From assembly GCF_014202215.1 (NCBI RefSeq), contig NZ_JACHGB010000005.1, positions 124,001 through 188,000 on the forward strand: a stretch of 64,000 bases of DNA, read 5' to 3'. Below the pieces are notes generated by a model. That model ran no database searches, was not told the DNA's origin, and worked only from the letters and a program-made list of their open reading frames with translations. A program made the translations under genes and the position numbers. Shown one piece after another: positions 1 through 64,000 of the stretch. Each line of letters starts with the position of its first letter. Position 1 is the first letter of the stretch. The DNA comes from Quisquiliibacterium transsilvanicum (GTDB lineage Bacteria > Pseudomonadota > Gammaproteobacteria > Burkholderiales > Burkholderiaceae_E).

Positions 1-655
1 CGACCTGCTCGACGCGGCCCTGATTCATCAGCACCACCCGGTCGGCCACCTCCAGCGCCTCCTCCTGGTCATGCGTGACGAAGATGCTGGTGACGTGCAG
101 ATCGTCATGCAGCCGGCGCAGCCAGCGGCGCAGCTCCTTGCGCACCTTCGCGTCGAGCGCGCCGAAGGGCTCGTCGAGCAGCAGCACCTTCGGCTCGACC
201 GCCAGCGCCCGCGCCAGCGCGATCCGCTGGCGCTGTCCGCCCGACAGCTGCGCCGGGTAGCGGTCGGCAAGCCAGTCGAGCTGCACCAGCTGCAGCAGCT
301 CGTGCACCTTGTCGCGGATCTGCGCCTCGGAAGGGCGGCGCGCGCGCGGCTTCACGCGCAGGCCGAAGGCGACGTTCTCGAACACGCTCATGTGCCGGAA
401 CAGCGCGTAGTGCTGGAACACGAAGCCCACCTGGCGCTCGCGCACGTGCACGCCGGTGGCGTCCTCGCCGCTGAACAGGATGCTTCCGTGGTCGGCGGAT
501 TCCAGCCCCGCGATGATGCGCAGCAGCGTTGTCTTGCCGCAGCCCGAAGGCCCAAGCAGGGCCAGCAGTTCGCCGGAGGCGATGTCCAGGTCGACCTCGC
601 GCAGCGCCTGGAACTCGCCGAAGCGCTTGGAAACCTTGCGGATCTCGATGCTCAT
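1..655 (-). CDS. cysA: Sulfate/thiosulfate ABC transporter ATP-binding protein CysA (3' end cut by window)
   Basis: This is the ATPase that energises import of sulfate or thiosulfate through the CysT-CysW channel. The visible N-terminal 218 residues start [15 protein letters not shown] and carry Walker A ([11 protein letters not shown]), the Q-loop (VFQHYALF), the ABC signature (LSGGQRQR), Walker B ([13 protein letters not shown]) and the H-loop (THDQEEAL). The family is usually about 350 residues, so the C-terminal regulatory domain lies beyond the left edge. The ATG overlaps the cysW stop in an ATGA junction, so translation is probably coupled. It is the last visible gene of the cys cluster. 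Confidence 0.96.
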
Positions 656-1542
656 GTGGATTCCTTCGGCAGCGTTGCGGGGCGCTCGGGCGGCAAGGCG
701 GCAACCGCATCGAGTTCGCGCTGGTGGCGCCACTCGATCACGGTCTTGATCACCAGGGTGACGATCGCGAGCAGCGCGAGCAGCGAGGCCACGGCGAACG
801 CCGCCGCCGACTGGTATTCGTTGTAGAGGACTTCCACGTGCAGCGGCATGGTGTTGGTCTGGCCGCGGATGTGGCCGGACACCACCGAAACCGCGCCGAA
901 CTCGCCCATCGCGCGCGCGTTGCAGAGGATGACGCCGTACAGCAGGCCCCACTTGATGTTGGGCAGGGTGACCCGCCAGAAGGTCTGCCAGCCCGTGGCG
1001 CCCAGCACCTGCGCCGCCTGTTCCTCCTCGTTGCCCTGCGCCTGCATCAGCGGGATCAGCTCGCGGGCGATGAAGGGGAAGGTCACGAAGATGGTGGCCA
1101 GCACGATGCCCGGCACCGCGAACACGATGCGGATGCCGTGCTCGGCCAGCCACGGCCCGAACCAGCCCTGCGCACCGAAGACCAGCACGTAGACCAGGCC
1201 GGCCACCACTGGCGACACCGAGAACGGCAGGTCGATCAATGTCGTGAGGAAGGACTTGCCGCGGAACTCGAACTTGGCGATCGCCCAGGCCGCGGCCACG
1301 CCGAACACCAGGTTCAGCGGCACCGCGATCAGGGCGGTGATCAGCGTCAGGCGGATCGCGGCCCATGCGTCGGGTTCGCGCAGAGCCTCGAGGTAGGCTC
1401 CCACGCCCTTGCGCAGCGCCTCGGCGAACACCGCCAGCAGCGGCAGCACCAGGAACAGCAGCATGAACGCGAGCGCGATGGCGATCAGCGCAAAGCGCAC
1501 CGCGCGCGACTCGCCATGGAGAGGCAGACGTGCGGCGCTCAT
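652..1542 (-). CDS. cysW: Sulfate ABC transporter permease CysW
   Basis: One of the two membrane subunits of the CysTWA sulfate/thiosulfate importer; 296 residues, the usual length. About six transmembrane helices are visible, beginning with a hydrophobic stretch at residues 18-40. The EAA-type loop that contacts CysA is readable as [22 protein letters not shown]. The start [11 protein letters not shown] overlaps the cysT stop (ATGA), and the end overlaps the cysA start (ATGA). CysW differs from CysT by the typical motif [18 protein letters not shown]. Confidence 0.95.
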
Positions 1543-2417
1543 GACAGGCCTCCGGAACGGCGGCGCTGCCAGGCCTGCAAGCCATTGATGACGAGCAGGA
1601 GCAGGAAGGAGATGCCGAGCATGACCGAGGCCACGGCGGTGGCGCCCGCGTAGTCGTACTGCTCGAGCTTGCCGATGATGATCAATGGCGTGATCTCGGA
1701 AATCATCGGCATGTTGCCGGCGATGAAGATCACCGAACCGTATTCGCCGATCGCGCGTGCGAAGGCCAGCGCGAAGCCGGTGACCAGCGCGGGCGCGATG
1801 GTCGGCATGATCACGCGCATGAAGGTCTGCAGGCGGGTGGCGCCCAGGCACATCGCCGCCTCCTCCAGCTCCTTCTCGGCCTCCTCGAGCACCGGCTGCA
1901 CGGTACGCACCACGAAGGGCAGCCCGATGAAGATCAGCGCCACCACCACGCCCGCCGGGGTGAAGGCGATCTTGATCCCCAGCGGCTCCAGGTATTGCCC
2001 GATCCAGCCGTTGCCCGCCAGCAGGGCGCTCAACGCAATGCCAGCGACCGCCGTGGGAAGCGCGAAGGGAAGGTCCACCAGCGCATCGACGAACTTCTTG
2101 CCCGGAAACCGGTACCGCACCAGCACCCAGGCCACCAGCAGCCCGAACACCGCGTTGACCAGCGCGGCGATCAGCGACGCGCCGAAGGTGAGCCGATACG
2201 ACGCCAGCACCCGCGGCGCAGTGACCGCCTCCCAGAACTGCGCCCAGCTCATGGAGAAGGTTTTCAGCAGCAGCGCCGACAGCGGAATCAGGACGATGAG
2301 GCTGAGGTAGACCAGCGTGTAGCCGAGCGCCAGCCCGAACCCCGGAAGCACGCGCGCCGAGCCGCGCCGGCCATGCGGCGCGGCCGGCAAGGGCGCGGCG
2401 ACGGACGTGGAATCCAT
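1539..2417 (-). CDS. cysT: Sulfate ABC transporter permease CysT (CysU)
   Basis: Partner permease of CysW; 292 residues. It has a short Ala/Pro-rich cytoplasmic start, then about six hydrophobic helices. The ABC-interaction loop reads [21 protein letters not shown], and [16 protein letters not shown] is characteristic of CysT. It sits 6 bases after the sulfate-binding protein gene and overlaps cysW by 4 bases, so it belongs to one transcript with sbp and cysWA. CysU is an older name for the same subunit. Confidence 0.95.
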
Positions 2418-2423
2418 CGCCTG

Positions 2424-3422
2424 CTACCTGCCCGCCGTGTAGATCTTGTCGAACTCGCCGCCGTCGTTGAAGTGCTTCTTCTGCGCTTCGACCAGCGACC
2501 CGAAGTACTCGCCGACCGTGAACAGCTTCAGCGGTTTGAAGGTGGCGGCATGGCGCTTGAGCACGGCCTCGGAGCGCGGCCGGATGCCATGCCTGGCCGC
2601 GATTTCCTGGGCCTCGTCGCTGTAGAGGAAGTCCAGGTAGGCGCGCGCCTGCTCGGCCGTACCCTTGCGCGCGACCGTGCGCTCGACGACGGCGACCGGG
2701 TTCTCGGCAACGATGCTGGCCGACGGATGGATCGCGTCGACCTTGCCGGCGCCGAACTCGCGATCCACCGACACCACCTCGGACTCGAAGGTGACCAGCA
2801 CGTCGCCGATGTTCCGCTGCAGGAAGATGCCGGTGGCGTCCCGGCCGCCGCGCGCGAGCACTGGAACATTCTTGTAGAGCTTGCGGACGAACTCCGCGGC
2901 GTCGGCGTCGCTGCCGCCCTTGCTGCGGACGTAGCCCCATGCGGCCAGGTAGGCCATGCGGCCGTTGCCGCCGGTCTTGGGATTGACGACGATCACCTGC
3001 ACGCCGGGCTTCAGCAGGTCGTCCCAGTCCTTGATGCCCTTCGGATTTCCCTGCCTGACCAGGAACAGCATCGTCGATGAGGTCGGCGCCGCGCCGTGGG
3101 GGAAGCGCCTGGACCAGTCCTTGGCGACGACACCGCGCTCGGCGAGGAAATCGACGTCGGTGGTGGTGTTCATCGTGACGACGTCGGCCTCGAGGCCGTC
3201 GGCCACCGCGCGGGCCTGTGCGCTCGAGCCCGCGTGCGACTGGTCGACCTTGATGTCCTTGCCGGTCGTCTTCTTGTAGTGGGCGACGAAGGCGACGTTG
3301 TAGTCCTTGTAGAACTCGCGGGCTACGTCGTAGGAGACGTTCAGCAGCGTGGTCTGCGCGGCGGCCGGCAGGGCGGCCGCGAACGCGACTGCTGCGAGCG
3401 CGGTACGGAAGATCTTCTTCAT
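2424..3422 (-). CDS. sbp: Periplasmic sulfate-binding protein (copy nearest cysTWA)
   Basis: Solute receptor that delivers sulfate, possibly thiosulfate, to CysTWA. The chosen start [23 protein letters not shown] gives a clear Sec signal peptide cleaved after AAAQ and a 332-residue precursor, normal for Sbp/CysP. Family motifs include [30 protein letters not shown] and [12 protein letters not shown]. An in-frame upstream extension to 3527 would bury the signal peptide and is rejected. It is a diverged paralogue of the adjacent upstream gene. Ligand preference (sulfate or thiosulfate) cannot be read with certainty. Confidence 0.94.
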
Positions 3423-3503
3423 GGGTCGGATCCGGCAGGAAGGCTGGGAGGGCGCGATGATGCCGGCGAACAAAGCGGGCTGGAACGAGTTTCTTCTGCT
3501 ATC

Positions 3504-3526
3504 CATATGCCTTTCGGCAATATGCA
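3504..3526. promoter_or_regulatory. Near-palindrome between the two sulfate-binding protein genes
   Basis: The 157-base gap between the two binding-protein genes contains CATATGCC-TTTC-GGCAATATG, an imperfect dyad that is AT-richer than its surroundings. The same core CATATGCC recurs upstream of cysB (5784-5791). CysB-type activators bind loosely conserved AT-rich dyads, so this could be an operator for a separate promoter in front of sbp. This is inference from sequence only; no convincing -35/-10 pair was found. Confidence 0.3.
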
Positions 3527-3578
3527 CGGTGCGGCGGACTGCACGTGTCGCCGCACAGGCCGCCGCACGTTTGAGCGC

Positions 3579-4592
3579 CTACTGCCTGGTGTAGATCTGA
3601 TCGAAGATCCCGCCATCGGCAAAGTGGACCTTGCCTGCCTTGGCCCAGCCGCCGAAGGCCTCGTCGATCCCGAACAGCGCGACCTTCGGGAACTGCCGCG
3701 CGTATTTCGCCTGCGCCTTGGCGGAAGTTGGCCGGTAGAAGTGCTTGCCCGCGATGTCCTGCCCCTCGTCGCTATAGAGATGCTCCAGGTACGCGGTGGC
3801 CACGGCGCGCGTGCCCTTGCGGTCGACCGTCTTGTCGACCACGGTCACCGCGGGCTCGGCAAGGATGCTCAGCGAGGGGTAGACGATCTCGAAGCGGCCA
3901 TCGAACTCCCGCTGCAGCAGATGCGCCTCGTTCTCCCAGGAGACGAACACGTCGCCCTGGCCACGCTGCGCGAACGTGGTCGACGAGCCGCGCGCGCCGC
4001 TGTCGAGCACGGCGACGTTTCGGTAGAGGCGGCCGACGAAGTCCTTTGCCTGCGCCTCCCCGCCGAGCTTGCGCTTGGCGAACTCCCAGGCGGCAAGGTA
4101 GTTCCAGCGCGCGCCGCCCGAAGTCTTCGGATTCGGCGTGATCACGCTGATGCCTGGCTTGACCAGGTCGTCCCAGTCCCTGATGCCCTTCGGATTGCCC
4201 TTGCGCACCACGAGCACGATCGTCGAGGTGTACGGCGACGAGTTCAACGGCAGGCGCGACTGCCAGTTCGCGGGAATGAGGCCGCCGTTGGCGTGCAGGG
4301 CGTCGGTATCGCCCGCCAGCGCCAGCGTGGCGACGTCGGCCTCGAGCCCGTCGATGATCGACCGTGCCTGCTTGCCCGAGCCGCCGTGGGACTGCTTGAC
4401 GCTCACCTCCTGGCCGGTCTTGGCGCGCCAATGCTTCACGAACGCCTGGTTGAAGTCCGCATAGAGCTCGCGGGTGGGGTCGTAGGAAACGTTGAGCAGC
4501 GTGACTGGGGCCTGCTGCGCGCTGGCAATGGATGTGCCGGCGATCAGCGTCACTGCGAGGACGCGCCTGGCGGCGCGGATGATCGGGTTCAT
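3579..4592 (-). CDS. Second periplasmic sulfate/thiosulfate-binding protein
   Basis: Paralogue of the neighbouring sbp product, with the same motif layout: [57 protein letters not shown] and [15 protein letters not shown]. The start [26 protein letters not shown] gives a 337-residue precursor with a signal peptide. A GAAGGA ribosome site lies 5-6 bases before this ATG, which decides it over an upstream ATG at 4646. Sbp and CysP pairs are known to share one CysTWA channel, so one copy may prefer thiosulfate. No second permease set is visible here. The 164 bases between this gene and cysB probably hold its promoter. Confidence 0.93.
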
Positions 4593-4756
4593 GACTGTCC
4601 TTCGAGGTGGGGTTTCGACCGAAGCCGATGATCCGGGGGCGGCCACCTGCGGTGAACGAATGAATACGTCGATGCTTATGCGAATCCCGCACTGCGGACT
4701 GCGGACTGCGAAGCTCGAACTGCGGCCCGCGACGTCGATCGGCCCGCGGGCCGCTG

Positions 4757-5683
4757 CTAGAGCGCCTGCTGCACCACTTCGCGCGTCAGTGGCGGCGCGA
4801 AGGTCTGGATGAAGTCGTAGACGTAGTCGCGCAGGAAGGCGCCCCGGCGGAAGGCGAGCCGCGTGGTGTTCGGCTCGAACAGGTGTCCGGCGTCGATGGC
4901 GCTCAGGCCCGCGTCGCGCTGCTCGTCGTAGGCGATCGACGCGACGATTCCGACCCCCATGCCAAGTTCGACGTAGGTCTTGATCACGTCCGCGTCCATC
5001 GCCACCAGCACGACGTTGGCGCGCAGGCTGGCGCGCTCCAGCGCAGAATCGATGTGGCTGCGGCCCGTGTAGCCGGCCTCGTAGGTGACGATCGGGAACT
5101 GGACCAGCCGCTCGAGCACCAGGGCGACACCGCTCGCGGCGTCCTGCTCGAGCGGATGCCCCCTCGGTACCAGCACCGAGTGCGTCCAGCTGTAGCAGGG
5201 CAAGGCCACCAGGTCGGGATAGCTGGCCAGCGCTTCCGTGGCCACGCCGATGTCGGCTTCGCCCTTGAGCAGCATCTCGGCCACCTGGCGCGGCGAGCCC
5301 TGATGCATGCGCAGGCCGACGTCCGGGTGACCGGCGCTGAAGTCGCGCACGGCGGGCGGCAGCGCATAGCGCGCCTGCGAGTGCGTCGCCGCGATCGTGA
5401 GCGTGCCGCGCTCCTGAGCAGCAAAGTCGTCGCCGGCGCGCTTGAGGTTCTCCGCTTCCTGGAGGATGCGCTCGATGATCGGCAGAATGGTGGCGCCGGG
5501 CGCTGTGAGCCCGGTCAGGCGCTTGCCTGCCCGACCGAAGATCTCGACGCCGAGTTCGTCCTCCAGCTCGCGGATCTGCCGGCTCACTCCGGGCTGCGAG
5601 GTGTAGAGGGCCTGCGCGACCGCGGTGAGGTTGAAGCCCTGGTGGACGGTCTCACGGACCGATCGGAGCTGCTGGAAATTCAT
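4757..5683 (-). CDS. cysB: LysR-type regulator of sulfur assimilation, CysB
   Basis: Transcriptional activator of sulfate uptake and cysteine biosynthesis genes, normally responding to N-acetylserine or O-acetylserine. The 308-residue protein begins [19 protein letters not shown], the canonical CysB start. A winged helix-turn-helix covers residues 1-60 ([20 protein letters not shown]), and an effector-binding domain with the CysB-like THSQARY loop fills the rest. An in-frame extension to 5758 contains no family sequence, and a GGAGG precedes the chosen ATG. It is transcribed toward the transporter genes it presumably controls. Confidence 0.95.
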
Positions 5684-5783
5684 GGGGCACGGACAGGAGG
5701 CGCAATTCGCGGAAGCCGCGGATTGTGCAGGCCTGCGCACGCGCCGCCTTCGATTCATTTCTCATGTGCTTGCGCCCGGATTG

Positions 5784-5791
5784 CATATGCC
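5784..5791. promoter_or_regulatory. CATATGCC motif in the cysB / DUF3014 divergent gap
   Basis: The 203-base gap between the cysB start and the rightward DUF3014 gene contains GCATATGCC, the same core as the dyad between the two sulfate-binding protein genes (3504). It may be an autoregulatory CysB contact, but two occurrences of an 8-mer are weak evidence. Confidence 0.22.
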
Positions 5792-5886
5792 CGGACGGGA
5801 CCATCGCGCCGTCGGCCCTGGCCAGCGCTGCCGTTAAGATGACCGGCGCCGACCGGCTCCGCCGGACCGCTCAGGGAGATCGACCG

Positions 5887-6792
5887 ATGACCGAACCGAA
5901 CCGCCCCGAACGTCCCCGGATGCCGCCGCAGGCGCGCGCAGCAAGTCCGATGCGCAGCGCGCTCCTCGTGCTGGCGCTGGCGCTGGCGGGTTTCCTTGCC
6001 TGGCGGTTCTGGGCGCCGCAGGCGACCGACGCGCCACCGGCTTCCACCGCCTCCGCGCCCGCGCAGGAACCCTCGGCGAGCGCGCCAGCGCCAGGGGCCG
6101 CCAGCGACGGACAGGCGCCGGACGCGCCCCTCCACCCGGTCGCCCCGGCCGCGGAACAGGACGCGGCGGGGGACGCCGCAGCGCGGCTGGAGCAGGCCCT
6201 GTCCGGGCTGCTCGGGGGGCCGGCGATGCGAGCGCTGCTGCCGGACCGGCTGGCGCTGCGCGTGGTGGCGACCGTCGACAACCTCGGCCGCTCGCACGCC
6301 CCCGCCCGGATGTGGCCGGTGGCGCCGACCCCGGGGCGCTTCCAGGTGCGCGAGCGCGAGGACGGCACCACCATCGTGGCCGCCGACAACGACGCCCGTT
6401 ATGCGCCCTTCGTGTCGATGGCCGAGTCCGTCGATCCGGCCAGGCTGGCTGCGCTGTATGCGCGCTTCTACCCGCTGTTCCAGGATGCCTACGCGGAGAT
6501 CGGCTTCCCCGGCCGGCATTTCAACGACCGGCTGGTGGAGGTGATCGACCATCTGCTGGCCACGCCCCGGCCTGCGCTGCCGCTGAGGGTCCGGCTGGTG
6601 GAGGTCCGTTCCGAGACGCCGACCACCCGTCCCTGGGTCCGCTACGAGTTCGCCGACCCGACGCTGGAACGGCTTTCCGCGGGGCAGAAGCTCATGCTGC
6701 GGGTCGGTCCCGAGAACCGGCGCAGGCTCGAGGCCGTCCTGGCCGGGCTGCGGCGGCAGGTTGCGGACGGCGCGCTCGGAACGGCGCGCTGA
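5887..6792 (+). CDS. DUF3014 family membrane-anchored protein
   Basis: A 301-residue protein of unknown function. It has a short basic cytoplasmic segment, one transmembrane helix at about residues 22-42, an Ala/Pro-rich linker to about residue 95, and a conserved C-terminal domain. That domain includes LLGGPAMRALLPDRLALRVVATVDNLGR, YAPFVSMAESVDPARLAALYARFYPLFQDAYAEIG and FNDRLVEVIDHLL, all typical of DUF3014. GGGAGA precedes the ATG at good spacing. The domain probably faces the periplasm. No partner is obvious: cysB is divergent and the next gene converges on it with a 17-base gap. Confidence 0.85.
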   Translation: MTEPNRPERPRMPPQARAASPMRSALLVLALALAGFLAWRFWAPQATDAPPASTASAPAQEPSASAPAPGAASDGQAPDAPLHPVAPAAEQDAAGDAAARLEQALSGLLGGPAMRALLPDRLALRVVATVDNLGRSHAPARMWPVAPTPGRFQVREREDGTTIVAADNDARYAPFVSMAESVDPARLAALYARFYPLFQDAYAEIGFPGRHFNDRLVEVIDHLLATPRPALPLRVRLVEVRSETPTTRPWVRYEFADPTLERLSAGQKLMLRVGPENRRRLEAVLAGLRRQVADGALGTAR

Positions 6793-6809
6793 CGCGCCGC
6801 CGCCGCGGC

Positions 6810-7451
6810 TCATCCCATTTCCTGCACCTGCATCCCGGTCGCCTGCGCAAGGCGCGCCAGGTCCCACCCGCTTCCGAGCAGCAGCATTCGCACCGAAAGG
6901 TCGTCCTGCAGTTCCTGCGCCACTTCGGCGCCGAGGTGGCGCAGGGCCTTGTCGCGCACTTCCACGTAGGAAAGGGGGTAGTCCCGCCCGAGCCCATGCC
7001 ACAGCGCGTGGGCGCCCGTCGACAGCCGGGCGCCGCTGAGCAGGCAGAAACCGGAATCGAGCCCCCACCGGTGGACTGCACTGCCCAGGCCGCGGCGCTG
7101 CCAGGCGGGATCGAAGCTGGAGTGCGGCGATCGCAGGTAGGGATCGGCGCGGCGGCCCACCTCGATCAGCCGGTTGAAGACCGTGTAGCCGACGAGCCGG
7201 CCGCTCGCCTGGTCCTCGACGTAGACGTAGTGCTCGCCATCCGCCTCGCGGTGACGGAAGACCAGGCCCGGATGGCCGGAATCGATCGACAGCGTGCTCA
7301 GCCGGGGTGCGCCGGGGCGGCGCAGCCTCTGCCGAATCCGTTCCAGGTCATCCGCGGGATGACCTTCGCCGCGCCGGACGTCGATCCTGAGCTGCAGCGG
7401 ACGTGGAATCCCGAACATCCATGCGGGCAGGCAGGGAAGTGCATGCATCAT
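6810..7451 (-). CDS. GNAT-like acetyltransferase, partner of the beta-helix protein
   Basis: A 213-residue protein of unknown substrate. The central part resembles a GNAT fold: a strand region YVYVEDQASGRLVGYTVFNRLIEVG followed by the acetyl-CoA loop QRRGLGS (Q/R-x-x-G-x-G/A type) and a helix. The C-terminal part (LGRDYPLSYVEVRDKALRHLGAEVAQELQDDLSVRML) is not part of the classical fold. GGGAGG lies 5 bases before the ATG; a second ATG follows immediately. The gene starts 11 bases after the repeat protein gene on the same strand, so the two are probably one operon and function together. Confidence 0.7.
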   Translation of the reverse strand: MMHALPCLPAWMFGIPRPLQLRIDVRRGEGHPADDLERIRQRLRRPGAPRLSTLSIDSGHPGLVFRHREADGEHYVYVEDQASGRLVGYTVFNRLIEVGRRADPYLRSPHSSFDPAWQRRGLGSAVHRWGLDSGFCLLSGARLSTGAHALWHGLGRDYPLSYVEVRDKALRHLGAEVAQELQDDLSVRMLLLGSGWDLARLAQATGMQVQEMG

Positions 7452-7462
7452 GGCCGCCTCCC

Positions 7463-8383
7463 TCAACGGAAACCGAGGGCGAGCGCGGGCTCGATCCCAG
7501 GCGGGACGGCGCGATCCGCCGCTTCGCCCGCCCACCAGCCGCTGACCAGTCCTTCCGGCCGGCGGGAGGCCCGCACCGGCGCGCTGGCATCCCAGGCGTC
7601 GCGGCGCACCGCCAGGCCGGCGTGGATCCCGTAGCCGCGCCCGGCGCTGAGTTCCCCTGCCGACTCCACGCCTTCGCCGGCGCGCACCGAGCCGCCCGCG
7701 ACGATCGCGCCCCCCGCACGGATGCCCCACCCGGCATCCAGGTGATCGCCGCAGCGAAGGTCGCCTCCGGCAAGGATTCCCTGGCCGGCGCGCAGCCCCT
7801 CGGCCGCCTCGATGCGCCCGCCCACACGAAGGCTGCGCGCGCATTCGATCCTGCCCCCTGCGACCAGGTCTGCGCCCACCGTGGCACGCCCGGCAACCGA
7901 CAGCGCCCCCTCGCAGGCCACGCCCCATGCGACCCTCAGGTCGCCGGCGCAGCGCAGATCCCCGCCGGCCTCCACGCCCCAGTCCGCGCGCAGGTGCCCG
8001 CCGACCTGCAGCAGACCCGCGCAGCGCACCTGCCCGCCGGCGCGCAGATCCTCCCCCACCTGGACCGCGCCGCCCGCGCGGATGCCTCCGCCCGCGTGGA
8101 TCGAGCCGCCGGCGCGGGCCAGGGTATCGACGTCGATGCCACCGCGCACCCGCAGCGTGCCGGCGAAGACGATGGCTTCGGCGTCGACCGAATCGAGTTC
8201 GAGCACGGTGTCGACCGGACCGAACTGGTCGAGCAGCCAGCAGGCATCGGAGACGCGGCCGGCGGCCACGAGCGCGTCGAGAAGATCCTGGTAGTCGCCG
8301 CCGGCAGGCCGGTTCCGGACGAACCAGCGGAAGCCGCTCGAGCAGGGCCGCTTGGCCCTGACGAAGTCCTTGGTGAGATCCAT
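7463..8383 (-). CDS. Hexapeptide-repeat (predicted beta-helix) protein
   Basis: A 306-residue protein with two parts. Residues 1-75 form a mixed helical domain (MDLTKDFVRAKRPCSSGFRW, then LLDALVAAGRVSDACWLLDQFG). Residues about 80-265 contain some 28 consecutive six-residue units of the form (A/V/C)GGxLR, for example AGGDLR, VGGHLR and AGGSIH. That periodicity predicts a beta-solenoid, in the general manner of bactofilins or polymer-forming proteins. No signal peptide or membrane helix is seen. The chosen ATG follows GGGG-rich sequence; an extension to 8470 is non-conserved in appearance. Function unknown; it is likely operonic with the downstream GNAT-like gene. Confidence 0.7.
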   Translation of the reverse strand: MDLTKDFVRAKRPCSSGFRWFVRNRPAGGDYQDLLDALVAAGRVSDACWLLDQFGPVDTVLELDSVDAEAIVFAGTLRVRGGIDVDTLARAGGSIHAGGGIRAGGAVQVGEDLRAGGQVRCAGLLQVGGHLRADWGVEAGGDLRCAGDLRVAWGVACEGALSVAGRATVGADLVAGGRIECARSLRVGGRIEAAEGLRAGQGILAGGDLRCGDHLDAGWGIRAGGAIVAGGSVRAGEGVESAGELSAGRGYGIHAGLAVRRDAWDASAPVRASRRPEGLVSGWWAGEAADRAVPPGIEPALALGFR

Positions 8384-8939
8384 TGGGATGCCCCTTTTCT
8401 CGCAGGCCGCCGCGCAGGTGTCGCGGCGAAGGGCAGCGCCCTTCGGGATGCGTCGGCAGGGCCGGCGCATCGCAGCCGTACTGGAATCCCGGAAGGCGCG
8501 CTGCGCGTCAGCCGATCCCTGGCGGGACCGACGGCGGCGGAGAGACTCCCGGCATGCACGTTGATCGGAAGCGCGCAGGCGCGCCTCCGGGCAAGGTGCC
8601 GTGCGGGGAGATCAGGACTGGGTGTGCCTGTCCTGGGGCCCCCGCACGGCCAGGGAGGGCACGGCGGGGAACCCGAAGGTCTCGAGCGCTGCCGGCACGG
8701 GGCAGCGCGATGGGGAGCCCCGCTTCACGAGCGCGCAGGCCACCGCCGCATGCGGAGCATGCGTAGGCGTGGACCGGGCGGTGAAGGCGGCGGGCATCGG
8801 GGCTGGCTCGGACTCGTCGAACGCGACGGCCTGGCGTACCAGACCGTCGGTTGCGGGCAGCTGCCCGCGAAGTGCGGCGCGCCTCGGCGCTGGCCGCAGA
8901 ATGGGAAGCCCGGCGAAATCCGGACCACCCGCGAAGGGG
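8384..8939. other. 556-base stretch without a convincing gene
   Basis: This region lies between the repeat-protein start and tRNA-Arg. Short open frames on both strands lack ribosome sites and family features. It must contain the promoter of the repeat-protein/GNAT operon, but no clear -35/-10 pair was found. I looked for signatures of 4.5S RNA, RNase P RNA and tmRNA and saw none. There is no duplicated tRNA 3' end that would mark an attachment site. Confidence 0.5.
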
Positions 8940-9015
8940 TGGCGCGCCCGGCTGGGATCGAACCAGCGACCCCTGGCTTCGGAGGCCAGTACTCTATCCA
9001 CTGAGCTACGGGCGC
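8940..9015 (-). tRNA. tRNA-Arg (anticodon CCG)
   Basis: Reading the minus strand, the 7-base acceptor arm GCGCCCG pairs with CGGGCGC at 8944-8950. The D arm is AGCTCAGTGGATAGAGT. The anticodon stem CTGGC/GCCAG encloses loop CTCCGAA with anticodon CCG, and the T arm has the usual GGTTCGATCC. The 3' CCA is encoded at 8940-8942. It decodes CGG arginine codons, which are common in this GC-rich genome. Its 3' end faces the repeat-protein/GNAT pair. Confidence 0.97.
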
Positions 9016-9188
9016 GCAGAAGCCTGATTCTATCAGTCGCGCGGCCATCGCGCCGCGATTGCTCGATGAATCGGCGCTAAGCCGATACAATTGTGAGCTT
9101 TGAACCGTTCGGCCGGGGCCGGCGGACAGGCGTGATGCGCCTTCCGCGGTCGTGGCGGCCATCGACACCAGCCCATCAGGAAACCGGC

Positions 9189-10082
9189 ATGAGCGAAGAG
9201 CACCAGGCATTCATCAAGACACCGAAGCAGCTGATCACGGTCGTGATCCTCGCGTTCGTCGTGCCCATCCTCATCATCGTGCTGCTGGTCAAGTTCGTCA
9301 GCGCCGGCTCCCGCATGGGCGCGGGCGCGTCGACGATGACGCCGGAGGCGATCGAGGCGCGCATCCAGCCGGTCGCCCGCTTCGAGCTCAAGGGCGCCAG
9401 CGGGCCCAAGGTGCTCGCCGCCGGGGATGCGGTCTACAAGGCGCAGTGTTCCGCGTGCCACGACAGCGGCGCCGCCGGCGCCCCCAAGCTCGGCGATTCG
9501 GGCGCCTGGGCCGCGCGCATCAAGACCGGCTACGACGCTCTGCTTACTTCGGCGCTCAAAGGCAAGGGCGCGATGGCACCCCAGGGCGGTGGCCAGTTCG
9601 ACGACCTCGAGATCGGCCGCGCGGTGGTCTTCATCGCCAACAAGGGCGGCGCCAGCTTCGACGAGCCGAAGGCGCCCGCCGGCGACGCGCCCGCAGCCGC
9701 CGCCGACGCAGCCCCGGCTGCAGCGGCTCCGGCCGCCGAGTCCGCCCCGGCAGCCGCGCCTGCTGCGGCTGCCCCCGCGGCGGCGGCGGCTGCCGTTGCC
9801 GCCGCCGCACCGGCTGCCGCAGCAGCGCCTGCCGCCTCTGCGGGCGACGCCGGCAAGAAGCTGTACGAGACGGCCTGCGTGGCCTGCCACAGCTCCGGCG
9901 TAGCTGGCGCGCCGAAGTTCGGCGACAAGGCCGCCTGGGCGCCGCGGATCGCCACTGGCATGGAGGCCATGATGAACACCACCCTCAAGGGCAAGGGCGC
10001 GATGCCGCCGCGCGGCGCCTCCACCGCCTCGGACGAAGAGCTGAAGGCGGCGGTCGAGTACATGGTGGCGGCTGCGAAGTAA
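9189..10082 (+). CDS. Membrane-anchored di-haem cytochrome c5 family protein
   Basis: A 297-residue electron carrier. An N-terminal transmembrane helix (about residues 15-37) anchors it, leaving two cytochrome c domains in the periplasm. Haem-binding motifs are C87-SA-C90-H91 and C230-VA-C233-H234. Each domain repeats the same plan: GAPKLGDxxAWAARIKTG then LKGKGAMAPQGG, and GAPKFGDKAAWAPRIATG then LKGKGAMPPRG, so the protein arose by domain duplication. The domains are joined by a linker of about 65 residues that is almost entirely Ala and Pro (about 9670-9850). AGGAAA precedes the ATG. A possible -10 TACAAT lies at 9086-9091. The redox partner is not evident. Confidence 0.93.
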   Translation: MSEEHQAFIKTPKQLITVVILAFVVPILIIVLLVKFVSAGSRMGAGASTMTPEAIEARIQPVARFELKGASGPKVLAAGDAVYKAQCSACHDSGAAGAPKLGDSGAWAARIKTGYDALLTSALKGKGAMAPQGGGQFDDLEIGRAVVFIANKGGASFDEPKAPAGDAPAAAADAAPAAAAPAAESAPAAAPAAAAPAAAAAAVAAAAPAAAAAPAASAGDAGKKLYETACVACHSSGVAGAPKFGDKAAWAPRIATGMEAMMNTTLKGKGAMPPRGASTASDEELKAAVEYMVAAAK

Positions 10083-10103
10083 GCCCACTTCGCCCGAGCA
10101 CCG

Positions 10104-10142
10104 ACGGCCCCGCGGCGCACGCCCCGGGGCCGTTGTCTTTTT
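10104..10142 (+). terminator. Rho-independent terminator after the cytochrome c gene
   Basis: The 8-base arms ACGGCCCC (10104-10111) and GGGGCCGT (10126-10133) form a strong stem that is followed by TGTCTTTTTCCC. It begins 21 bases after the cytochrome stop codon. Confidence 0.8.
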
Positions 10143-10182
10143 CCCTTGCGCCGTTGCGCCGCTGCGGCGGCGCGCCGCAGGT

Positions 10183-12105
10183 TCAGTCTTCGGCGAGCAG
10201 TCGGAGCAGGCTATCGCCGTAGCGTTCGAGCTTCGTCGCGCCGATCCCGGGGATCTCGCCGAGCGCAGCGATCGAGCCCGGGCGCGCCGCGGCGATCGCA
10301 GCCAGGGTGCTGTCGTGCAGGATCACGTAGGCCGGCACCGCCTGCTCGCGGGACTGCGCCAGCCGCCAGGCCTTCAGCCGACCCAGCAGCCCGGCATCGG
10401 CCGGCGCAACCGGCGCGCCGCCATCGGCGTCATCCGCCCCCCGCCTGCCGCGGCCAGAGGTCTTGCGCCCGCCGGCGGGCCGCTTCACGCTGCGGCGCAT
10501 CCAGACCGTCTGCTCGCCGCGTAGCACCGGGCGGCTGGCCTCGGTGAGGCGCAGCGCACCGTGGGCATCGTGGTCCACCTGCACCAGTCCAAGTGCGATG
10601 AGCTGGCGGAACACGCCCCGCCACGCGAAGTCGTCGAGGTCGCCGCCGATGCCGAAGACCGAGAGCCGGTCATGGCCCCAGCGCTCGATGCGCTCGCCAG
10701 CCTTGCCGCGAAGGACGTCCACCAGGTGCACCGCGCCAAAACGCTGGCCGGTGCGGTAGATGGCCGAAAGCGCCTTGCGCGCGGCCTCGGTGGCGTCCCA
10801 GGTTTCCGGCGGCACCAGGCAGTTGTCGCAGTTGCCGCACGGGCCGCTGGCCTCGCCGAAATAGGAAAGCAGGCGCACACGGCGGCAACCGGCGGTCTCG
10901 GCCAGGCCGAGCAGCGCGTCGAGCTTGGCGCTGGCCACCCGCTTGAAGCTTTCGTCGGCTTCCGAGAGGTCGATCAGCCGGCGCTGCTGGACGACGTCCG
11001 CAAGGCCGTAGGTCATCCAGGCATCGGCGGGCTGGCCGTCACGGCCCGCCCGCCCGGTCTCCTGGTAATAGCCCTCGACGCTCTTGGGCAGGTCGAGGTG
11101 GGCGACGAAGCGCACGTCCGGCTTGTCGATGCCCATGCCGAAGGCAATGGTGGCCACCACGACGATGCCCTCGTCGCGCTGGAAGCGCGCCTGGTGCGCC
11201 GAACGCGTGGCCGCATCCATGCCGGCATGGTAGGGCAGCGCCTGGATCCCATGGGCTTCCAGCCACTGCGCGGTCTCGTCGACCTTGCGGCGCGACAGGC
11301 AGTAGACGATGCCGGCGTCGCCAGGATGCTCGTCGCGGATGAATCGCAGCAGCTGCTGGCGCGGTTCGGTCTTGTCGACGATGACGTAGCGGATGTTCGG
11401 GCGGTCGAAACTCGACACGAACACCCGGGCGTCCTGCAGCGCCAGGCGCTCGACGATCTCCTGGCGGGTCTGGGGATCGGCGGTGGCGGTGAGCGCGATT
11501 CGCGGCACCTGCGGGTAGCGCTCGTGCAGCAGCGACAGCTGCAGGTATTCGGGGCGGAAATCGTGACCCCATTGGGACACGCAATGCGCCTCGTCGATGG
11601 CGAACAGCGCGATGCCCGCGGGCTCGGCGCACATGCGGTCGAGCAGGGCCAGGAAGCCGTCGCTGGCGAGACGCTCCGGCGCCACGTAGAGCAGGTCCAG
11701 CGCGCCGTCGAGAAACGCGCGCTCCGTGTCGCGCGCAGCGCGAGCGTCCAGCGAGGAATTCAGGAAGGCGGCGCGCACGCCGAGCTGGCGCAGCGCCGCG
11801 ACCTGGTCCTGCATCAGCGCGATCAGCGGCGAGACCACGATGGCCGGGCCCGACCCCGCCCGCCTGCGCAGCAGCGCCGGCAGCTGATAGCACAGCGACT
11901 TGCCCCCGCCCGTGGGCATCAGCACCAGCGCATCGCCGCCCTCGGCAACCTGGCGGACGATCTCGGCCTGTGCCCCGCGGAATGCGGGATGGCCGAAGAC
12001 CTCGCGCAGCAGCGCCGACGCAGCGGTGTCGCCGGCGGGCGCCGAGGCTTGCGCGCCGACGGCGCGGGACGCGGCCACCGGGCCGAGGAGGGTTTCGTCG
12101 ATCAT
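10183..12105 (-). CDS. recQ: ATP-dependent DNA helicase RecQ
   Basis: A 3'-5' helicase acting in recombination and fork repair. The 640 residues show the full RecQ plan: Walker [18 protein letters not shown], the DEAH box ([18 protein letters not shown]), helicase motif VI ([12 protein letters not shown]), the RQC zinc cysteines ([18 protein letters not shown]), a winged-helix region and a C-terminal HRDC domain ([25 protein letters not shown]). The start MIDETLLGP at 12105 fits the family; an open extension to 12360 is repetitive and not family-like. No strong ribosome site precedes it. Short direct repeats of GATCGGTTGCGATCG type lie just upstream (about 12160-12205). Confidence 0.96.
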
Positions 12106-12217
12106 GACCCCGGAGGGTACCAGCGGCGGCGGCAGACGCCGATCAACCGGTCGGATGCGCTCGGCTGCAATCGGTCGATCGGATGCGATCGGTTGCGATC
12201 GACCCCGTCGCAGTCGC

Positions 12218-13261
12218 TCAGACCGGAGGCCAGTCGAAGACCTGCCCCTCGCGAGCTTCAGGATCCGACGAGGGCCGCAGCAGCGCGGGCGCCCGCACGC
12301 CGCCCCCGGCGCCGCGCACGCCAGGCCGCAAGAGGCGACCGTCGTCTGCCGACGCGGCATCGAGCGCCCAGCGCGCCACCAGCGACAGCTCGCCAGGGTC
12401 GGACAGCTCGCTGCGCTCCGCCTGGCCGGCCGCGCGGCGCGTGGACTTCGGAACCTGCCCCGTGCTTCGACGGGTCGACAGGAAGCCCTCGATCACCGCG
12501 AGCACACGCTCGGGATGGGTGAGCGGCCCCATGTGACCAAGACCGTCGAAGCGGACCACCTGTGCACCGGGCACTGCCGAGACCAGTGCCTCCGCGACGC
12601 AGCGCGCGGCGGCCCGCGTGTCCCGTCCGGTCATGACGAGAACGGGCACGCTCAGCCCCGCGAACGCCGACAGCGGCGTGGGATCCTCGCTCAGCACCCG
12701 CCACCACGAGCCGATGCATTCGATCGTTCCAAGGATCTGCGCGCGCCGTGGGGGCGGCATCGCGTCGAAGGCGCCTGGGTTCGTCCAGAAATCGATGAAA
12801 CTTCGAGCGGCGCCCTCGTGATCGCCTCGCGCCACCGCCTGTGCACCGCCGTGCACGAGGTCGGCGAGAGCCTCGAGGTCGGGACTGTCGGGGTCGGCCT
12901 CACGCGCGAGCCCGAAGAGCGCCGGCTCGTACACCGCCACCGATTCGACCCGGTCCGGGTAGGCAAGCGCCGCCCGCAGCGCAAGCGCCCCGCCCCAGGA
13001 ATGCCCGACGAGGTGGAAACGTTCTCCGGCGGCGTCGAAGACCGGCGCCAGGGCCTCGATCTCCTGGGCGAGCGTTGGTGCCTGCGCCGTCGAGGCGAAC
13101 GGGACACGAGTAGGGCCGTAGGCGGCGGGAATGACGACCCGCCAGTCTGGAAGGAGCCGATCCGAGAGCGTCTGCCATTGGGCGCCGGTGCCGGGGTTCG
13201 CGTGCAGGCACACGACGCCCGGGCCGGCGTCGGCCACGCGATGGATCGATGCGGCATGCAT
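12218..13261 (-). CDS. Alpha/beta-hydrolase
   Basis: A 347-residue hydrolase of unknown substrate. The oxyanion region is [14 protein letters not shown]. The nucleophile elbow is [10 protein letters not shown] (Ser in G-x-S-x-G), a later acidic residue follows [13 protein letters not shown], and the catalytic His is in [14 protein letters not shown]. Residues after about 265 form a non-conserved basic and Ala-rich tail. AGGAG lies 8 bases before the ATG. The gene is divergent from a LuxR-type regulator, with 180 bases between the starts, which suggests that the regulator controls it. Esterase, haloperoxidase-like or lactonase activity are all possible. Confidence 0.88.
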
Positions 13262-13363
13262 TTGGGTTCTCCTGGGAGGCACGGCACAGCGCCGCCCCGC
13301 GGGACGCCACGCAGCCGGCGGCGTGGGCGTGGACATTCCGATTCTGGACGCCGCGCCAGCGCT

Positions 13364-13389
13364 GCGCATCACCCACATGGGGGATGCGC
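13364..13389. promoter_or_regulatory. Inverted repeat in the hydrolase / luxR divergent promoter region
   Basis: The 7-base arms GCGCATC (13364-13370) and GATGCGC (13383-13389) flank a 12-base centre that is itself nearly symmetric (CCCACATGGG). Its position between two divergent starts is typical of an operator. LuxR-type proteins bind dyads of about 20 bases. No further copy was noticed. Confidence 0.4.
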
Positions 13390-13441
13390 CCCCCTGTTCC
13401 GGGCGATTGATGGACGCCGGACCCCCGAGGATACTCATGCG

Positions 13442-14578
13442 ATGACGGACGATGCGGCCAGACTCGATCGAGCGGTGCGGAGCATCTATAGCGCCGCTGC
13501 AGGGCGCTCGCCCTGGCAGCTCGCGCTCGACGAGCTCGGCGGAAGCGTGCAGGCGCGCTCGGTGCAGCTGCTTGGCCTGGACCGCCACACCGGCGGCATC
13601 CTGTTCAGCCACTGCGGCAGCGGCACAGCGCCCGAGGCGCACCTGGACTACCTCCGGCGCTGGCACCGCCTCGATCCCGGCCTGCAGCTGCTGGCCAACT
13701 CCGACGGCAATGCCTGGATGCACTTCCACGAGCGCTTCGACAATGCGCGCGTCGCCGCCGATCCCTTCTGGCAGGAATACCTGATCCCGAACTGCGGCCG
13801 CTATCGCAGCGGCACCAAGATCGCCGACGACGAGCATCTGGTGGTGCTGTTCGGCGTGCACCACGGCGAGGCGCCGCTGCAGCCGCGCGCGTTCGACTGG
13901 CTCGAGCGCCTGCGCGGCCACCTCGTCGAGTCGATGGCCGTCTACCGCCACCTGCGCGCCGTCCGCCTCGAGCAGGCGGTGGCGGCACAGATGCTCGACG
14001 GCATCGCCTATCCGGTCGTGCTGGTCGATGCGATGCGCGGCATCCTGTACCGCAACCGGGCCGCCGCGCGCGCGCTGCAGTCGGGCGACTACGTGGTCGA
14101 CCGCTGGGGCTTGCTGGGCTGCGTCCACCCGCGCGACGACGCAGAGCTCACGATCGCCGTCCAGGCGCTCGACCTGCCCGGCGGCAAGCCGCTCGAGGGC
14201 GCGCAGAGCCGGCGCTTCCTGCGGCTTCGCCGCGCGGGCGGCGGACCGGTCGGCGTCTACGTGTCGGCGCTGATCCCGCCCTCGGTGACCGACGCGTTCG
14301 CCCATCCGCCGGCGGCCCTGCTCGTGTTCCATGACACCGACGAGCACGACCGGCTCGACCCCCTGGTGGTCGGCGAGATGTTCCGGCTCACCCCGGCAGA
14401 GGCCAAGGTGGCGGTGCGGCTGGCCCGCGGCCAGGGCGTCGCGGAGATCGCCGCCGAAACCGGCCGTTCGGTGGAGACGGTGCGCACGCACATCAAGTCG
14501 ATCCTGGTGAAGACCGGGGTCGACCGGCAGTCGCAACTGGTGCGCGTGCTGGCGTCGATGCAGCCGCTGCAGCCCTGA
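13442..14578 (+). CDS. LuxR-type transcriptional regulator
   Basis: A 378-residue regulator. The C-terminal LuxR helix-turn-helix occupies about residues 310-375 (FRLTPAEAKVAVRLARGQGVAEIAAETGRSVETVRTHIKSILVKTG). The N-terminal 180 residues have no recognised domain; a PAS-like segment (LDGIAYPVVLVDAMRGILYRNRAAARAL) lies near residues 185-215. No acyl-homoserine-lactone-binding domain is recognisable, so it is probably not a quorum sensor. A mini-frame ATG-CGA-TGA at 13437 overlaps the start codon. The divergent alpha/beta-hydrolase is the likely target. Confidence 0.88.
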   Translation: MTDDAARLDRAVRSIYSAAAGRSPWQLALDELGGSVQARSVQLLGLDRHTGGILFSHCGSGTAPEAHLDYLRRWHRLDPGLQLLANSDGNAWMHFHERFDNARVAADPFWQEYLIPNCGRYRSGTKIADDEHLVVLFGVHHGEAPLQPRAFDWLERLRGHLVESMAVYRHLRAVRLEQAVAAQMLDGIAYPVVLVDAMRGILYRNRAAARALQSGDYVVDRWGLLGCVHPRDDAELTIAVQALDLPGGKPLEGAQSRRFLRLRRAGGGPVGVYVSALIPPSVTDAFAHPPAALLVFHDTDEHDRLDPLVVGEMFRLTPAEAKVAVRLARGQGVAEIAAETGRSVETVRTHIKSILVKTGVDRQSQLVRVLASMQPLQP

Positions 14579-14673
14579 TCCATTTCAGACCTGGGCCATT
14601 GCAGCCCTGGATCGCGGCTTCGACCCGACCCGACCCGGCGCGGCATGGCCGGGCCGGGCCGGGCCGAAGAACT

Positions 14674-14865
14674 TCACGCCCCTCCAGGCGCTGATTGCTG
14701 CTCGCGGATCAGCTTCCTCACCTTTTCAGCCAGTTCGGGCGTGACCTGCGTACCGTGGACCTCGCTGGCGTGCGACGCCGCCTGCTTGAGCACCGCCTCC
14801 ACCGTAGCGCCGCGGACCACGCCACCGCAGTCGAAGCCAACTTCCCTGCACCAGAGCTCGTACAT
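14674..14865 (-). CDS. DUF1059 family small protein
   Basis: A 63-residue protein beginning MYELWCREVGFDCGGVVRG and continuing VEAVLKQAASHASEVHGTQ, the standard DUF1059 pattern with two cysteines and a conserved His-Gly near the middle. GGGAGG lies 6-7 bases before this ATG, so the upstream in-frame ATG at 14889 is rejected. Function unknown. It follows the OsmC-family gene on the same strand by about 120 bases. Confidence 0.85.
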   Translation of the reverse strand: MYELWCREVGFDCGGVVRGATVEAVLKQAASHASEVHGTQVTPELAEKVRKLIREQQSAPGGA

Positions 14866-14986
14866 GATCTGCCTCCCTTGCACATGCATTGCCGGGATCC
14901 GCGGCCCGCGCCTCGTCGGCGCACAAGGACGCGTCCCGGTGGTCCATTGGAGGCGCGGTGCGTCACGGCCGCGTCACGACGCGGGA

Positions 14987-15421
14987 TCAGGCCAGCGACA
15001 CCTCGATCCCGGTGGCCCGAGCGAGCGTCGTGTAGACGGGGCAGCGGGTGCGCAGCGCGTGCAGCAACGCGTCGGCCTGCGCCGCGTCGACACCATCGAG
15101 CGCGAGCCGCAGGCGGATCGCCTGGAAGCGCGGGTCGAAGGGCTCGCCGCAGACGCCGCGCGGGTCGAAGTCGCCCGCCGCGGTCACCGAGACTCCGGCG
15201 AGCGCGATGCCCATCTCGGCGGCGGCGCGCTCGCAGACGAAGGTGGCGCAGGCCGCCAGCGCGGCGAGCAGCAGCTCCACCGGATTCGGCGCCTCGTTGG
15301 GGCCGCCCAGCGGCGGCGGCGAATCGGTCACCAGGTGCTGGCCGCGCATCGCAAGCAGCGCGCGGCCGGGCTCGTTGGATAGCCGGCTTCCAGCGGACGC
15401 TGTGGCCAGGGTCGTGCTCAT
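14987..15421 (-). CDS. OsmC family protein
   Basis: A 144-residue protein of the OsmC/Ohr superfamily, which contains thiol-dependent peroxidases and related proteins. The conserved central helix with a cysteine is LLLAALAACATFVCERAAAEMG, and the second cysteine is in CPVYTTLARATGIEV. The order and spacing fit the YhfA-like OsmC branch better than Ohr. GGGAGG precedes the ATG. It is divergent from the SARP-type regulator, whose start lies 107 bases away. Confidence 0.9.
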   Translation of the reverse strand: MSTTLATASAGSRLSNEPGRALLAMRGQHLVTDSPPPLGGPNEAPNPVELLLAALAACATFVCERAAAEMGIALAGVSVTAAGDFDPRGVCGEPFDPRFQAIRLRLALDGVDAAQADALLHALRTRCPVYTTLARATGIEVSLA

Positions 15422-15528
15422 TTCGGTTCCTCCCGCGATGCGCGGCTGCGGCGCCGCTTCGTTGACAAGGCCGGTGATCTCACGGCACCGTCACATGATC
15501 GTCACGGCCCGGTGCACGCGCTCCGATC

Positions 15529-17460
15529 ATGCTGACCCTGCGCCTCTTCGGCCCCGGCGAGCTCGCACTCGACGGGACGCCGGTCCACCTGCACTCGGCG
15601 AGGGCGATGGCGCTGCTGGCCTTCCTCTGCGCCGAGCCAGGGCGGCCGAACCTGCGCGCGCGCCTCGCTGCGCTGGCCTGGGAACCATACCCGGAGGCGT
15701 CGGCGATGCACAGCCTTCGACAGGCCTTGCACTCTCTGCGGAGCTGCGCCGACGGCCGCCTGAGGCCATGCCTGATCGCGGACGCCGACACCGTCCGCTT
15801 CGACGCCGGCCAGGCGCTCGACGTGGACCTGCATCGGTTCTCGTCGGCAGTGCGCTCCGCCGACCCGCAGTGTTGGCGGAGCGCCGCCGAGGTCTACCGC
15901 GCGCCGCTGCTCGACGGCCGCACCCTCCCCGGCTGCAAGATGTACGAGGAGTGGCTCGCCGCGACGCGGTCGCGGCTGCACGCGCTGGCGATGCAGAACC
16001 TGGAGCGGCTGGCGCTGGACCGGATGACGGCGCGCGACTGGGCGGCGGCACTCGACTACGCCGAGCGGCTGCGCGAGTTCGAGCCGGAGAGCGAGGCGGC
16101 GAGCGGCCACCTGAGGCGGATCCTCGCGGCGACCGGCCAGCCCGACGCCTCCGCATCCGCCTCCGCCTCCGCCTCCGCCTCCGCCTCCGCCTCCGCCTCC
16201 GCCTCCGCCTCCGCCCACGGCCCCGCCCACCGTGCCCCGAGCGCCCCCGGCGACGCGGCAGCTGTCGACTCGCTGGTCTCTGCCGCCCAGGCCGCGGAGC
16301 GCGTGAATGCGTTCGGCCACGCGCTGGAACTGCTGCAGCGCGCTCTGGCGAGCCTGCGCGGGCGCCAGCCGGCCAACCCGCAGCGGATCTGCGAGCTGAT
16401 GCTGCGCCAGGAGGCGATGCTGGAGAGGCTGGGCCGGCGCGCCGAGCAGCGCGCGGCGATCGACGGGGCCGAGGCCATCGCCCGGGCGCTGCCGGACCGG
16501 GGACTGCTCGCTGCGCTGCTGCTGCGCAAGGCGGGCGCGCTGGCGCTGGCGGACGACGCGCCCGGGACGGACGAGACGGACGGAGCGAACGAGGCGACCT
16601 CCTCGGCCCGGGGCGCGGCCGAAGAGGCGCTGGCGCTGTTCCAGACGATCGGCGACCGCCCCGGGCAGGCGGAGGCGCTGCGCGAGCTCGGCTTCGTCGC
16701 CTGGCGCGCCGGCGAGCACGCGGATGCGCTGCATCACGCACGCGAGGCACTCGCCGCGCACCGGGCGCTGGGCGACGTCGCGGGCGAGGCCAGCGCACTT
16801 CACAACCTGGGCGAAATCCATCGATCGCTCGGCAGCCCGCGACACGCGCTGACCCTCTTCCGCGAGGCCCTGCCGCTGCACTGGGCGGCGCGCAACCACA
16901 TCGGCGAGATCCTCACGCGCTTCGGCGAGGCCGCCGCCCTGCGGCAGCTGGGCGAGACGCGCCAGGCCCGGCGCAGCTACGAGACGGCGCTCGAACTCAG
17001 CGAGCGGCACGAGGAGCGCACCATGCAGTCGCGCGCGCTGCAGGCGCTCGCCGGGCTGTGCCTCGAAGACGGCGCGCTGGACGACGCGCTCGGCTTCATG
17101 CGCCGGGCCGTGGCGATCGACCGCGCGATCAATTACGCGCATGGGCTCCCGCACGACCTGGTCGGGCTCGCGGCGATCCACTTCGAGCGCGGCGAGCGCT
17201 CCGAAGGCATCGCTGCGCTTCGGGAAGCCCTCGTGTGGTGCGATTTCACCGGCGATGTCGATGCGGCCGGCGCGGTACAGGCGCTGCTTGACCACCCGGG
17301 CCGCGTGCGCCGGGCCCCGCCGCACGCGCCCGGCGACCCTGGCAACTGTGTGCGCAGCCATCTGCCCCTGCCCGAGGGCAAGGTGTACTGCCAGTTCGAG
17401 TCGCCGCTGGCCCTGGCCCATGCGGGCCAGGCTCAGGCCGGCGTGCCGTCGTCCGGATAG
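15529..17460 (+). CDS. SARP-like BTAD-TPR transcriptional regulator
   Basis: A 643-residue protein. Residues 1-75 resemble the SARP winged helix (MLTLRLFGPGELALDGTPV, then SLRQALHSLR). Residues about 95-200 are the bacterial transcriptional activation domain (VDLHRFSSAVRSAD to ALDYAERLREFEPESEAA). After a (Ala-Ser)11 linker comes a long array of TPR-like units (for example GEASALHNLGEIHRSLGSPRHALTLFREAL). No NB-ARC ATPase motif is seen. SARP regulators are common in actinomycetes; forms with TPRs occur in proteobacteria. The last 28 bases overlap the convergent enoyl-CoA hydratase gene. OsmC/DUF1059 are plausible targets by position. Confidence 0.85.
   Translation: MLTLRLFGPGELALDGTPVHLHSARAMALLAFLCAEPGRPNLRARLAALAWEPYPEASAMHSLRQALHSLRSCADGRLRPCLIADADTVRFDAGQALDVDLHRFSSAVRSADPQCWRSAAEVYRAPLLDGRTLPGCKMYEEWLAATRSRLHALAMQNLERLALDRMTARDWAAALDYAERLREFEPESEAASGHLRRILAATGQPDASASASASASASASASASASASAHGPAHRAPSAPGDAAAVDSLVSAAQAAERVNAFGHALELLQRALASLRGRQPANPQRICELMLRQEAMLERLGRRAEQRAAIDGAEAIARALPDRGLLAALLLRKAGALALADDAPGTDETDGANEATSSARGAAEEALALFQTIGDRPGQAEALRELGFVAWRAGEHADALHHAREALAAHRALGDVAGEASALHNLGEIHRSLGSPRHALTLFREALPLHWAARNHIGEILTRFGEAAALRQLGETRQARRSYETALELSERHEERTMQSRALQALAGLCLEDGALDDALGFMRRAVAIDRAINYAHGLPHDLVGLAAIHFERGERSEGIAALREALVWCDFTGDVDAAGAVQALLDHPGRVRRAPPHAPGDPGNCVRSHLPLPEGKVYCQFESPLALAHAGQAQAGVPSSG
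16147..16212. repeat. Hexanucleotide microsatellite, 11 units, inside the SARP-like gene
   Basis: Eleven tandem copies of GCCTCC (the second is GCATCC) encode eleven Ala-Ser dipeptides linking the BTAD and TPR parts. Because the unit is six bases, copy-number change lengthens or shortens the linker without shifting the frame. Confidence 0.95.
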
Positions 17461-18296
17461 GCCGGGTTCGACCGCAGGAAACGCTCCACCCGCTCGCGCG
17501 TCTCGGCCTCGCAGGTGGCCTCGATGAACTGCAGCCGCTCGGCCTCGAGCGCCGCCTCGGCGTCGGCGAGGTCGCCGAGCAGCGTGCGCTTGGCCTTGCG
17601 CATCGCGGCCGGCGACGCCTGCGCGATGCGCGCGGCGGCGGCGGCCGCGTGGACCCGCAGGTCGACGGCCGGCGCCAGCTCGGTGACGATGCCCCAGTCG
17701 CGGGCCTCGCCGGCGACGATCTCCCGCTCGAGCAGCAGGCCGGCCCCGGCGCGGCGCGCGCCGGCAAGCCTGGGCAGCAGCGCGGTCCAGCCGCCGCCGG
17801 GCGCAAGGCCTGCGCCCGCTTGTCCGGCGGTGAAGCGCGCATCTTCCGTGGCGATCACGACGTCGGCAGCGAGCACCAGCCCGAGCGCAAGGCCCTCGAC
17901 CCGGCCGTGCACGCGCGCGAGCACCGGCTGGGTCAGCCGCATCAGCGTGAGCATCGCCTGGTTCAGCAGCCCCGCGAGCTCGGCCGCGTAGGCCTGCAGT
18001 CCGGGGCCGCGCATCTCGCGCGCCAGCCGCCGCAGGTCGGGCCCGATGGAGAAGTCTTCGCCCTCGGCCTGCAGCAGCACGCAGCGCACGTCTTCGCGCC
18101 TGCCGGCGGTCTCCAGCGCCACGCAGAGATCGAGCAGCATCTCCGGCACCAGCGCGTTGTGCATCGGCGCGCGTGCCAGCGTCACCGTGGCCACGCCGGA
18201 TGCTGCGGCGAGCCGCACCAGGGGCGCCCCGCCAGCCGCCGGGACCGCGCGTTCCAGCGCGGGATCCCGGTTCGGACGGCGGATGGGCGCGCTCAC
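17433..18296 (-). CDS. Enoyl-CoA hydratase/isomerase family protein
   Basis: A 287-residue crotonase-fold protein. Typical elements are VATVTLARAPMHNALVPEML, the CoA and oxyanion segment RCVLLQAEGEDFSIGPDL, and HGRVEGLALGLVLAADVVIATEDARFTAGQAGAGLAPGGGWTALLPRLAG. At the usual catalytic glutamate positions this copy has Gly/Ala-rich residues, so hydratase activity is uncertain. The GTG start overlaps the livM stop (GTGA), making it the translationally coupled last gene of the ABC transporter operon. It may process the CoA ester of the imported substrate. Confidence 0.86.
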   Translation of the reverse strand: MSAPIRRPNRDPALERAVPAAGGAPLVRLAAASGVATVTLARAPMHNALVPEMLLDLCVALETAGRREDVRCVLLQAEGEDFSIGPDLRRLAREMRGPGLQAYAAELAGLLNQAMLTLMRLTQPVLARVHGRVEGLALGLVLAADVVIATEDARFTAGQAGAGLAPGGGWTALLPRLAGARRAGAGLLLEREIVAGEARDWGIVTELAPAVDLRVHAAAAAARIAQASPAAMRKAKRTLLGDLADAEAALEAERLQFIEATCEAETRERVERFLRSNPAYPDDGTPA

Positions 18297-19375
18297 TTCG
18301 CCCCCGTGCGGCGCTGGAAGGCGGCCAGCCTGAGGCGGCCCACGATGCCGGTGGGGAAGTGATAGACCGACAGCACGAACAGCACGCCCAGCCACAGCAG
18401 CCAGCGCTCCGGCGAGAGCAGCACCGAGACCACAGGAATGCCCTCGGTGGCGCCGGAGGCCAGCGCCATCAGATCCTGCAGGTAGTTCTGGGCGACGACG
18501 AAGAGCGCAGCGCCGATCACCGCGCCGTACATGGTGCCCATGCCGCCGATCACGACGATCAGCAGGATGTCGATCATGATCTCGAAGGACAGCGAGGTGT
18601 CCGGCCCGTTGTAGCGCAGCCAGATCGCCAGCAGCGCGCCGGCCATCGTCGCGAACAGCGCGGAGATCACGCTGGACAGCGTCCGATAGACCACCGTGCG
18701 GTAGCCGAGGGCTTCGGCGCGGAAGTCGTTCTCGCGGATCGCCTGCAGCACGCGTCCGAAGGGCGAGTTGACCACCCGCAGCAGCAGCAGGAACAGCACC
18801 AGCACCGAGAAGAACAGCAGGTAGTAGGAGAGGAAGCGGCCGTCCAGGTCCACGCCCAGGAAGGGCTCGTCCGCAAGCGAGAACGACGGCTGCAGCGCCT
18901 CGGGCAGCCGGAAGCTCAGGCCGTCCTCGCCGCCGGTGAACTCCGACAGCTGCGAGGCCAGCGTCTGGAAGGCGGTGGCGACCGCGAGGGTGATCATCGC
19001 GAAGAAGATCGCCCTCACCCTCAGGCTGAACAGGCCGATCACCAGCGCGAGCAGCGCCGAGACCGCCAGCGCCGCCAGGATGCCGATGCCCAGCGCGCTC
19101 CAGCTCGCGCCGATGCGGGTGCAGGCGATGGCCACGCCGTAGGCGCCGATGCCGAAGAACATGGTGTGCGCGAAGGACACGATGCCGGTGTAGCCGAGCA
19201 GCAGGTCGAAGCTGGCCACCAGCAGGATGAACACCATGATCTTGGCGGCGACGCTCACCGCCTTGGTGCCCGGCAGAACGAAAGGCCCGAGCGCCAGCAC
19301 CAGCAGCACGCCGAGCAGCATCGCCGCCACCCAGCGGCTGCGCGGCAGGTCGGAGGAAAGCAGTCGCGCGATCAT
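18293..19375 (-). CDS. livM: Branched-chain amino acid-type ABC transporter permease LivM
   Basis: Membrane subunit of a HAAT-family importer; 360 residues with about nine or ten hydrophobic helices. Family motifs are FDLLLGYTGIVSFAHTMFFGIGAYG, the cytoplasmic loop FGRVLQAIRENDFRAEALGY, and VIGGMGTMYGAVIGA. The start MIARLLSSDLPRSR overlaps the end of livH by 4 bases. Substrates of this family include branched-chain amino acids, urea, amides and aromatic or aliphatic acids, so the name marks family rather than proven substrate. Confidence 0.93.
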   Translation of the reverse strand: MIARLLSSDLPRSRWVAAMLLGVLLVLALGPFVLPGTKAVSVAAKIMVFILLVASFDLLLGYTGIVSFAHTMFFGIGAYGVAIACTRIGASWSALGIGILAALAVSALLALVIGLFSLRVRAIFFAMITLAVATAFQTLASQLSEFTGGEDGLSFRLPEALQPSFSLADEPFLGVDLDGRFLSYYLLFFSVLVLFLLLLRVVNSPFGRVLQAIRENDFRAEALGYRTVVYRTLSSVISALFATMAGALLAIWLRYNGPDTSLSFEIMIDILLIVVIGGMGTMYGAVIGAALFVVAQNYLQDLMALASGATEGIPVVSVLLSPERWLLWLGVLFVLSVYHFPTGIVGRLRLAAFQRRTGAK

Positions 19376-20457
19376 CGCCGTGCCACCGGATAGAGGCCCT
19401 GCGGGCGCCACAGGAGCACCATCACCATCAGCAGGATGTTGGAGAAGAGCGCCACCTTGGGCGCCAGGAAGCCGGTGTAGTTGGCCATCAGGCCCACCAG
19501 GAGCGCGCCCAGGAAGCAGCCGGTGGTGGAGCCCAGGCCGCCGATGATGATCACGATGAAGATCAGCACGTTCACCTGCGCGCCCATCTGCGGAACCACG
19601 CCCTGCTGGTAGAGGCCCCACATCACGCCGCCCAGGCCCGCCAGCGCGGAACCCGCGACGAAGACGCCGATGAACAGGCGGTGGATCCGGTAGCCCAGGC
19701 TCTCGACCATCTCGCGGTCCTGCACGCCGGCCCGGATCAGCAGTCCCACCTTGGTGCGCGCGAGCACCCAGAGCATCGCGGCGAACACCACCAGCCCCAC
19801 CACCACCGCGATCACCCGGTACTTCTCGATCGCGGCGTCACCGAAGAACCATGCGCCCTTGAGCCCCTGCGGCAGCGGCAGCGGAATCTGGTCCGGCCCC
19901 CAGACGGCCTTGATCAGCTCCTCGCCGATGATCATCCCGCCCATCGTGATCAGGATCTGCTTCAGGTGCTGGCCGTACACCGGCTTGACGATCAGCCGCT
20001 CGAACGCGTAGCCGACCGCGCCGGCCACGGCCATCGCAACCACCATCGCCGCGAACACCGCGACCAGGTTGACCGCCATCGACGGGTTCTCGGTCAGCCC
20101 CGCCATCGGCGCGAGCACGCTGGTCGCGACGAAGGCGCCGAGCGCGATGAAGACCCCGTGGCCGAAGTTCAGCACGTCCATCAGGCCGAACACCAGCGTG
20201 AGGCCGGAGGCGATGATGAACACGATCAGCCCCATCGCCAGCCCGGCCACCGTGAGCGTGACCCAGGTGGAGGGCGAACCCACCAGCGGCAGCGCCAGCA
20301 GCGCGACCAGCGGCACCAGCAGCAGGGGCAGGTAGTCGCGCGGCGGCGCCTTGGGGATGCCGGCCTCGTCGGGCGCGGTCGATGCGCCCGACGATGCGCC
20401 CGACGATGCTGCAGAGGCGGCGGCGGCTGCGGCACCGATCTGGACCGGAGGGGTCAT
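19372..20457 (-). CDS. livH: Branched-chain amino acid-type ABC transporter permease LivH
   Basis: Second membrane subunit; 361 residues. An unusual N-terminal extension of about 50 residues, rich in Ala and Ser, precedes the first helix; most LivH proteins are about 290-310 residues. Family motifs are IASGLTLVFGLMDVLNFGHGVFIALGAFVA, RAGVQDREMVESLGYRIHRLF and IIIGGLGSTTGCFLGALLVG. It overlaps livF at its start (ATGA) and livM at its end. Confidence 0.93.
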   Translation of the reverse strand: MTPPVQIGAAAAAASAASSGASSGASTAPDEAGIPKAPPRDYLPLLLVPLVALLALPLVGSPSTWVTLTVAGLAMGLIVFIIASGLTLVFGLMDVLNFGHGVFIALGAFVATSVLAPMAGLTENPSMAVNLVAVFAAMVVAMAVAGAVGYAFERLIVKPVYGQHLKQILITMGGMIIGEELIKAVWGPDQIPLPLPQGLKGAWFFGDAAIEKYRVIAVVVGLVVFAAMLWVLARTKVGLLIRAGVQDREMVESLGYRIHRLFIGVFVAGSALAGLGGVMWGLYQQGVVPQMGAQVNVLIFIVIIIGGLGSTTGCFLGALLVGLMANYTGFLAPKVALFSNILLMVMVLLWRPQGLYPVARR

Positions 20458-21200
20458 TGGTGCGCTCCCAGGGACAGGCCGAGCAGGCGCTGCTGCAGCG
20501 CCTCGTCTCCGGCAAGCTCGGCCATCGAGCCACGGTGCACGACACGGCCGTCGTCCATCACGGCCACGGTGTCGCCGAGCTGGCGGGCGAAGGCGAAGTT
20601 CTGCTCGACCAGCAGGATGGTGACGCCGGCCGCCTTCAGCTGCCGGAAGGCCGAAATCATGTTCTGGATGATCGACGGGGCGAGCCCCTTGCTCGGCTCG
20701 TCGACCAGGATGAGGGCCCGCGGCTCGACGATGGCGCGCGACACCGCGAGCATCTGCTTCTGGCCGCCGGACAGCAGGCCTGCAGGATGGTTCCAGAAGC
20801 GCTTCATCGGCGGGAAGAGGTCGAAGATCCAGCGCAGGCGCTCGGCATCGATGTGGTCCGCGCTGCGCGCGGAACGCGCCGCCAGCACCATGTTCTCGCG
20901 CACCGTGAGGTCCGCGAAAATGCCCATGTTCTCGGGCACGCAGGCCAGGCCCAGCCGCGCGATTTCCGGCGTGGAGCGGCCGACGAGGTCTGCCGCGCCG
21001 AACGAGATGCTGCCCGCCGAGGCCTTCCACAGGCCCATGATCGTGCGCAGCGTGGTGGTCTTCCCCGCGCCGTTGCGACCCAGCAGCAGCGTGGTGCCGC
21101 CCGCAGGCACTTCGAGGTCGACGCCGTGCAGGATGTGATAGGCGCCGATGTGGGTATGCACGCCTGCGAGCCGCAGCGCGTGGCCGCCTGCCGCACTCAT
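20454..21200 (-). CDS. livF: ABC transporter ATP-binding protein LivF
   Basis: One of two ATPases of the importer; 248 residues. It shows Walker A (LLLGRNGAGKTTTLRT), the LivF-type Q-loop (ACVPENMGIFADLTVRENM), the signature LLSGGQKQMLAVSRA and Walker B LILVDEPSKGLAP. Its ATG overlaps the livG stop (ATGA). Confidence 0.95.
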   Translation of the reverse strand: MSAAGGHALRLAGVHTHIGAYHILHGVDLEVPAGGTTLLLGRNGAGKTTTLRTIMGLWKASAGSISFGAADLVGRSTPEIARLGLACVPENMGIFADLTVRENMVLAARSARSADHIDAERLRWIFDLFPPMKRFWNHPAGLLSGGQKQMLAVSRAIVEPRALILVDEPSKGLAPSIIQNMISAFRQLKAAGVTILLVEQNFAFARQLGDTVAVMDDGRVVHRGSMAELAGDEALQQRLLGLSLGAHQ

Positions 21201-21967
21201 CGCGAAACCTCTGCGGGTTCGATGCCGAGATAGGCCTGCTGGACCACCGGCGACGCGATCACCTCGGCGGGCGGCCCGTCGGCGGCCAGCCGCCCGTTGT
21301 GCAGCACGATGATCCGGTCCGAGAGCTCGCGCACCACGTCCATCTTGTGCTCGACGAGCAGGATGGTCTTGCTGCGGTCGCGCTTGATCTCGCGGATCAG
21401 GTCGAGGATGACCGGCACCTCGTCCACGCTCATTCCCGCGGTGGGCTCGTCGAACATGAACACCTCCGGCTCGATCGCCAGCAGGATGCCGACCTCGAGC
21501 TTGCGCTGGTCGCCGTGCGGCAGGCTGCTCGCAAGCGCATCGCGCTTTGCGGTGAGCGCGATCCGCTCGAGCACCGCCTCGGCCTCGCCGATCAGCTCGC
21601 GGTGGCTGGACCACACCGACCACAGGTTCAGCCCCAGCCCGCGCCGCGCCTGGATCGCGAGCCGCACGTTCTCCAGCACCGTCAGGTTGGGGAACAGGTT
21701 GGTGAGCTGGAAGGCCCGCCCAAGCCCGCGGCGCGTGCGGCCCGGCGCCGGCAGCGCGGTGACGTCATCGCCGTACACGAACACGCGGCCGGCGCTCGCC
21801 CGCAGCTGCCCCGAGATCAGGTTGAAGTAGGTGGTCTTCCCCGCCCCGTTGGGCCCGACGATCGCCGTCAGCGTGCCCGGATGGAAGGCGCAGGACACCG
21901 AGTCGACCGCCACGTGCCCGCCGAAGCGGATGGTGAGGTCGCGGGTTTCGAGGGCTGGCTGGGTCAT
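21197..21967 (-). CDS. livG: ABC transporter ATP-binding protein LivG
   Basis: The second ATPase; 256 residues. It has Walker A (AIVGPNGAGKTTYFNLISG), the LivG feature RRGLGRAFQLTNLFPNLTVLENV, the signature-like segment SLPHGDQRKLEVGI and Walker B VFMFDEPTAGMS. The classical LSGG signature reads LPHGDQRK, a common substitution in this family. It starts 168 bases after the binding-protein gene, and a stem-loop lies between them. Confidence 0.94.
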   Translation of the reverse strand: MTQPALETRDLTIRFGGHVAVDSVSCAFHPGTLTAIVGPNGAGKTTYFNLISGQLRASAGRVFVYGDDVTALPAPGRTRRGLGRAFQLTNLFPNLTVLENVRLAIQARRGLGLNLWSVWSSHRELIGEAEAVLERIALTAKRDALASSLPHGDQRKLEVGILLAIEPEVFMFDEPTAGMSVDEVPVILDLIREIKRDRSKTILLVEHKMDVVRELSDRIIVLHNGRLAADGPPAEVIASPVVQQAYLGIEPAEVSR

Positions 21968-22100
21968 GATTCGAATGAACTGTCCGCGGCTAGCGCTGCC
22001 GTGCAGCGTGTCGGGGCTGACGAATGGAAATCCTCGGGCCCGTCCCGCCCGCGTCGGAGCGCGTGCGGAGCGGGTGAGGACTTCCGAGGTGGACGCGCAA

Positions 22101-22117
22101 GCCCCGAGCAGCGGGGC
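22101..22117 (-). terminator. Stem-loop between the binding-protein gene and livG
   Basis: GCCCCG-AGCAG-CGGGGC lies 19 bases downstream of the binding-protein stop, with no U-tract after it. A longer imperfect pair (GGAAATCCTC near 22027 with GAGGACTTCC near 22076) lies further on. These probably stabilise or attenuate the transcript, so that the binding protein is made in excess over the membrane parts, rather than terminating fully. Confidence 0.4.
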
Positions 22118-22135
22118 CGCAGCGTCAAACCAGAC

Positions 22136-23347
22136 TCAGCGCTTGTTCCGGATCGGGATGTTCATCTCATCCGCCTTGATCTCCCGCACCAGCTCCGGCA
22201 CCCCCCAGCTGAACGCCGGATCCAGCTTGATCCGGAAGTGGTACATCGACTGCATCGCCTGGTGGTCCTCCGGGCGGAAGGTCATCGCGCCCTTCGGCGT
22301 CTCGAAGCTCATGCCTTCCATGGCCTTGATCAGCTTGTTGGAACTGGTGTCGCCGCCGGTCTTCTTCAGCGCCTCCACCGCAGCGATTCCCGCCGCCATC
22401 CCCGTGCCGGTGAACATGTCCGGCGGCGACTTGAAGCGCTTGTAGTGCTCGGTGATCAGCCAGTTGTTCACCGGGTTCTTGTGCATCGAGTAGTAGTAGG
22501 TGGCGGCCCCTTCCATGCCGGGCGCAACCTTGTACGCGGTGAGGCCGGCGAAGACGTTGCCGCCGCTGGCCAGTTCGATGCCGTAGCGCTTGGGGTCGAG
22601 TTCGGCGATCTTGAACGGGTTGCCCGCGCCGGCCCAGTTCACGAAGATGACCTTGCGGCCCGGCTTGTCCTTGAGCGCGTCGAACAGCCGCTGCGCGCCC
22701 GCGGTGAAGTCGGTGGTGTTGACCGGCAGGTACTCCTCGTGGACCACCTTGGCCTTCTTCAGCTGGTCCTTGAAGGCCTTCACGAAGTCGCGGCCGAACG
22801 CATAGTCCTGGGCCAGCGTGGCGATCGTGACGCCCTCCTTGTCCAGCGCGACGGCGCTCGAGGCGGCGTCATGCGAGGAGTTGCGGCCGGTGCGGAACAC
22901 GTAGCGGTTCCACTTGTCGCCGGTGATCGAATCGGCCACTGCCGGCTCGACGATCAGCACCTTCTTGTACTCCTCGGCCACCGGCAGCATGGCCAGCGCG
23001 ACGCCCGACGAGACCGGCCCGATCGCAAGGTCGGCCTTGTCGTCGGCGAACGCGGCGGTGAGCTGCGACTTGCCGACGTCGGGCTTGCCCTGGTCGTCCT
23101 TCTCGATGAGGACGATCTTGCGGCCGTTGACCATCATCGTGCCGCCGGTCGCGTACTCGAGACCCATCTGCACGCCGACCTGGGTCTGCTTGCCGTAAGA
23201 CTCCAGGAAACCGGTCTTGGAATAGACCAGCGCCACCTTGATGTCGCCCCCCTTGCCCTGGGCGAGCGCGGGCGCCGCCGTTGCAGCGAGGGTCAGGGCC
23301 CCTGCGGCCAGCAGACCGCGGCGCAGCTTGTTGTTCGTACTTTTCAT
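22136..23347 (-). CDS. Periplasmic substrate-binding protein of the Liv-type transporter
   Basis: A 403-residue LivJ/LivK-type receptor. The signal peptide is MKSTNNKLRRGLLAAGALTLAATAAPALAQ written across residues 1-30 with cleavage after ALAQ. The mature part begins GKGGDIKVALVYSKTGFLESYG and contains the family hinge segments AIGPVSSGVALAMLPVAEEY and TTDFTAGAQRLFDALK. Strong ribosome site GGAGGAGG precedes the ATG. It is the first gene of the operon and lies about 32 bases after the predicted sigma-54 transcription start. The ligand is unknown; the coupled enoyl-CoA hydratase hints at an acid degraded via its CoA ester. Confidence 0.92.
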   Translation of the reverse strand: MKSTNNKLRRGLLAAGALTLAATAAPALAQGKGGDIKVALVYSKTGFLESYGKQTQVGVQMGLEYATGGTMMVNGRKIVLIEKDDQGKPDVGKSQLTAAFADDKADLAIGPVSSGVALAMLPVAEEYKKVLIVEPAVADSITGDKWNRYVFRTGRNSSHDAASSAVALDKEGVTIATLAQDYAFGRDFVKAFKDQLKKAKVVHEEYLPVNTTDFTAGAQRLFDALKDKPGRKVIFVNWAGAGNPFKIAELDPKRYGIELASGGNVFAGLTAYKVAPGMEGAATYYYSMHKNPVNNWLITEHYKRFKSPPDMFTGTGMAAGIAAVEALKKTGGDTSSNKLIKAMEGMSFETPKGAMTFRPEDHQAMQSMYHFRIKLDPAFSWGVPELVREIKADEMNIPIRNKR

Positions 23348-23389
23348 GACGTGCTCCTCCTCCGAAGCTCCTTGCGGGTGCCCTCAAGG

Positions 23390-23405
23390 TGCAAGCGACG
23401 TGCCA
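23390..23405 (-). promoter_or_regulatory. Sigma-54 (-24/-12) promoter of the Liv-type operon
   Basis: Read on the minus strand the sequence is TGGCACGTCGCTTGCA, a full match to the sigma-54 consensus TGGCACG-N4-TTGCW with correct GG-GC spacing. The start of transcription should fall near 23379, giving a leader of about 32 bases before the binding-protein ATG. Confidence 0.9.
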
Positions 23406-23510
23406 GGGGAGGGAGTGCTCCGGGATAACCCGGAGGTTCATGCCCTGGAACCGGACAGAACCGCAGTTCTTAAGAGCTCGGGACTGCGCGTCAGAGGTTT
23501 GGCGATGGAT

Positions 23511-23551
23511 GTGTCCGGATTACGGACACTTCAACCGTCCGTTTTCCGGAC
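23511..23551. promoter_or_regulatory. Two tandem inverted repeats: predicted enhancer-binding protein sites
   Basis: Site 1 is GTGTCCG-N5-CGGACAC (23511-23529, perfect 7-base arms). Site 2 is GTCCG-N5-CGGAC (23537-23551). Their centres are 24 bases apart and about 141 and 165 bases upstream of the predicted sigma-54 start, the normal place for an upstream activating sequence. The gene for a Fis-type sigma-54 activator ends 24 bases away. Confidence 0.85.
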
Positions 23552-23574
23552 ATTCGCGGCGCTGAACTACAGCG

Positions 23575-25185
<1,611 letters not shown>

Positions 25186-25224
25186 GGGAGGGAGCCGTTC
25201 GGCATGACGCCGGACGGCTCCGGG

Positions 25225-25230
25225 ATTATA
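25225..25230 (-). promoter_or_regulatory. Possible -10 box for the sigma-54 activator gene
   Basis: TATAAT on the minus strand lies 40 bases before the activator start codon, in the 139-base gap after the pilin operon. No good -35 hexamer lies 16-18 bases upstream, so this is tentative. Confidence 0.35.
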
Positions 25231-25324
25231 GGCAGCGGCGCGCGGCCGGGCGCGTGCGGCCCGCCTGCATGGCGCGGCCGCCAACCGCATCAGGGCTGGT
25301 GCTGGACGGCTCCGTCCCGCGCTG

Positions 25325-26452
25325 TCACGGCTGGTGCTGCACCATCAGCTCGATGCCGCTGCCGACCGGACAGGAGGAGGTGCCGCGCACCAGGTAGAAG
25401 TTCTGGTTCTCCAGGCTCTCGGTCACGTTCGTGTAGGCCGCCGGATGCTCGTAGTTGTCCACGGCGCCGCTGCCGTCGTAGTCGGCGCTGTAGCGGCAGA
25501 CCCGGTTCTGCGCCGCGGCGGTACCGATGGGGATGCCGGTCACGTCGAGCCGGCCGCTCCAGCGCGGCCGAGTTGCGGGGTTGCTGTCATGGTCCACGCC
25601 GATCACCACGCAGGTGTACGAGAAGTAGTTGGCGTAGGACTTCGCGGTGTCGCTGTCGTCGTAGCAGGAATACAGCGTCCCCTGCGTCAACGTCATCGTG
25701 AGGTCGAGCGGCGAAGTCAGGGTCAGGTTGGACGAGTTCTCGTAGATGAACCCGCTGACCAGGTAGGCGTTCAGGTCGCTGCAGACCCAGCCCGAGATCG
25801 AGGTGCCAGTGCCGGTGCAGTGCTTGGTGATGATGCCGGTGGCATTGTCGAAGACCAGCCGGAACGTCGCCGACGCGCCGGGCGGAGTGAAGGCGCTCCT
25901 GCCGTCGCCCAGGTCGATCGCGGGGACCGGAACGTTGAGGTCCCGGTTCTTTGGACGGCGGATCGGCGTGCCGGCCGGCGGGACGGACAACCCGAGCGCA
26001 GCCGCGGGGTCGCTGCTGGAGATCACCGTGCTCAGCGACGCGGTCTGCGCATTGCCGTTGCGATCGGTCCAGCCGACGTTCACCGCAGCGGTCTTGAAGC
26101 GCGGGTCGTTGGCGGCCGGCGTCGCCGACGCGAAGGGGGTGATCGTCCAGCGCACCGCGTAGCTGGCGTTGCCGCCCGCAATCGTCTCGCTGCCGGTGAG
26201 GATGTTGTCGTAGCCCCAGCTCCCCGCGACAAGTGCGGCTGCGTCCGCCGCCGGAATCTGCTGGTAGGCGCGCAGCATCTCGATGCGGCGCTGGCCGAGG
26301 AAGGTGGCCTCGCTGAGCTGCTTGGCGAGGTCGGACTCGCCCTGCATGCCGATCTGCAGGCGGGCGACCGCCAGCAGCCCGAAGCCGCCGATCAGCAGCG
26401 CGATCAGCGCCTCCAGCAGGGTGAAGCCAGCGGCGAGTCGACGGCGGTTCAT
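25325..26452 (-). CDS. pilV: Type IV pilus minor pilin, PilV-like
   Basis: A 375-residue pseudopilin. The prepilin peptidase site and hydrophobic helix are at the N-terminus: MNRRRLAAG/FTLLEALIALLIGGFGLLAVARLQ, with Glu5 present. The long C-terminal globular part contains several cysteines (CTGTG, CYDD, CVVIG, CRYSA) likely to form disulfides. Minor pilins of this type prime pilus assembly. It overlaps the preceding pilX-like gene by 4 bases and is the last gene of the operon. Confidence 0.86.
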   Translation of the reverse strand: MNRRRLAAGFTLLEALIALLIGGFGLLAVARLQIGMQGESDLAKQLSEATFLGQRRIEMLRAYQQIPAADAAALVAGSWGYDNILTGSETIAGGNASYAVRWTITPFASATPAANDPRFKTAAVNVGWTDRNGNAQTASLSTVISSSDPAAALGLSVPPAGTPIRRPKNRDLNVPVPAIDLGDGRSAFTPPGASATFRLVFDNATGIITKHCTGTGTSISGWVCSDLNAYLVSGFIYENSSNLTLTSPLDLTMTLTQGTLYSCYDDSDTAKSYANYFSYTCVVIGVDHDSNPATRPRWSGRLDVTGIPIGTAAAQNRVCRYSADYDGSGAVDNYEHPAAYTNVTESLENQNFYLVRGTSSCPVGSGIELMVQHQP

Positions 26453-27777
26453 CGGTAGTCCCTCCAGCCGCCCGGCACCTTCGCGTATTGCCCGGTGGTC
26501 TGGCGCAGGTTCTGCAGCACCCGGGGGTCGTAGGTGGGATCGGGCGTGCCGGTGGCGGTGAAGTTGCCCTCGGAGATGGCTGCACCGATGATCTGCGCGT
26601 TGCCGCCGCCCGTGTTGTCCCAGGTGGAGTCCTGGCAGTACAGCACGCCGTAGAAGGTCATGTTGCCGCGCACCTCGATGTTGCCGTTGACCACCAGCAT
26701 CACCGGCCGCGCGAGGCTGCCGAAGACGTCATTGGCGTTGAGCACCATGTCGCCCTCGACCCAGATGGTGCGCGCGCCGCCCGCGATTGCATTGAGCAGC
26801 GTGGTGTTGCACACGCCGCTGCAGTTGACGATGGTGGTGGCGGGCGAATCGCGGAACTGCTCCTTGGACGAGCCGAAGAAGGTGCGGAACATCTGGTCGT
26901 CGGTCAGAGACGCCAGCGAGGTGTCGTTGCCGATCAGGCTCGCGCCCACTGGAGTGCCCGGTAGGGTGTCGATCGTGCTGTCGTTGATGAAGCCGGTGAT
27001 GTCCAGGCCTGCGTTGATCGTGACGCCGTTGGTGCCGGGGTCGGTGTTGGTCGCGGTGATCGCGTTCGAGCCGAAGTCCACGTAGCCCTTGGCGGTGATC
27101 GCTGCGGCCGGGAGGGTGGCCAGCGCGCTGGCGAGCTTGAACACCTGGTTCACCTCGGCGGTGCCGTCCGCGGTGCCAGCGCCCGGTACGCATGGCTCTC
27201 GGGCGTCGGTGCAGCCCACCGCAGTCACGCGCACCAGGGTGGGATCCACCTGGGGGTTGGCGGGATTGTCATCGTCGCGGACCGAGGAGAAGCTCACCCG
27301 GAAGGTCGGGCAGCCCTGGGGGTCGGTGCAGGCATCCGCCGCTGGCGGAGTGCCTTCCGCCGGACAGCTGCAGGACCATCCGGCGCCGGAGCGGGTGCAC
27401 ATCGCTGCGGTCGTTGCGAAGGGCTCCATGGTGGCCGGCGTGGCGACGCCGAGGCGCGAGGCGAAACTGCCGTCGCCGTCCGGGTCCAGGTAGCGGTCGC
27501 GGAAGGTGCGGCTGCCGCTGGCCGTGCTGGTCGCACAGCCGGTCGTGATGCGCCTGAAGGTGTTCAGATTGGCCAGCGCCCACTCGAGGCCGGCGTCCGC
27601 CGCCTCGATCGCCTTCGTCGACCGGTACTGGTTGGCAGCGGTCTTGCTCTCGAAGATCACGCCACGGTTGGCGAAGAAGGCGATCATCGTCATCAGCACG
27701 AGGACGATGATGGTGGTGAACAGCGTGGCAGCGCCGCGCTGGCGGGCGGCGCGCGATGAGGTGGGTCGGGTGGGCAT
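26449..27777 (-). CDS. pilX: Type IV pilus assembly protein, PilX-like
   Basis: A 442-residue protein. After a short basic leader comes RQRGAATLFTTIIVLVLMTMIAFFANRGVIFESKTAANQY split over residues 13-52, the PilX type of N-terminus. The prepilin-like site is followed by A rather than F, and Glu5 is absent, as in other PilX proteins. AADAGLEWALANLN is a typical conserved segment. At 442 residues it is much longer than PilX of Pseudomonas (about 200), so the C-terminal half may carry an added beta-rich module. It begins 13 bases after pilW. Confidence 0.82.
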   Translation of the reverse strand: MPTRPTSSRAARQRGAATLFTTIIVLVLMTMIAFFANRGVIFESKTAANQYRSTKAIEAADAGLEWALANLNTFRRITTGCATSTASGSRTFRDRYLDPDGDGSFASRLGVATPATMEPFATTAAMCTRSGAGWSCSCPAEGTPPAADACTDPQGCPTFRVSFSSVRDDDNPANPQVDPTLVRVTAVGCTDAREPCVPGAGTADGTAEVNQVFKLASALATLPAAAITAKGYVDFGSNAITATNTDPGTNGVTINAGLDITGFINDSTIDTLPGTPVGASLIGNDTSLASLTDDQMFRTFFGSSKEQFRDSPATTIVNCSGVCNTTLLNAIAGGARTIWVEGDMVLNANDVFGSLARPVMLVVNGNIEVRGNMTFYGVLYCQDSTWDNTGGGNAQIIGAAISEGNFTATGTPDPTYDPRVLQNLRQTTGQYAKVPGGWRDYR

Positions 27778-27789
27778 CGGCTGCAGTCC

Positions 27790-28494
27790 TCAGGTGGGGC
27801 AGGAGCCCTCGACCCAGTCGTTGCGAAGGCGCACCGCCTCGGTCATCGTGCGGGTGACCGCGGGCTCGGCGCGCAGCCGCATGGTGAGCACGACGGTGAC
27901 CTGCCGGATGTGGATCACCGGCGGGGTCGGCGCAACCGGGCCTGCGCCAGCGTTGAGGCAGGTGGTGGTCCCTGTGCGGTCCACCAGGTCGAACTCGAGT
28001 TCGGTGACTTCGGTGACGTCCGGATCAGTGATCGGCACCGTGTTGGTCACGGCCCCACCCGCGGTCAGCGTGTGCAGCTCGACGGTGCCGTCGTCCGCAT
28101 TGCGCTCCAGCCGAAACGCTTCACCGTCGTCCAGCTCGCCGTCATTGTCGGCGTCGTAGCGGTAGGTGACTTGCCCTTCGCCCACATCCACCTCGGTGAA
28201 CGGGTTGGCCGCGATCAGCGTGTTCCCGGGGAACCAGGTGCCGCTCTCGGAGGCCCCCCAGTACGAGGCCCGGCGCAGGTCGCGCACCATGGTGTCCATG
28301 CTCGCGCGTACCTCGGTGTTCAGGCGCGCCGAGGTGAGCAGGTCGCGGTTGCTGCGCATCTGGCCGGCGAACAGGCCCAGGGTGCCGGCGGTGACGATCA
28401 GGCCCACGGTGATGCCGATCATCAGCTCGGTCAGCGTGACGCCGCGCTGGCGGCGCCGAGGCCCGACCGGGAGCGAGAGGCGGCGACGGATCAT
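27790..28494 (-). CDS. pilW: Type IV pilus minor pilin PilW
   Basis: A 234-residue minor pilin. The processing site is in RRRQRG/VTLTELMIGITVGLIVTAGTLGLFAGQ, with Glu at position 5 after cleavage. It is followed by SNRDLLTSARLNTEVRASMDTMVRDLRRASYWG, a PilW hallmark. The start MIRRRLSL overlaps the fimT stop (ATGA); an alternative ATG 12 bases upstream is possible. A Ca-like acidic loop DADNDGELDDGEA is visible in the globular part. Confidence 0.86.
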   Translation of the reverse strand: MIRRRLSLPVGPRRRQRGVTLTELMIGITVGLIVTAGTLGLFAGQMRSNRDLLTSARLNTEVRASMDTMVRDLRRASYWGASESGTWFPGNTLIAANPFTEVDVGEGQVTYRYDADNDGELDDGEAFRLERNADDGTVELHTLTAGGAVTNTVPITDPDVTEVTELEFDLVDRTGTTTCLNAGAGPVAPTPPVIHIRQVTVVLTMRLRAEPAVTRTMTEAVRLRNDWVEGSCPT

Positions 28495-29069
28495 TCTTCC
28501 GGGCATGTCGGGTATCCCGGGACGGTGCCGTCGGGCGAGCAGAGCCGGACACGGCCGATGGCATTGACGTCGGCGCGCACGCTCTGCGAGTTCTGGTTTG
28601 CAAGCAGCACCGTGCCGGTCACCGGCGTGTTCGCGGAGTCCACGCTCTGACCGCGGCGCGGGTCGATCTGGTAGCCGGTCTCGGTGTCGCTGCCGGTGAA
28701 GGCGGCCGATGACACCTGCACGCCACGGTAGTCCGCGCCGGAGACGACCTTGATGTTGCAGCTGTTGGCCGTGGCGCAGTCGCAGCCGCCCGCGCCCAGA
28801 TGAATTCCGTAGCACCACGCGGTGCCGGTGCCGAAATCGACCGACACCACCGCGTTGCGCTGGACCGCCTCGGAGCGCGCGTACTGCAGGTCGGTGTAGA
28901 GATTGTCCGCCGCGGCGCGCACCCGCTGGCGGGCGCGGAAATCCTCGAAGCTGGGCAGCGCGGTCACCGACACGATGGCGAGCACCGCCATCGCGACGAG
29001 GAACTCGACGAGGGTGAATCCGGCGCCGACAGATGCGCGGCGCACGCTACTTGGGCCAGCACGTGCCAT
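28491..29069 (-). CDS. fimT: Minor pilin FimT/GspH family
   Basis: A 192-residue pseudopilin with processing motif VGAG/FTLVEFLVAMAVLAIVSVTALPSF and the conserved FRARQRVRAAADNLYTDLQYARSEAVQRN, the FimT/FimU/GspH signature. The globular domain is Cys-containing (CYGIHLGAGGCDC). It overlaps the pilE end by about 20 bases and pilW by 4. Confidence 0.87.
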   Translation of the reverse strand: MARAGPSSVRRASVGAGFTLVEFLVAMAVLAIVSVTALPSFEDFRARQRVRAAADNLYTDLQYARSEAVQRNAVVSVDFGTGTAWCYGIHLGAGGCDCATANSCNIKVVSGADYRGVQVSSAAFTGSDTETGYQIDPRRGQSVDSANTPVTGTVLLANQNSQSVRADVNAIGRVRLCSPDGTVPGYPTCPEE

Positions 29070-29475
29070 CGTCGTCCCCCGAGTTCCGCCGCAGCGTCGT
29101 GACCGCTCCGGCGACCCGGATGCCGAATGAGGCGCACGCGGTGTCGCCAGCCTGCTTGGCCCTCGCGGTGGCGGTGGCCGTGTAGCCGGTGGCGCTCGCG
29201 CCGCTCACCGCGTAGGTGTAGTTGGCGGTGGAGGCGGACACGTTCAGCCCGGCGCTGCCCATCACGGTCGTGTAGGAGACGTTGTTCGAGCGCCAGCGCT
29301 CCTGCGCCGCCTGGATCCGCATCAGCGCCTCCCGGGCCTCGGTGCGCCGGCTGGCGCGCATCTGGTCCTGGTAGGCCGGCACTGCGACCGCCGCCAGGAT
29401 CGCGACGATGGCGAGCACGATCACCACCTCGATCATGGTGAAGCCATGGCTGCGACGACGAAACGATGGTGACAT
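29047..29475 (-). CDS. pilE: Type IV pilin, PilE-like
   Basis: A 142-residue pilin. The start MSPSFRRRSHG/FTMIEVVIVLAIVAILAAVAVPAYQDQM gives a short leader, Glu5 and the long hydrophobic helix. The C-terminus carries a cysteine pair (ACASFGI..GTCWPK) forming the usual D-loop. GAAGGA lies about 9 bases before the ATG; the in-frame extension to 29547 is not pilin-like. It is first in the minor-pilin operon, so it may be a PilE-type minor component rather than the major pilin. Confidence 0.88.
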   Translation of the reverse strand: MSPSFRRRSHGFTMIEVVIVLAIVAILAAVAVPAYQDQMRASRRTEAREALMRIQAAQERWRSNNVSYTTVMGSAGLNVSASTANYTYAVSGASATGYTATATARAKQAGDTACASFGIRVAGAVTTLRRNSGDDDGTCWPK

Positions 29476-29604
29476 TGCCGGCGATCCTTCCCCGCGAGAC
29501 TTCTCGGCGGATGGCCGAACACTGCACGAAGGATTCGCCGCCCTCACGCGGGCGCCGATGAGCGGCAGGAAACGGGCGACCGGTGCCTGACTGGTGCCTG
29601 CAGG

Positions 29605-31656
29605 TCAGCGCGCGGCTTTCGGCCCCCCGGCCGCGAGCAGGTCCTTCAGCGCGCCCAGCCGCGCGCGTGCCGATTCCTGGCTGACGCTGCGGGTCGCCGG
29701 CGGCGCGGCGACCAGTTCCATCTCTGCGAGGAAGCGCGAGGGCCGCTGCTTGGAGGAATCGCGGCCGCGCTTGCGCGACTGGCACCAGCTCAGCGTGAGG
29801 CTGCGCTGCGCCCGCGTCACCGCCACGTACATCAGCCTGCGCTCCTCCTCGATGCGGGCGGCCGCCAGGGCGTCCTCGCGAGCGGCGTCCCGGCCCGCGG
29901 CGCCTTCGTCCGCGTCCGCCGCAGGGACGCCGCCATGATGCGGCAGCAGCCCTTCCTCGCAGCCGACGATGAACACGTGCGGGAACTCCAGTCCCTTGGA
30001 CGCATGGATGGTGGTCATCCGCACCGCGTCCACGTCCGAGTCCTTGCGGTCCAGCTGGGAGAGGATCGCCACCGACTGCGCCATCTGCAGCAGCGTGGCG
30101 CCGTCCTCCTCCGCGCGCTTCTTCAGCCAGTCGATGAAGTCGCAGACGTTCTGCCAGCGGGTCGCCGCCTGCTTGTCGTCCAGGGTGTCGAACAGATGCG
30201 CGCGATAGCCCACCGCGGCGACCAGGTCGTCGAGCACCTGCGCCGCCGGCTCGCGCGCGGCACGCCAGCCGATCCGGTTGATGAACTCGCCAAAGGTGCG
30301 CAGCGGCTCGAGCTGGCGCGCGGCCACATGGGACTCGAAGCCGGTCTCGAACAGCGCCGCGAACATCGACACGTGCCGCTGGCCCGAATAGCGCCCCAAC
30401 GCCTCCAGCGTGGCGTTGCCGATGCCGCGCTTGGGCGTGGTGACCGCGCGGATGAAGGCCGGGTCGTCGTCGTCGTTGGCCAGCAGCCGCAGCCAGCCCA
30501 TCAGGTCGCGGATCTCGGCGCGGTCGAAGAAGGACTGTCCGCCCGAGAGCACGTAGGGGATCTTCTCCTTGCGCAGCGCCTGCTCGATGACCCGCGCCTG
30601 GTGGTTGCCGCGGTAGAGGATGGCGTAGTCGGAGAACTTGCCGCGCCGCTCGAACTTGTGCGCCTGCAGCCGCATCGCCACCGACTCGGCCTCGTCTTCG
30701 TCGGTATCGCAGACCACCACGGTGATCGGGTCGCCCACGCCGTGCTCGGACCAGAGCTTCTTCTCGTGCAGCTTGGGGTTGTGCGCGATCAGCCGGTTGG
30801 CGGCCTGCAGGATGGTCACGCTGGAGCGGTAGTTCTGCTCGAGCTTGATCACCTTCAGGCGTGGGAAGTCTTCGCCGAGCCGCTTGAGGTTCTCGAGCGT
30901 GGCGCCGCGCCAGCCGTAGATGGACTGGTCGTCGTCGCCCACCGCGGTGAAGGCCTGGCGCGGACCCGTGAGCAGCTTGAGCAGCTCGTACTGGCAGGCG
31001 TTGGTGTCCTGGTACTCGTCGACCAGCAGGTAGCGCAGGCGCTCGCGCCAGTGCTGCGCCACCTCGGGCTCTTCGCGCAGCAGCTTCACCGGCAGCAGGA
31101 TCAGGTCGTCGAAGTCCACCGCCTGGTAGGCGGCGAGGGTGGCTGCGTAGTCGCGGTAGGCGCGCGCGAACTGCCGCTCGTTCTCGTCGGTGGCCAGCGC
31201 AGCGGCCTCGTCGGGGCCGGCCATCGCGTTCTTCCACAGCGAGATCGTCGACTGCGCGGCGCGCAGCAGCTTGCGGTCGGTGGTGGCCAGCGCCTGCTGG
31301 ATGATGGCCAGCGCGTCGTCGGAATCGAGGATGGAGAAGCTGGTCTTCAGGCCGAGGCGCTTGCAGTCGCGGCGCAGCATCTGCACGCCCAGCGAATGGA
31401 AGGTGCTGACCAGCGGACGCTCGCCATCGGGCAGCTTGATCAGCTTGCCCAGCCGCTCGCCCATCTCGGTGGCCGCCTTGTTGGTGAAGGTGATCGCGGC
31501 GATCGACGACGGGCGCATTCCGGCCCCGATCAGGTGCGCGATCTTCTGCGTGATCACGCGCGTCTTGCCGCTGCCCGCCCCGGCGATCACCAGGCACGGA
31601 CCGTCGAGGTAGCGGATCGCTTCGCGCTGGGCAGGGTTCAGGGGGGTGGCGGTCAT
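29605..31656 (-). CDS. rep: ATP-dependent DNA helicase Rep (UvrD family)
   Basis: A 683-residue SF1A 3'-5' helicase that helps replication forks pass obstacles. Helicase motifs in order: Q motif (LNPAQREAI), Walker A AGAGSGKTRVITQKI, Ia AITFTNKAATEM, II LLVDEYQDTNACQYELLK, III AVGDDDQSIYGWRGA, IV LEQNYRSSVTIL, V MTTIHASKGLEFPHVFIVG and VI MYVAVTRAQRSLTLSWC. Length and the QNYRSS and DEYQDTN forms fit Rep rather than UvrD. It lies on the same strand as priA, 70 bases downstream. Confidence 0.94.
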   Translation of the reverse strand: MTATPLNPAQREAIRYLDGPCLVIAGAGSGKTRVITQKIAHLIGAGMRPSSIAAITFTNKAATEMGERLGKLIKLPDGERPLVSTFHSLGVQMLRRDCKRLGLKTSFSILDSDDALAIIQQALATTDRKLLRAAQSTISLWKNAMAGPDEAAALATDENERQFARAYRDYAATLAAYQAVDFDDLILLPVKLLREEPEVAQHWRERLRYLLVDEYQDTNACQYELLKLLTGPRQAFTAVGDDDQSIYGWRGATLENLKRLGEDFPRLKVIKLEQNYRSSVTILQAANRLIAHNPKLHEKKLWSEHGVGDPITVVVCDTDEDEAESVAMRLQAHKFERRGKFSDYAILYRGNHQARVIEQALRKEKIPYVLSGGQSFFDRAEIRDLMGWLRLLANDDDDPAFIRAVTTPKRGIGNATLEALGRYSGQRHVSMFAALFETGFESHVAARQLEPLRTFGEFINRIGWRAAREPAAQVLDDLVAAVGYRAHLFDTLDDKQAATRWQNVCDFIDWLKKRAEEDGATLLQMAQSVAILSQLDRKDSDVDAVRMTTIHASKGLEFPHVFIVGCEEGLLPHHGGVPAADADEGAAGRDAAREDALAAARIEEERRLMYVAVTRAQRSLTLSWCQSRKRGRDSSKQRPSRFLAEMELVAAPPATRSVSQESARARLGALKDLLAAGGPKAAR

Positions 31657-31726
31657 CGGGGGGCGGATTCTAGCGCGGGATCAGCGCAGGTGAATGATGC
31701 GCCAGGCGGGATGCGATCACGGGCGC

Positions 31727-33910
31727 TCATATCTCCAGCGGATCCACTTCAAGCTGCCAGCGCACCGGGGTGCGGATGGCGTCCAGCTGCGCGAGCCACC
31801 GGTCGAGGAAGGCGTGCAGCGCCGCCCGGGAATCGGCCTCCAGCAGCAGCTGGGCGCGCTCGCTGCCGGCCAGGCGCATCAGCGGCATCGGCACCGGATC
31901 GAACAGCGTTGGGCCCTGCGTCTCGTCGGGCTGGGCCAGCGCCTTCGCCTGCGCCAGGAAGTCCAGCGCCGCGTCCAGCGTGCGCGCCTCGGCCCGCAGC
32001 AGCGCCTGGAACACGAAGGGCGGCAGCCGCGACTCGCGGCGCTCGGCGAGCTGGGCGTCGGCGAAGCCGGCGTAGTCGTGCCGGGCCAGCGCCGCGAACA
32101 GCGGATGACCGGGAAAGCGCGACTGAACGATCACCCGGCTGGCGGCCCCGGAGCGCCCTGCCCTGCCTGCCACCTGCATCAGCACCGCGAACAGCCGCTC
32201 GGGCGCGCGGAAGTCCGACGAATAGAGCCCGCCGTCGGGGTCGATCGCGGCAACCAGCGTGAGCCGGCGGAAGTCGTGCCCCTTGGCGAGCATCTGCGTG
32301 CCGACCAGGATGTCCACGTCGCCGGCATGCGCGGCGTCGATGATGTCCCGGGCCGCGTTGCGGCGCCGGGCGACGTCGCGATCCAGCCGGGCGATGCGCG
32401 CGCCCGGGAACAGCTGCTGGAGGCCCTCCTCGAGCCGCTGGGTGCCGCGGCCCAGCGGGGTGAGGTCGACGTTGCCGCAGTCCGGGCAGGCGCGCGGCAC
32501 CGCCGTTTCCGCGCTGCAGTGATGGCAGACCAGCCGGTAGCGCGACGGGCCCGCCGCAGGCCGCTGGTCCAGGCGGTGCAGCACCCGGTAGGCCGAACAG
32601 TTGTCGCAGCTGCTGAGCCAGCCGCAGGACTCGCAGGTGAGCACCGGGGCGAAGCCGCGCCGGTTGATGAAGACCAGCGACTGCTCGCCGCGGCCGAGCG
32701 CCTCGCCCAGCGCCTCGACCACCTCGGGCGCCAGGCTGTGCTGCAGCTTGCGGCCGCGCGGGTCCACGATGCGCAGCCTGGGCAGCGCGCCGCCGCCGGC
32801 GCGCTCCGGCATCGGCAGCAGCCGGTAGCGCCCCCGGTGCGCCGCCAGCCAGCTCTCCAGCGACGGCGTCGCCGAGCCCAGCACCACCGGAACGCCGCGC
32901 TGCGAGGCCAGCGCCACCGCCAGGTCGCGTGCCGAGTAACGCACGCCCTCCTGCTGGCGGTAGGAGGCGTCATGTTCCTCGTCGACCACGATGCCGGCCA
33001 GCCCCGGCAGCGGGGTGAGCACCGCCAGCCGCGTGCCGACCACCAGCCGCACCCGCCCCTGCGCCACCGCCAGCCACTGCGCCGCCCGGTCGCCGTCGGC
33101 CAGGCCGCTGTGCAGCACTGCCACCGGCTCATTGGCGAAGCGGCGGGCGATCTGGCCGAACAGCTGGGGCGTGAGCGCGATCTCGGGCACCAGCAGCAGC
33201 ACCTGCGCGTCCGCCCGCTGCGCCAGCAGGTGCGCGATCCAGCGCAGGTAGACCTCGGTCTTGCCGCTGCCGGTGACGCCATGCAGCAGATGCACGGCGA
33301 ACCCCGTGCAGGCGGTGAGCGCAGCGAGTGCGGCGCGCTGGGAGCCGGTGAGGGAGAGCACGGCGGGTGCGCCGGTGGCCGGGCTGACGTTCGGGCTGAC
33401 GTTCGGGCTGGCGGCCGTAAGGTCGACCGTGAGGTCGGCCACGGGATCGGCGCCGATGTCCGCCGACGCTTCGGCGATGACGCCGGCCGCGACTTCGCGC
33501 GCGACCGCCGGCGCCCGTGCCCGGGCCCGCGCGAAGACGGAGCCGCGGGCCCGGGCGGCGGGCACGGTGCGCAGCAGCTTCGGGATGGCCGGCAGCAGCA
33601 CCTCGCCGATGCCGCGGTGGTAGTAGCGCGCAGCGAAGGCTGCCAGCGCCAGCCAGTGCTCGTCGGGCGCCGGCGCCTCGTCGAGCAGCGCAATCACCTC
33701 GCGCAGCCGCTCCGGCGGCACCTCCGTGTGGTCGGAAAGCGACACCACCACGCCGATGCGCCGCGCCTTTCCCCAGGGCACCAGCACCCAGGCGCCCGGG
33801 CGCACGCGCTCCGAGAGCGGCTCAGCGAGCGCGTAGTCGAAGCCGCCGCTGCCCGGAACGTCGAGCGCCACGCGGGCGATGCGGACTGGATCCGGCGGCG
33901 TCACCATCAC
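31727..33910 (-). CDS. priA: Primosomal protein N', helicase PriA
   Basis: A 727-residue helicase that restarts stalled replication forks by loading the primosome. It has an N-terminal 3'-end DNA-binding domain (ARVALDVPGSGGFDYALAEPL), Walker A LLHGVTGSGKTEVYL, the DEEHD box (IVVDEEHDASYRQ), zinc-binding cysteines (CESCGWLSSCDNC and CHHC..CPDCG), and helicase motifs QMLAKGHDF and QVAGRAGRSG. Either of two adjacent N-terminal ATGs may be used. Three DnaA-box matches lie upstream in the 322-base gap to hemE. Confidence 0.95.
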   Translation of the reverse strand: MMVTPPDPVRIARVALDVPGSGGFDYALAEPLSERVRPGAWVLVPWGKARRIGVVVSLSDHTEVPPERLREVIALLDEAPAPDEHWLALAAFAARYYHRGIGEVLLPAIPKLLRTVPAARARGSVFARARARAPAVAREVAAGVIAEASADIGADPVADLTVDLTAASPNVSPNVSPATGAPAVLSLTGSQRAALAALTACTGFAVHLLHGVTGSGKTEVYLRWIAHLLAQRADAQVLLLVPEIALTPQLFGQIARRFANEPVAVLHSGLADGDRAAQWLAVAQGRVRLVVGTRLAVLTPLPGLAGIVVDEEHDASYRQQEGVRYSARDLAVALASQRGVPVVLGSATPSLESWLAAHRGRYRLLPMPERAGGGALPRLRIVDPRGRKLQHSLAPEVVEALGEALGRGEQSLVFINRRGFAPVLTCESCGWLSSCDNCSAYRVLHRLDQRPAAGPSRYRLVCHHCSAETAVPRACPDCGNVDLTPLGRGTQRLEEGLQQLFPGARIARLDRDVARRRNAARDIIDAAHAGDVDILVGTQMLAKGHDFRRLTLVAAIDPDGGLYSSDFRAPERLFAVLMQVAGRAGRSGAASRVIVQSRFPGHPLFAALARHDYAGFADAQLAERRESRLPPFVFQALLRAEARTLDAALDFLAQAKALAQPDETQGPTLFDPVPMPLMRLAGSERAQLLLEADSRAALHAFLDRWLAQLDAIRTPVRWQLEVDPLEI

Positions 33911-34232
33911 AATTCACTTTAACTTTGGTAACTAAGCCGTAGTGCCTACGACACTTTTCCGAGGTGTTCACAGAACCTGTGGATAAATCTGTGGCCAACT
34001 CTGTCCGATCGCCCGGAAAACCGCGCCAACTCTCGCGCCGAGGTCGGCTGCCCGGATTTTGCACACAAAAAAACTGTTATGAATCAAGGACTTGCAAAAC
34101 CGCCCGAGACGCAGCTCGGCGCACGCGACTGCTTGACAGACTCGCGACCGTAGTGTGCATAAGTCCTGAGAAAATTGCCCGGAAATGCTGCATTGCACCG
34201 CCCGGCATGCGCCCGCGAGGCGCCGCCGAAGC
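33911..34232. other. AT-richer gap with three DnaA-box matches between hemE and priA
   Basis: This stretch is visibly richer in A and T than its neighbours and has no gene. Matches to the DnaA box TTWTNCACA are TTATCCACA (minus, 33978-33986), TTTTGCACA (plus, 34057-34065) and TTATGCACA (minus, 34154-34162). A degenerate fourth copy, TGTGGCCAA, is at 33990. A small dyad CGTAG-TGC-CTACG lies near 33937-33949. It must also contain the priA promoter. It resembles origin-type DNA, but gene orientation on its right side argues against it being the main origin. Confidence 0.6.
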
Positions 34233-35381
34233 TCAGGCGGATGCGTCGCGCGTGCTCCGGGCACGGATCGCGCGGCTGTGCCGGTGCACTTCCTCGACCA
34301 GCGCCGAAACGCTCTCTGGAGGGGTGAACTGCGAGATGCCGTGGCCGAGGTTGAAGACATGCCCCTCGCCGGCGGCAGGCGCGCCGTAGCTGTCCAGCAC
34401 CTTGCGCGCCTCGGCCTGCACCTGCTCGGGCGAGGCCATCAGCGCCATCGGATCCAGGTTGCCCTGCAATGCACAACGGCCGCCCAGCGCAGCGCGCGCG
34501 CGGGCCAGGTTGACGGTCCAGTCGACGCCCACTGCGTCGCACCCGCTGGCTGCGATCTCGTCGAGCCAGAGCCCGCCGCCCTTGGTGAAGACGATGGAGG
34601 GCACCTTGACCCGGCGCGTGCCGGTGACCCGGCCGTCCGCGTCCGTTTCGGGCTCGTCGCGCTCCGTGCGCAGTTGCGCCAGCACACGGCGGGTGTAGTC
34701 GAGCGAGAACGCCTGGAAGGCGCCGTCGGCAAGCGCGCCGCCCCAGGAGTCGAAGATCATCACCGCCTGCGCGCCCGCCTCGATCTGCGCGTTCAGGTAC
34801 TGGGCGACCGCCTGCGCGTTCACCTCGAGGATGCGGTGCAGCAGGTCCGGCCGCCGGTAGAGCATCGACTTGATCTGCCGGAAGTCACTGCTGCCGCCGC
34901 CCTCGACCATGTAGCAGGCAAGCGTCCAGGGGCTGCCGGAGAAGCCGATCAGCGGGACGCGCCCGCCCAGCGCGCCGCGGATGGTGCGCACCGCGTCCAG
35001 CACGTAGCGCAGCTCGGCTGTGGGATCGGGCACCGCCAGCGCGGCCACTGCCGCTTCGTCGCGCACGGTGCGCTCGAACTTCGGGCCCTCGCCGTCGGCG
35101 AAATACAGGCCCAGCCCCATGGCGTCCGGCACCGTGAGGATGTCCGAGAAGAGGATCGCTGCATCGAGCGGGAAGCGCTCCAGCGGCTGCAGCGTCACTT
35201 CGCAGGCCAGCTCGGGCGTCTTGCACAGCGCCAGGAAGCTGCCGGCGCGCTTGCGCGTGGCGTTGTACTCCGGCAGGTAGCGGCCGGCCTGGCGCATCAG
35301 CCAGACGGGCGTCCATTCGGTGGGTTCGCGCCGGAGCGCGCGCAGGAAAGTGTCGTTGGCCGGTGCGTTCACGGTGCGCAT
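34233..35381 (-). CDS. hemE: Uroporphyrinogen decarboxylase HemE
   Basis: Decarboxylates the four acetate side chains of uroporphyrinogen III to give coproporphyrinogen III in haem synthesis. The 382-residue protein starts [20 protein letters not shown] and contains the diagnostic [19 protein letters not shown], the active-site aspartate in [17 protein letters not shown], and [21 protein letters not shown] slightly expanded acidic loop ([16 protein letters not shown]) is seen near residue 230. Its start overlaps the end of the preceding gene by 13 bases. Confidence 0.96.
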
Positions 35382-36115
35382 TGTACCGGTGCGGCGGGGG
35401 TCTCCAGCAGGCCGGGGATCGCGTCGGCAGGAAACACCGTGACGCCGGGGCGGGCATTGCGCATCGCCGCCGCCGCGCAACGCGCCAGTTTCTCGGAGGT
35501 GATCGCCTCCAGCGTGCGCGGCAGCATCAGCAGCTGCACGCTCAGGTAGACGCTCACGAAGCGCTCCACCAGGCTCGCACCCCGGCGCCCGGAGTTGCGC
35601 ACCGGCCGCAGCACCACCAGGGAGTCCAGCGGCAGGCGGGCCAACTCCAGTTCGACCGAGTCGGCAAGACCGGTGTGGAACTTGCCGATCTGGCGCCAGG
35701 CCGCCATCGGCGCGATCAGCACCAGGCGCCGCGCGCCGCTCTCGACTGCGCGGCGCGCCACGTGGACGCAGTTGAGCTCGTCGACCTGGACGAAGGGCGC
35801 GTCGCGGCCGTAGAACGAGCGGGCCTCGGCGTCGGCCGAGTCGTTGAGGATGAGGAAGGCCGCGTCCAGCGGCGGCAGCGCCTCCATCGAGGCCAGCGTC
35901 AGCCCGCGCATCCCCATCGCCATCGGCGACGCCGCCAGCGCGATCACCGGGCGGCCGCCCACGCCGCCACGGCCCGCCTCGTCGGCGAGCACCCGGTTGA
36001 GCAGGGCCTCGCCGATCCGGCCGATCGCCCCGGCAACCAGCACCCCGGCCTGCGGCCGGACGCTGTCGGTGCGCCCGGACTGCAGGCCTTGGGCAAGTGC
36101 GTGGTTGAGGTTCAC
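35369..36115 (-). CDS. Rossmann-fold NAD(P)-binding protein, oxidoreductase-like
   Basis: A 248-residue protein. The N-terminal part has a dinucleotide-binding turn [18 protein letters not shown] (G-x-x-G-x-x-G), as in SDR and atypical epimerase families. Later segments resemble a nucleoside-sugar epimerase-like fold ([25 protein letters not shown], then [25 protein letters not shown]). A canonical YxxxK catalytic pair is not apparent, so it may bind a cofactor without being a dehydrogenase. The GTG start overlaps the stop of the ThDP enzyme gene (GTGA), and the 3' end overlaps hemE. Confidence 0.7.
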
Positions 36116-37707
36116 AGCACCACTTCGATCAGCGCCGGCCCTTTGCGGCCAAGGGCGTCGCGCAGCGCCTTGTCGAAGGCGCCCAGCTCGTCTACCCGCA
36201 CCGCCTCCACACCCATGCCGCGGGCCAGCGCGACCCAATCGAGCGCCGGCCGGTCCAGGGTCAGCATGTCGGTGGCCCGCGGCCCCGGCGTGCCGGCGCC
36301 CACGCCGGCCAGCTCGCCGTGCAGGATCTTGTAGGAGCGGTTGGCGAAGATGACTGTGGTGACGTCCAGCCCCTCGCGGGCGATGGTCCAGAGCGCCTGC
36401 AGGGTGTACATCGCGCTGCCATCCCCCTCCAGCGCGAGGACTTTCCGGTCCGGCGCGGCGATCGCCGCACCGACCGCCACCGGCAAGCCGAAGCCGATCG
36501 CCCCGCCCATCCCGGTGAGCCAGTCGTGCGGCGCCGCACCGGCAGTGGCCGGCCCGAAGCCGCGCCCGGTGGTCACCGCCTCGTCGATCACGATGGCCTG
36601 CTCGGGCAGGCGCGCCGCGACCACCGCGGCAATGCCTTCCGGCGACAGCGGACCGGACAGTGCAGCCCCGGGAGCGGCCGCACGGGCGGGAATGCCCGCC
36701 GGCGGCGTCGAGGTGGCGCCGCAGGCATCGGCCAGCGCCGCCAGCGCGCCCTCGAGGTCCTGGTCGACGCTGGCAAGCGTGACTAGCTCCGCCCCCGGCG
36801 GCGCCAGCAGCCCGGGCTTGCCCGGATAGGCGAAGAAGCCCACCGGGCGCACCGTTCCAACCAGGACGATGCGCCGAAACGGGGCCAGCGCCTTGAGCGC
36901 TGCGTCGATGACGTAGGGCAGCCGCGGCGCAGCCACCCTGCCCGCACCGCGCGCCAGGCGGGCGGTATAGAACTCGGACATCACGGTGCAGCCGGTCTTC
37001 GCGGCGATGCGCCCCGCGAGCTCCAGCGCGTGCGGCTGCAGCGCGACGCCGCCGAGCAGCAGCAGCGTCGGCCCGTCGCCGCGCAGCGCCTGCGCCGCAG
37101 CGCGCACCGCCTCCGGCTCGGCCGGCGCGCGCCTGCGCGCCTCGGCGATCTGCGCGGCCATGCGCGCGGCCGACCCGGCCTCGGGCGCCCGGCCGACCGG
37201 ATTCCACGCGGTGTCGGCCGGCAGGATCAGCGTGGCGATCCGGCCCGGCGGCGCGTTGGCCTCGAGAACTGCGCGCGCGCCGTCCGTCGCGATGTCGTCG
37301 GCGCTGCGGCTGGTGTGCACCCAGTGCGACATCGGCCGAGCCACGCCTTCGATGTCGGAGGTGAGCGGCGCGTCCAGCGCCACGTGCGCGGTGGCGTGAT
37401 CGCCGACCACGTTGACGATGCCCGAGCCCGCCTTGCGCGCGTTATGCAGATTGGCGAGCCCGTTGGCCAGGCCCGGCCCGAGGTGCAGCAGCGTGCACGC
37501 CGGCTTGCCAGACATCCGGTAGTAGCCGTCGGCCGCGCCGGTGACCACGCCTTCGAACAGGCCGAGCACGCAGCGCATCCCTTCGATGCGGTCGAGGGCG
37601 GCGACGAAGTGCATCTCGGAGGTGCCCGGGTTGGTGAAGCAGACGTCGACGCCGCCGTCGAGCAGCGTGTGTACCAGACTTTCTGCGCCGTTGGCGGCTG
37701 CATCCAT
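36112..37707 (-). CDS. Thiamine diphosphate-dependent enzyme, acetolactate-synthase-like
   Basis: About 531 residues with the three-domain plan of ThDP decarboxylases and synthases. The activating glutamate lies in [24 protein letters not shown] central domain starts near residue 190. The ThDP/Mg motif is [36 protein letters not shown] (GDG then N, split across about 36 residues). It matches the group often labelled acetolactate synthase large subunit-like or benzoylformate decarboxylase-like; no small regulatory subunit is adjacent, so valine biosynthesis is unlikely. GGAG lies 9 bases before the ATG at 37707; an ATG at 37722 is the alternative start. It is translationally coupled to the downstream Rossmann protein. 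Confidence 0.85.
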
Positions 37708-37859
37708 GGGGGAAGGCTCCATCGTGGGGCGCGCCGGGCGCGGGCGCCGGCGGCGGGTGGGATCGGGGTCCGGACGATGGTACCCGAGCCTCGGCGACAG
37801 GTGCCGGTTGTGAAAATACGGCCCTGCCCGGTCGGGCGCGAGGTTTACACTAGCGGCCC

Positions 37860-38813
37860 ATGGAAAAGCCCCAAGCGGCCGGCTATTCGGCCTACATCGA
37901 GTTCCAGCGGGACGACTGGGCGCGTCTGCGCTCGAACACGCCGCTGACCCTCTCCGAGGACGACGTGGCGTCGATGCGGGGCGCGATCGAGGCGGTCTCG
38001 CTGCAGGACGTCATCGACATCTACCTGCCGCTGTCGCGCCTGCTGAACCTGCACTTCCGCTCGGCGCGCAGCCTCAACGGCGTGAAGGACGAGTTCCTCG
38101 GCCGGCTGGTCGGCAACCGGCCCTACGTGATTGCGATCGCGGGCAGCGTTGCGGTGGGCAAGAGCACGTTTGCGCGGATCCTGCGGGCGCTGCTGGCACG
38201 CTGGCCGGACCATCCGCGCGTCTCGCTGATCACCACTGACGGCTTCCTGCACCCCAACCGGGTGCTCGAAGAACGCGGCCTGATGGGGCGCAAGGGCTTC
38301 CCCGAGAGCTACGACCGCCGCCGGATGATCCGGTTCCTCGCCGACCTCAAGGCGGGCAAGCCCGAGGTCAGCGCGCCGGTGTACTCGCACCAGGCCTACG
38401 ACATCCTGCCCGGCGAGGTCGAGGTGATCCGCCAGCCGGACATCCTGATCTTCGAGGGCCTCAACGTGCTGCAGACCGGCGCCGACGAGCCAGGCCGCAC
38501 GCCCAGCATCATCATTTCCGACTTCTTCGACTTCTCCCTGTACGTGGACGCCGAGACCGCGGACATCGAGCCCTGGTATGTCGAGCGCTTCCTGCTGCTG
38601 CAGCGCACCGTGTTCCGCAATCCCTCGTCCTACTTCCATCACTACAAGGACCTGGACGAGGCCGAGGCGCGCACGGTGGCCGCGGGAATCTGGCGCGACA
38701 TCAACCTGCTGAACCTCACCGAGAACATCCTGCCGACCCGCGAGCGCGCCAACGTGGTGCTGCGCAAGCGGCCAGACCATTCGGTCGGGGAGATCTGGCT
38801 CAGGCACCTCTAG
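37860..38813 (+). CDS. coaA: Type I pantothenate kinase CoaA
   Basis: Phosphorylates pantothenate, the first step of coenzyme A synthesis. The 317 residues show P-loop [44 protein letters not shown] and the FEGLNVLQ strand, all features of E. coli-type CoaA. Many betaproteobacteria rely on the unrelated type III enzyme CoaX, so type I is notable. It is divergent from the ThDP enzyme gene and convergent with the exporter gene 20 bases away. Confidence 0.95.
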
Positions 38814-38833
38814 GTCCTGACCCCGCCGCGGGT

Positions 38834-40072
38834 TCAGCCCTCGGCCGCGCCCGGTGTCGTTCCCGTCTCGGGCCAGCGCCGCCGGATGGCGACCCAGGCG
38901 ACGAGCCCCACGCACATCATCCCCAGCGAGGTGATCGACAGCGCCACCGTGGAGTGCATCACCAGCGGGGCGATCACCCCGGCGACGACTCCGTTGGACG
39001 CGCTGCCGACCACCGCCTGCAGCGACGAGGCCATGCCGCGGCGCTCAGGGACGACGTCGAGCACCATCAGGGTCACCACCGGCACCATCAGCGCCCAGCC
39101 GAAGGCGAACACCGCCACCGGCAGCATCGCCCAGACGGCATGCGGCTCGAAAAGCAGGTTGGCGGCCACGTTGACGATCCCTGCCGACGCCATGATGCGG
39201 AAGCCGCGCCGGATCTGGCGGCGCGGCTCGAGCCGCCCGGCGAAGCGCCCGCTGAAATGCGCGCCGGCCATGATTCCCGCGATGTTCAGCAGGAAGAACC
39301 AGAAGAACTGCGTCGGCGCCAGCGCCAGGCTCTCGCCCAGGAAGGCTGGCGCCGACAGCACGTACAGGAACATTCCGTTGAAGGGCACGCCGCTGGCCAG
39401 CGCGAGCAGCAGGAAGCGGGGATCGGCGCCGAGCTGCAGGTAGCCGCGCATCAGATGCCGCGGATGGAAGGACTGGCGCTGGCTGGGGTGCAGGGTCTCC
39501 GGCAGGTGGCGCCAGTTGGACCACCACAGCGCGACGCCGATCAGCGCGAGGAACCAGAAGATGCCGTGCCAGTCGACGTAGACGTAGAGCCAGCCGCCGA
39601 TCAGCGGCGCCACCGCTGGCGCGATGCCGAAGAAAATGGTCACCTGCGACATCATCTTCTGCGCCGCCGCGGGCGGAAACAGGTCGCGGATGACCGCCCG
39701 TGACACCACGATCCCGGCGCCAGTCGACAGCCCCTGCAAGGCGCGGAAGAACACCAGGGCCCCGATGCTGGTCGACAGCGCACAGCCGACCGAGGCCAGT
39801 GTGAACACTGCGATGCCCCACAGCACGACCGGCCGCCGGCCGATGCTGTCGGACAGGGCCCCGTGGAACAGGTTCATGAACGCGAACCCGAACAGATAGG
39901 CGGACAGCGTCTGCTGCATCTGCACCGGCGTGGCCGATAGATCGGTGGCGATCCCGGCGAAGGCCGGCAGGTAGGTGTCGATCGAAAACGGCCCCAGCAT
40001 GCCAAGGGCCGCGAGCAGCACCGCGAGCGCCCAGCGGGGCCCGCGCCAGAGTCGTTCCGCGTCGGGATGCAT
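38834..40072 (-). CDS. Bcr/CflA-type MFS drug exporter
   Basis: A 412-residue major facilitator with about 12 transmembrane helices. Bcr/CflA features are LGMLGPFSIDTYLPAFAGIATDL, the loop DSIGRRPVVLWGIAVF, and SRAVIRDLF at the 4-5 helix region. Such pumps export bicyclomycin, chloramphenicol, fluoroquinolones or cysteine. The actual substrate is unknown. It follows the ATP synthase terminator region but reads away from it, ending 20 bases from coaA. Confidence 0.9.
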   Translation of the reverse strand: MHPDAERLWRGPRWALAVLLAALGMLGPFSIDTYLPAFAGIATDLSATPVQMQQTLSAYLFGFAFMNLFHGALSDSIGRRPVVLWGIAVFTLASVGCALSTSIGALVFFRALQGLSTGAGIVVSRAVIRDLFPPAAAQKMMSQVTIFFGIAPAVAPLIGGWLYVYVDWHGIFWFLALIGVALWWSNWRHLPETLHPSQRQSFHPRHLMRGYLQLGADPRFLLLALASGVPFNGMFLYVLSAPAFLGESLALAPTQFFWFFLLNIAGIMAGAHFSGRFAGRLEPRRQIRRGFRIMASAGIVNVAANLLFEPHAVWAMLPVAVFAFGWALMVPVVTLMVLDVVPERRGMASSLQAVVGSASNGVVAGVIAPLVMHSTVALSITSLGMMCVGLVAWVAIRRRWPETGTTPGAAEG

Positions 40073-40150
40073 CGGCTACGATTCTCCGGGTGAATGCGGC
40101 CGGGCCGCGGCGGCGCGTCTCTCGATCACGGCGCCCTGCGGCCGCCGCAT

Positions 40151-40175
40151 TGAAAACGCCCGCGTTCGCGGGCGT
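40151..40175 (-). terminator. Rho-independent terminator of the ATP synthase operon
   Basis: ACGCCCGCG-TT-CGCGGGCGT is a perfect 9-base stem with a 2-base loop (40156-40175). Read on the minus strand it is followed by TTTC. It lies about 68 bases after the atpC stop. Confidence 0.8.
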
Positions 40176-40242
40176 CTTCGGGACCCGGCCATGCAAGACC
40201 GGGGGGAACCGGCGGGGCGGCCGCGAAGGCCGCCGCCGCAGC

Positions 40243-40662
40243 TCAATGCTTCTGGCGCAGCTTGCGCAAGGCGGCGATCTGCGCCGCCATCACCGCGAAC
40301 TCCGACTGCGCCTTCGCGAAGTCGATGTCGGTCTTCGCATTGGCCATCGCCTCCTCGGCCGCCTTCTTCGCGGACTCGGCCTTGGCCTCGTCCAGGTCGT
40401 GGCCGCGGATCGCGGTGTCGGCGAGCACCGTCACGCGGTTCGGCTGCACCTCCAGGATGCCGCCCGCCACGAAGACGAACTCCTCCTCGGCCTGGCCGGC
40501 GACCTTGATGCGGACCGCGCCCGGCTTGATGCGGGTGATCAGCGGCGTGTGCCGCGGGTAGATCCCCAGCTCACCCGCTTCGCCCGGCAGCGCGACGAAC
40601 TCCGCCTCGCCCTCGAAAATCGAGGCCTCTGCGCTCACCACGTCGACGAAAATCGTATTCAT
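40243..40662 (-). CDS. atpC: ATP synthase F1 epsilon subunit
   Basis: A 139-residue rotor subunit that connects gamma to the c-ring and inhibits ATP hydrolysis. The beta-sandwich domain starts [27 protein letters not shown] and contains [19 protein letters not shown]. The helical C-terminus ([20 protein letters not shown]) is the inhibitory hairpin. It is the last gene of the atp operon, 90 bases after atpD. Confidence 0.97.
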
Positions 40663-40752
40663 GTTCCCTCCGGAAGCGTGCCCGAGGTCAGGGAGCCTGG
40701 AGCGGGCGCCTCACCGGCGCCCTTCCCCCTTCTCCCTTCCCCCTTCTCCTGC

Positions 40753-43114
<2,362 letters not shown>

Positions 43115-43145
43115 GCTGGTTCCTTCCGGGCTCCGTTACGGTCGA

Positions 43146-44687
<1,542 letters not shown>

Positions 44688-44736
44688 GGAGACTCTCCTG
44701 GAATTCCGTTCGCGCGACGCCGGTGCGGCCTCTGCG

Positions 44737-45270
44737 CTATACCTTCAATGCGCTCGCGAGCTGCGCGAGCTTGCCGCGTACCGAGGTGTCGATGACCTCG
44801 TCGCCGATCCGGATCGACACGCCGCCGATGAGATCGGGGTCGATGGACACGCCGACCTTCACCTGGCGGCCGTACCTGGACTGCAGCGTGCCGGTGACTT
44901 CGGCCAGCTGAGCCTCCGACAGCGGGAACGCGGACGAGACATGCGCGTCGAGCACACCTTCATGGGCGTTGCGCAGGGCCTCGAACTGCTCTGCGATCTC
45001 GGGCAAAACCGTCATGCGCTCGTTTTCGGCGAGCACCCGGACGAAGTTGTGCTGATCCGGCAGAAGCTGACCGGCGGTGTCCGCGACCACGGACGCCACC
45101 TGGGCGACCGTCAGTCTCGGATTGCCGACCAGCTCTTGGGCCGCCTTGCTGGACGCCACGGCCGCGAGGCGACCGAGGGCGTCCGACCAGGCGGGAAGCG
45201 CGCCCGCATCGCGGGCGATCTTGAACGCCGCCTCTGCGTACGGGCGGGCAATGGTGAGCGACTCGGCCAT
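44737..45270 (-). CDS. atpH: ATP synthase F1 delta subunit
   Basis: A 177-residue stator subunit on top of F1 that binds alpha and the b-subunit. It begins [23 protein letters not shown], and the C-terminus [27 protein letters not shown] is the delta signature. It starts 9 bases after atpF. Confidence 0.96.
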
Positions 45271-45279
45271 GACCCGTTC

Positions 45280-45753
45280 CTAGCGCAGTTCGTTCTTCAG
45301 GTTCGACAGCAGCTCGGCGTGGCGATCCGCGTCGATCTCGCGGCGCAGGATGCGCTCCGCACCCACCACCGCGAGCTCGGCAACCTGCTCACGCAGCGCA
45401 TCCTTGGCGCGCTGCGCGGCGAGGCCGGCCTCTTCCTCGGCCGACTGCTTGGCCTGGGTCACGATGCGGGCGGCTTCGGAGCGCGCCTCTTCGAGGAGCT
45501 GCGCGCCCTGGCGCTCGGCGCCGGTACGCATCTCGGCAGCCACGTCACGGGCCTTCTTCATCTCGTCCTGCACCCGGCGCTCGGCAGCGACCAGGTCGGC
45601 CTTGGCCTTGTCGGCCGCAGCCAGCCCGTCGGCGATGCGCTTGCTGCGCTCATCCAGCGCCTTGGTGATCGGCGGCCAAACGAGTTTGGCAGTGAACCAC
45701 CACAGCGCGAGGAAGACGACAATCTGGACGATCAGCGTCGCATTCAGGTTCAC
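45280..45753 (-). CDS. atpF: ATP synthase Fo b subunit
   Basis: The peripheral stalk; 157 residues. One N-terminal transmembrane helix (MNLNATLIVQIVVFLALWWFTAKLVWPPI) is followed by a long charged coiled coil (ALDERSKRIADGLAAADKAKADL). Starts 42 bases after atpE. Confidence 0.97.
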   Translation of the reverse strand: MNLNATLIVQIVVFLALWWFTAKLVWPPITKALDERSKRIADGLAAADKAKADLVAAERRVQDEMKKARDVAAEMRTGAERQGAQLLEEARSEAARIVTQAKQSAEEEAGLAAQRAKDALREQVAELAVVGAERILRREIDADRHAELLSNLKNELR

Positions 45754-45795
45754 GACGGTCCCCCTTCGTTAATGCGTTGAGCCGCCAAGGGCCGA

Positions 45796-46104
<309 letters not shown>

Positions 46105-46929
46105 TCAGTGCCCCTCATGCGCCTGGCCGATGTACACCAGCGTCAGCATCATGAAGATGAAGGCCTGAAGAGTGATGATCAGGATGTGGAAGATCGCCCA
46201 CCCGAGGCCGGTCAGGAAGTGCAGCCCGAAGCCCCACCAGGTGGCGGTGGCGCCGAGCAGCGCAATCAGCATGAACACGAGCTCGCCGGCGAACATGTTG
46301 CCGAACAGCCGCATGCCCAGCGAGACGGTCTTGGCCGCGTATTCGATGATCTGGATCAGGAAGTTGAAGGGCGCCAGCACGAGGCTCTTGCCGAACGGCG
46401 CCGCGAACAACTCCTTCACGAAGCCGCCAGGATGCTTGATCTTGATGCCGTAGTAGATGGAGGCGCCAAGCACCACCAGCGACATCGCCAGCGTGGCGTT
46501 CAGGTCGGCAGTGGGGACGGCGCGCATGTAATGCAGGCCGAAGAACGATCCGATGTAGCCGGGCAGGTCGACCGGGATCAGGTCGATCGCGTTCATCAGG
46601 AAGATCCACACGAAGGACGTCATCGCCAGCGGCGCGATCATCCGCACGTCGCCGTGGACGATCGAGCGGGCCTGCTCATGGACGAACTCCACCAGCGACT
46701 CGACCATCGCCACCAGCCGGCTCGACGGCCCCTCGACCCGGACCTTGCGGGCAGCCGAGTAGAAGAACAGGACGGTCAGCAGGCCCATCGCGATCGACCA
46801 GAACACCGTGTCGTAGTTGACGATGGAGAAATCGACGATCTTCTTCTGCGCGCTGCCCGAACTGTTCAGGTGCGCCAGGTGATGGACGATGTATTCGGTG
46901 GGTGTAGGTGCGCTGGATCCGGCTGCCAT
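46105..46929 (-). CDS. atpB: ATP synthase Fo a subunit
   Basis: The proton half-channel subunit; 274 residues with five to six membrane helices. The essential arginine is in [21 protein letters not shown]. Other family segments are [19 protein letters not shown] and [19 protein letters not shown]. It starts 39 bases after atpI. Confidence 0.97.
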
Positions 46930-46968
46930 GGCTTGTCGATCTTCGTTTCGCGTTCTTGCGTTGTTCGG

Positions 46969-47385
46969 TCAAACCCGTCCGTGCCCGCCCTGCTGCTGCG
47001 CCGCGCCCGGCTCCTGCCGGGAGAACCGTTCGGCAGGCCGGTGGTCACCGGTGACGAACAGCGCGAACAGCGGCGCCTTCAGCGCGACGATCAGCCCGAG
47101 GATCATCGGCAGCCACCGGACATCCGGGTTGGCGCTCACGATCCATGCCAGCAGGCCCAGCGTCAGGCCGATCTTGGCGAACTCTCCCAGGAAGAAGACC
47201 ACCGGGTACGACTCCGGAGACCTTCCCTTCTGGATCGCCAGACGCAGTGCGAACAATGCGTTCGGGATGATTGCCGCCACGCCGCCCAGGACGAAGAACC
47301 AGGCACTCGTCCAGTCCGATACTCCAGCGGTGACCAGACCGAACAGGAGTACCGCAACGACTTGCAAACCGACAGATGCGAGCAT
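46969..47385 (-). CDS. atpI: ATP synthase subunit I (AtpI-like)
   Basis: A 138-residue membrane protein with four hydrophobic segments (LQVVAVLLFGLVTAGVSDW, FFVLGGVAAIIPNALFAL, VVFFLGEFAKIGLTLGLLAW, LGLIVALKAPLFALF). First gene of the atp operon, as usual; the family assists c-ring assembly and is dispensable. GEFAKIGLTL and the position make the call. A basic, Gln-rich tail ends the protein. Confidence 0.88.
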   Translation of the reverse strand: MLASVGLQVVAVLLFGLVTAGVSDWTSAWFFVLGGVAAIIPNALFALRLAIQKGRSPESYPVVFFLGEFAKIGLTLGLLAWIVSANPDVRWLPMILGLIVALKAPLFALFVTGDHRPAERFSRQEPGAAQQQGGHGRV

Positions 47386-47429
47386 TGGTTGAATCCGGCT
47401 TGGCAGTCGGCGGCAGGCAAAGACGTGCG

Positions 47430-47459
47430 ATTCTAAGGGTTGATCCCAATGGGGGTCAA
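47430..47459 (-). promoter_or_regulatory. Sigma-70 promoter of the ATP synthase operon
   Basis: On the minus strand TTGACC (47454-47459) and TAGAAT (47430-47435) are separated by 18 bases, a good match to the vegetative consensus. It lies 45 bases before the atpI start in the 101-base gap after parB. Confidence 0.7.
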
Positions 47460-47461
47460 AC

Positions 47462-47477
47462 GGTCTTATACAAGACC
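47462..47477 (-). terminator. Short stem-loop after parB, possible terminator
   Basis: GGTCTT-ATAC-AAGACC forms a 6-base stem 10 bases after the parB stop, followed on the minus strand by GTTTG. It is too weak and T-poor to be sure. It may separate parAB from atp transcription. Confidence 0.4.
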
Positions 47478-47486
47478 CCACCAGAA

Positions 47487-48407
47487 TCAGTCGCGTAGCA
47501 ACGACAGTCCCATGCGCTGGAGCAGTCCGTCGAACTGTTCGGGGCCGGAAAAATCGATCAGCAGCTGGCCCCGTCCGCGTGCCGCCTGCCGCACCTGGAC
47601 CGTGGTGCCGAGCAGGTCGGAGAGATGCTCCTGCAGGCGCGCGATGTCGCGGTCCGGCGCTTCGCCGGCCCGCCGCCCGCGTCCGGCAGCAGTGCCCTCG
47701 CCGGCCGCCAGCGTGCGCGCGACCAGCTTCTCCGCCTCGCGCACCGACAGGCGCTTCTGCACCACCTGATTGGCAAGCATGATCTGCGTGGCGCGATCCA
47801 CCGCCAGCAGCGCGCGCGCGTGGCCCATGTCCAGGTCGCCGGCCAGCAGCATGGTCTGCACCGGATCTGCGAGGTTGAGCAGGCGCAACAGGTTGCTCGT
47901 CGCGCTGCGCGATCGGCCGATCGCCTCGGCGGCCTGCTCGTGGGAGTAGTCGAACTCGTCGATCAGGCGCTTGACTGCCTGCGCCTGCTCGAGGGGGTTG
48001 AGGTCCTCGCGCTGGATGTTCTCGATCAGCGCCATCGCGAGCGCCTGCTGGTCGCTCACGTCGCGCACGGTCACCGGCACCTCGGAGAGGCCCGCCGCCT
48101 GCGCGGCGCGGAAGCGGCGCTCGCCGGCGATGATCTCGTAGCGCGCTGCGGCCCCGGATGCGCCCGCGAGCGGTCGCACGACGATCGGCTGCATCATCCC
48201 GTGCTGGCGGATCGATGCCGCAAGTTCCTGGAGCGCCGACTCGTCCATCCGGGTCCGCGGCTGGTAACGGCCGGGCTGCATCCGCCCGACCGGGAGCGTC
48301 AGCACCGGACCCGGCCCGTCCTGCCCAGGCGCTGGCATTGCCGGCGCATCGGCGCCGAGCAGCGCATCCAGCCCGCGGCCAAGCCCCTTCGATTTCACCT
48401 TGCTCAT
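47487..48407 (-). CDS. parB: Chromosome partitioning protein ParB
   Basis: A 306-residue CTPase clamp that loads at parS and spreads to form the segregation complex. It begins [20 protein letters not shown]. The CTP-binding box is [34 protein letters not shown] and the helix-turn-helix [24 protein letters not shown] follow, then a C-terminal dimerisation domain. Four perfect parS sites lie 3.8-6.5 kb to the right. It follows parA by 17 bases. Confidence 0.96.
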
Positions 48408-48424
48408 CGATGCGTATTCCTCGT

Positions 48425-49342
48425 TCAGCCGGCCACCCGGAACAGGGCGACAGGAGGTTCGTCGCCGCCGCCGGGCGTCCGGGGCACGCCCAGCACCGGG
48501 TCGACAGCCGCAGCGCCCAGCACCGGGTCGGCTGCCGCGGCGTCCTGCCCCGCGTCGGGCACGGCAGCGCCCGCATCCCCGTCGAGCCGCCGGAGCAGCT
48601 CCTCGGCGAATTCGACGTAGGCGCGCGCGCCCTTCGATGCGGGGTCGAAGACCACGCCGGGCTGGCCATAGCTCGGCGCCTCGGCCAGGCGCACGTTGCG
48701 CGGGATCACGGTCTTGAAGACCTTGTCGCCGAAGTGCTGCTCGAGCTGTGCCGACACCTGCTGCGAGAGCGTGATGCGCGGGTCGAACATCACGCGCAGC
48801 AGACCGATCACCTTGAGCTCGGTGTTGAAGTTGGCGTGGATCTTGCGGATCGTGTTGACCAGGTCCGACAGGCCCTCGAGCGCGTAGTACTCGCACTGCA
48901 TGGGGATGATCACGCCGTGCGCGGCGCAGAAGCCGTTGAGCGTGAGCAGTGAAAGCGCCGGGGGGCAGTCGACCAGGATGACGTCGTACTGGTCGTCGAC
49001 CGCGGCCAGCGCGTCCTTCAGGCGCGTCTCGCGTTCCTCGAAATCGACGAGTTCGAGCTCGGCGCCCGCGAGCTCGCGGTTGGCCGGCAGCACCGTGTAC
49101 CCGCCATCTGGCGAGGGCTGAGCCGCCTCGACCACGTCGCACAGCCCGATCAGCACGTGGTAGACCGAGCGCGACAGGCCGCGCTTGTCGATGCCGCTGC
49201 CCATGGTCGCATTGCCCTGCGGGTCGAGGTCGACCAGCAGCGTGCGCCGGCCCAGGCGCGCCAGGGCGGCAGCGAGATTGACGGAGGTCGTGGTCTTGCC
49301 CACGCCCCCCTTCTGGTTTGCGACGACGAAAATGCGGGCCAT
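48425..49342 (-). CDS. parA: Chromosome partitioning ATPase ParA
   Basis: A 305-residue DNA-binding ATPase that moves ParB-parS complexes. The deviant Walker A box is VVANQKGGVGKTTTSVNLA, the A' motif is DVILVDCPPALSLLTLNG, and RTLLVDLDPQGNATMG is typical. After residue about 255 there is a poorly conserved tail rich in Ala, Pro and Asp (AAAVDPVLGVPRTPGGGD). It lies 18 bases after rsmG. Confidence 0.96.
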   Translation of the reverse strand: MARIFVVANQKGGVGKTTTSVNLAAALARLGRRTLLVDLDPQGNATMGSGIDKRGLSRSVYHVLIGLCDVVEAAQPSPDGGYTVLPANRELAGAELELVDFEERETRLKDALAAVDDQYDVILVDCPPALSLLTLNGFCAAHGVIIPMQCEYYALEGLSDLVNTIRKIHANFNTELKVIGLLRVMFDPRITLSQQVSAQLEQHFGDKVFKTVIPRNVRLAEAPSYGQPGVVFDPASKGARAYVEFAEELLRRLDGDAGAAVPDAGQDAAAADPVLGAAAVDPVLGVPRTPGGGDEPPVALFRVAG

Positions 49343-49360
49343 CGAATGCTCGGTGGGGGT

Positions 49361-50152
49361 TCAGGCGGCCGGCGAGGCCGCTTCGATCAGCAGGACGTGC
49401 CGCTGGGCGTCGAGCTGCGGCACCCGCAGTGTATAGGCCGGTCCGGGGCGCACCGTGGCGGGCAGCGCGGCGAGCTCGTCGGCGGGCCATTGCCCCTTCA
49501 TCGCCGCCCAGACGCCCTGCGGCGCGCGCAGATGGGCGGTGAGCCCGACGAACTGCGCGAGCGAGGAGAAGGCCCGCGAGACGATCAGCGTGGCGGGCGG
49601 CAGGTCGCGCGGCGCGCGCAGCTCCTCCACCCGCGCGTGGTGGGCGCTGAGATTGGCGAGCCCCAGTTCCGCACGGACCTGCGTGACGAAGGCCGCCTTC
49701 TTGCCGACCGTGTCCACGCAGTGCACTTCGATCCCCGGCAGGCAGATGGCGAGAACCACGCCCGGCAGGCCCCCGCCCGAGCCCACGTCGAGCACCACCG
49801 CGCCGTCGGCGAGGTGATCCTGCGGGCTGCGCAGCACGGGAATGATCGCGAGGCAGTCGAACAGGTGCTGCACCAGCATCGCGCCGGGGTCGCGCACCGC
49901 GGTCAGGTTGTAGACCCCGTTCCACTTGCGCAGCAGGGCGCAGTAGTCGAGCAGCCTGCGCTGCTGGAGCTCGTCGATCGTCAGGCCCAGTTCGGTGCAG
50001 GCATGCGCCAGCGCGCGCGACTCGGCAGCGGGATCGGGCGCGGCTGCGGACGGCCTGGCGCGCGCTGCATCCTGAGTTCGCGCCGCCCCCGGGGATCTCC
50101 CCTTCCCCGCCCCGCCGGCCGCAGGGGGCCTGCCGCCGCGCTGCGGCGGCAT
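49361..50152 (-). CDS. rsmG: 16S rRNA (guanine527-N7)-methyltransferase RsmG (GidB)
   Basis: Methylates G527 of 16S rRNA. The SAM-binding motif is VVLDVGSGGGLPGVVLAI, and the family N-terminal core reads LDYCALLRKWNGVYNLTAVRDP. The first 45 residues are a Gly/Pro/Ala-rich extension absent from most homologues, so a downstream start is possible. The ATG overlaps the mnmG stop (TGATG), suggesting coupling. Confidence 0.94.
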   Translation of the reverse strand: MPPQRGGRPPAAGGAGKGRSPGAARTQDAARARPSAAAPDPAAESRALAHACTELGLTIDELQQRRLLDYCALLRKWNGVYNLTAVRDPGAMLVQHLFDCLAIIPVLRSPQDHLADGAVVLDVGSGGGLPGVVLAICLPGIEVHCVDTVGKKAAFVTQVRAELGLANLSAHHARVEELRAPRDLPPATLIVSRAFSSLAQFVGLTAHLRAPQGVWAAMKGQWPADELAALPATVRPGPAYTLRVPQLDAQRHVLLIEAASPAA

Positions 50153-52074
50153 CAGGCCGCCTGCGCGTCGAGGCGCCGCTTCTTCAGGTAGACGAGCAGC
50201 AGCGAGATGGCCGCCGGCGTGACCCCGGAGATGCGGGATGCCAGGCCCACAGTCTCGGGACGTTGCGCGACCAGCTTCGCCCTGACCTCGTTGGAAAGCC
50301 CCTGCACCCGCGCGTAGTCGAAATCCGCCGGAATCGGCAGGTGCTCGTTGTGCTCCTGCCTCGCTACTTCCGCCCGCTGGCGGGCGATGTAGCCGGCGTA
50401 CTTGCTCTGGATCTCGAGCTGCTCGACGGCCTGCTCGCAGCGCAGCGCATCCAGGCCGAGCTCGTCCGCGCGCTCCGCGATGCCGGGCCCGGCAAGCTCC
50501 ATCAGCGCCGCGTAGCGCACTTCGGGCCGGCGCAGCAGTTCCGCAAGGGTGTGGTCCCGCTCGATGGGCTGGCCGATCAGCTGCACTGCGCGCTCCGGAG
50601 GCAGACTGACTGGATTGACGGAGATGGACGACAATCGCTTCATTTCGGCGTCGATGGCGTCGCGTTTGCGACAGAACACATCCCAGCGGGCATCACTGAC
50701 GCAGCCGAGCTCGCGCCCGATCGCAGTCAGGCGCAGATCGGCATTGTCCTCGCGCAGGCTGAGCCGATATTCGGCGCGACTGGTGAACATCCGATAGGGA
50801 TCGGTCACGCCGCGCGTGATCAGGTCGTCGACCAGAACGCCCAGGTAGGCCTCGTCGCGCCGCGGACACCAGGGCTCCCTGCCCTGCACCTGCAGCGCCG
50901 CGTTGATGCCGGCGAGCAGCCCCTGGGCTGCCGCCTCCTCGTAGCCGGTGGTGCCGTTGATCTGGCCCGCGAAGAACAGCCCGGGGATCTGCTGGGTCTC
51001 GAGCGAGCGACGCAGCGCGCGCGGATCGAAGAAGTCGTACTCGATCGCGTAGCCGGGCCGCAGGATGTGGGCACGCTCCAGGCCGGCGATCGAGTGGACG
51101 AGCTCGAGCTGCACGTCGAAGGGCAGGCTGGTGGAGATGCCGTTCGGATAGAACTCGTGCGTGGCCAGCCCCTCGGGCTCCAGGAAGACCTGGTGGGATT
51201 CCTTGTCCGCGAAGCGATGGATCTTGTCCTCGACCGACGGGCAGTAGCGCGGCCCTACGCCTTCAATGACCCCGGTGTACATCGGGCTGCGATCAAGCCC
51301 GCCGCGGATGATCTCGTGGGTGCGGGTATTGGTGTGCGTGACCCAGCAGGGCAGCTGTCGCGGATGCGCGTCCGGACGCCCCAGGAAGGAGAACACCGGC
51401 ACCGGGTCGAGGTCACCGGGCTGCTCGTCACAGCGGGAGAAATCGATGCTGCGGCCATCGATGCGCGGCGGCGTGCCGGTTTTCAGGCGTCCCTGCGGCA
51501 GCTTCAGCTCGCGCAGCCGCGCCGCCAGCGAGATCGAAGGCGGGTCGCCCGCGCGGCCGGCCGGATGGTTGGCGAGCCCGACGTGCACCAGCCCGTTCAG
51601 GAAAGTGCCGGCGGTGAGGATGACCGTACGACCCCGGAAGCGAAGCCCCAGCTGGGTGACCGCACCGGCGACACGACCGCCCTCCAGAATGAGGTCATCC
51701 ACCGCCTGCTGGAACAGCCACAGGTTGGACTGGTTCTCGATGCGCCGTCGGATGGCGTGCCGATAGAGCATGCGGTCCGCCTGGGCGCGGGTGGCGCGCA
51801 CCGCGGGCCCCTTGCTGGAGTTCAGGATGCGGAACTGAATGCCCGCCTCGTCGGTGGCTTCCGCCATCGCGCCGCCGAGCGCGTCGATCTCCTTGACCAG
51901 GTGTCCCTTGCCGATTCCGCCGATCGACGGATTGCAGGACATCTGACCCAGGGTCTCGATGCTGTGCGTGAGCAGGAGCGTGCGCGCGCCCATCCGCGCC
52001 GCGGCGAGCGCGGCTTCGGTGCCGGCGTGACCGCCGCCAACGACGATGACGTCGAATTCGTCCGGATAGTTCAT
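50152..52074 (-). CDS. mnmG: tRNA uridine-5-carboxymethylaminomethyl modification enzyme MnmG (GidA)
   Basis: The FAD-dependent partner of MnmE that modifies wobble uridines in tRNA. The 640 residues begin [29 protein letters not shown] (Rossmann FAD motif) and contain [33 protein letters not shown] and the catalytic-cysteine region [11 protein letters not shown]. The C-terminal tRNA- and MnmE-binding domain includes [16 protein letters not shown]. Frequently placed close to the origin in bacteria. Confidence 0.97.
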
Positions 52075-52109
52075 GCTGAGGGGGCGAGTACCGCACGGGG
52101 AGATCGCGG

Positions 52110-52115
52110 ATTATA
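52110..52115 (-). promoter_or_regulatory. Possible -10 box for mnmG
   Basis: A perfect TATAAT on the minus strand lies 36 bases before the mnmG start. A clear -35 hexamer is not visible at 16-18 bases. Confidence 0.4.
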
Positions 52116-52246
52116 TAAGCCCCTGCCCGCAGTGGCGCGCCCGGCCCTTCGTCCTTCCGGGTCGGCACGATGGAGGGGGGCGGTTTCGTATCCCGTTGGA
52201 GCGCCGTCGCTCCGGAGCGAGCCATGATTGCTGACGAGCAGAATTG

Positions 52247-52939
52247 ATGGATGTTCCACGTGAAACATCAACCCAGACGATGACCGCACTCTCCGGCCTC
52301 CTGCTCGAACACTACCCCTGCCTTGCCGACATTCCCCAAGCACGACTGGCGGTCGATCTCGCGAGCGCAATCGTCGTGTCGGTGCCAGAGCGCACAACCC
52401 TGTTTCGGGAGACCGAACCCTGCGCAGGCTTCCCTTTCGTCCTCGACGGACAGGTGAAGGTTGCCCGCGCCTCAGCCGACGGCCGCGAGCTGGAGCTCTA
52501 CCGGGTACACCCGGGCGAGATCTGCGTCGTCTCGACCGGCTGCCTGCTGGGAGGCACGCCGATGAGCGCCCACGGGGTGGCGGTGACCGGCACCCGCCTC
52601 GTGATGATCGACCGCACCACCCTGCTCGGCTGGACGGACTTCCCCTCGATGCGGATCTTCCTACTCGGTCTGATGGCCGACCGGATGGCGGAACTGATGG
52701 CTCTCGTCGAGGCGGTTGCATTCCAGCGCCTCGATCAGCGACTTGCCCACGCGCTGCTCGGTCACGGCAAGCTGATCCGCGCGACGCACCAGCAACTTGC
52801 AGACGAGCTCGGCACCGCACGAGAAATGGTCTCGCGACTGCTCAAGCGACTGGAAGACCAGGGCATCCTGCGCCTTGGACGCGAGCAGGTGGAAATTCTG
52901 GACCTGATCCGGCTAAAGTCGCTCGCAAGACAGGACTGA
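52247..52939 (+). CDS. Crp/Fnr-family transcriptional regulator
   Basis: A 230-residue regulator. The N-terminal cyclic-nucleotide-binding-type barrel covers residues about 20-135 (ERTTLFRETEPCAGFPFVLDGQVKVARASADGRELELYRVHPGEICVVS, quoted to locate it). The C-terminal winged helix includes THQQLADELGTAREMVSRLLKRLEDQGILRLG. FNR-type iron-sulfur cysteines are missing, although isolated cysteines are present (ETEPCAGF, GEICVVSTGC), so a redox or sulfur signal is possible. The region of the start codon overlaps a parS site (52252-52267), which encodes the first residues. MTALSG at 52280 is an alternative start. The downstream DUF2892 gene is a probable target. Confidence 0.88.
   Translation: MDVPRETSTQTMTALSGLLLEHYPCLADIPQARLAVDLASAIVVSVPERTTLFRETEPCAGFPFVLDGQVKVARASADGRELELYRVHPGEICVVSTGCLLGGTPMSAHGVAVTGTRLVMIDRTTLLGWTDFPSMRIFLLGLMADRMAELMALVEAVAFQRLDQRLAHALLGHGKLIRATHQQLADELGTAREMVSRLLKRLEDQGILRLGREQVEILDLIRLKSLARQD
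52252..52267. promoter_or_regulatory. parS site 1 (overlaps the Crp/Fnr gene start)
   Basis: TGTTCCACGTGAAACA is an exact match to the bacterial parS consensus TGTTNCACGTGAAACA. It lies within codons 2-7 of the Crp/Fnr-family gene. Confidence 0.95.
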
Positions 52940-53028
52940 CGTTGCGGCCCTGCGCAGCCCACCGGTTGCCTTTGGGCCGCTCCCAGCTTTGTAACCGCAG
53001 TCACAGACCTGACGCCACCTGCAGGGGA

Positions 53029-53048
53029 GACTACGGCCACCCGTAGTC
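53029..53048. promoter_or_regulatory. Perfect 20-base inverted repeat before the DUF2892 gene
   Basis: GACTACGG-CCAC-CCGTAGTC has 8-base arms and a 4-base centre, and ends 27 bases before the DUF2892 start. It could be an operator for the preceding Crp/Fnr-type regulator, a leader hairpin, or a terminator stem without a U-tract for that gene. Confidence 0.5.
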
Positions 53049-53075
53049 AGACACAATCAGCCAAAAGGAAAGCAG

Positions 53076-53279
53076 ATGAAGACCAATGTAGGTGGACTCG
53101 ACAGGATGCTCCGGATCGCCGTCGGAGTCGTGCTCATCGCTCTTGCGCTGACCGGGACGATCGGCGCCTGGGGATGGATCGGCATTGTGCCGCTGCTCAC
53201 GGGACTTTTCCGCAGCTGCCCGCTGTACTCGATCTTCGGATGGAACACCTGCGGGATGCAGGGTAAGAGCTCCAGCTGA
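53076..53279 (+). CDS. DUF2892 (YgaP-type) small membrane protein
   Basis: A 67-residue protein with two transmembrane helices (RMLRIAVGVVLIALALTGTIG and WIGIVPLLTGLFRSCPLYSIFG) ending in CPLYSIFGWNTCGMQ, the DUF2892 signature. AAAAGGAAA lies before the ATG. The family is often fused or linked to rhodaneses and sulfur-related regulators, so a role in sulfur or redox handling is possible. It follows the Crp/Fnr gene by 136 bases. Confidence 0.9.
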   Translation: MKTNVGGLDRMLRIAVGVVLIALALTGTIGAWGWIGIVPLLTGLFRSCPLYSIFGWNTCGMQGKSSS

Positions 53280-53620
53280 CACTGAGGCGGCCTGCCGGCG
53301 CGGACCCGCGCACTCAGCGGGTCGTCAATCCTGACAGGTTCGCCAGATCGCCCTCGCCTCCGGCACTCCGGCACTCCGGCACTCCGGCACTCCGGCACTC
53401 CGACACCCGGGATCGGAACCCTCGGAACCTCTGCGCGCACAGCACTGCACGCCCCTGGTCCCCGCTGCGCCCAGTGCTCATGAGCTCTGAAGGAGCCCCC
53501 CAGCACGCCCTCGCGCGGCGCGTCCGAAAGCACGCGCCAGGTCAGGCAACTCCGCTCGCGGGCCAAGCCCCCTCCGCAAAGCCAGGCGTCCAGGACACAC
53601 CGCACTCAGGCCGCGCACCT
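53280..53620. other. 341-base gap between the convergent DUF2892 and LhgO-like genes
   Basis: No convincing gene is seen; open frames here are low-complexity and lack ribosome sites. The region contains an 8-base tandem repeat (53361-53400), listed separately. No strong terminator with a U-tract was found. Confidence 0.5.
53361..53400. repeat. Five tandem copies of CGGCACTC
   Basis: The 8-base unit CGGCACTC is repeated five times without change and is followed by a degenerate sixth copy (CGACACCC). It lies in non-coding DNA, so copy number can vary freely by slippage. Confidence 0.95.
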
Positions 53621-54733
53621 TCAGGCAGTCCGCTCGAGCAGCCCCCGAACCAGAGCCGCAATGGCCAGCGATGAAGTGAGCCCGGGAGACTCGATCCCGA
53701 ACAGGTTGACGAGGCCAGGCAACCCATGTTCCTCCGGTCCGGAGATGATGAAATCCCGGCTGCCCTCTTCCGGGCCTGCGATCTTTGGCCTAATCCCGGC
53801 ATAGGCCGGCTGCAGGACTCCGGCGGGCAATCCCGGCCAGTAGCGCCGGATCTCTTCCTCGAAGCGGATGCCGCGCTGCGGGTCGACCTCGTAGTCCTCC
53901 GTGGAGACCCACTCGACATCGGGACCAAAGCGCCCCTGCCCAGCGAGATCCAGGGTCAGATGCACTCCCAAGCCCGCCTCGTTCGGAACCGGATAGACCA
54001 GTCGGCTGAAGGGGCAGCGCCCTTGAAGCGTGAAGTAGCTGCCCTTGGCAAGCCACGCAGTCGGAAGGCTCTCCACGGCAAGGCCTTCGATCTTTCGTGC
54101 CAGCGCCACGGCGCCCAGCCCAGCGCTGTTCACCAGTTCGCGACACTGAAGCACCATGGTCTCGCCGTCGGCCTCGATCGACACGCCCAAGCCGTCCGCG
54201 CCATGCCCAACACCGAGCACCCGGCTCCGGCAGGAAAGCACCGCACCGTGGTCCTCGGCGGCGCCAAGCAGCGACAGCATCAGGGAGTGACTGTCGACGA
54301 TGCCGGTTGACGGCGAATGGAGCGCCAGCTCGCAGGCGATCGCGGATTCCAGTGCATGCGCCTGCGTCGCATTCAGCCAGGCCAGATCTTCGACGCCCGC
54401 TCGAGCGGCGCGCTCGGCAATCCCCTCGAGGGCCGGTGCCTGGTCGGCGGATGTGGCGACGATCAGCTTGCCGCAGCGCCGATGAGCCACGCCTCGGGCC
54501 TCGCACCATTCGTACAGCCGTTGGCGCCCTTCAACGCAGAGCTGAGCTTTCAGCGATCCCGGCTCGTAGTACAGGCCTGCATGGATCACCTCGCTGTTGC
54601 GCGAGCTGATGCCGGAGCCGAACCGGTCGGCCGCCTCCAGGATGAGCACCTCGCGCCCGGTCCGAGCCATTTCCTGCGCGATCGCCAGCCCGACGATCCC
54701 GGCGCCCACCACCACTGTTTGAACGCTCTGCAT
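53621..54733 (-). CDS. FAD-dependent oxidoreductase, L-2-hydroxyglutarate oxidase (LhgO)-like
   Basis: A 370-residue flavoprotein. The N-terminal FAD motif is VVVGAGIVGLAIAQEMARTGREVLILE. The LhgO/L2HGDH features follow: RNSEVIHAGLYYEPGSLKAQLCVEGRQRLYEWC, CGKLIVA, PSTGIVDSHSLMLSLL and GPDVEW. The C-terminus GIESPGLTSSLAIAALV is also typical. It probably oxidises a 2-hydroxy acid such as L-2-hydroxyglutarate at the membrane. GAGG lies 5 bases before the ATG at 54733. The upstream 247 bases hold three parS sites. Confidence 0.88.
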   Translation of the reverse strand: MQSVQTVVVGAGIVGLAIAQEMARTGREVLILEAADRFGSGISSRNSEVIHAGLYYEPGSLKAQLCVEGRQRLYEWCEARGVAHRRCGKLIVATSADQAPALEGIAERAARAGVEDLAWLNATQAHALESAIACELALHSPSTGIVDSHSLMLSLLGAAEDHGAVLSCRSRVLGVGHGADGLGVSIEADGETMVLQCRELVNSAGLGAVALARKIEGLAVESLPTAWLAKGSYFTLQGRCPFSRLVYPVPNEAGLGVHLTLDLAGQGRFGPDVEWVSTEDYEVDPQRGIRFEEEIRRYWPGLPAGVLQPAYAGIRPKIAGPEEGSRDFIISGPEEHGLPGLVNLFGIESPGLTSSLAIAALVRGLLERTA

Positions 54734-54811
54734 CCGAACCTCGTCAATGACGCCAGGACTTCGGGCTCGCCGGGGTATCAGCATCCCTCTCTGCTCGGCG
54801 CCTCTTTCCAT

Positions 54812-54827
54812 TGTTTCACGTGAAACA
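54812..54827. promoter_or_regulatory. parS site 2
   Basis: TGTTTCACGTGAAACA, an exact parS consensus, lies in the gap upstream of the LhgO-like gene. Confidence 0.96.
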
Positions 54828-54905
54828 CGCGGCGACGATCAAGCGGATTGCAAGGCAACGCACCCCCCACAACTGGCCGTCGCCTCGCCTCTGCTTCCGT
54901 GCTCG

Positions 54906-54921
54906 TGTTTCACGTGAAACA
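54906..54921. promoter_or_regulatory. parS site 3
   Basis: TGTTTCACGTGAAACA, identical to site 2, starts 94 bases from it. Confidence 0.96.
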
Positions 54922-54935
54922 ACGCCCGCCCAGCA

Positions 54936-54951
54936 TGTTCCACGTGAAACA
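54936..54951. promoter_or_regulatory. parS site 4
   Basis: TGTTCCACGTGAAACA, identical to site 1, starts 30 bases after site 3. That is close to three helical turns, so the two sites face the same side of the DNA. Confidence 0.96.
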
Positions 54952-54980
54952 CCGCCAACCGCCGCATCAACGCGACAGCG

Positions 54981-56612
54981 TCAGCGCCGGCGGTCCGCCA
55001 GGATCATCTCCGCGGCGCGCTCCGCAATCATCAGCGTGGGTGAGTTCGTGTTGCCGGAGGTGATGGTCGGCATGATCGATGCATCCGCGATCCTCAATCC
55101 TGGCACGCGATGACAACGCAGCTGCGCGTCCACGACCGACGCAGGATCCCCCACCGGCCCCATGCGACAGGTGCCCACCGGGTGGAAAATGGTCGTTCCC
55201 ACGTCCCCCGCAGCCTGCGCCAACTCATCTTCCGTCTGCAGCCCCGCCCCGGGCAGGTATTCCTCCGGGCCGTAGCCGCGCAGCGCCGGCGCAGCGACGA
55301 TCTGGCGCGTCAGCCGGATCGCCGCCGCCGCCACGCGCCGGTCCTCTTCGGTCGTCAGGTAGTTCGGGCGAATCAGCGGCGCCTGGCCCGGATCCGGTGA
55401 TCGCACGTGAATGCTGCCCCGCGAGCTCGGCCGCAGATTGCAGACGGACGCGGTGAACGCGGGGAACCGGTGCAAGGGCTCGCCAAACCGATCCAGCGAC
55501 AGCGGCTGGACGTGATACTCCAGGTTCGCGCTGCCCTGCCCGTCGTCGGACTTGGCGAACGCTCCCAGCTGGCTGGGCGACATCGCCATTGGCCCCCGCC
55601 TGAACAGCAGGTACTCGAGCCCCATTCCGGCCTTGCCGAGTAAAGTGCTCGCCTGCTGGTTCAGCGTGACCGCGTTGCTCACCTTGTAGATGGTGCGCAG
55701 CTGCAGGTGGTCCTGCAGGTTTTCCCCCACCCCCGGCAGATCGACCCTGGGCGCAATGCCTGCGGCCAGCAGCCTGGCGGGATCGCCGATGCCGGAGAGC
55801 TCCAGCAGTTGCGGCGTGCCGACCGCCCCTGCCGCCATCACCACCTCGGCAGCAGCCCGCGCGACGCGCGGTGCGCCGCCGGGCCCGCCGATCCGGTAGT
55901 CCACGCCATCGATGCGCCCGGAGCCATCGTCGCGGAAGCGCAGACCGACCACGTGCGCGCCGCTGACCACCCGCAGGTTGACGCGTGACGCCGCCGGCCG
56001 GAGGAAGGCCTTGGAGGCATTCCAGCGCACCCCCTTTCGCTGGTTCACCTCGAAGTAGCCGCAGCCGAGGTTGTCGCCCCGGTTGAAGTCCTCGGTGGAC
56101 GGGATGCCGACCTGGGCCGCCGCCTCCCGGAACGCGTCCAGCAGATCCCAGCGGATTCGCTGGCGCTCCACCCGCCACTCGCCGCCGCTTCGGTGCAGCG
56201 GATCGCTGCCGCCGCCATCGAGCGAATGATGGCTCTCGTGCTTGAGGAAATAGGGCAGGACCTCGTCCCAGCCCCACCCGGCGTTGCCCAGTGCGGCCCA
56301 CTCGTCGTAGTCGCGGCGCTGGCCGCGCATGTAGATCATGCCGTTGATCGACGAGCATCCTCCGAGCACCTTGCCCCGCGGATACTTGATCGCGCGCCCG
56401 TTCAGGCCGGCCTCGGGCTCGGTCTGGTAGAGCCAGTCGGTACGCGGATTCCCGATGCAGTAGAGGTAGCCGACCGGGATGTGGATCCAGAGGTAGTCGT
56501 CGCGCCCGCCCGCCTCGAGCAGCAGCACGCGGATCGAAGGGTCGGCGGACAGGCGGTTGGCGAGCAGGCAGCCCGCCGTTCCCGCACCGACGACGATGTA
56601 GTCGAACTGCTC
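54981..56612 (-). CDS. GMC-family FAD oxidoreductase (alcohol/3-hydroxy-acid dehydrogenase type)
   Basis: A 543-residue GMC enzyme. It has an FAD-binding start MEQFDYIVVGAGTAGCLLANRLS, the GMC signature 1 region YPRGKVLGGCSSINGMIYMRGQ, signature 2 GAVGTPQLLELSGIGD and the catalytic His in TIFHPVGTCRMG. GMC enzymes oxidise alcohols to aldehydes or hydroxy acids to semialdehydes; HpdH, the 3-hydroxypropionate dehydrogenase of Pseudomonas denitrificans, belongs here. A TTG start at 56645 overlapping the ADH stop is an alternative. Last gene of the operon led by mmsA. Confidence 0.92.
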   Translation of the reverse strand, partial: EQFDYIVVGAGTAGCLLANRLSADPSIRVLLLEAGGRDDYLWIHIPVGYLYCIGNPRTDWLYQTEPEAGLNGRAIKYPRGKVLGGCSSINGMIYMRGQRRDYDEWAALGNAGWGWDEVLPYFLKHESHHSLDGGGSDPLHRSGGEWRVERQRIRWDLLDAFREAAAQVGIPSTEDFNRGDNLGCGYFEVNQRKGVRWNASKAFLRPAASRVNLRVVSGAHVVGLRFRDDGSGRIDGVDYRIGGPGGAPRVARAAAEVVMAAGAVGTPQLLELSGIGDPARLLAAGIAPRVDLPGVGENLQDHLQLRTIYKVSNAVTLNQQASTLLGKAGMGLEYLLFRRGPMAMSPSQLGAFAKSDDGQGSANLEYHVQPLSLDRFGEPLHRFPAFTASVCNLRPSSRGSIHVRSPDPGQAPLIRPNYLTTEEDRRVAAAAIRLTRQIVAAPALRGYGPEEYLPGAGLQTEDELAQAAGDVGTTIFHPVGTCRMGPVGDPASVVDAQLRCHRVPGLRIADASIMPTITSGNTNSPTLMIAERAAEMILADRRR

Positions 56613-56641
56613 CATCGGGGCCCCTGCCGCGTCGCGCGCGC

Positions 56642-57799
56642 TCAATCCATCATGATGACCTGGCGGATCGAATCCCCGCGGGCCAGCCTGTCCAGCGCCT
56701 CGTTGATGTCGTCCAGCCGGATGCGCTCCGACAGCAGGCGATCGACCGGCAGTCTCCCGGCGCGGTACATCGCCACGTACCGGGGAACATCACGCGCGGG
56801 AACGCAGGAGCCGACGTAGCTGCCCTTCAGCGTGCGCTCCTCGGCGATCAGGCTCACCGCCTGCAGCTCCCACTTCGCAGCGGGATTGGGCAGGCCCGCG
56901 GTGACCGTGGTGCCGCCGCGCGCGGTGATCCGGTAGGCGAGATCCAGCGCCCTGACGCTGCCCGCCATCTCGAACGCGTACTCGACGCCCCCGCCGGTGG
57001 CCTCCCTGACCTTCTCGATCACGTCCGGGTCGGACGCGTTGAAGGTGTGCGTTGCGCCAAGCTCGCGCGCGAGGGCCAGCTTGGCGTCGAGCAGGTCCAC
57101 CGCGACGACGGTGCGTGCGCCCGCCGCGGCGGCCGCCAGCAGCGACGAGAAGCCGACGCCGCCCAGCCCCACCACGGCCGCACTGCTGCCGGCCTCCATG
57201 CGCGCGGTGTTGAACACCGCACCCGCGCCGGTGAGCACCGCGCACCCGAACAGCGCCGCCTCGTCCCAGGGCAGGTCGGGGTCGATCCTGACTGCGGAAC
57301 GCCGGGAGACGGTTGCGTACTCGGCGAAGGCCGCACAGCCCAGATGGTGATTCAGCACCCCGCCCGGCTCGCCGGCGATGCCGGCAGCCCCGCCGACGGC
57401 CCGCAGGCGCTTGTAGCCGCCCAGCAGCGACCCCGTTCCATTCGACTCCCCGCCAGGGCCGCACAGCGCTGGCCGGCCGGTGGCGCAGCTCATGCAGCTG
57501 CCGCAGGAGGGCCTGAACACCAGCACCACGTGGTCGCCAAGCGCCAGGTCGGTCACTCCCGGACCGAGCCCCACCACCTCGGCCGCGGCTTCGTGCCCAA
57601 GCACGATCGGCATCGGCCAGGGCCGGTCACCGTTGATCGCTGACAGGTCCGAATGGCACAGGCCGGCGGCGCGGATCCTCACCAGCAGCTCGCCGGCGCC
57701 GGGGCCGGCCAGATCGACCTCTTCCACCGACAGAGGCCTGCTCTGCCCGTAGGGCATCGGCAGGCCCATCTGCCGCAACACCGCCGCGCGAATCCTCAC
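56642..57799 (-). CDS. Zinc-dependent alcohol dehydrogenase
   Basis: A 385-residue MDR-family NAD-dependent dehydrogenase. The catalytic zinc ligands are in AAGLCHSDLSAI and PIVLGHEAAAEVVG. The structural zinc cysteines are PSCGSCMSCATGRPALC, and the coenzyme site is VVGLGGVGFSSLLAAAAAGA followed by the NAD-selecting VVAVDLLDAK. The insertion size fits the class III/benzyl-alcohol-type subgroup. The start is GTG at 57799, 33 bases after the aldehyde dehydrogenase gene. Confidence 0.92.
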   Translation of the reverse strand: MRIRAAVLRQMGLPMPYGQSRPLSVEEVDLAGPGAGELLVRIRAAGLCHSDLSAINGDRPWPMPIVLGHEAAAEVVGLGPGVTDLALGDHVVLVFRPSCGSCMSCATGRPALCGPGGESNGTGSLLGGYKRLRAVGGAAGIAGEPGGVLNHHLGCAAFAEYATVSRRSAVRIDPDLPWDEAALFGCAVLTGAGAVFNTARMEAGSSAAVVGLGGVGFSSLLAAAAAGARTVVAVDLLDAKLALARELGATHTFNASDPDVIEKVREATGGGVEYAFEMAGSVRALDLAYRITARGGTTVTAGLPNPAAKWELQAVSLIAEERTLKGSYVGSCVPARDVPRYVAMYRAGRLPVDRLLSERIRLDDINEALDRLARGDSIRQVIMMD

Positions 57800-57832
57800 C
57801 TAGTGTCCCTCCCGATGGAGCCGCGCCAGCCC

Positions 57833-59299
57833 TCAGAGCCCGGCCAGGCAAAGGTACTTGATCTCCAGGTACTCGTCGATGCCGTAGCGTGACCCCTCGC
57901 GCCCCAGCCCGGACTGCTTGACGCCGCCGAAGGGCGCAATCTCGGTCGACAGCGCGCCGCTGTTGACGCAGACCATCCCGCTCTCGAGCGCCTCGGCAAC
58001 ACGGAAGATCCGGCCGACGTCGCGTGCATAGAAGTAGGCCGCCAGCCCGAACTCGGTGGCATTGGCCATCGCGATCGCCTCCTCCTCGGTGCCGAAGCGG
58101 AACAGCGGCGCCACCGGCCCGAAGGTTTCCTCGCGCGCCACCCTCATCCGCTGGGTGACGCCGGTGAGAATCGTCGGCTCGTAGAACAGGCCTCCGAGCT
58201 CATGGCGCCGCCCGCCGGCCAGCACCCGGGCCCCGTGCGCGAGCGCGTCCGCGACGTGCTCTTCCACCTTGAGCAGCGCCGCCTCCTCGATCAGCGGGCC
58301 AACGTTGACCCCAGGCACAGTGCCTGGGCCGACCCTGAACGCTGCCACCTTCGCGGCCAGCCGGGCAGCGAAGTCTTCATAGACGGCGTCCTGCACGTAG
58401 ATGCGGTTGGCGCATACGCAGGTCTGCCCCGCGTTGCGGTACTTGGAAGCGATGGCGCCGTCGACCGCGGCGTCCAGGTCCGCATCGTCGAACACGATGA
58501 AGGGGGCGTTGCCGCCCAGCTCCAGCGACAGCTTCTTCACGGTGTCGGCCGACTGCCGCAGCAGGATGCGGCCGACCTCGGTGGAGCCGGTGAACGAGAG
58601 CTTGCGCACCACGGGGTTGGTGCACATCTCGAGCCCGATCGCCGGCGCCCTGCCGGCATCGCCCACCACCACGTTGAACACGCCTGGCGGAAAGCCCGCG
58701 CGCTCGGCCAGCTCGGCCAGCGCCAGCGCGCACAGCGGCGTCGCCTCGGCCGGCTTGGCCACCACGGTGCAGCCCGCGGCCAACGCCGGCGACACCTTGC
58801 GGGTGATCATCGCGATCGGGAAGTTCCAGGGGGTGATCGACGCGCTCACGCCGATCGGCTGCTTCATGACTAGCACGCGGCGATCCGGCATCCAGCTGGG
58901 CACGATGTCGCCGTAGACGCGCTTGCCCTCCTCGGCGAACCACTCGACGAAGGATGCACCGTAGCTCACCTCGCCGCGCGCCTCGGCCAGCGGCTTGCCC
59001 TGCTCGGAGGTCATCAGCAGGGCGAGATCCTCGGTGTTCGCCAGGATCATCTCGAACCAGCGGCGCATCACCGCCGCCCGCTCCTTGGCGGTCTTCGCGC
59101 GCCATGCCGGCAGCGCTCGCTCGGCGGCTTCGATGGCGCGCCGGGTCTCGGCAGCCCCCATGTCGGCGACTTCTGCGAGCCGCCTGCCGCTGGCGGGATC
59201 GGTCACCGGAAAGCGCGCGCCAGAGTCCGCGCCGATCCATTGGCCGTCGATGTATCCATCGGTGCGCAACAGCGCTGCGTCCTTCAGCTGCAATGCCAT
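57833..59299 (-). CDS. NAD(P)-dependent aldehyde dehydrogenase, succinate-semialdehyde dehydrogenase type
   Basis: A 488-residue ALDH closest to the GabD group by motifs. Features: ITPWNFPIAMITRKVSPALAAGCTVVAKPAEATP, FTGSTEVGRILLRQ, glutamate base in LELGGNAPFIVFDDADLD and catalytic cysteine in NAGQTCVCANRIYV. It oxidises small aldehydes, possibly semialdehydes, to acids. It starts 46 bases after the SMR exporter gene in the same operon. Confidence 0.92.
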   Translation of the reverse strand: MALQLKDAALLRTDGYIDGQWIGADSGARFPVTDPASGRRLAEVADMGAAETRRAIEAAERALPAWRAKTAKERAAVMRRWFEMILANTEDLALLMTSEQGKPLAEARGEVSYGASFVEWFAEEGKRVYGDIVPSWMPDRRVLVMKQPIGVSASITPWNFPIAMITRKVSPALAAGCTVVAKPAEATPLCALALAELAERAGFPPGVFNVVVGDAGRAPAIGLEMCTNPVVRKLSFTGSTEVGRILLRQSADTVKKLSLELGGNAPFIVFDDADLDAAVDGAIASKYRNAGQTCVCANRIYVQDAVYEDFAARLAAKVAAFRVGPGTVPGVNVGPLIEEAALLKVEEHVADALAHGARVLAGGRRHELGGLFYEPTILTGVTQRMRVAREETFGPVAPLFRFGTEEEAIAMANATEFGLAAYFYARDVGRIFRVAEALESGMVCVNSGALSTEIAPFGGVKQSGLGREGSRYGIDEYLEIKYLCLAGL

Positions 59300-59345
59300 C
59301 TCCCCTCCTCCCGCGGGCCGCCCCAGCGCAGCGCCCGCATGCGCT

Positions 59346-59675
59346 TCAACCGGACGCGAACTTGAGACCCAGCACGCCGGCCACGATCAGACCGATGCAC
59401 GCCAGCCGCAGCGCGGCCGCCGACTCCCCGAACAGCACCATGCCCAGCACCGCGGTGCCAGCCGCGCCGATGCCCGTCCAGACCGCGTAGGCGGTCCCGG
59501 CCGGCAGCACCCGCATCGCAAGCGCGAGCAGCCAGAAGCTGGCCGCCGCGGCCACGACCACCACCACCGAAGGCACCCAGCGCGTGAACCCTTCGCTCGC
59601 CTTCAGCCCGAGCGCCCAGACGATCTCCAGCAGGCCGGCCACGAACAGCACGGCCCACGCTTGTCCCGCGCTCAT
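59346..59675 (-). CDS. SMR-family exporter, Gdx/SugE type
   Basis: A 109-residue four-helix transporter of the small multidrug resistance family. The essential glutamate is in [15 protein letters not shown], and the Gdx-type motif is [25 protein letters not shown]. Gdx members export guanidinium or small quaternary cations and work as dual-topology dimers from one gene. Its ATG overlaps the mmsA stop (ATGA), placing it firmly inside the catabolic operon. Confidence 0.93.
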
Positions 59676-61210
59676 CCGAGCGTGGGCATGACGAAGGAGG
59701 CGCCGGCGCGGATGCCCTTGGGCCAGCGCTGGGTCACCGCCTTGTTGCGCGTGTAGAAGCGCACGCCCTCGGGGCCGTGCATGTGGTGATCGCCGAACAG
59801 CGAAGCCTTCCAGCCGCCGAAGGAATGGAAGGCCATCGGCACCGGGATCGGCACGTTGACCCCCACCATGCCCACCTGCACCCGGTTGGCGAATTCGCGC
59901 GCGGCGTCACCGTCGCGCGTGAAGATCGCGCAGCCGTTGCCGTACTCATGCCCGTTGACCAGGGCCAGCGCCTCCTCGAAGTCCGCCGCGCGGACCACGC
60001 AGAGCACCGGCCCGAAGATCTCCTCGGAATGGATGCGCATGCCCGGCCGGACGTGGTCGAACAGGCAGCCGCCCAGGAAGAAGCCGCCTTCGCGCCCCGG
60101 AACGACGAGGTCGCGCCCGTCGACCACCAACGTCGCACCCTCGGCCACGCCGGCATCGACATAATTGCGGACCTTGTCGCAGTGCGCGCGCGTCACCAGC
60201 GGACCCATCTCGGCCGCCGGATCCATGCCATCGGCGACCCGGATCTGCGGCACCCGCTGCGCGAGCCGGTCGACCAGGGCGTCGGCCACCTCGCCCACGG
60301 CCACCGCCACCGAGATCGCCATGCAGCGCTCGCCCGCCGAGCCGTAGGCCGCGCCGATCAGTGCATCCACCGCCTGGTCCAGGTCGGCGTCGGGCATCAC
60401 CACCATGTGGTTCTTGGCGCCGCCCAGCGCCTGGACGCGCTTGCCGTTCGCGGCCGCGGTGTCATGGATGTGGCGCGCGATCGGCGTCGAGCCGACGAAG
60501 CTCACCGCCGCCACCTGCGGATGACCGAGCAGGGCATCCACCGCCTCGCGATCACCCTGCACCACGTTGAACACCCCATCCGGCAGGCCCGCCTCCTTGA
60601 GCAGCCGCGCCAGCATCAGCGAGGCGGATGGATCCCGCTCCGAGGGCTTGAGCACGAAGGTGTTCCCGCAGGCGATCGCCATCGGGAACATCCACATCGG
60701 CACCATCACCGGGAAGTTGAAGGGCGTGATGCCGACGCAGACACCGAGCGGCTGGCGCACCGAGTACAGGTCGATGCCGGGCCCCACCTGCTCGCTGAAC
60801 TCCCCCTTGAGCAGCTGCGGGATGCCGCAGGCGAACTCGACCACCTCCAGGCCACGGGTCACCTCGCCTTCGGCGTCAGTGAACACCTTGCCGTGCTCCG
60901 AGGTGATCAGAGCAGCGAGCTCGGCCGAGTGCCGCTCGACCAGATCCTTGAAGCGGAACATCACACGCGCGCGGCGCAGCGGAGGGGTGGCGGCCCAGGC
61001 GGGGAAGGCTTCGGCGGCCGCACGCACCGCGGCGTCCACTTCGACGGCGCCGCCCAGCGGCACCCGGCGCGCCAGCTCGCCTGAGGCGGGGTTGAATACC
61101 TCCGCCGAACGTTCGCCAGCGGCGTCGACCTGCCGGCCTCCGATCCAGTGCCCCACGATGGCCGGCGCGGCGGCGTCCGTCAAGGTCCCGATCTGGTCGC
61201 TGCTTCCCAT
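59672..61210 (-). CDS. mmsA: CoA-acylating (methyl)malonate-semialdehyde dehydrogenase MmsA
   Basis: Converts malonate semialdehyde or methylmalonate semialdehyde, CoA and NAD to acetyl-CoA or propionyl-CoA with loss of CO2. The 512 residues carry [35 protein letters not shown] (located near residue 150), [23 protein letters not shown] and the catalytic cysteine in [17 protein letters not shown] lies 6 bases before the ATG at 61210, which decides this start over the ATG at 61216 and the longer frame to 61273. First gene of the operon, divergent from an iclR-type gene. Confidence 0.93.
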
Positions 61211-61266
61211 CTGCATCTCCTGCGCTGCCGCGCAACTTGCATCTGCGCCGACCAGCGTGATAAGGT

Positions 61267-61284
61267 CGTTCAACTGGTTGAACG
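61267..61284. promoter_or_regulatory. Perfect inverted repeat between mmsA and the IclR regulator gene
   Basis: CGTTCAA-CTGG-TTGAACG lies 57 bases upstream of the mmsA start in the divergent gap. Short symmetric dyads of this kind are the usual operators for IclR-family proteins, so it is the best candidate for control of the operon and of the regulator itself. Confidence 0.6.
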
Positions 61285-61399
61285 TCGTTCGATATACCGA
61301 AAAGTGCCGAAAGCTTCGTCCAAACCCCGCGGGCTGTCAACCTCGCGCGCCGCCGGCCGCGCGGACGCGCAGGCGCCCCTGCGGAGCTCCGACGACGCG

Positions 61400-62251
61400 A
61401 TGCCGCGCCGGCCCGACGCCGGCCCCTCCGATGCGCGCCTGGCCGATGTACCCCCGGCCGACTCGCCGCCAACCGACGCGCCGCGCCCGCCCGACACGCC
61501 GCGGCTGGTGCCAGCGGTGGTCCGGGCCGTAAACCTGCTGGACGCGGTGGCCGCCGGGACCGACCCGCTGGGCGTTTCGGAGCTGGCCCGCCGGCTCGGG
61601 CTCTCCAAGAGTTCGGTGCACGGCCTGGCCATCACTCTGGTCCACTGCGGTCTGCTCGAGCGCGGCCGCGACGGCGGGCTGGCGATCGGCCCGAAATCGA
61701 TGGCCTGGGCCGGCGCATTCACCGAGCGCTCGAACCTGGTCTCCGCGTTCAGCGAGATCGCCCGCGACTTCGCCCCCCTGGCCGAGGAGACCGTGATGCT
61801 GTCAGTGCTGGACGGCGCCCAGGTCTTCTACCTTGCCTGCCGGCATGGCACCAAGCCGCTGGCGGTCAACTTCCGCGTCGGTGGCCGCTTCCCGGCCTGG
61901 TGCACCTCGACCGGCAAGGCGATGATGGCCACGCTGCCGCCAGAGCAGGTCCGCGCCACGATGCGCGCCGCCGGCATGAAGCCGCTGACGCGACACGGCC
62001 CGTCGGGCGTGGACGAACTGCTCGCGCAACTCGCGCAGGCACGGCGCCGCGGCCATGCGGTGGACGACGAGGAGACCGCCGAGGGGATGAACTGCTTCGG
62101 CGCCCCGGTGTTCGCCGCCGGCAGCGTCCAGGCGGTGGCCGCGGTGGGCGTCAGCCTGATCAAATCGACCACAACGGCGAAGCGGCGCACCCAGGTGATC
62201 GCGTCGATCCGAGAACTGGCACGGCGCCTGTCGGCGCGGCTGGGCGCCTGA
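61400..62251 (+). CDS. IclR-family transcriptional regulator
   Basis: A 283-residue regulator. After a Pro/Ala/Asp-rich N-terminal tail of about 35 residues comes the winged helix (AVVRAVNLLDAVAAGTDPLGVSELARRLGLSKSSVHGLAITLVHCGLLERG, quoted for location). The IclR effector domain follows (VMLSVLDGAQVFYLACRHGTKPLAVNFRVGGRFPAWCTSTGKAMMATL). The exact start is uncertain: ATG at 61400 gives a normal length, and a GTG at 61304 is also possible. It is divergent from the mmsA operon, which it very likely regulates in response to a pathway intermediate. Confidence 0.9.
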   Translation: MPRRPDAGPSDARLADVPPADSPPTDAPRPPDTPRLVPAVVRAVNLLDAVAAGTDPLGVSELARRLGLSKSSVHGLAITLVHCGLLERGRDGGLAIGPKSMAWAGAFTERSNLVSAFSEIARDFAPLAEETVMLSVLDGAQVFYLACRHGTKPLAVNFRVGGRFPAWCTSTGKAMMATLPPEQVRATMRAAGMKPLTRHGPSGVDELLAQLAQARRRGHAVDDEETAEGMNCFGAPVFAAGSVQAVAAVGVSLIKSTTTAKRRTQVIASIRELARRLSARLGA

Positions 62252-62331
62252 TGCCGTGAGCCCCGGCGCGTGACACATCCGCGCCCGCGCGCTACCGTCT
62301 GCGCACCTCGACCACCCGATCCGGACAGCCG

Positions 62332-62748
62332 ATGACACCCAGCGTCTTCTCCCGAATCGTCGCCCGTGAGATCCCGGCCGCGATCGTCCACGAGGACGAG
62401 CACACGATCGCCTTCATGGACGCGGGACAGGTGAACCCGGGCCACGTGATCGTCGCCACGCGCCGGCAGGTCGAAACCATCCTCGACCTCGACGATGAAC
62501 TCGCCGGGGCGGTATTCCGCACCGCCGCGCGCGTGGCCCGCGCAGTGCAGGCTGCCTTCGCCCCGCAGGGCATCACGGTGCTGCAGGCCAACCACGCCGC
62601 CGGCTGGCAGACCGTGCCCCACTTCCACCTGCACGTATTGCCCCGGCACGAGGGCGACGGCGTCGAACTGGTGTGGCCACGCAAGGATCCGGGCCTGCCG
62701 GCGCTGCACGCGCTCGCCGAGCGCATCCGCGAAGCGGACCGCGCGTAA
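62332..62748 (+). CDS. HIT-family nucleotide-binding protein
   Basis: A 138-residue histidine-triad protein. The catalytic HxHxH motif is TVPHFHLHVLP, with the conserved N-terminal SVFSRIVAREIPAAIVHEDEHTIAFMDAGQVNPGHVIVAT region placed at residues 4-43. HIT hydrolases act on nucleoside phosphoramidates or dinucleoside polyphosphates. It follows the IclR gene by 80 bases, and nothing links it to that operon. Confidence 0.93.
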   Translation: MTPSVFSRIVAREIPAAIVHEDEHTIAFMDAGQVNPGHVIVATRRQVETILDLDDELAGAVFRTAARVARAVQAAFAPQGITVLQANHAAGWQTVPHFHLHVLPRHEGDGVELVWPRKDPGLPALHALAERIREADRA

Positions 62749-62892
62749 GGCCGAAGCTGTGCGAGCGCCCGACGCGAGGCGTTCCGCCCCGCCGCCCGAC
62801 AGCGCGTCTGCCCGCCGCGCGTCGCCCAGCCAACCGCCTGCGCCAGTCCGACGATATCATTGGTCATCACGAACCCGCGTCGGAGTTCCGCC

Positions 62893-64000
62893 ATGTCAAG
62901 CGCCCTTCCCGGCATCGTCCGCCTGACCGCCGGCAGCCTGATACTCACCGCGGCGGGCGCCGCGATCGGCCAGCAGCAGGTCGTCAAGCCCCCAGTCGCG
63001 CAGTACTGGATGGACGTGGCCACCCACTCGATGGCGGGCATGCCCGAAATGCCTGGCATGCCCACCTTGCCCTTCTTCGGACGCGGGCCGGGCGGCGGCA
63101 GCGGCGCGAACGTCTACGGCAATACGCGCGGCATGTCGCCGGGCCGCTGGCTCGATCTCGCGCTGCACACCCGCGCGCGCCCCTCCGGCACCGAGGCCAG
63201 CCACGCGATCCCGGCGGGCATGCAGATGGGCCCGGCGCTGCCGCTGCTGCCCCTGCCCCCGGCCGCCCCCGCGCAGCGCGAACCTGGCGATCCCTCCGAG
63301 TCCGTCCCCGAGAAGCCCTCCGGGCGCATCCTGATCTACTGGGGCTGCGGTGAGTCGGTGCGCGCCGGCCAGCCGCGCGTGATCGACCTGGCCAGCGCCG
63401 GTCCCGCCGAGTTCGGCCGGGCCTTCGGCGGCCGCTTCGCGCCCGACCGCGGCGCGCGCGTCGGCCCCGGCTACGCCACGTGGCCCAACGAGAAGAGCCG
63501 CATCGAGGTGCCGAAGGGTGCGTCGCTGGCCGGCGAACACGCGGTCAGCGGCGACGGCGTCCCGGCCAGCCTGCGCTTCACGCTCGGCCAGCAACAGGAC
63601 TTCATCCCGCCAATCCAGCTCGCCAGCACCGGCGGCCTCGCCGACAGCATCGCGCTGCAATGGCAGCCATTGTCCGCAGCGCGCGCGTTCTATCTGCACG
63701 CGATGGGCAGCATCGGCAAGGACATGGTGTTGTGGAGCTCGGCCGAAACGCCCGACACCGGCATGGGGCTGATCGACTACCTGCCCAACGCCACCATCGA
63801 CCGCTGGGTGCGCGAGCGGGTGCTGCTGCCGGCCTCCGAGACCCGCTGCGCCGTCCCGAAGGGCATTTTCTCCGGCGGCAACGAGGGCAGCGCGATGCTG
63901 CGCATGATCGCCTACGGCAGCGAGCTGGGTTTCGCGCACCCGCCGCGCCCGTCCGACCCGCGCACGCCCTGGGAGCCGGAGTGGTCCGCGCGCGTGCGCG
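62893..64000 (+). CDS. Exported protein of unknown function (3' end cut by window)
   Basis: Open from ATG 62893 to the window end, at least 369 residues. The N-terminus MSSALPGIVRLTAGSLILTAAGAAIGQQQ looks like a signal peptide (29 residues). A Met/Pro/Gly-rich segment (MAGMPEMPGMPTLPFFGRGPGG) follows, then a more conserved-looking body: MSPGRWLDLALHTRARPSG, GRILIYWGCGESVRAGQPRVIDL, and YLHAMGSIGKDMVLWSSAE. No catalytic motif is recognised. The context gives no hint of function; a periplasmic or outer-surface location is inferred only from the signal peptide. Confidence 0.75.
   Translation, partial: MSSALPGIVRLTAGSLILTAAGAAIGQQQVVKPPVAQYWMDVATHSMAGMPEMPGMPTLPFFGRGPGGGSGANVYGNTRGMSPGRWLDLALHTRARPSGTEASHAIPAGMQMGPALPLLPLPPAAPAQREPGDPSESVPEKPSGRILIYWGCGESVRAGQPRVIDLASAGPAEFGRAFGGRFAPDRGARVGPGYATWPNEKSRIEVPKGASLAGEHAVSGDGVPASLRFTLGQQQDFIPPIQLASTGGLADSIALQWQPLSAARAFYLHAMGSIGKDMVLWSSAETPDTGMGLIDYLPNATIDRWVRERVLLPASETRCAVPKGIFSGGNEGSAMLRMIAYGSELGFAHPPRPSDPRTPWEPEWSARVR

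What the first reader, a model, noticed from the sequence alone, without database searches (positions are those of the whole stretch)
6810..8383. Uncharacterised pair: GNAT-like protein plus a hexapeptide-repeat beta-helix protein
A soluble protein of about 28 six-residue units (AGGxLR type) with a helical N-terminal cap is followed 11 bases later by a protein with an acetyl-CoA loop QRRGLGS. The tight operon suggests that the acetyltransferase modifies, or is recruited by, the solenoid. Lysines are almost absent from the repeats, so N-terminal, Cys or partner modification is more likely than repeat acetylation. I know no described system with this composition.
Basis: partly seen in the sequence, partly recalled or inferred. 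Interest (0 to 1): 0.6.

Follow-up and report, generated by a model that had tools for sequence, protein, structure and literature searches.

The report
Conserved beta-solenoid plus acetyltransferase gene pair
Two neighbouring bacterial genes, one for a rod-shaped repeat protein of fixed length and one for an acetyltransferase-fold enzyme, travel together across many genera of Burkholderiales, so they probably act together, but nobody seems to have described what they do.

Summary
Window 7463-8383 (-) encodes a 306-aa beta-solenoid (about 31 six-residue units, helical N-cap). Eleven bases downstream, 6810-7451 (-) encodes a 213-aa GNAT-fold protein. Of 80 GNAT relatives taken from 84,980 species genomes, 30 have a homologous solenoid gene directly upstream on the same strand. 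Other neighbours differ between genera. In six genomes of one genus the gene order is reversed. In 200 genomes of one related family, 32 of 33 GNAT-bearing genomes also carry the solenoid, often far away. AlphaFold2 gives confident models of both (pLDDT 91 and 88). The solenoid is capped at both ends and of nearly constant length, unlike temperate-phage relatives with the same caps but variable repeat numbers; E. coli YdhT shares only the N-cap. Several GNAT loci adjoin universal stress protein and Rnk-like genes. My best guess is a cytosolic two-protein stress module in which the solenoid is a scaffold for a protein acyltransferase. The functional link is well supported; the mechanism is inferred. 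Limits: 24 genomes have the solenoid alone, 7 of 13 GNAT genomes in an order-wide sample lack it, and no complex could be predicted.

The parts
7463..8383 (-). Capped beta-solenoid protein, 306 aa (P0001)
   Evidence: AlphaFold2 mean pLDDT 91.4, about 98 in the solenoid; homologues
8222..8383 (-). Part encoding the helical N-cap (residues 1-54), with invariant or nearly invariant K11, C14, W20, Y31, R43, D46, W49
   Evidence: shared with phage-type proteins and E. coli YdhT
7634..8206 (-). Part encoding the solenoid (about residues 60-250; about 31 six-residue units, about 10.5 coils of 18 residues)
   Evidence: C14-to-C-cap spacing 234-236 residues in 46 of 47 chromosomal relatives that could be measured
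7511..7633 (-). Part encoding the C-cap (residues 251-291; YGIHAG...W264...P276..L..SGWW)
   Evidence: same motif in viral contigs
6810..7451 (-). GNAT-fold acyltransferase, 213 aa (P0002), with QRRGLG loop at residues 118-123 and a low-confidence N-terminal tail (about residues 1-26)
7452..7462 (-). 11-base gap between solenoid stop and GNAT start
   Evidence: in relatives the gap runs from -14 to 314 bases, 12 of 28 are 20 or less

Best explanation
The two genes form a conserved two-protein module of Burkholderiales. The first is a cytosolic beta-solenoid rod of fixed length, closed by a helical N-cap and a C-cap. The second is a GNAT-fold acyltransferase. Most likely the rod is a scaffold or adaptor that docks the GNAT or its protein substrate, so that acylation happens at the right place under stress; neighbouring universal stress proteins are candidate substrates. 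Shown here: conserved operon, reversed order in one genus, co-occurrence when unlinked, both folds (predicted), fixed rod length, enrichment of stress genes nearby. Inferred: complex formation, protein (not small-molecule) substrate, stress role.
For: Solenoid directly upstream of the GNAT in 30 of 80 loci across Cupriavidus, Herbaspirillum, Herminiimonas, Massilia, Rhodoferax, Zoogloea, Thauera, Dechloromonas and others, always same strand, while the outer neighbours differ by genus. Reversed order GNAT-then-solenoid in six genomes of one genus. In 200 genomes of family f4, GNAT in 33 and solenoid in 56, both in 32 (Fisher p 1e-20, relatedness ignored; at genus level 8 of 8 GNAT genera among 16 of 43, p 9e-5). 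Order-wide: 6 genomes with both against 0.26 expected (p 9e-9). In a class-wide draw both families were found only in this order. GNAT fold: Foldseek best E 4.9e-5, VIA Z up to 9.6. Fixed length. Universal stress protein genes within two genes of the GNAT in about 8 separate contexts, with Rnk-like (GreA_GreB domain) genes at several loci; about 0.4-0.6 contexts expected (rough).
Against: 24 of 56 f4 genomes have the solenoid without the GNAT, and its conserved residues (H214, W219, E237, K11) persist there. 7 of 13 GNAT genomes of the order sample have no solenoid even with a profile search. No complex could be predicted and no activity is known. The GNAT fold matches include small-molecule acetyltransferases (phosphinothricin, spermidine, aminoglycoside) as well as protein acetyltransferases, so substrate type is open. 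The window's own contig C5 shows no Usp match.
Confidence: 0.35

Rival explanations
1. The two proteins serve the same condition but do not touch: the operon only co-expresses an acetyltransferase and an independent structural or binding protein.
For: Each occurs without the other (24 solenoid-only genomes in f4; 7 GNAT-only genomes). Conserved solenoid residues do not depend on GNAT presence. The GNAT can sit directly after a universal stress protein gene with no solenoid (L042, L059).
Against: Co-occurrence while unlinked (32 of 33 GNAT genomes in f4) and the re-formed pair in reversed order argue for closer dependence.
Confidence: 0.32
2. The solenoid itself is the substrate: the GNAT acetylates the invariant Lys11 or the N-terminus in the helical N-cap and so switches what the cap binds.
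For: Lys11 is invariant (26 of 26) and lies in the cap near invariant Cys14, while the rod is nearly lysine-free.
Against: Lys11 is just as conserved in solenoid-only genomes and in the phage-type relative L036 with no GNAT partner.
Confidence: 0.14
3. A bactofilin-like cytoskeletal polymer regulated by acetylation.
For: Weak sequence likeness of the coils to FapA (21 of 27 members) and Bactofilin (4 of 27); right-handed beta-helix matches mostly at 3.3-4.4 A.
Against: P0001 scores 12.9 bits against the Bactofilin cut-off of 27.9. Both rod ends are closed by caps in the model, which would block the end-to-end stacking of bactofilins.
Confidence: 0.06
4. A phage-derived moron, anti-phage or toxin-antitoxin unit: the solenoid is a DNA or protein mimic inherited from temperate phages and the GNAT a toxin or effector.
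For: Proteins with the same N- and C-caps lie in the early region of temperate-phage contigs (L173), and the N-cap occurs after the N gene of Edwardsiella phage GF-2; two of five phage-type proteins are strongly acidic (net -16 and -18). The order upstream partner then GNAT resembles GNAT toxin-antitoxin operons (general knowledge).
Against: No PADLOC match. The GNAT was not found in viral contigs. The GNAT persists without the solenoid in several families, unlikely for a toxin whose antitoxin is the solenoid. Chromosomal solenoids are only mildly acidic.
Confidence: 0.1

Closest known systems
E. coli YdhT (last gene of the ydhYVWXUT operon, function unknown)
   Same: N-terminal helical cap (profile comparison E 2.5e-7 over 48 residues, 35% identity), followed by a repetitive region
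   Different: Different repeat type (about 9-10-residue units), no shared C-cap seen, no GNAT partner; an FNR box lies upstream of the E. coli operon but none upstream of these genes
Temperate-phage capped solenoid proteins (viral contigs L173-L180; L036)
   Same: Both caps and the six-residue G-I-x-A-G units
   Different: Near-perfect repeats and variable length (C14 to C-cap 106-208 residues against 234-236); no GNAT found in viral contigs
FapA, bactofilin and MinC C-terminal beta-solenoids
   Same: Cytosolic beta-solenoid type, weak sequence matches
   Different: Far below curated cut-offs; helical N-cap and distinct C-cap; no such operon partner known to me
GNAT protein acetyltransferases (for example Rv0998, S. 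lividans PAT, RimL, NatD)
   Same: Fold, and a QxxGx[G/A] loop
   Different: The window GNAT reaches no curated GNAT cut-off; own N-terminal tail; unknown substrate; a separate solenoid partner instead of a fused regulatory domain

Membership tests
GNAT superfamily | GNAT fold | tested here: met
   Model pLDDT 88; Foldseek E down to 4.9e-5 and VIA Z up to 9.6 against GNAT structures
GNAT superfamily | Acetyl-CoA loop [Q/R]xxGx[G/A] | tested here: met
   Q118-R-R-G121-L-G; Q118 and G121 invariant and the next-but-one residue nearly always G or A in alignment A1; G121 invariant, Q118 at 90% or more in A4
GNAT superfamily | Acyl-CoA-dependent acyl transfer | not testable with these tools
   No assay
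Bactofilin (PF04519) | Curated sequence score | tested here: not met
   12.9 bits against cut-off 27.9; 4 of 27 relatives match at E 0.01 or better
Bactofilin (PF04519) | Solenoid ends free to stack into polymers | tested here: not met
   Helices 5-54 and C-cap 251-286 close both ends in the model; a model, not an experiment
FapA (PF03961) | Curated sequence score | tested here: not met
   14.7 bits against 31 for P0001; 21 of 27 relatives match at E 0.01 or better, best 2.9e-9
Left-handed hexapeptide (LbH) proteins such as LpxA and GlmU | Left-handed beta-helix | tested here: inconclusive
   LbH chains align with high Z but 11-12 A rmsd, right-handed helices mostly with 3.3-4.4 A, which suggests a right-handed rod; handedness was not measured on coordinates. 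No hexapeptide family among Pfam hits
YdhT (NF007410) | Full-length equivalog score | tested here: not met
   20.1 bits against 300; only the N-cap matches
GNAT toxin-antitoxin (TacAT, AtaRT type) | Ribbon-helix-helix antitoxin beside the GNAT | tested here: not met
   The partner is a beta-solenoid; the GNAT occurs without it in 7 of 13 order genomes
Known anti-phage defence systems | Match to PADLOC models | tested here: not met
   No match for either protein or for the relatives tried

The most novel reading that the evidence does not exclude
A phage-type capped beta-solenoid was taken into the chromosome, frozen at a set number of coils, and became a length-defined rod that directs a GNAT acyltransferase to its targets: a stand-alone 'ruler' subunit for bacterial protein acetylation.
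Probability: 0.13. Interest if true: 0.75.

Novelty: new variant of a known kind. Interest (0 to 1): 0.5.

Why it matters
If the pair is a complex, it would be a bacterial acetyltransferase whose action depends on a separate beta-solenoid rod, and a rare case where a repeat protein's exact length is under selection. It also gives an operon partner and comparative data for a cap-plus-solenoid family that temperate phages carry and whose relative YdhT is still uncharacterised in E. coli. The reversed-order and unlinked genomes offer natural controls, and the pair occurs in culturable genera such as Cupriavidus and Herbaspirillum.

Tried and rejected
FNR regulation, suggested by the YdhT link: no FNR-type boxes upstream of solenoid or GNAT genes beyond chance, with ydhY as positive control. 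Sigma-54, CRP and sigma-70 consensus: no excess. GNAT-presence-specific surface residues on the solenoid: none consistent. Relatives in solved structures: the solenoid profile matches a 1238-residue LIM-domain-named chain (repeat likeness) and designed PPR proteins at the cap hairpin; the GNAT profile gives nothing significant. Known defence system: none. Phage-borne GNAT: none found. Literature searches found no paper on such a pair in the open-access library. In the GNAT tree the row L035 was mis-framed by my script and is meaningless; the tree is used only to say that the window GNAT lies in a supported set of 36 rows, 29 of them tandem. Gene calls in relatives come from a simple codon-usage caller of my own, so some starts are uncertain.

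Full report
Observation. On the minus strand of the window an ATG at 8383 opens a 306-aa frame ending at 7463, and an ATG at 7451 opens a 213-aa frame ending at 6810; 11 bases separate them. The first protein is a run of G-x-x-[IL]-x-A units behind a helical segment. The second holds QRRGLG. Neither reaches a curated Pfam or NCBIfam cut-off.

Is the pair real beyond this genome? A first look in the window's own family found few relatives and no second adjacent pair. A sample of 399 genomes of the order gave eight full-length solenoids and 13 GNATs, both in six genomes (0.26 expected), adjacent only in the window and in G389, where four bases separate the genes. A scan of 84,980 species genomes with a GNAT alignment then gave 222 relatives, of which the best 80 were kept. 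A solenoid profile found a homologous gene in 30 of these 80 loci, in every case directly upstream on the same strand. Genera include Cupriavidus, Herbaspirillum, Herminiimonas, Noviherbaspirillum, Massilia, Oxalicibacterium, Rhodoferax, Ramlibacter, Rubrivivax, Zoogloea, Thauera and Dechloromonas. The genes outside the pair change from genus to genus, so the pair is the unit that is kept.

Unlinked and reversed genomes. In 200 genomes of the family that contains Achromobacter and Bordetella, the solenoid is in 56 and the GNAT in 33; 32 of these 33 also have the solenoid (p 1e-20 by genome, 9e-5 by genus; the genome-level value ignores relatedness). In Achromobacter-like genomes the two genes lie far apart; in one genus (g200) the order is GNAT then solenoid, adjacent in six genomes. 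At one conserved locus two genomes have solenoid plus GNAT (overlapping by four bases) and a third has the solenoid alone (L155, L156, L169), so the GNAT comes and goes beside a stable solenoid. Outside this family, 7 GNAT-bearing genomes have no solenoid even by profile search. A draw of 274 genomes across the class found both families only within the order.

Structure. AlphaFold2 with 27 relatives gives the solenoid at mean pLDDT 91.4, about 98 in the rod: N-terminal helices 5-9, 15-24, 31-40, 44-54, then short strands, one per six residues, from 60 to 241, then a C-cap with a helix at 261-267. Matches to right-handed beta-helices superpose mostly at 3.3-4.4 A, matches to left-handed hexapeptide enzymes only at 11-12 A, so a right-handed rod is more likely, though I could not measure handedness on coordinates. 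The GNAT model has mean pLDDT 88, with a low-confidence N-terminal tail, and matches GNAT structures broadly, including Rv0998, a protein lysine acetyltransferase, but also small-molecule acetyltransferases.

Fixed length. The rod region aligns almost without gaps across genera. The distance from Cys14 to the C-cap motif is 234-236 residues in 46 of 47 chromosomal proteins that could be measured. Five phage-type proteins with the same caps measure 106-208 residues and have near-perfect repeats. Conservation in the rod peaks in the last coils (H214, W219, G220, E237).

Relatives of the caps. The N-cap matches E. coli YdhT (E 2.5e-7) and a protein that follows the N gene of Edwardsiella phage GF-2. 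Both caps occur in proteins of temperate-phage contigs, one of which lies between a repressor-type gene and replication-type genes (L173). I know of no function for any of these. Whether the phage or the chromosomal form came first is not tested.

Surroundings. Within two genes of the GNAT or pair, universal stress protein-like genes occur in about eight separate contexts (Variovorax, Paucimonas, a Comamonadaceae MAG, Ramlibacter, Noviherbaspirillum, Massilia, Rubrivivax, Accumulibacter; Pfam Usp confirmed for the five tested). Ten such genomes hold 2-14 Usp matches each, so about 0.4-0.6 contexts are expected by chance in 45 (a rough estimate with assumed gene and context numbers). Rnk-like genes (GreA_GreB C-terminal domain) lie next to the module or the GNAT in L033, L035, L058/L130, L059, L096 and, by sequence likeness, L157. 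This points to a stress setting, not to a precise function.

How it may work. The shared range, the conserved operon and the re-formed pair show that selection links the two genes. The simplest mechanism is a rod that docks the GNAT or its substrate. This step is inferred. Independent action in one stress response is nearly as likely, because each protein also occurs alone. Acetylation of the solenoid itself has one good candidate site, Lys11, but its conservation does not depend on the GNAT.

Verdict. It is a new combination of known folds, undescribed in the libraries and papers searched here, with an open mechanism.

Noticed in passing
window 8400-8450 and upstream of solenoid genes in L066, L069, L114, L122, L128, L135, L142, L029, L031, L040: Perfect GC-rich hairpins upstream of the solenoid start: 27 of 38 have a stem of 7 or more base pairs within 200 bases, against 80 of 382 control genes with intergenic upstream regions. 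Stem sequences differ between genera; no consensus structure was built, and relatedness was not corrected for.
   Followed up: partly
L058, L059, L042, L130, L033, L035, L157, L096: Universal stress protein and Rnk-like (GreA_GreB C-terminal) genes recur beside the GNAT or the solenoid, also where the other partner is missing.
   Followed up: partly
L155, L156, L169: Same locus beside a 742-aa gene: solenoid plus overlapping GNAT in two genomes, solenoid alone in a third of the same genus.
   Followed up: no
L037:6412-6953: Phage-type capped solenoid beside phage-like genes, cut by an in-frame TGA within the repeats.
   Followed up: no
window 8940-9015: tRNA-Arg (CCG) on the minus strand about 550 bases upstream of the solenoid gene; no integrase or element boundary was looked for.
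   Followed up: no
L028:8748-9560: E. coli ydhT, end of an oxidoreductase operon with an FNR box, shares the N-cap, which links that uncharacterised protein to a phage-borne solenoid family; Komagataeibacter phage phiKX1 carries a gene annotated ydhT.
   Followed up: partly

Follow-up and report, generated by a model that had tools for sequence, protein, structure and literature searches.

A candidate DnaA-reactivating element between hemE and priA in Quisquiliibacterium transsilvanicum and its relatives

What does a cluster of DnaA boxes do in front of the gene for the replication-restart helicase PriA? The question is raised by the hemE-priA gap of Quisquiliibacterium transsilvanicum, which lies in a 64-kb stretch of DNA that was analysed as a whole and is referred to here as the window. 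An earlier note on this DNA had suggested that the gap may be a DnaA-titrating or DnaA-regulated locus that links initiation to primosome supply, and that it is probably not the main origin of replication. We describe below the architecture of the locus, its recurrence in other genomes and its likeness to known DnaA-regulating sequences of E. coli, and weigh what it may do.

DnaA boxes and other motifs of the hemE-priA gap

The gap (33911-34232) is bounded by the hemE stop (34233) and the priA start (33910), and both genes are on the minus strand. Its downstream neighbour priA (31727..33910) matches NCBIfam NF004067 and TIGR00595 over the cut-off; its upstream neighbour hemE (34233..35480), which reads toward it, does the same with NCBIfam TIGR01464. 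The G+C content of the gap is 55.9%, in comparison with 69.9% for the window. Three matches to the DnaA box consensus TTWTNCACA are found within it: TTATCCACA at 33978-33986 on the minus strand, TTTTGCACA at 34057-34065 on the plus strand and TTATGCACA at 34154-34162 on the minus strand. The claim of three boxes within 185 bases in an AT-richer gap before priA is therefore confirmed in both positions and base composition. The three matches span 185 bp and are the only ones in the window; shuffled versions of the window contain 0.24 matches on average, and none of 100 shuffles reaches three. The whole genome (4.26 Mb, 15 contigs) contains 18 matches, 3 of them in the hemE-priA gap, and about 5e-6 such triples would be expected by chance given 18 random sites.

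Besides the boxes of the earlier note, two weaker boxes and an IHF consensus site are present in the gap. Read along the minus strand, the order is distal box, about 68 bp, IHF site, about 96 bp, box III, 3 bp, TTATCCACA, 5 bp and an inverted box I, where the numerals follow the equivalent boxes of the E. coli DARS sequences and TTATCCACA, a full match to the consensus, is the equivalent of box II. The distal box is TTATGCACA (34154..34162, minus strand), at -176 from box II. The candidate IHF site CAAGTCCTTGATT (34082..34094, minus strand) has 0 mismatches to the consensus YAANNNNTTGATW and lies at -108 from box II. The box III equivalent TTGGCCACA (33990..33998, minus strand) stands 3 bp from box II, and the box I equivalent GTGTTCACA (33964..33972, plus strand) is inverted and stands 5 bp from it on the other side. 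Boxes III and I are weak in this genome and its family, each having 2 mismatches to TTWTNCACA here. The remaining consensus match, at 34057, falls outside the conserved architecture; we considered it as a part of the element and rejected it, since its position and strand are not kept in relatives.

Recurrence upstream of priA and elsewhere

PriA was searched in 61 genomes and matched in 59, and 29 loci upstream of priA, that of Q. transsilvanicum included, were chosen by PriA alone. The full arrangement (distal box, IHF site, box III, TTATCCACA, inverted box I) recurs in 27 of the 29 and is absent from the other two (L019 and L028). The distal box lies at -175 to -187 from TTATCCACA with at most 1 mismatch to TTATNCACA in all 27 loci, and an IHF consensus with at most 1 mismatch lies at -108 to -110 in 26 of them. 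In the core, a same-strand box is found at a gap of 3 in 27 of the 29 loci, and an inverted box at a gap of 5 in 25; as a control of spacing, any other gap from 0 to 15 gives at most 3 loci for the former and at most 5 for the latter. The sequence between the motifs is hardly alignable, with a mean column identity of 56%.

A sequence-only profile, R1, was built from 27 priA-upstream loci, and its E-values are to be taken as rough. The window element, itself one of the 27 training sequences, is matched by R1 at 33950..34175 on the minus strand with 140.2 bits (E 5.6e-42, positions 7-232 of the 235 in the model), which defines the whole conserved element. PriA places in 58 genomes were used: G028, which has only a weak PriA match, was dropped. 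An R1 match is found within 1.5 kb upstream of priA in 45 of these 58 genomes; in G004, PriA starts at base 6 of a contig, so upstream DNA is absent. All 52 R1 matches upstream of priA are oriented as priA reads. Conservation of the boxes before priA, which the earlier note had named as a check, is thus strong for the element as a whole, with the exception of the third box.

Some loci carry more than a single copy. Tandem double copies are found upstream of priA at seven loci (L032, L154, L179, L183, L196, L200 and L223), their hosts being G043, Collimonas, Duganella, Rugamonas, Pseudoduganella and one further betaproteobacterium. Beyond the complete priA copy, two genomes have several partial copies of the element's right half, at G025:C1:736143-736829 and G010:C2:589499-589824.

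The element also has a second home. Over 319 kb of the Q. transsilvanicum genome, including the oriC and dnaA stretches, R1 has two matches only, the window element and a second element at C2:120638-120837 (61.6 bits) that was not a training sequence, and the same two are the only matches in the whole genome at E up to 1e-5. The second element is flanked by a MotA/TolQ/ExbB-family gene and by xseA, and lpxK is close by. The neighbours of 40 of the 60 R1 matches lying elsewhere than upstream of priA were examined: xseA is present at 32 of these 40 loci, mostly with exbB and lpxK. Judged from sequence, the same geometry is kept at xseA-exbB in Q. transsilvanicum and in many of its relatives.

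R1 finds matches in 58 of the 61 relatives at E up to 1e-5. At E up to 1e-4 it matches 122 of the 143 genomes sampled within the class and 93 of the 150 sampled within the phylum, the last including families outside the class and some genomes matched by the core part only. Of 29 class loci, all have boxes III and I when 2 mismatches are allowed, 27 have the IHF site at 1 mismatch and 28 have the distal box, although this geometry is not independent of the model because the loci were chosen by R1. When these loci are reversed, a scorable box II is found in 13 of the 29, and among these box III, box I and the IHF site are found in none and the distal box in 2. Searches with exact patterns give at least 184 of 399 genomes of the order and at least 151 of 369 of the class, and every control listed, with the pattern read backwards, gives 0; both counts are lower bounds, since strict patterns miss degenerate cores. 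When named genomes are scanned for the complete arrangement, at least 116 stretches are obtained, and the 80 matches listed include the genera Comamonas, Rhodoferax, Polynucleobacter, Caballeronia, Collimonas, Duganella, Thiobacillus, Methylobacter, Pseudomonas, Stutzerimonas, Hahella and others. Pooling the class pattern and the named-genome scan, 110 loci among the matches listed were searched for six neighbouring proteins: 51 have PriA and/or HemE, 1 has XseA and 58 have none of the six. Taken together, the predicted element is usually found before priA, often with a second copy at xseA-exbB, that is, at one or two fixed places in most relatives.

Several minor patterns accompany this distribution. 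Eight loci (L148, L152, L159, L174, L191, L202, L216 and L219) have a related protein as the upstream neighbour of the element and are a possible third recurrent home; by eye, the neighbour at L219 looks like HemW (radical SAM). In family f240, outside the class, there are up to 9 R1 matches per genome, mostly to the part comprising the IHF site and the core. Genome G057 has many pairs of TTATCCACA, face to face about 25 bp apart and scattered over the chromosome (e.g., 799156/799181 and 930710/930736), which look like a repeated element carrying DnaA boxes.

Comparison with DARS1, DARS2 and datA of E. coli

Reactivation of DnaA by DARS has been worked out in E. coli, and DARS have been noted in its relatives near uvrB and mutH. 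Activity of DARS2 needs its IHF site and Fis sites (FBS2-3). As read from the MG1655 sequence, DARS1 is TAATACACA-3-TTATCCACA-5-inverted TTATCCACT, and DARS2 is TTCTTCACA-3-CTATCCACA-5-inverted TTATTCACC, accompanied on the same strand by an IHF-like TAATGCATTGACT at -99. In DARS1, DARS2 and the window element alike, the three boxes of the core have identical spacing and orientation. DARS2 and the window element further share an IHF consensus upstream of the core on the same strand, at an offset of -99 in the former and -108 in the latter. The predicted element thus has three boxes at fixed spacing with box I inverted, as in a DARS, and, by its sequence, an IHF site near the core, as in DARS2. 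It differs from both in its distal box: DARS1 is without a distal box in register, and DARS2 is without a distal DnaA box of the same direction. It also differs in location, as DARS1 lies between bioD and uvrB and DARS2 upstream of mutH, whereas the window element lies before priA.

Equal spacing of boxes I-III in DARS1 and DARS2, with box I opposite to II and III, is described in PMC5742627, the same text stating that DARS1 works independently of IHF; the head-to-head arrangement of boxes I and II is called essential in a passage of PMC10380432, and parts of PMC4245941 report that the position of IHF matters in DARS2 and that the core is conserved among gamma-proteobacteria related to E. coli. 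Conservation of DARS is put as E. coli-proximal beta- or gamma-proteobacteria in a passage of PMC5742627. DARS-like sequences in other proteobacteria are credited to Fujimitsu et al. 2009, as cited in portions of PMC10380432, PMC5742627 and PMC6090056, and the passage in the last of these places V. cholerae DARS-like sequences at uvrB and mutH.

The distal box finds its counterpart in datA, which lies between glyVXY and queG. datA also has a third essential box, the low-affinity box 7. When box 3 of datA is set on box III, its box 2, IHF site and box 3 fall at -174/-109/-12, in comparison with -176/-108/-12 for the distal box, IHF site and box III here. According to PMC5742627, the essential boxes of datA all point the same way and their distance from the IHF site matters; two same-direction boxes flanking a candidate IHF site at this spacing are likewise present in the window element. 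datA has no DARS core, however: its proximal box is followed at 3 bp by an inverted box, and its R1 match is weaker. Because its core gaps match those of DARS1 and DARS2 and its offsets match those of datA, the window element combines a DARS core with the distal spacing of datA.

R1 was also run over 200 kb of E. coli picked to contain oriC, DARS1, DARS2 and datA, not the whole genome. At E up to 10, it gives five matches in these 200 kb, of which the best two are DARS2 (22.3 bits) and DARS1 (21.0). The others are datA (16.0 and 8.0) and further boxes of the DARS2 region (14.5), and the 16.0-bit match to the datA region lies outside the geometric register. There is no match at E. coli oriC within the 200 kb searched, and none upstream of E. 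coli priA.

Possible functions of the element

Its combination of DnaA boxes, IHF site and AT-richer DNA is origin-like, and the element might be taken for a second or ancestral replication origin. The cumulative GC skew, computed over 279 kb of contig C5, has its minimum near C5:312 kb, whereas the element is at C5:158 kb. At C5:313653-313763, about 155 kb from the element, 4 of the 18 TTWTNCACA matches of the genome lie within 111 bp, flanked by a glyoxalase-family gene and a NUDIX gene; this cluster (L034) is likely oriC. It stands beside neither dnaA nor mnmG, which are 67 kb and about 137 kb away, respectively; dnaA, at C5:246278, has one box upstream. Three relatives likewise have their skew switch at a distance from the priA element: near 1.70 Mb in G040, with the element at 142.8 kb; near 660-680 kb in G025, with the element at 735.5 kb; and at some point within 5.14-5.21 Mb (numbering continued beyond the contig end) in G043, where the element is at 5.0945 Mb and the skew is noisy with a broad minimum. 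R1, moreover, matches neither E. coli oriC nor the oriC and dnaA stretches of Q. transsilvanicum itself. The origin reading is accordingly rejected on the skew of four genomes, a second or ancestral origin being hardly tenable, and the earlier view that this is not the main origin is borne out both by the skew check it had called for and by the four-box cluster.

In our judgement the hemE-priA gap is probably a DnaA-reactivating element of the DARS2 type, with datA-like distal spacing. A device for nucleotide exchange is favoured because the DARS-type core spacing is fixed and an IHF site is present. Following the work on E. coli, ADP-DnaA would bind boxes II and I head to head and would be stabilised on them by box III. 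Bending of the DNA by IHF would bring DnaA on the distal box to the core, ADP would be released, and the freed DnaA would take up ATP again, ready for another round of initiation at oriC, 155 kb off. The copy at xseA-exbB would serve the same DnaA cycle. The genome contains a gene for IHF alpha, over the family cut-off, and a possible gene for Fis, a short HTH_8 frame of 93 aa. The reading of the gap as a DnaA locus, as the earlier note proposed, is upheld.

A datA-type element is a live rival, because the distal box would put further DnaA beyond the IHF bend, as in datA: the IHF loop would bring the DnaA molecules of the distal and the proximal boxes together, stimulating hydrolysis of DnaA-ATP and turning DnaA off after initiation. 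The near agreement in spacing, the direction of the essential datA boxes given in PMC5742627 and the distance of 155 kb from oriC are all consistent with it. The core, however, has the inverted box I of DARS that datA is without, R1 prefers DARS2 and DARS1 over datA, and the element of G040 lies about 1.55 Mb from the skew switch, unlike the ori-proximal datA, and we regard this reading as unlikely. Passive titration, in which the cluster would only buffer free DnaA, was among the suggestions of the earlier note and is conceivable where high-affinity boxes cluster in a genome with only 18 TTWTNCACA sites. Titration requires neither fixed spacing nor an IHF offset, though, while here the core is exact and the IHF offset shifts by a few bp across diverged intergenic DNA; these features point to nucleotide exchange instead and leave mere buffering very unlikely. 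We attach a similarly small likelihood to a DnaA- and IHF-controlled priA promoter that couples primosome supply to initiation. All 52 priA-upstream matches do point as priA, and priA is the commonest neighbour found. Yet the same element occurs at xseA-exbB in 32 of 40 second-site loci and at other genes. In 11 loci, anything between 60 and 148 bp separates box II from the beginning of priA, and no site is found when 33700-34500 is scanned for a sigma-70 consensus, a scan that GC-rich betaproteobacterial promoters may escape. A priA-specific promoter as the main function is disfavoured by the second home and the variable distance. Since the element is also found at xseA-exbB and, in other lineages, at other genes, priA is a frequent neighbour rather than its purpose, and the specific link to primosome supply that had been suggested is left unsupported.

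A wider reading can also be put forward, which we consider rather doubtful as it stands. The element might be the DnaA switch of beta- and gammaproteobacteria in its complete, ancestral form, joining a recharging DARS core and the datA geometry of distal box and IHF loop in one device, with one or two fixed homes, which in betaproteobacteria are priA and xseA. Its direction would depend on whether IHF is bound or on the nucleotide state of DnaA, and datA and DARS2 of E. coli would be its specialised halves.

DARS-like sequences beyond E. coli are already in print. In the open-access literature searched we found no account of the homes at priA and xseA, of the extra distal box or of the genome counts; on this limited basis the two homes and the distal box appear to be new. 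A DARS core, an IHF site and a distal box at predictable addresses in most of the sampled beta- and gammaproteobacterial genomes give a list of sites for deletion and assay. The proposed function would extend the DnaA recharge cycle far past enteric bacteria, and the combined geometry offers a test of whether datA and DARS have a common origin. The element also accounts for the strongly conserved intergenic region before priA.

The earlier note had further stated that atp, par and mnmG, to the right of the gap, all read toward it. This holds for atpD, atpA, atpB, rsmG and mnmG, all of which are on the minus strand; par is unconfirmed, as the stretch at 48425-49342 matches no family at E 1e-30. 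Just right of mnmG, at about 52000-53000 of the window, the GC skew drops abruptly from close to 0 to about -0.09, possibly marking the edge of a rearranged segment.
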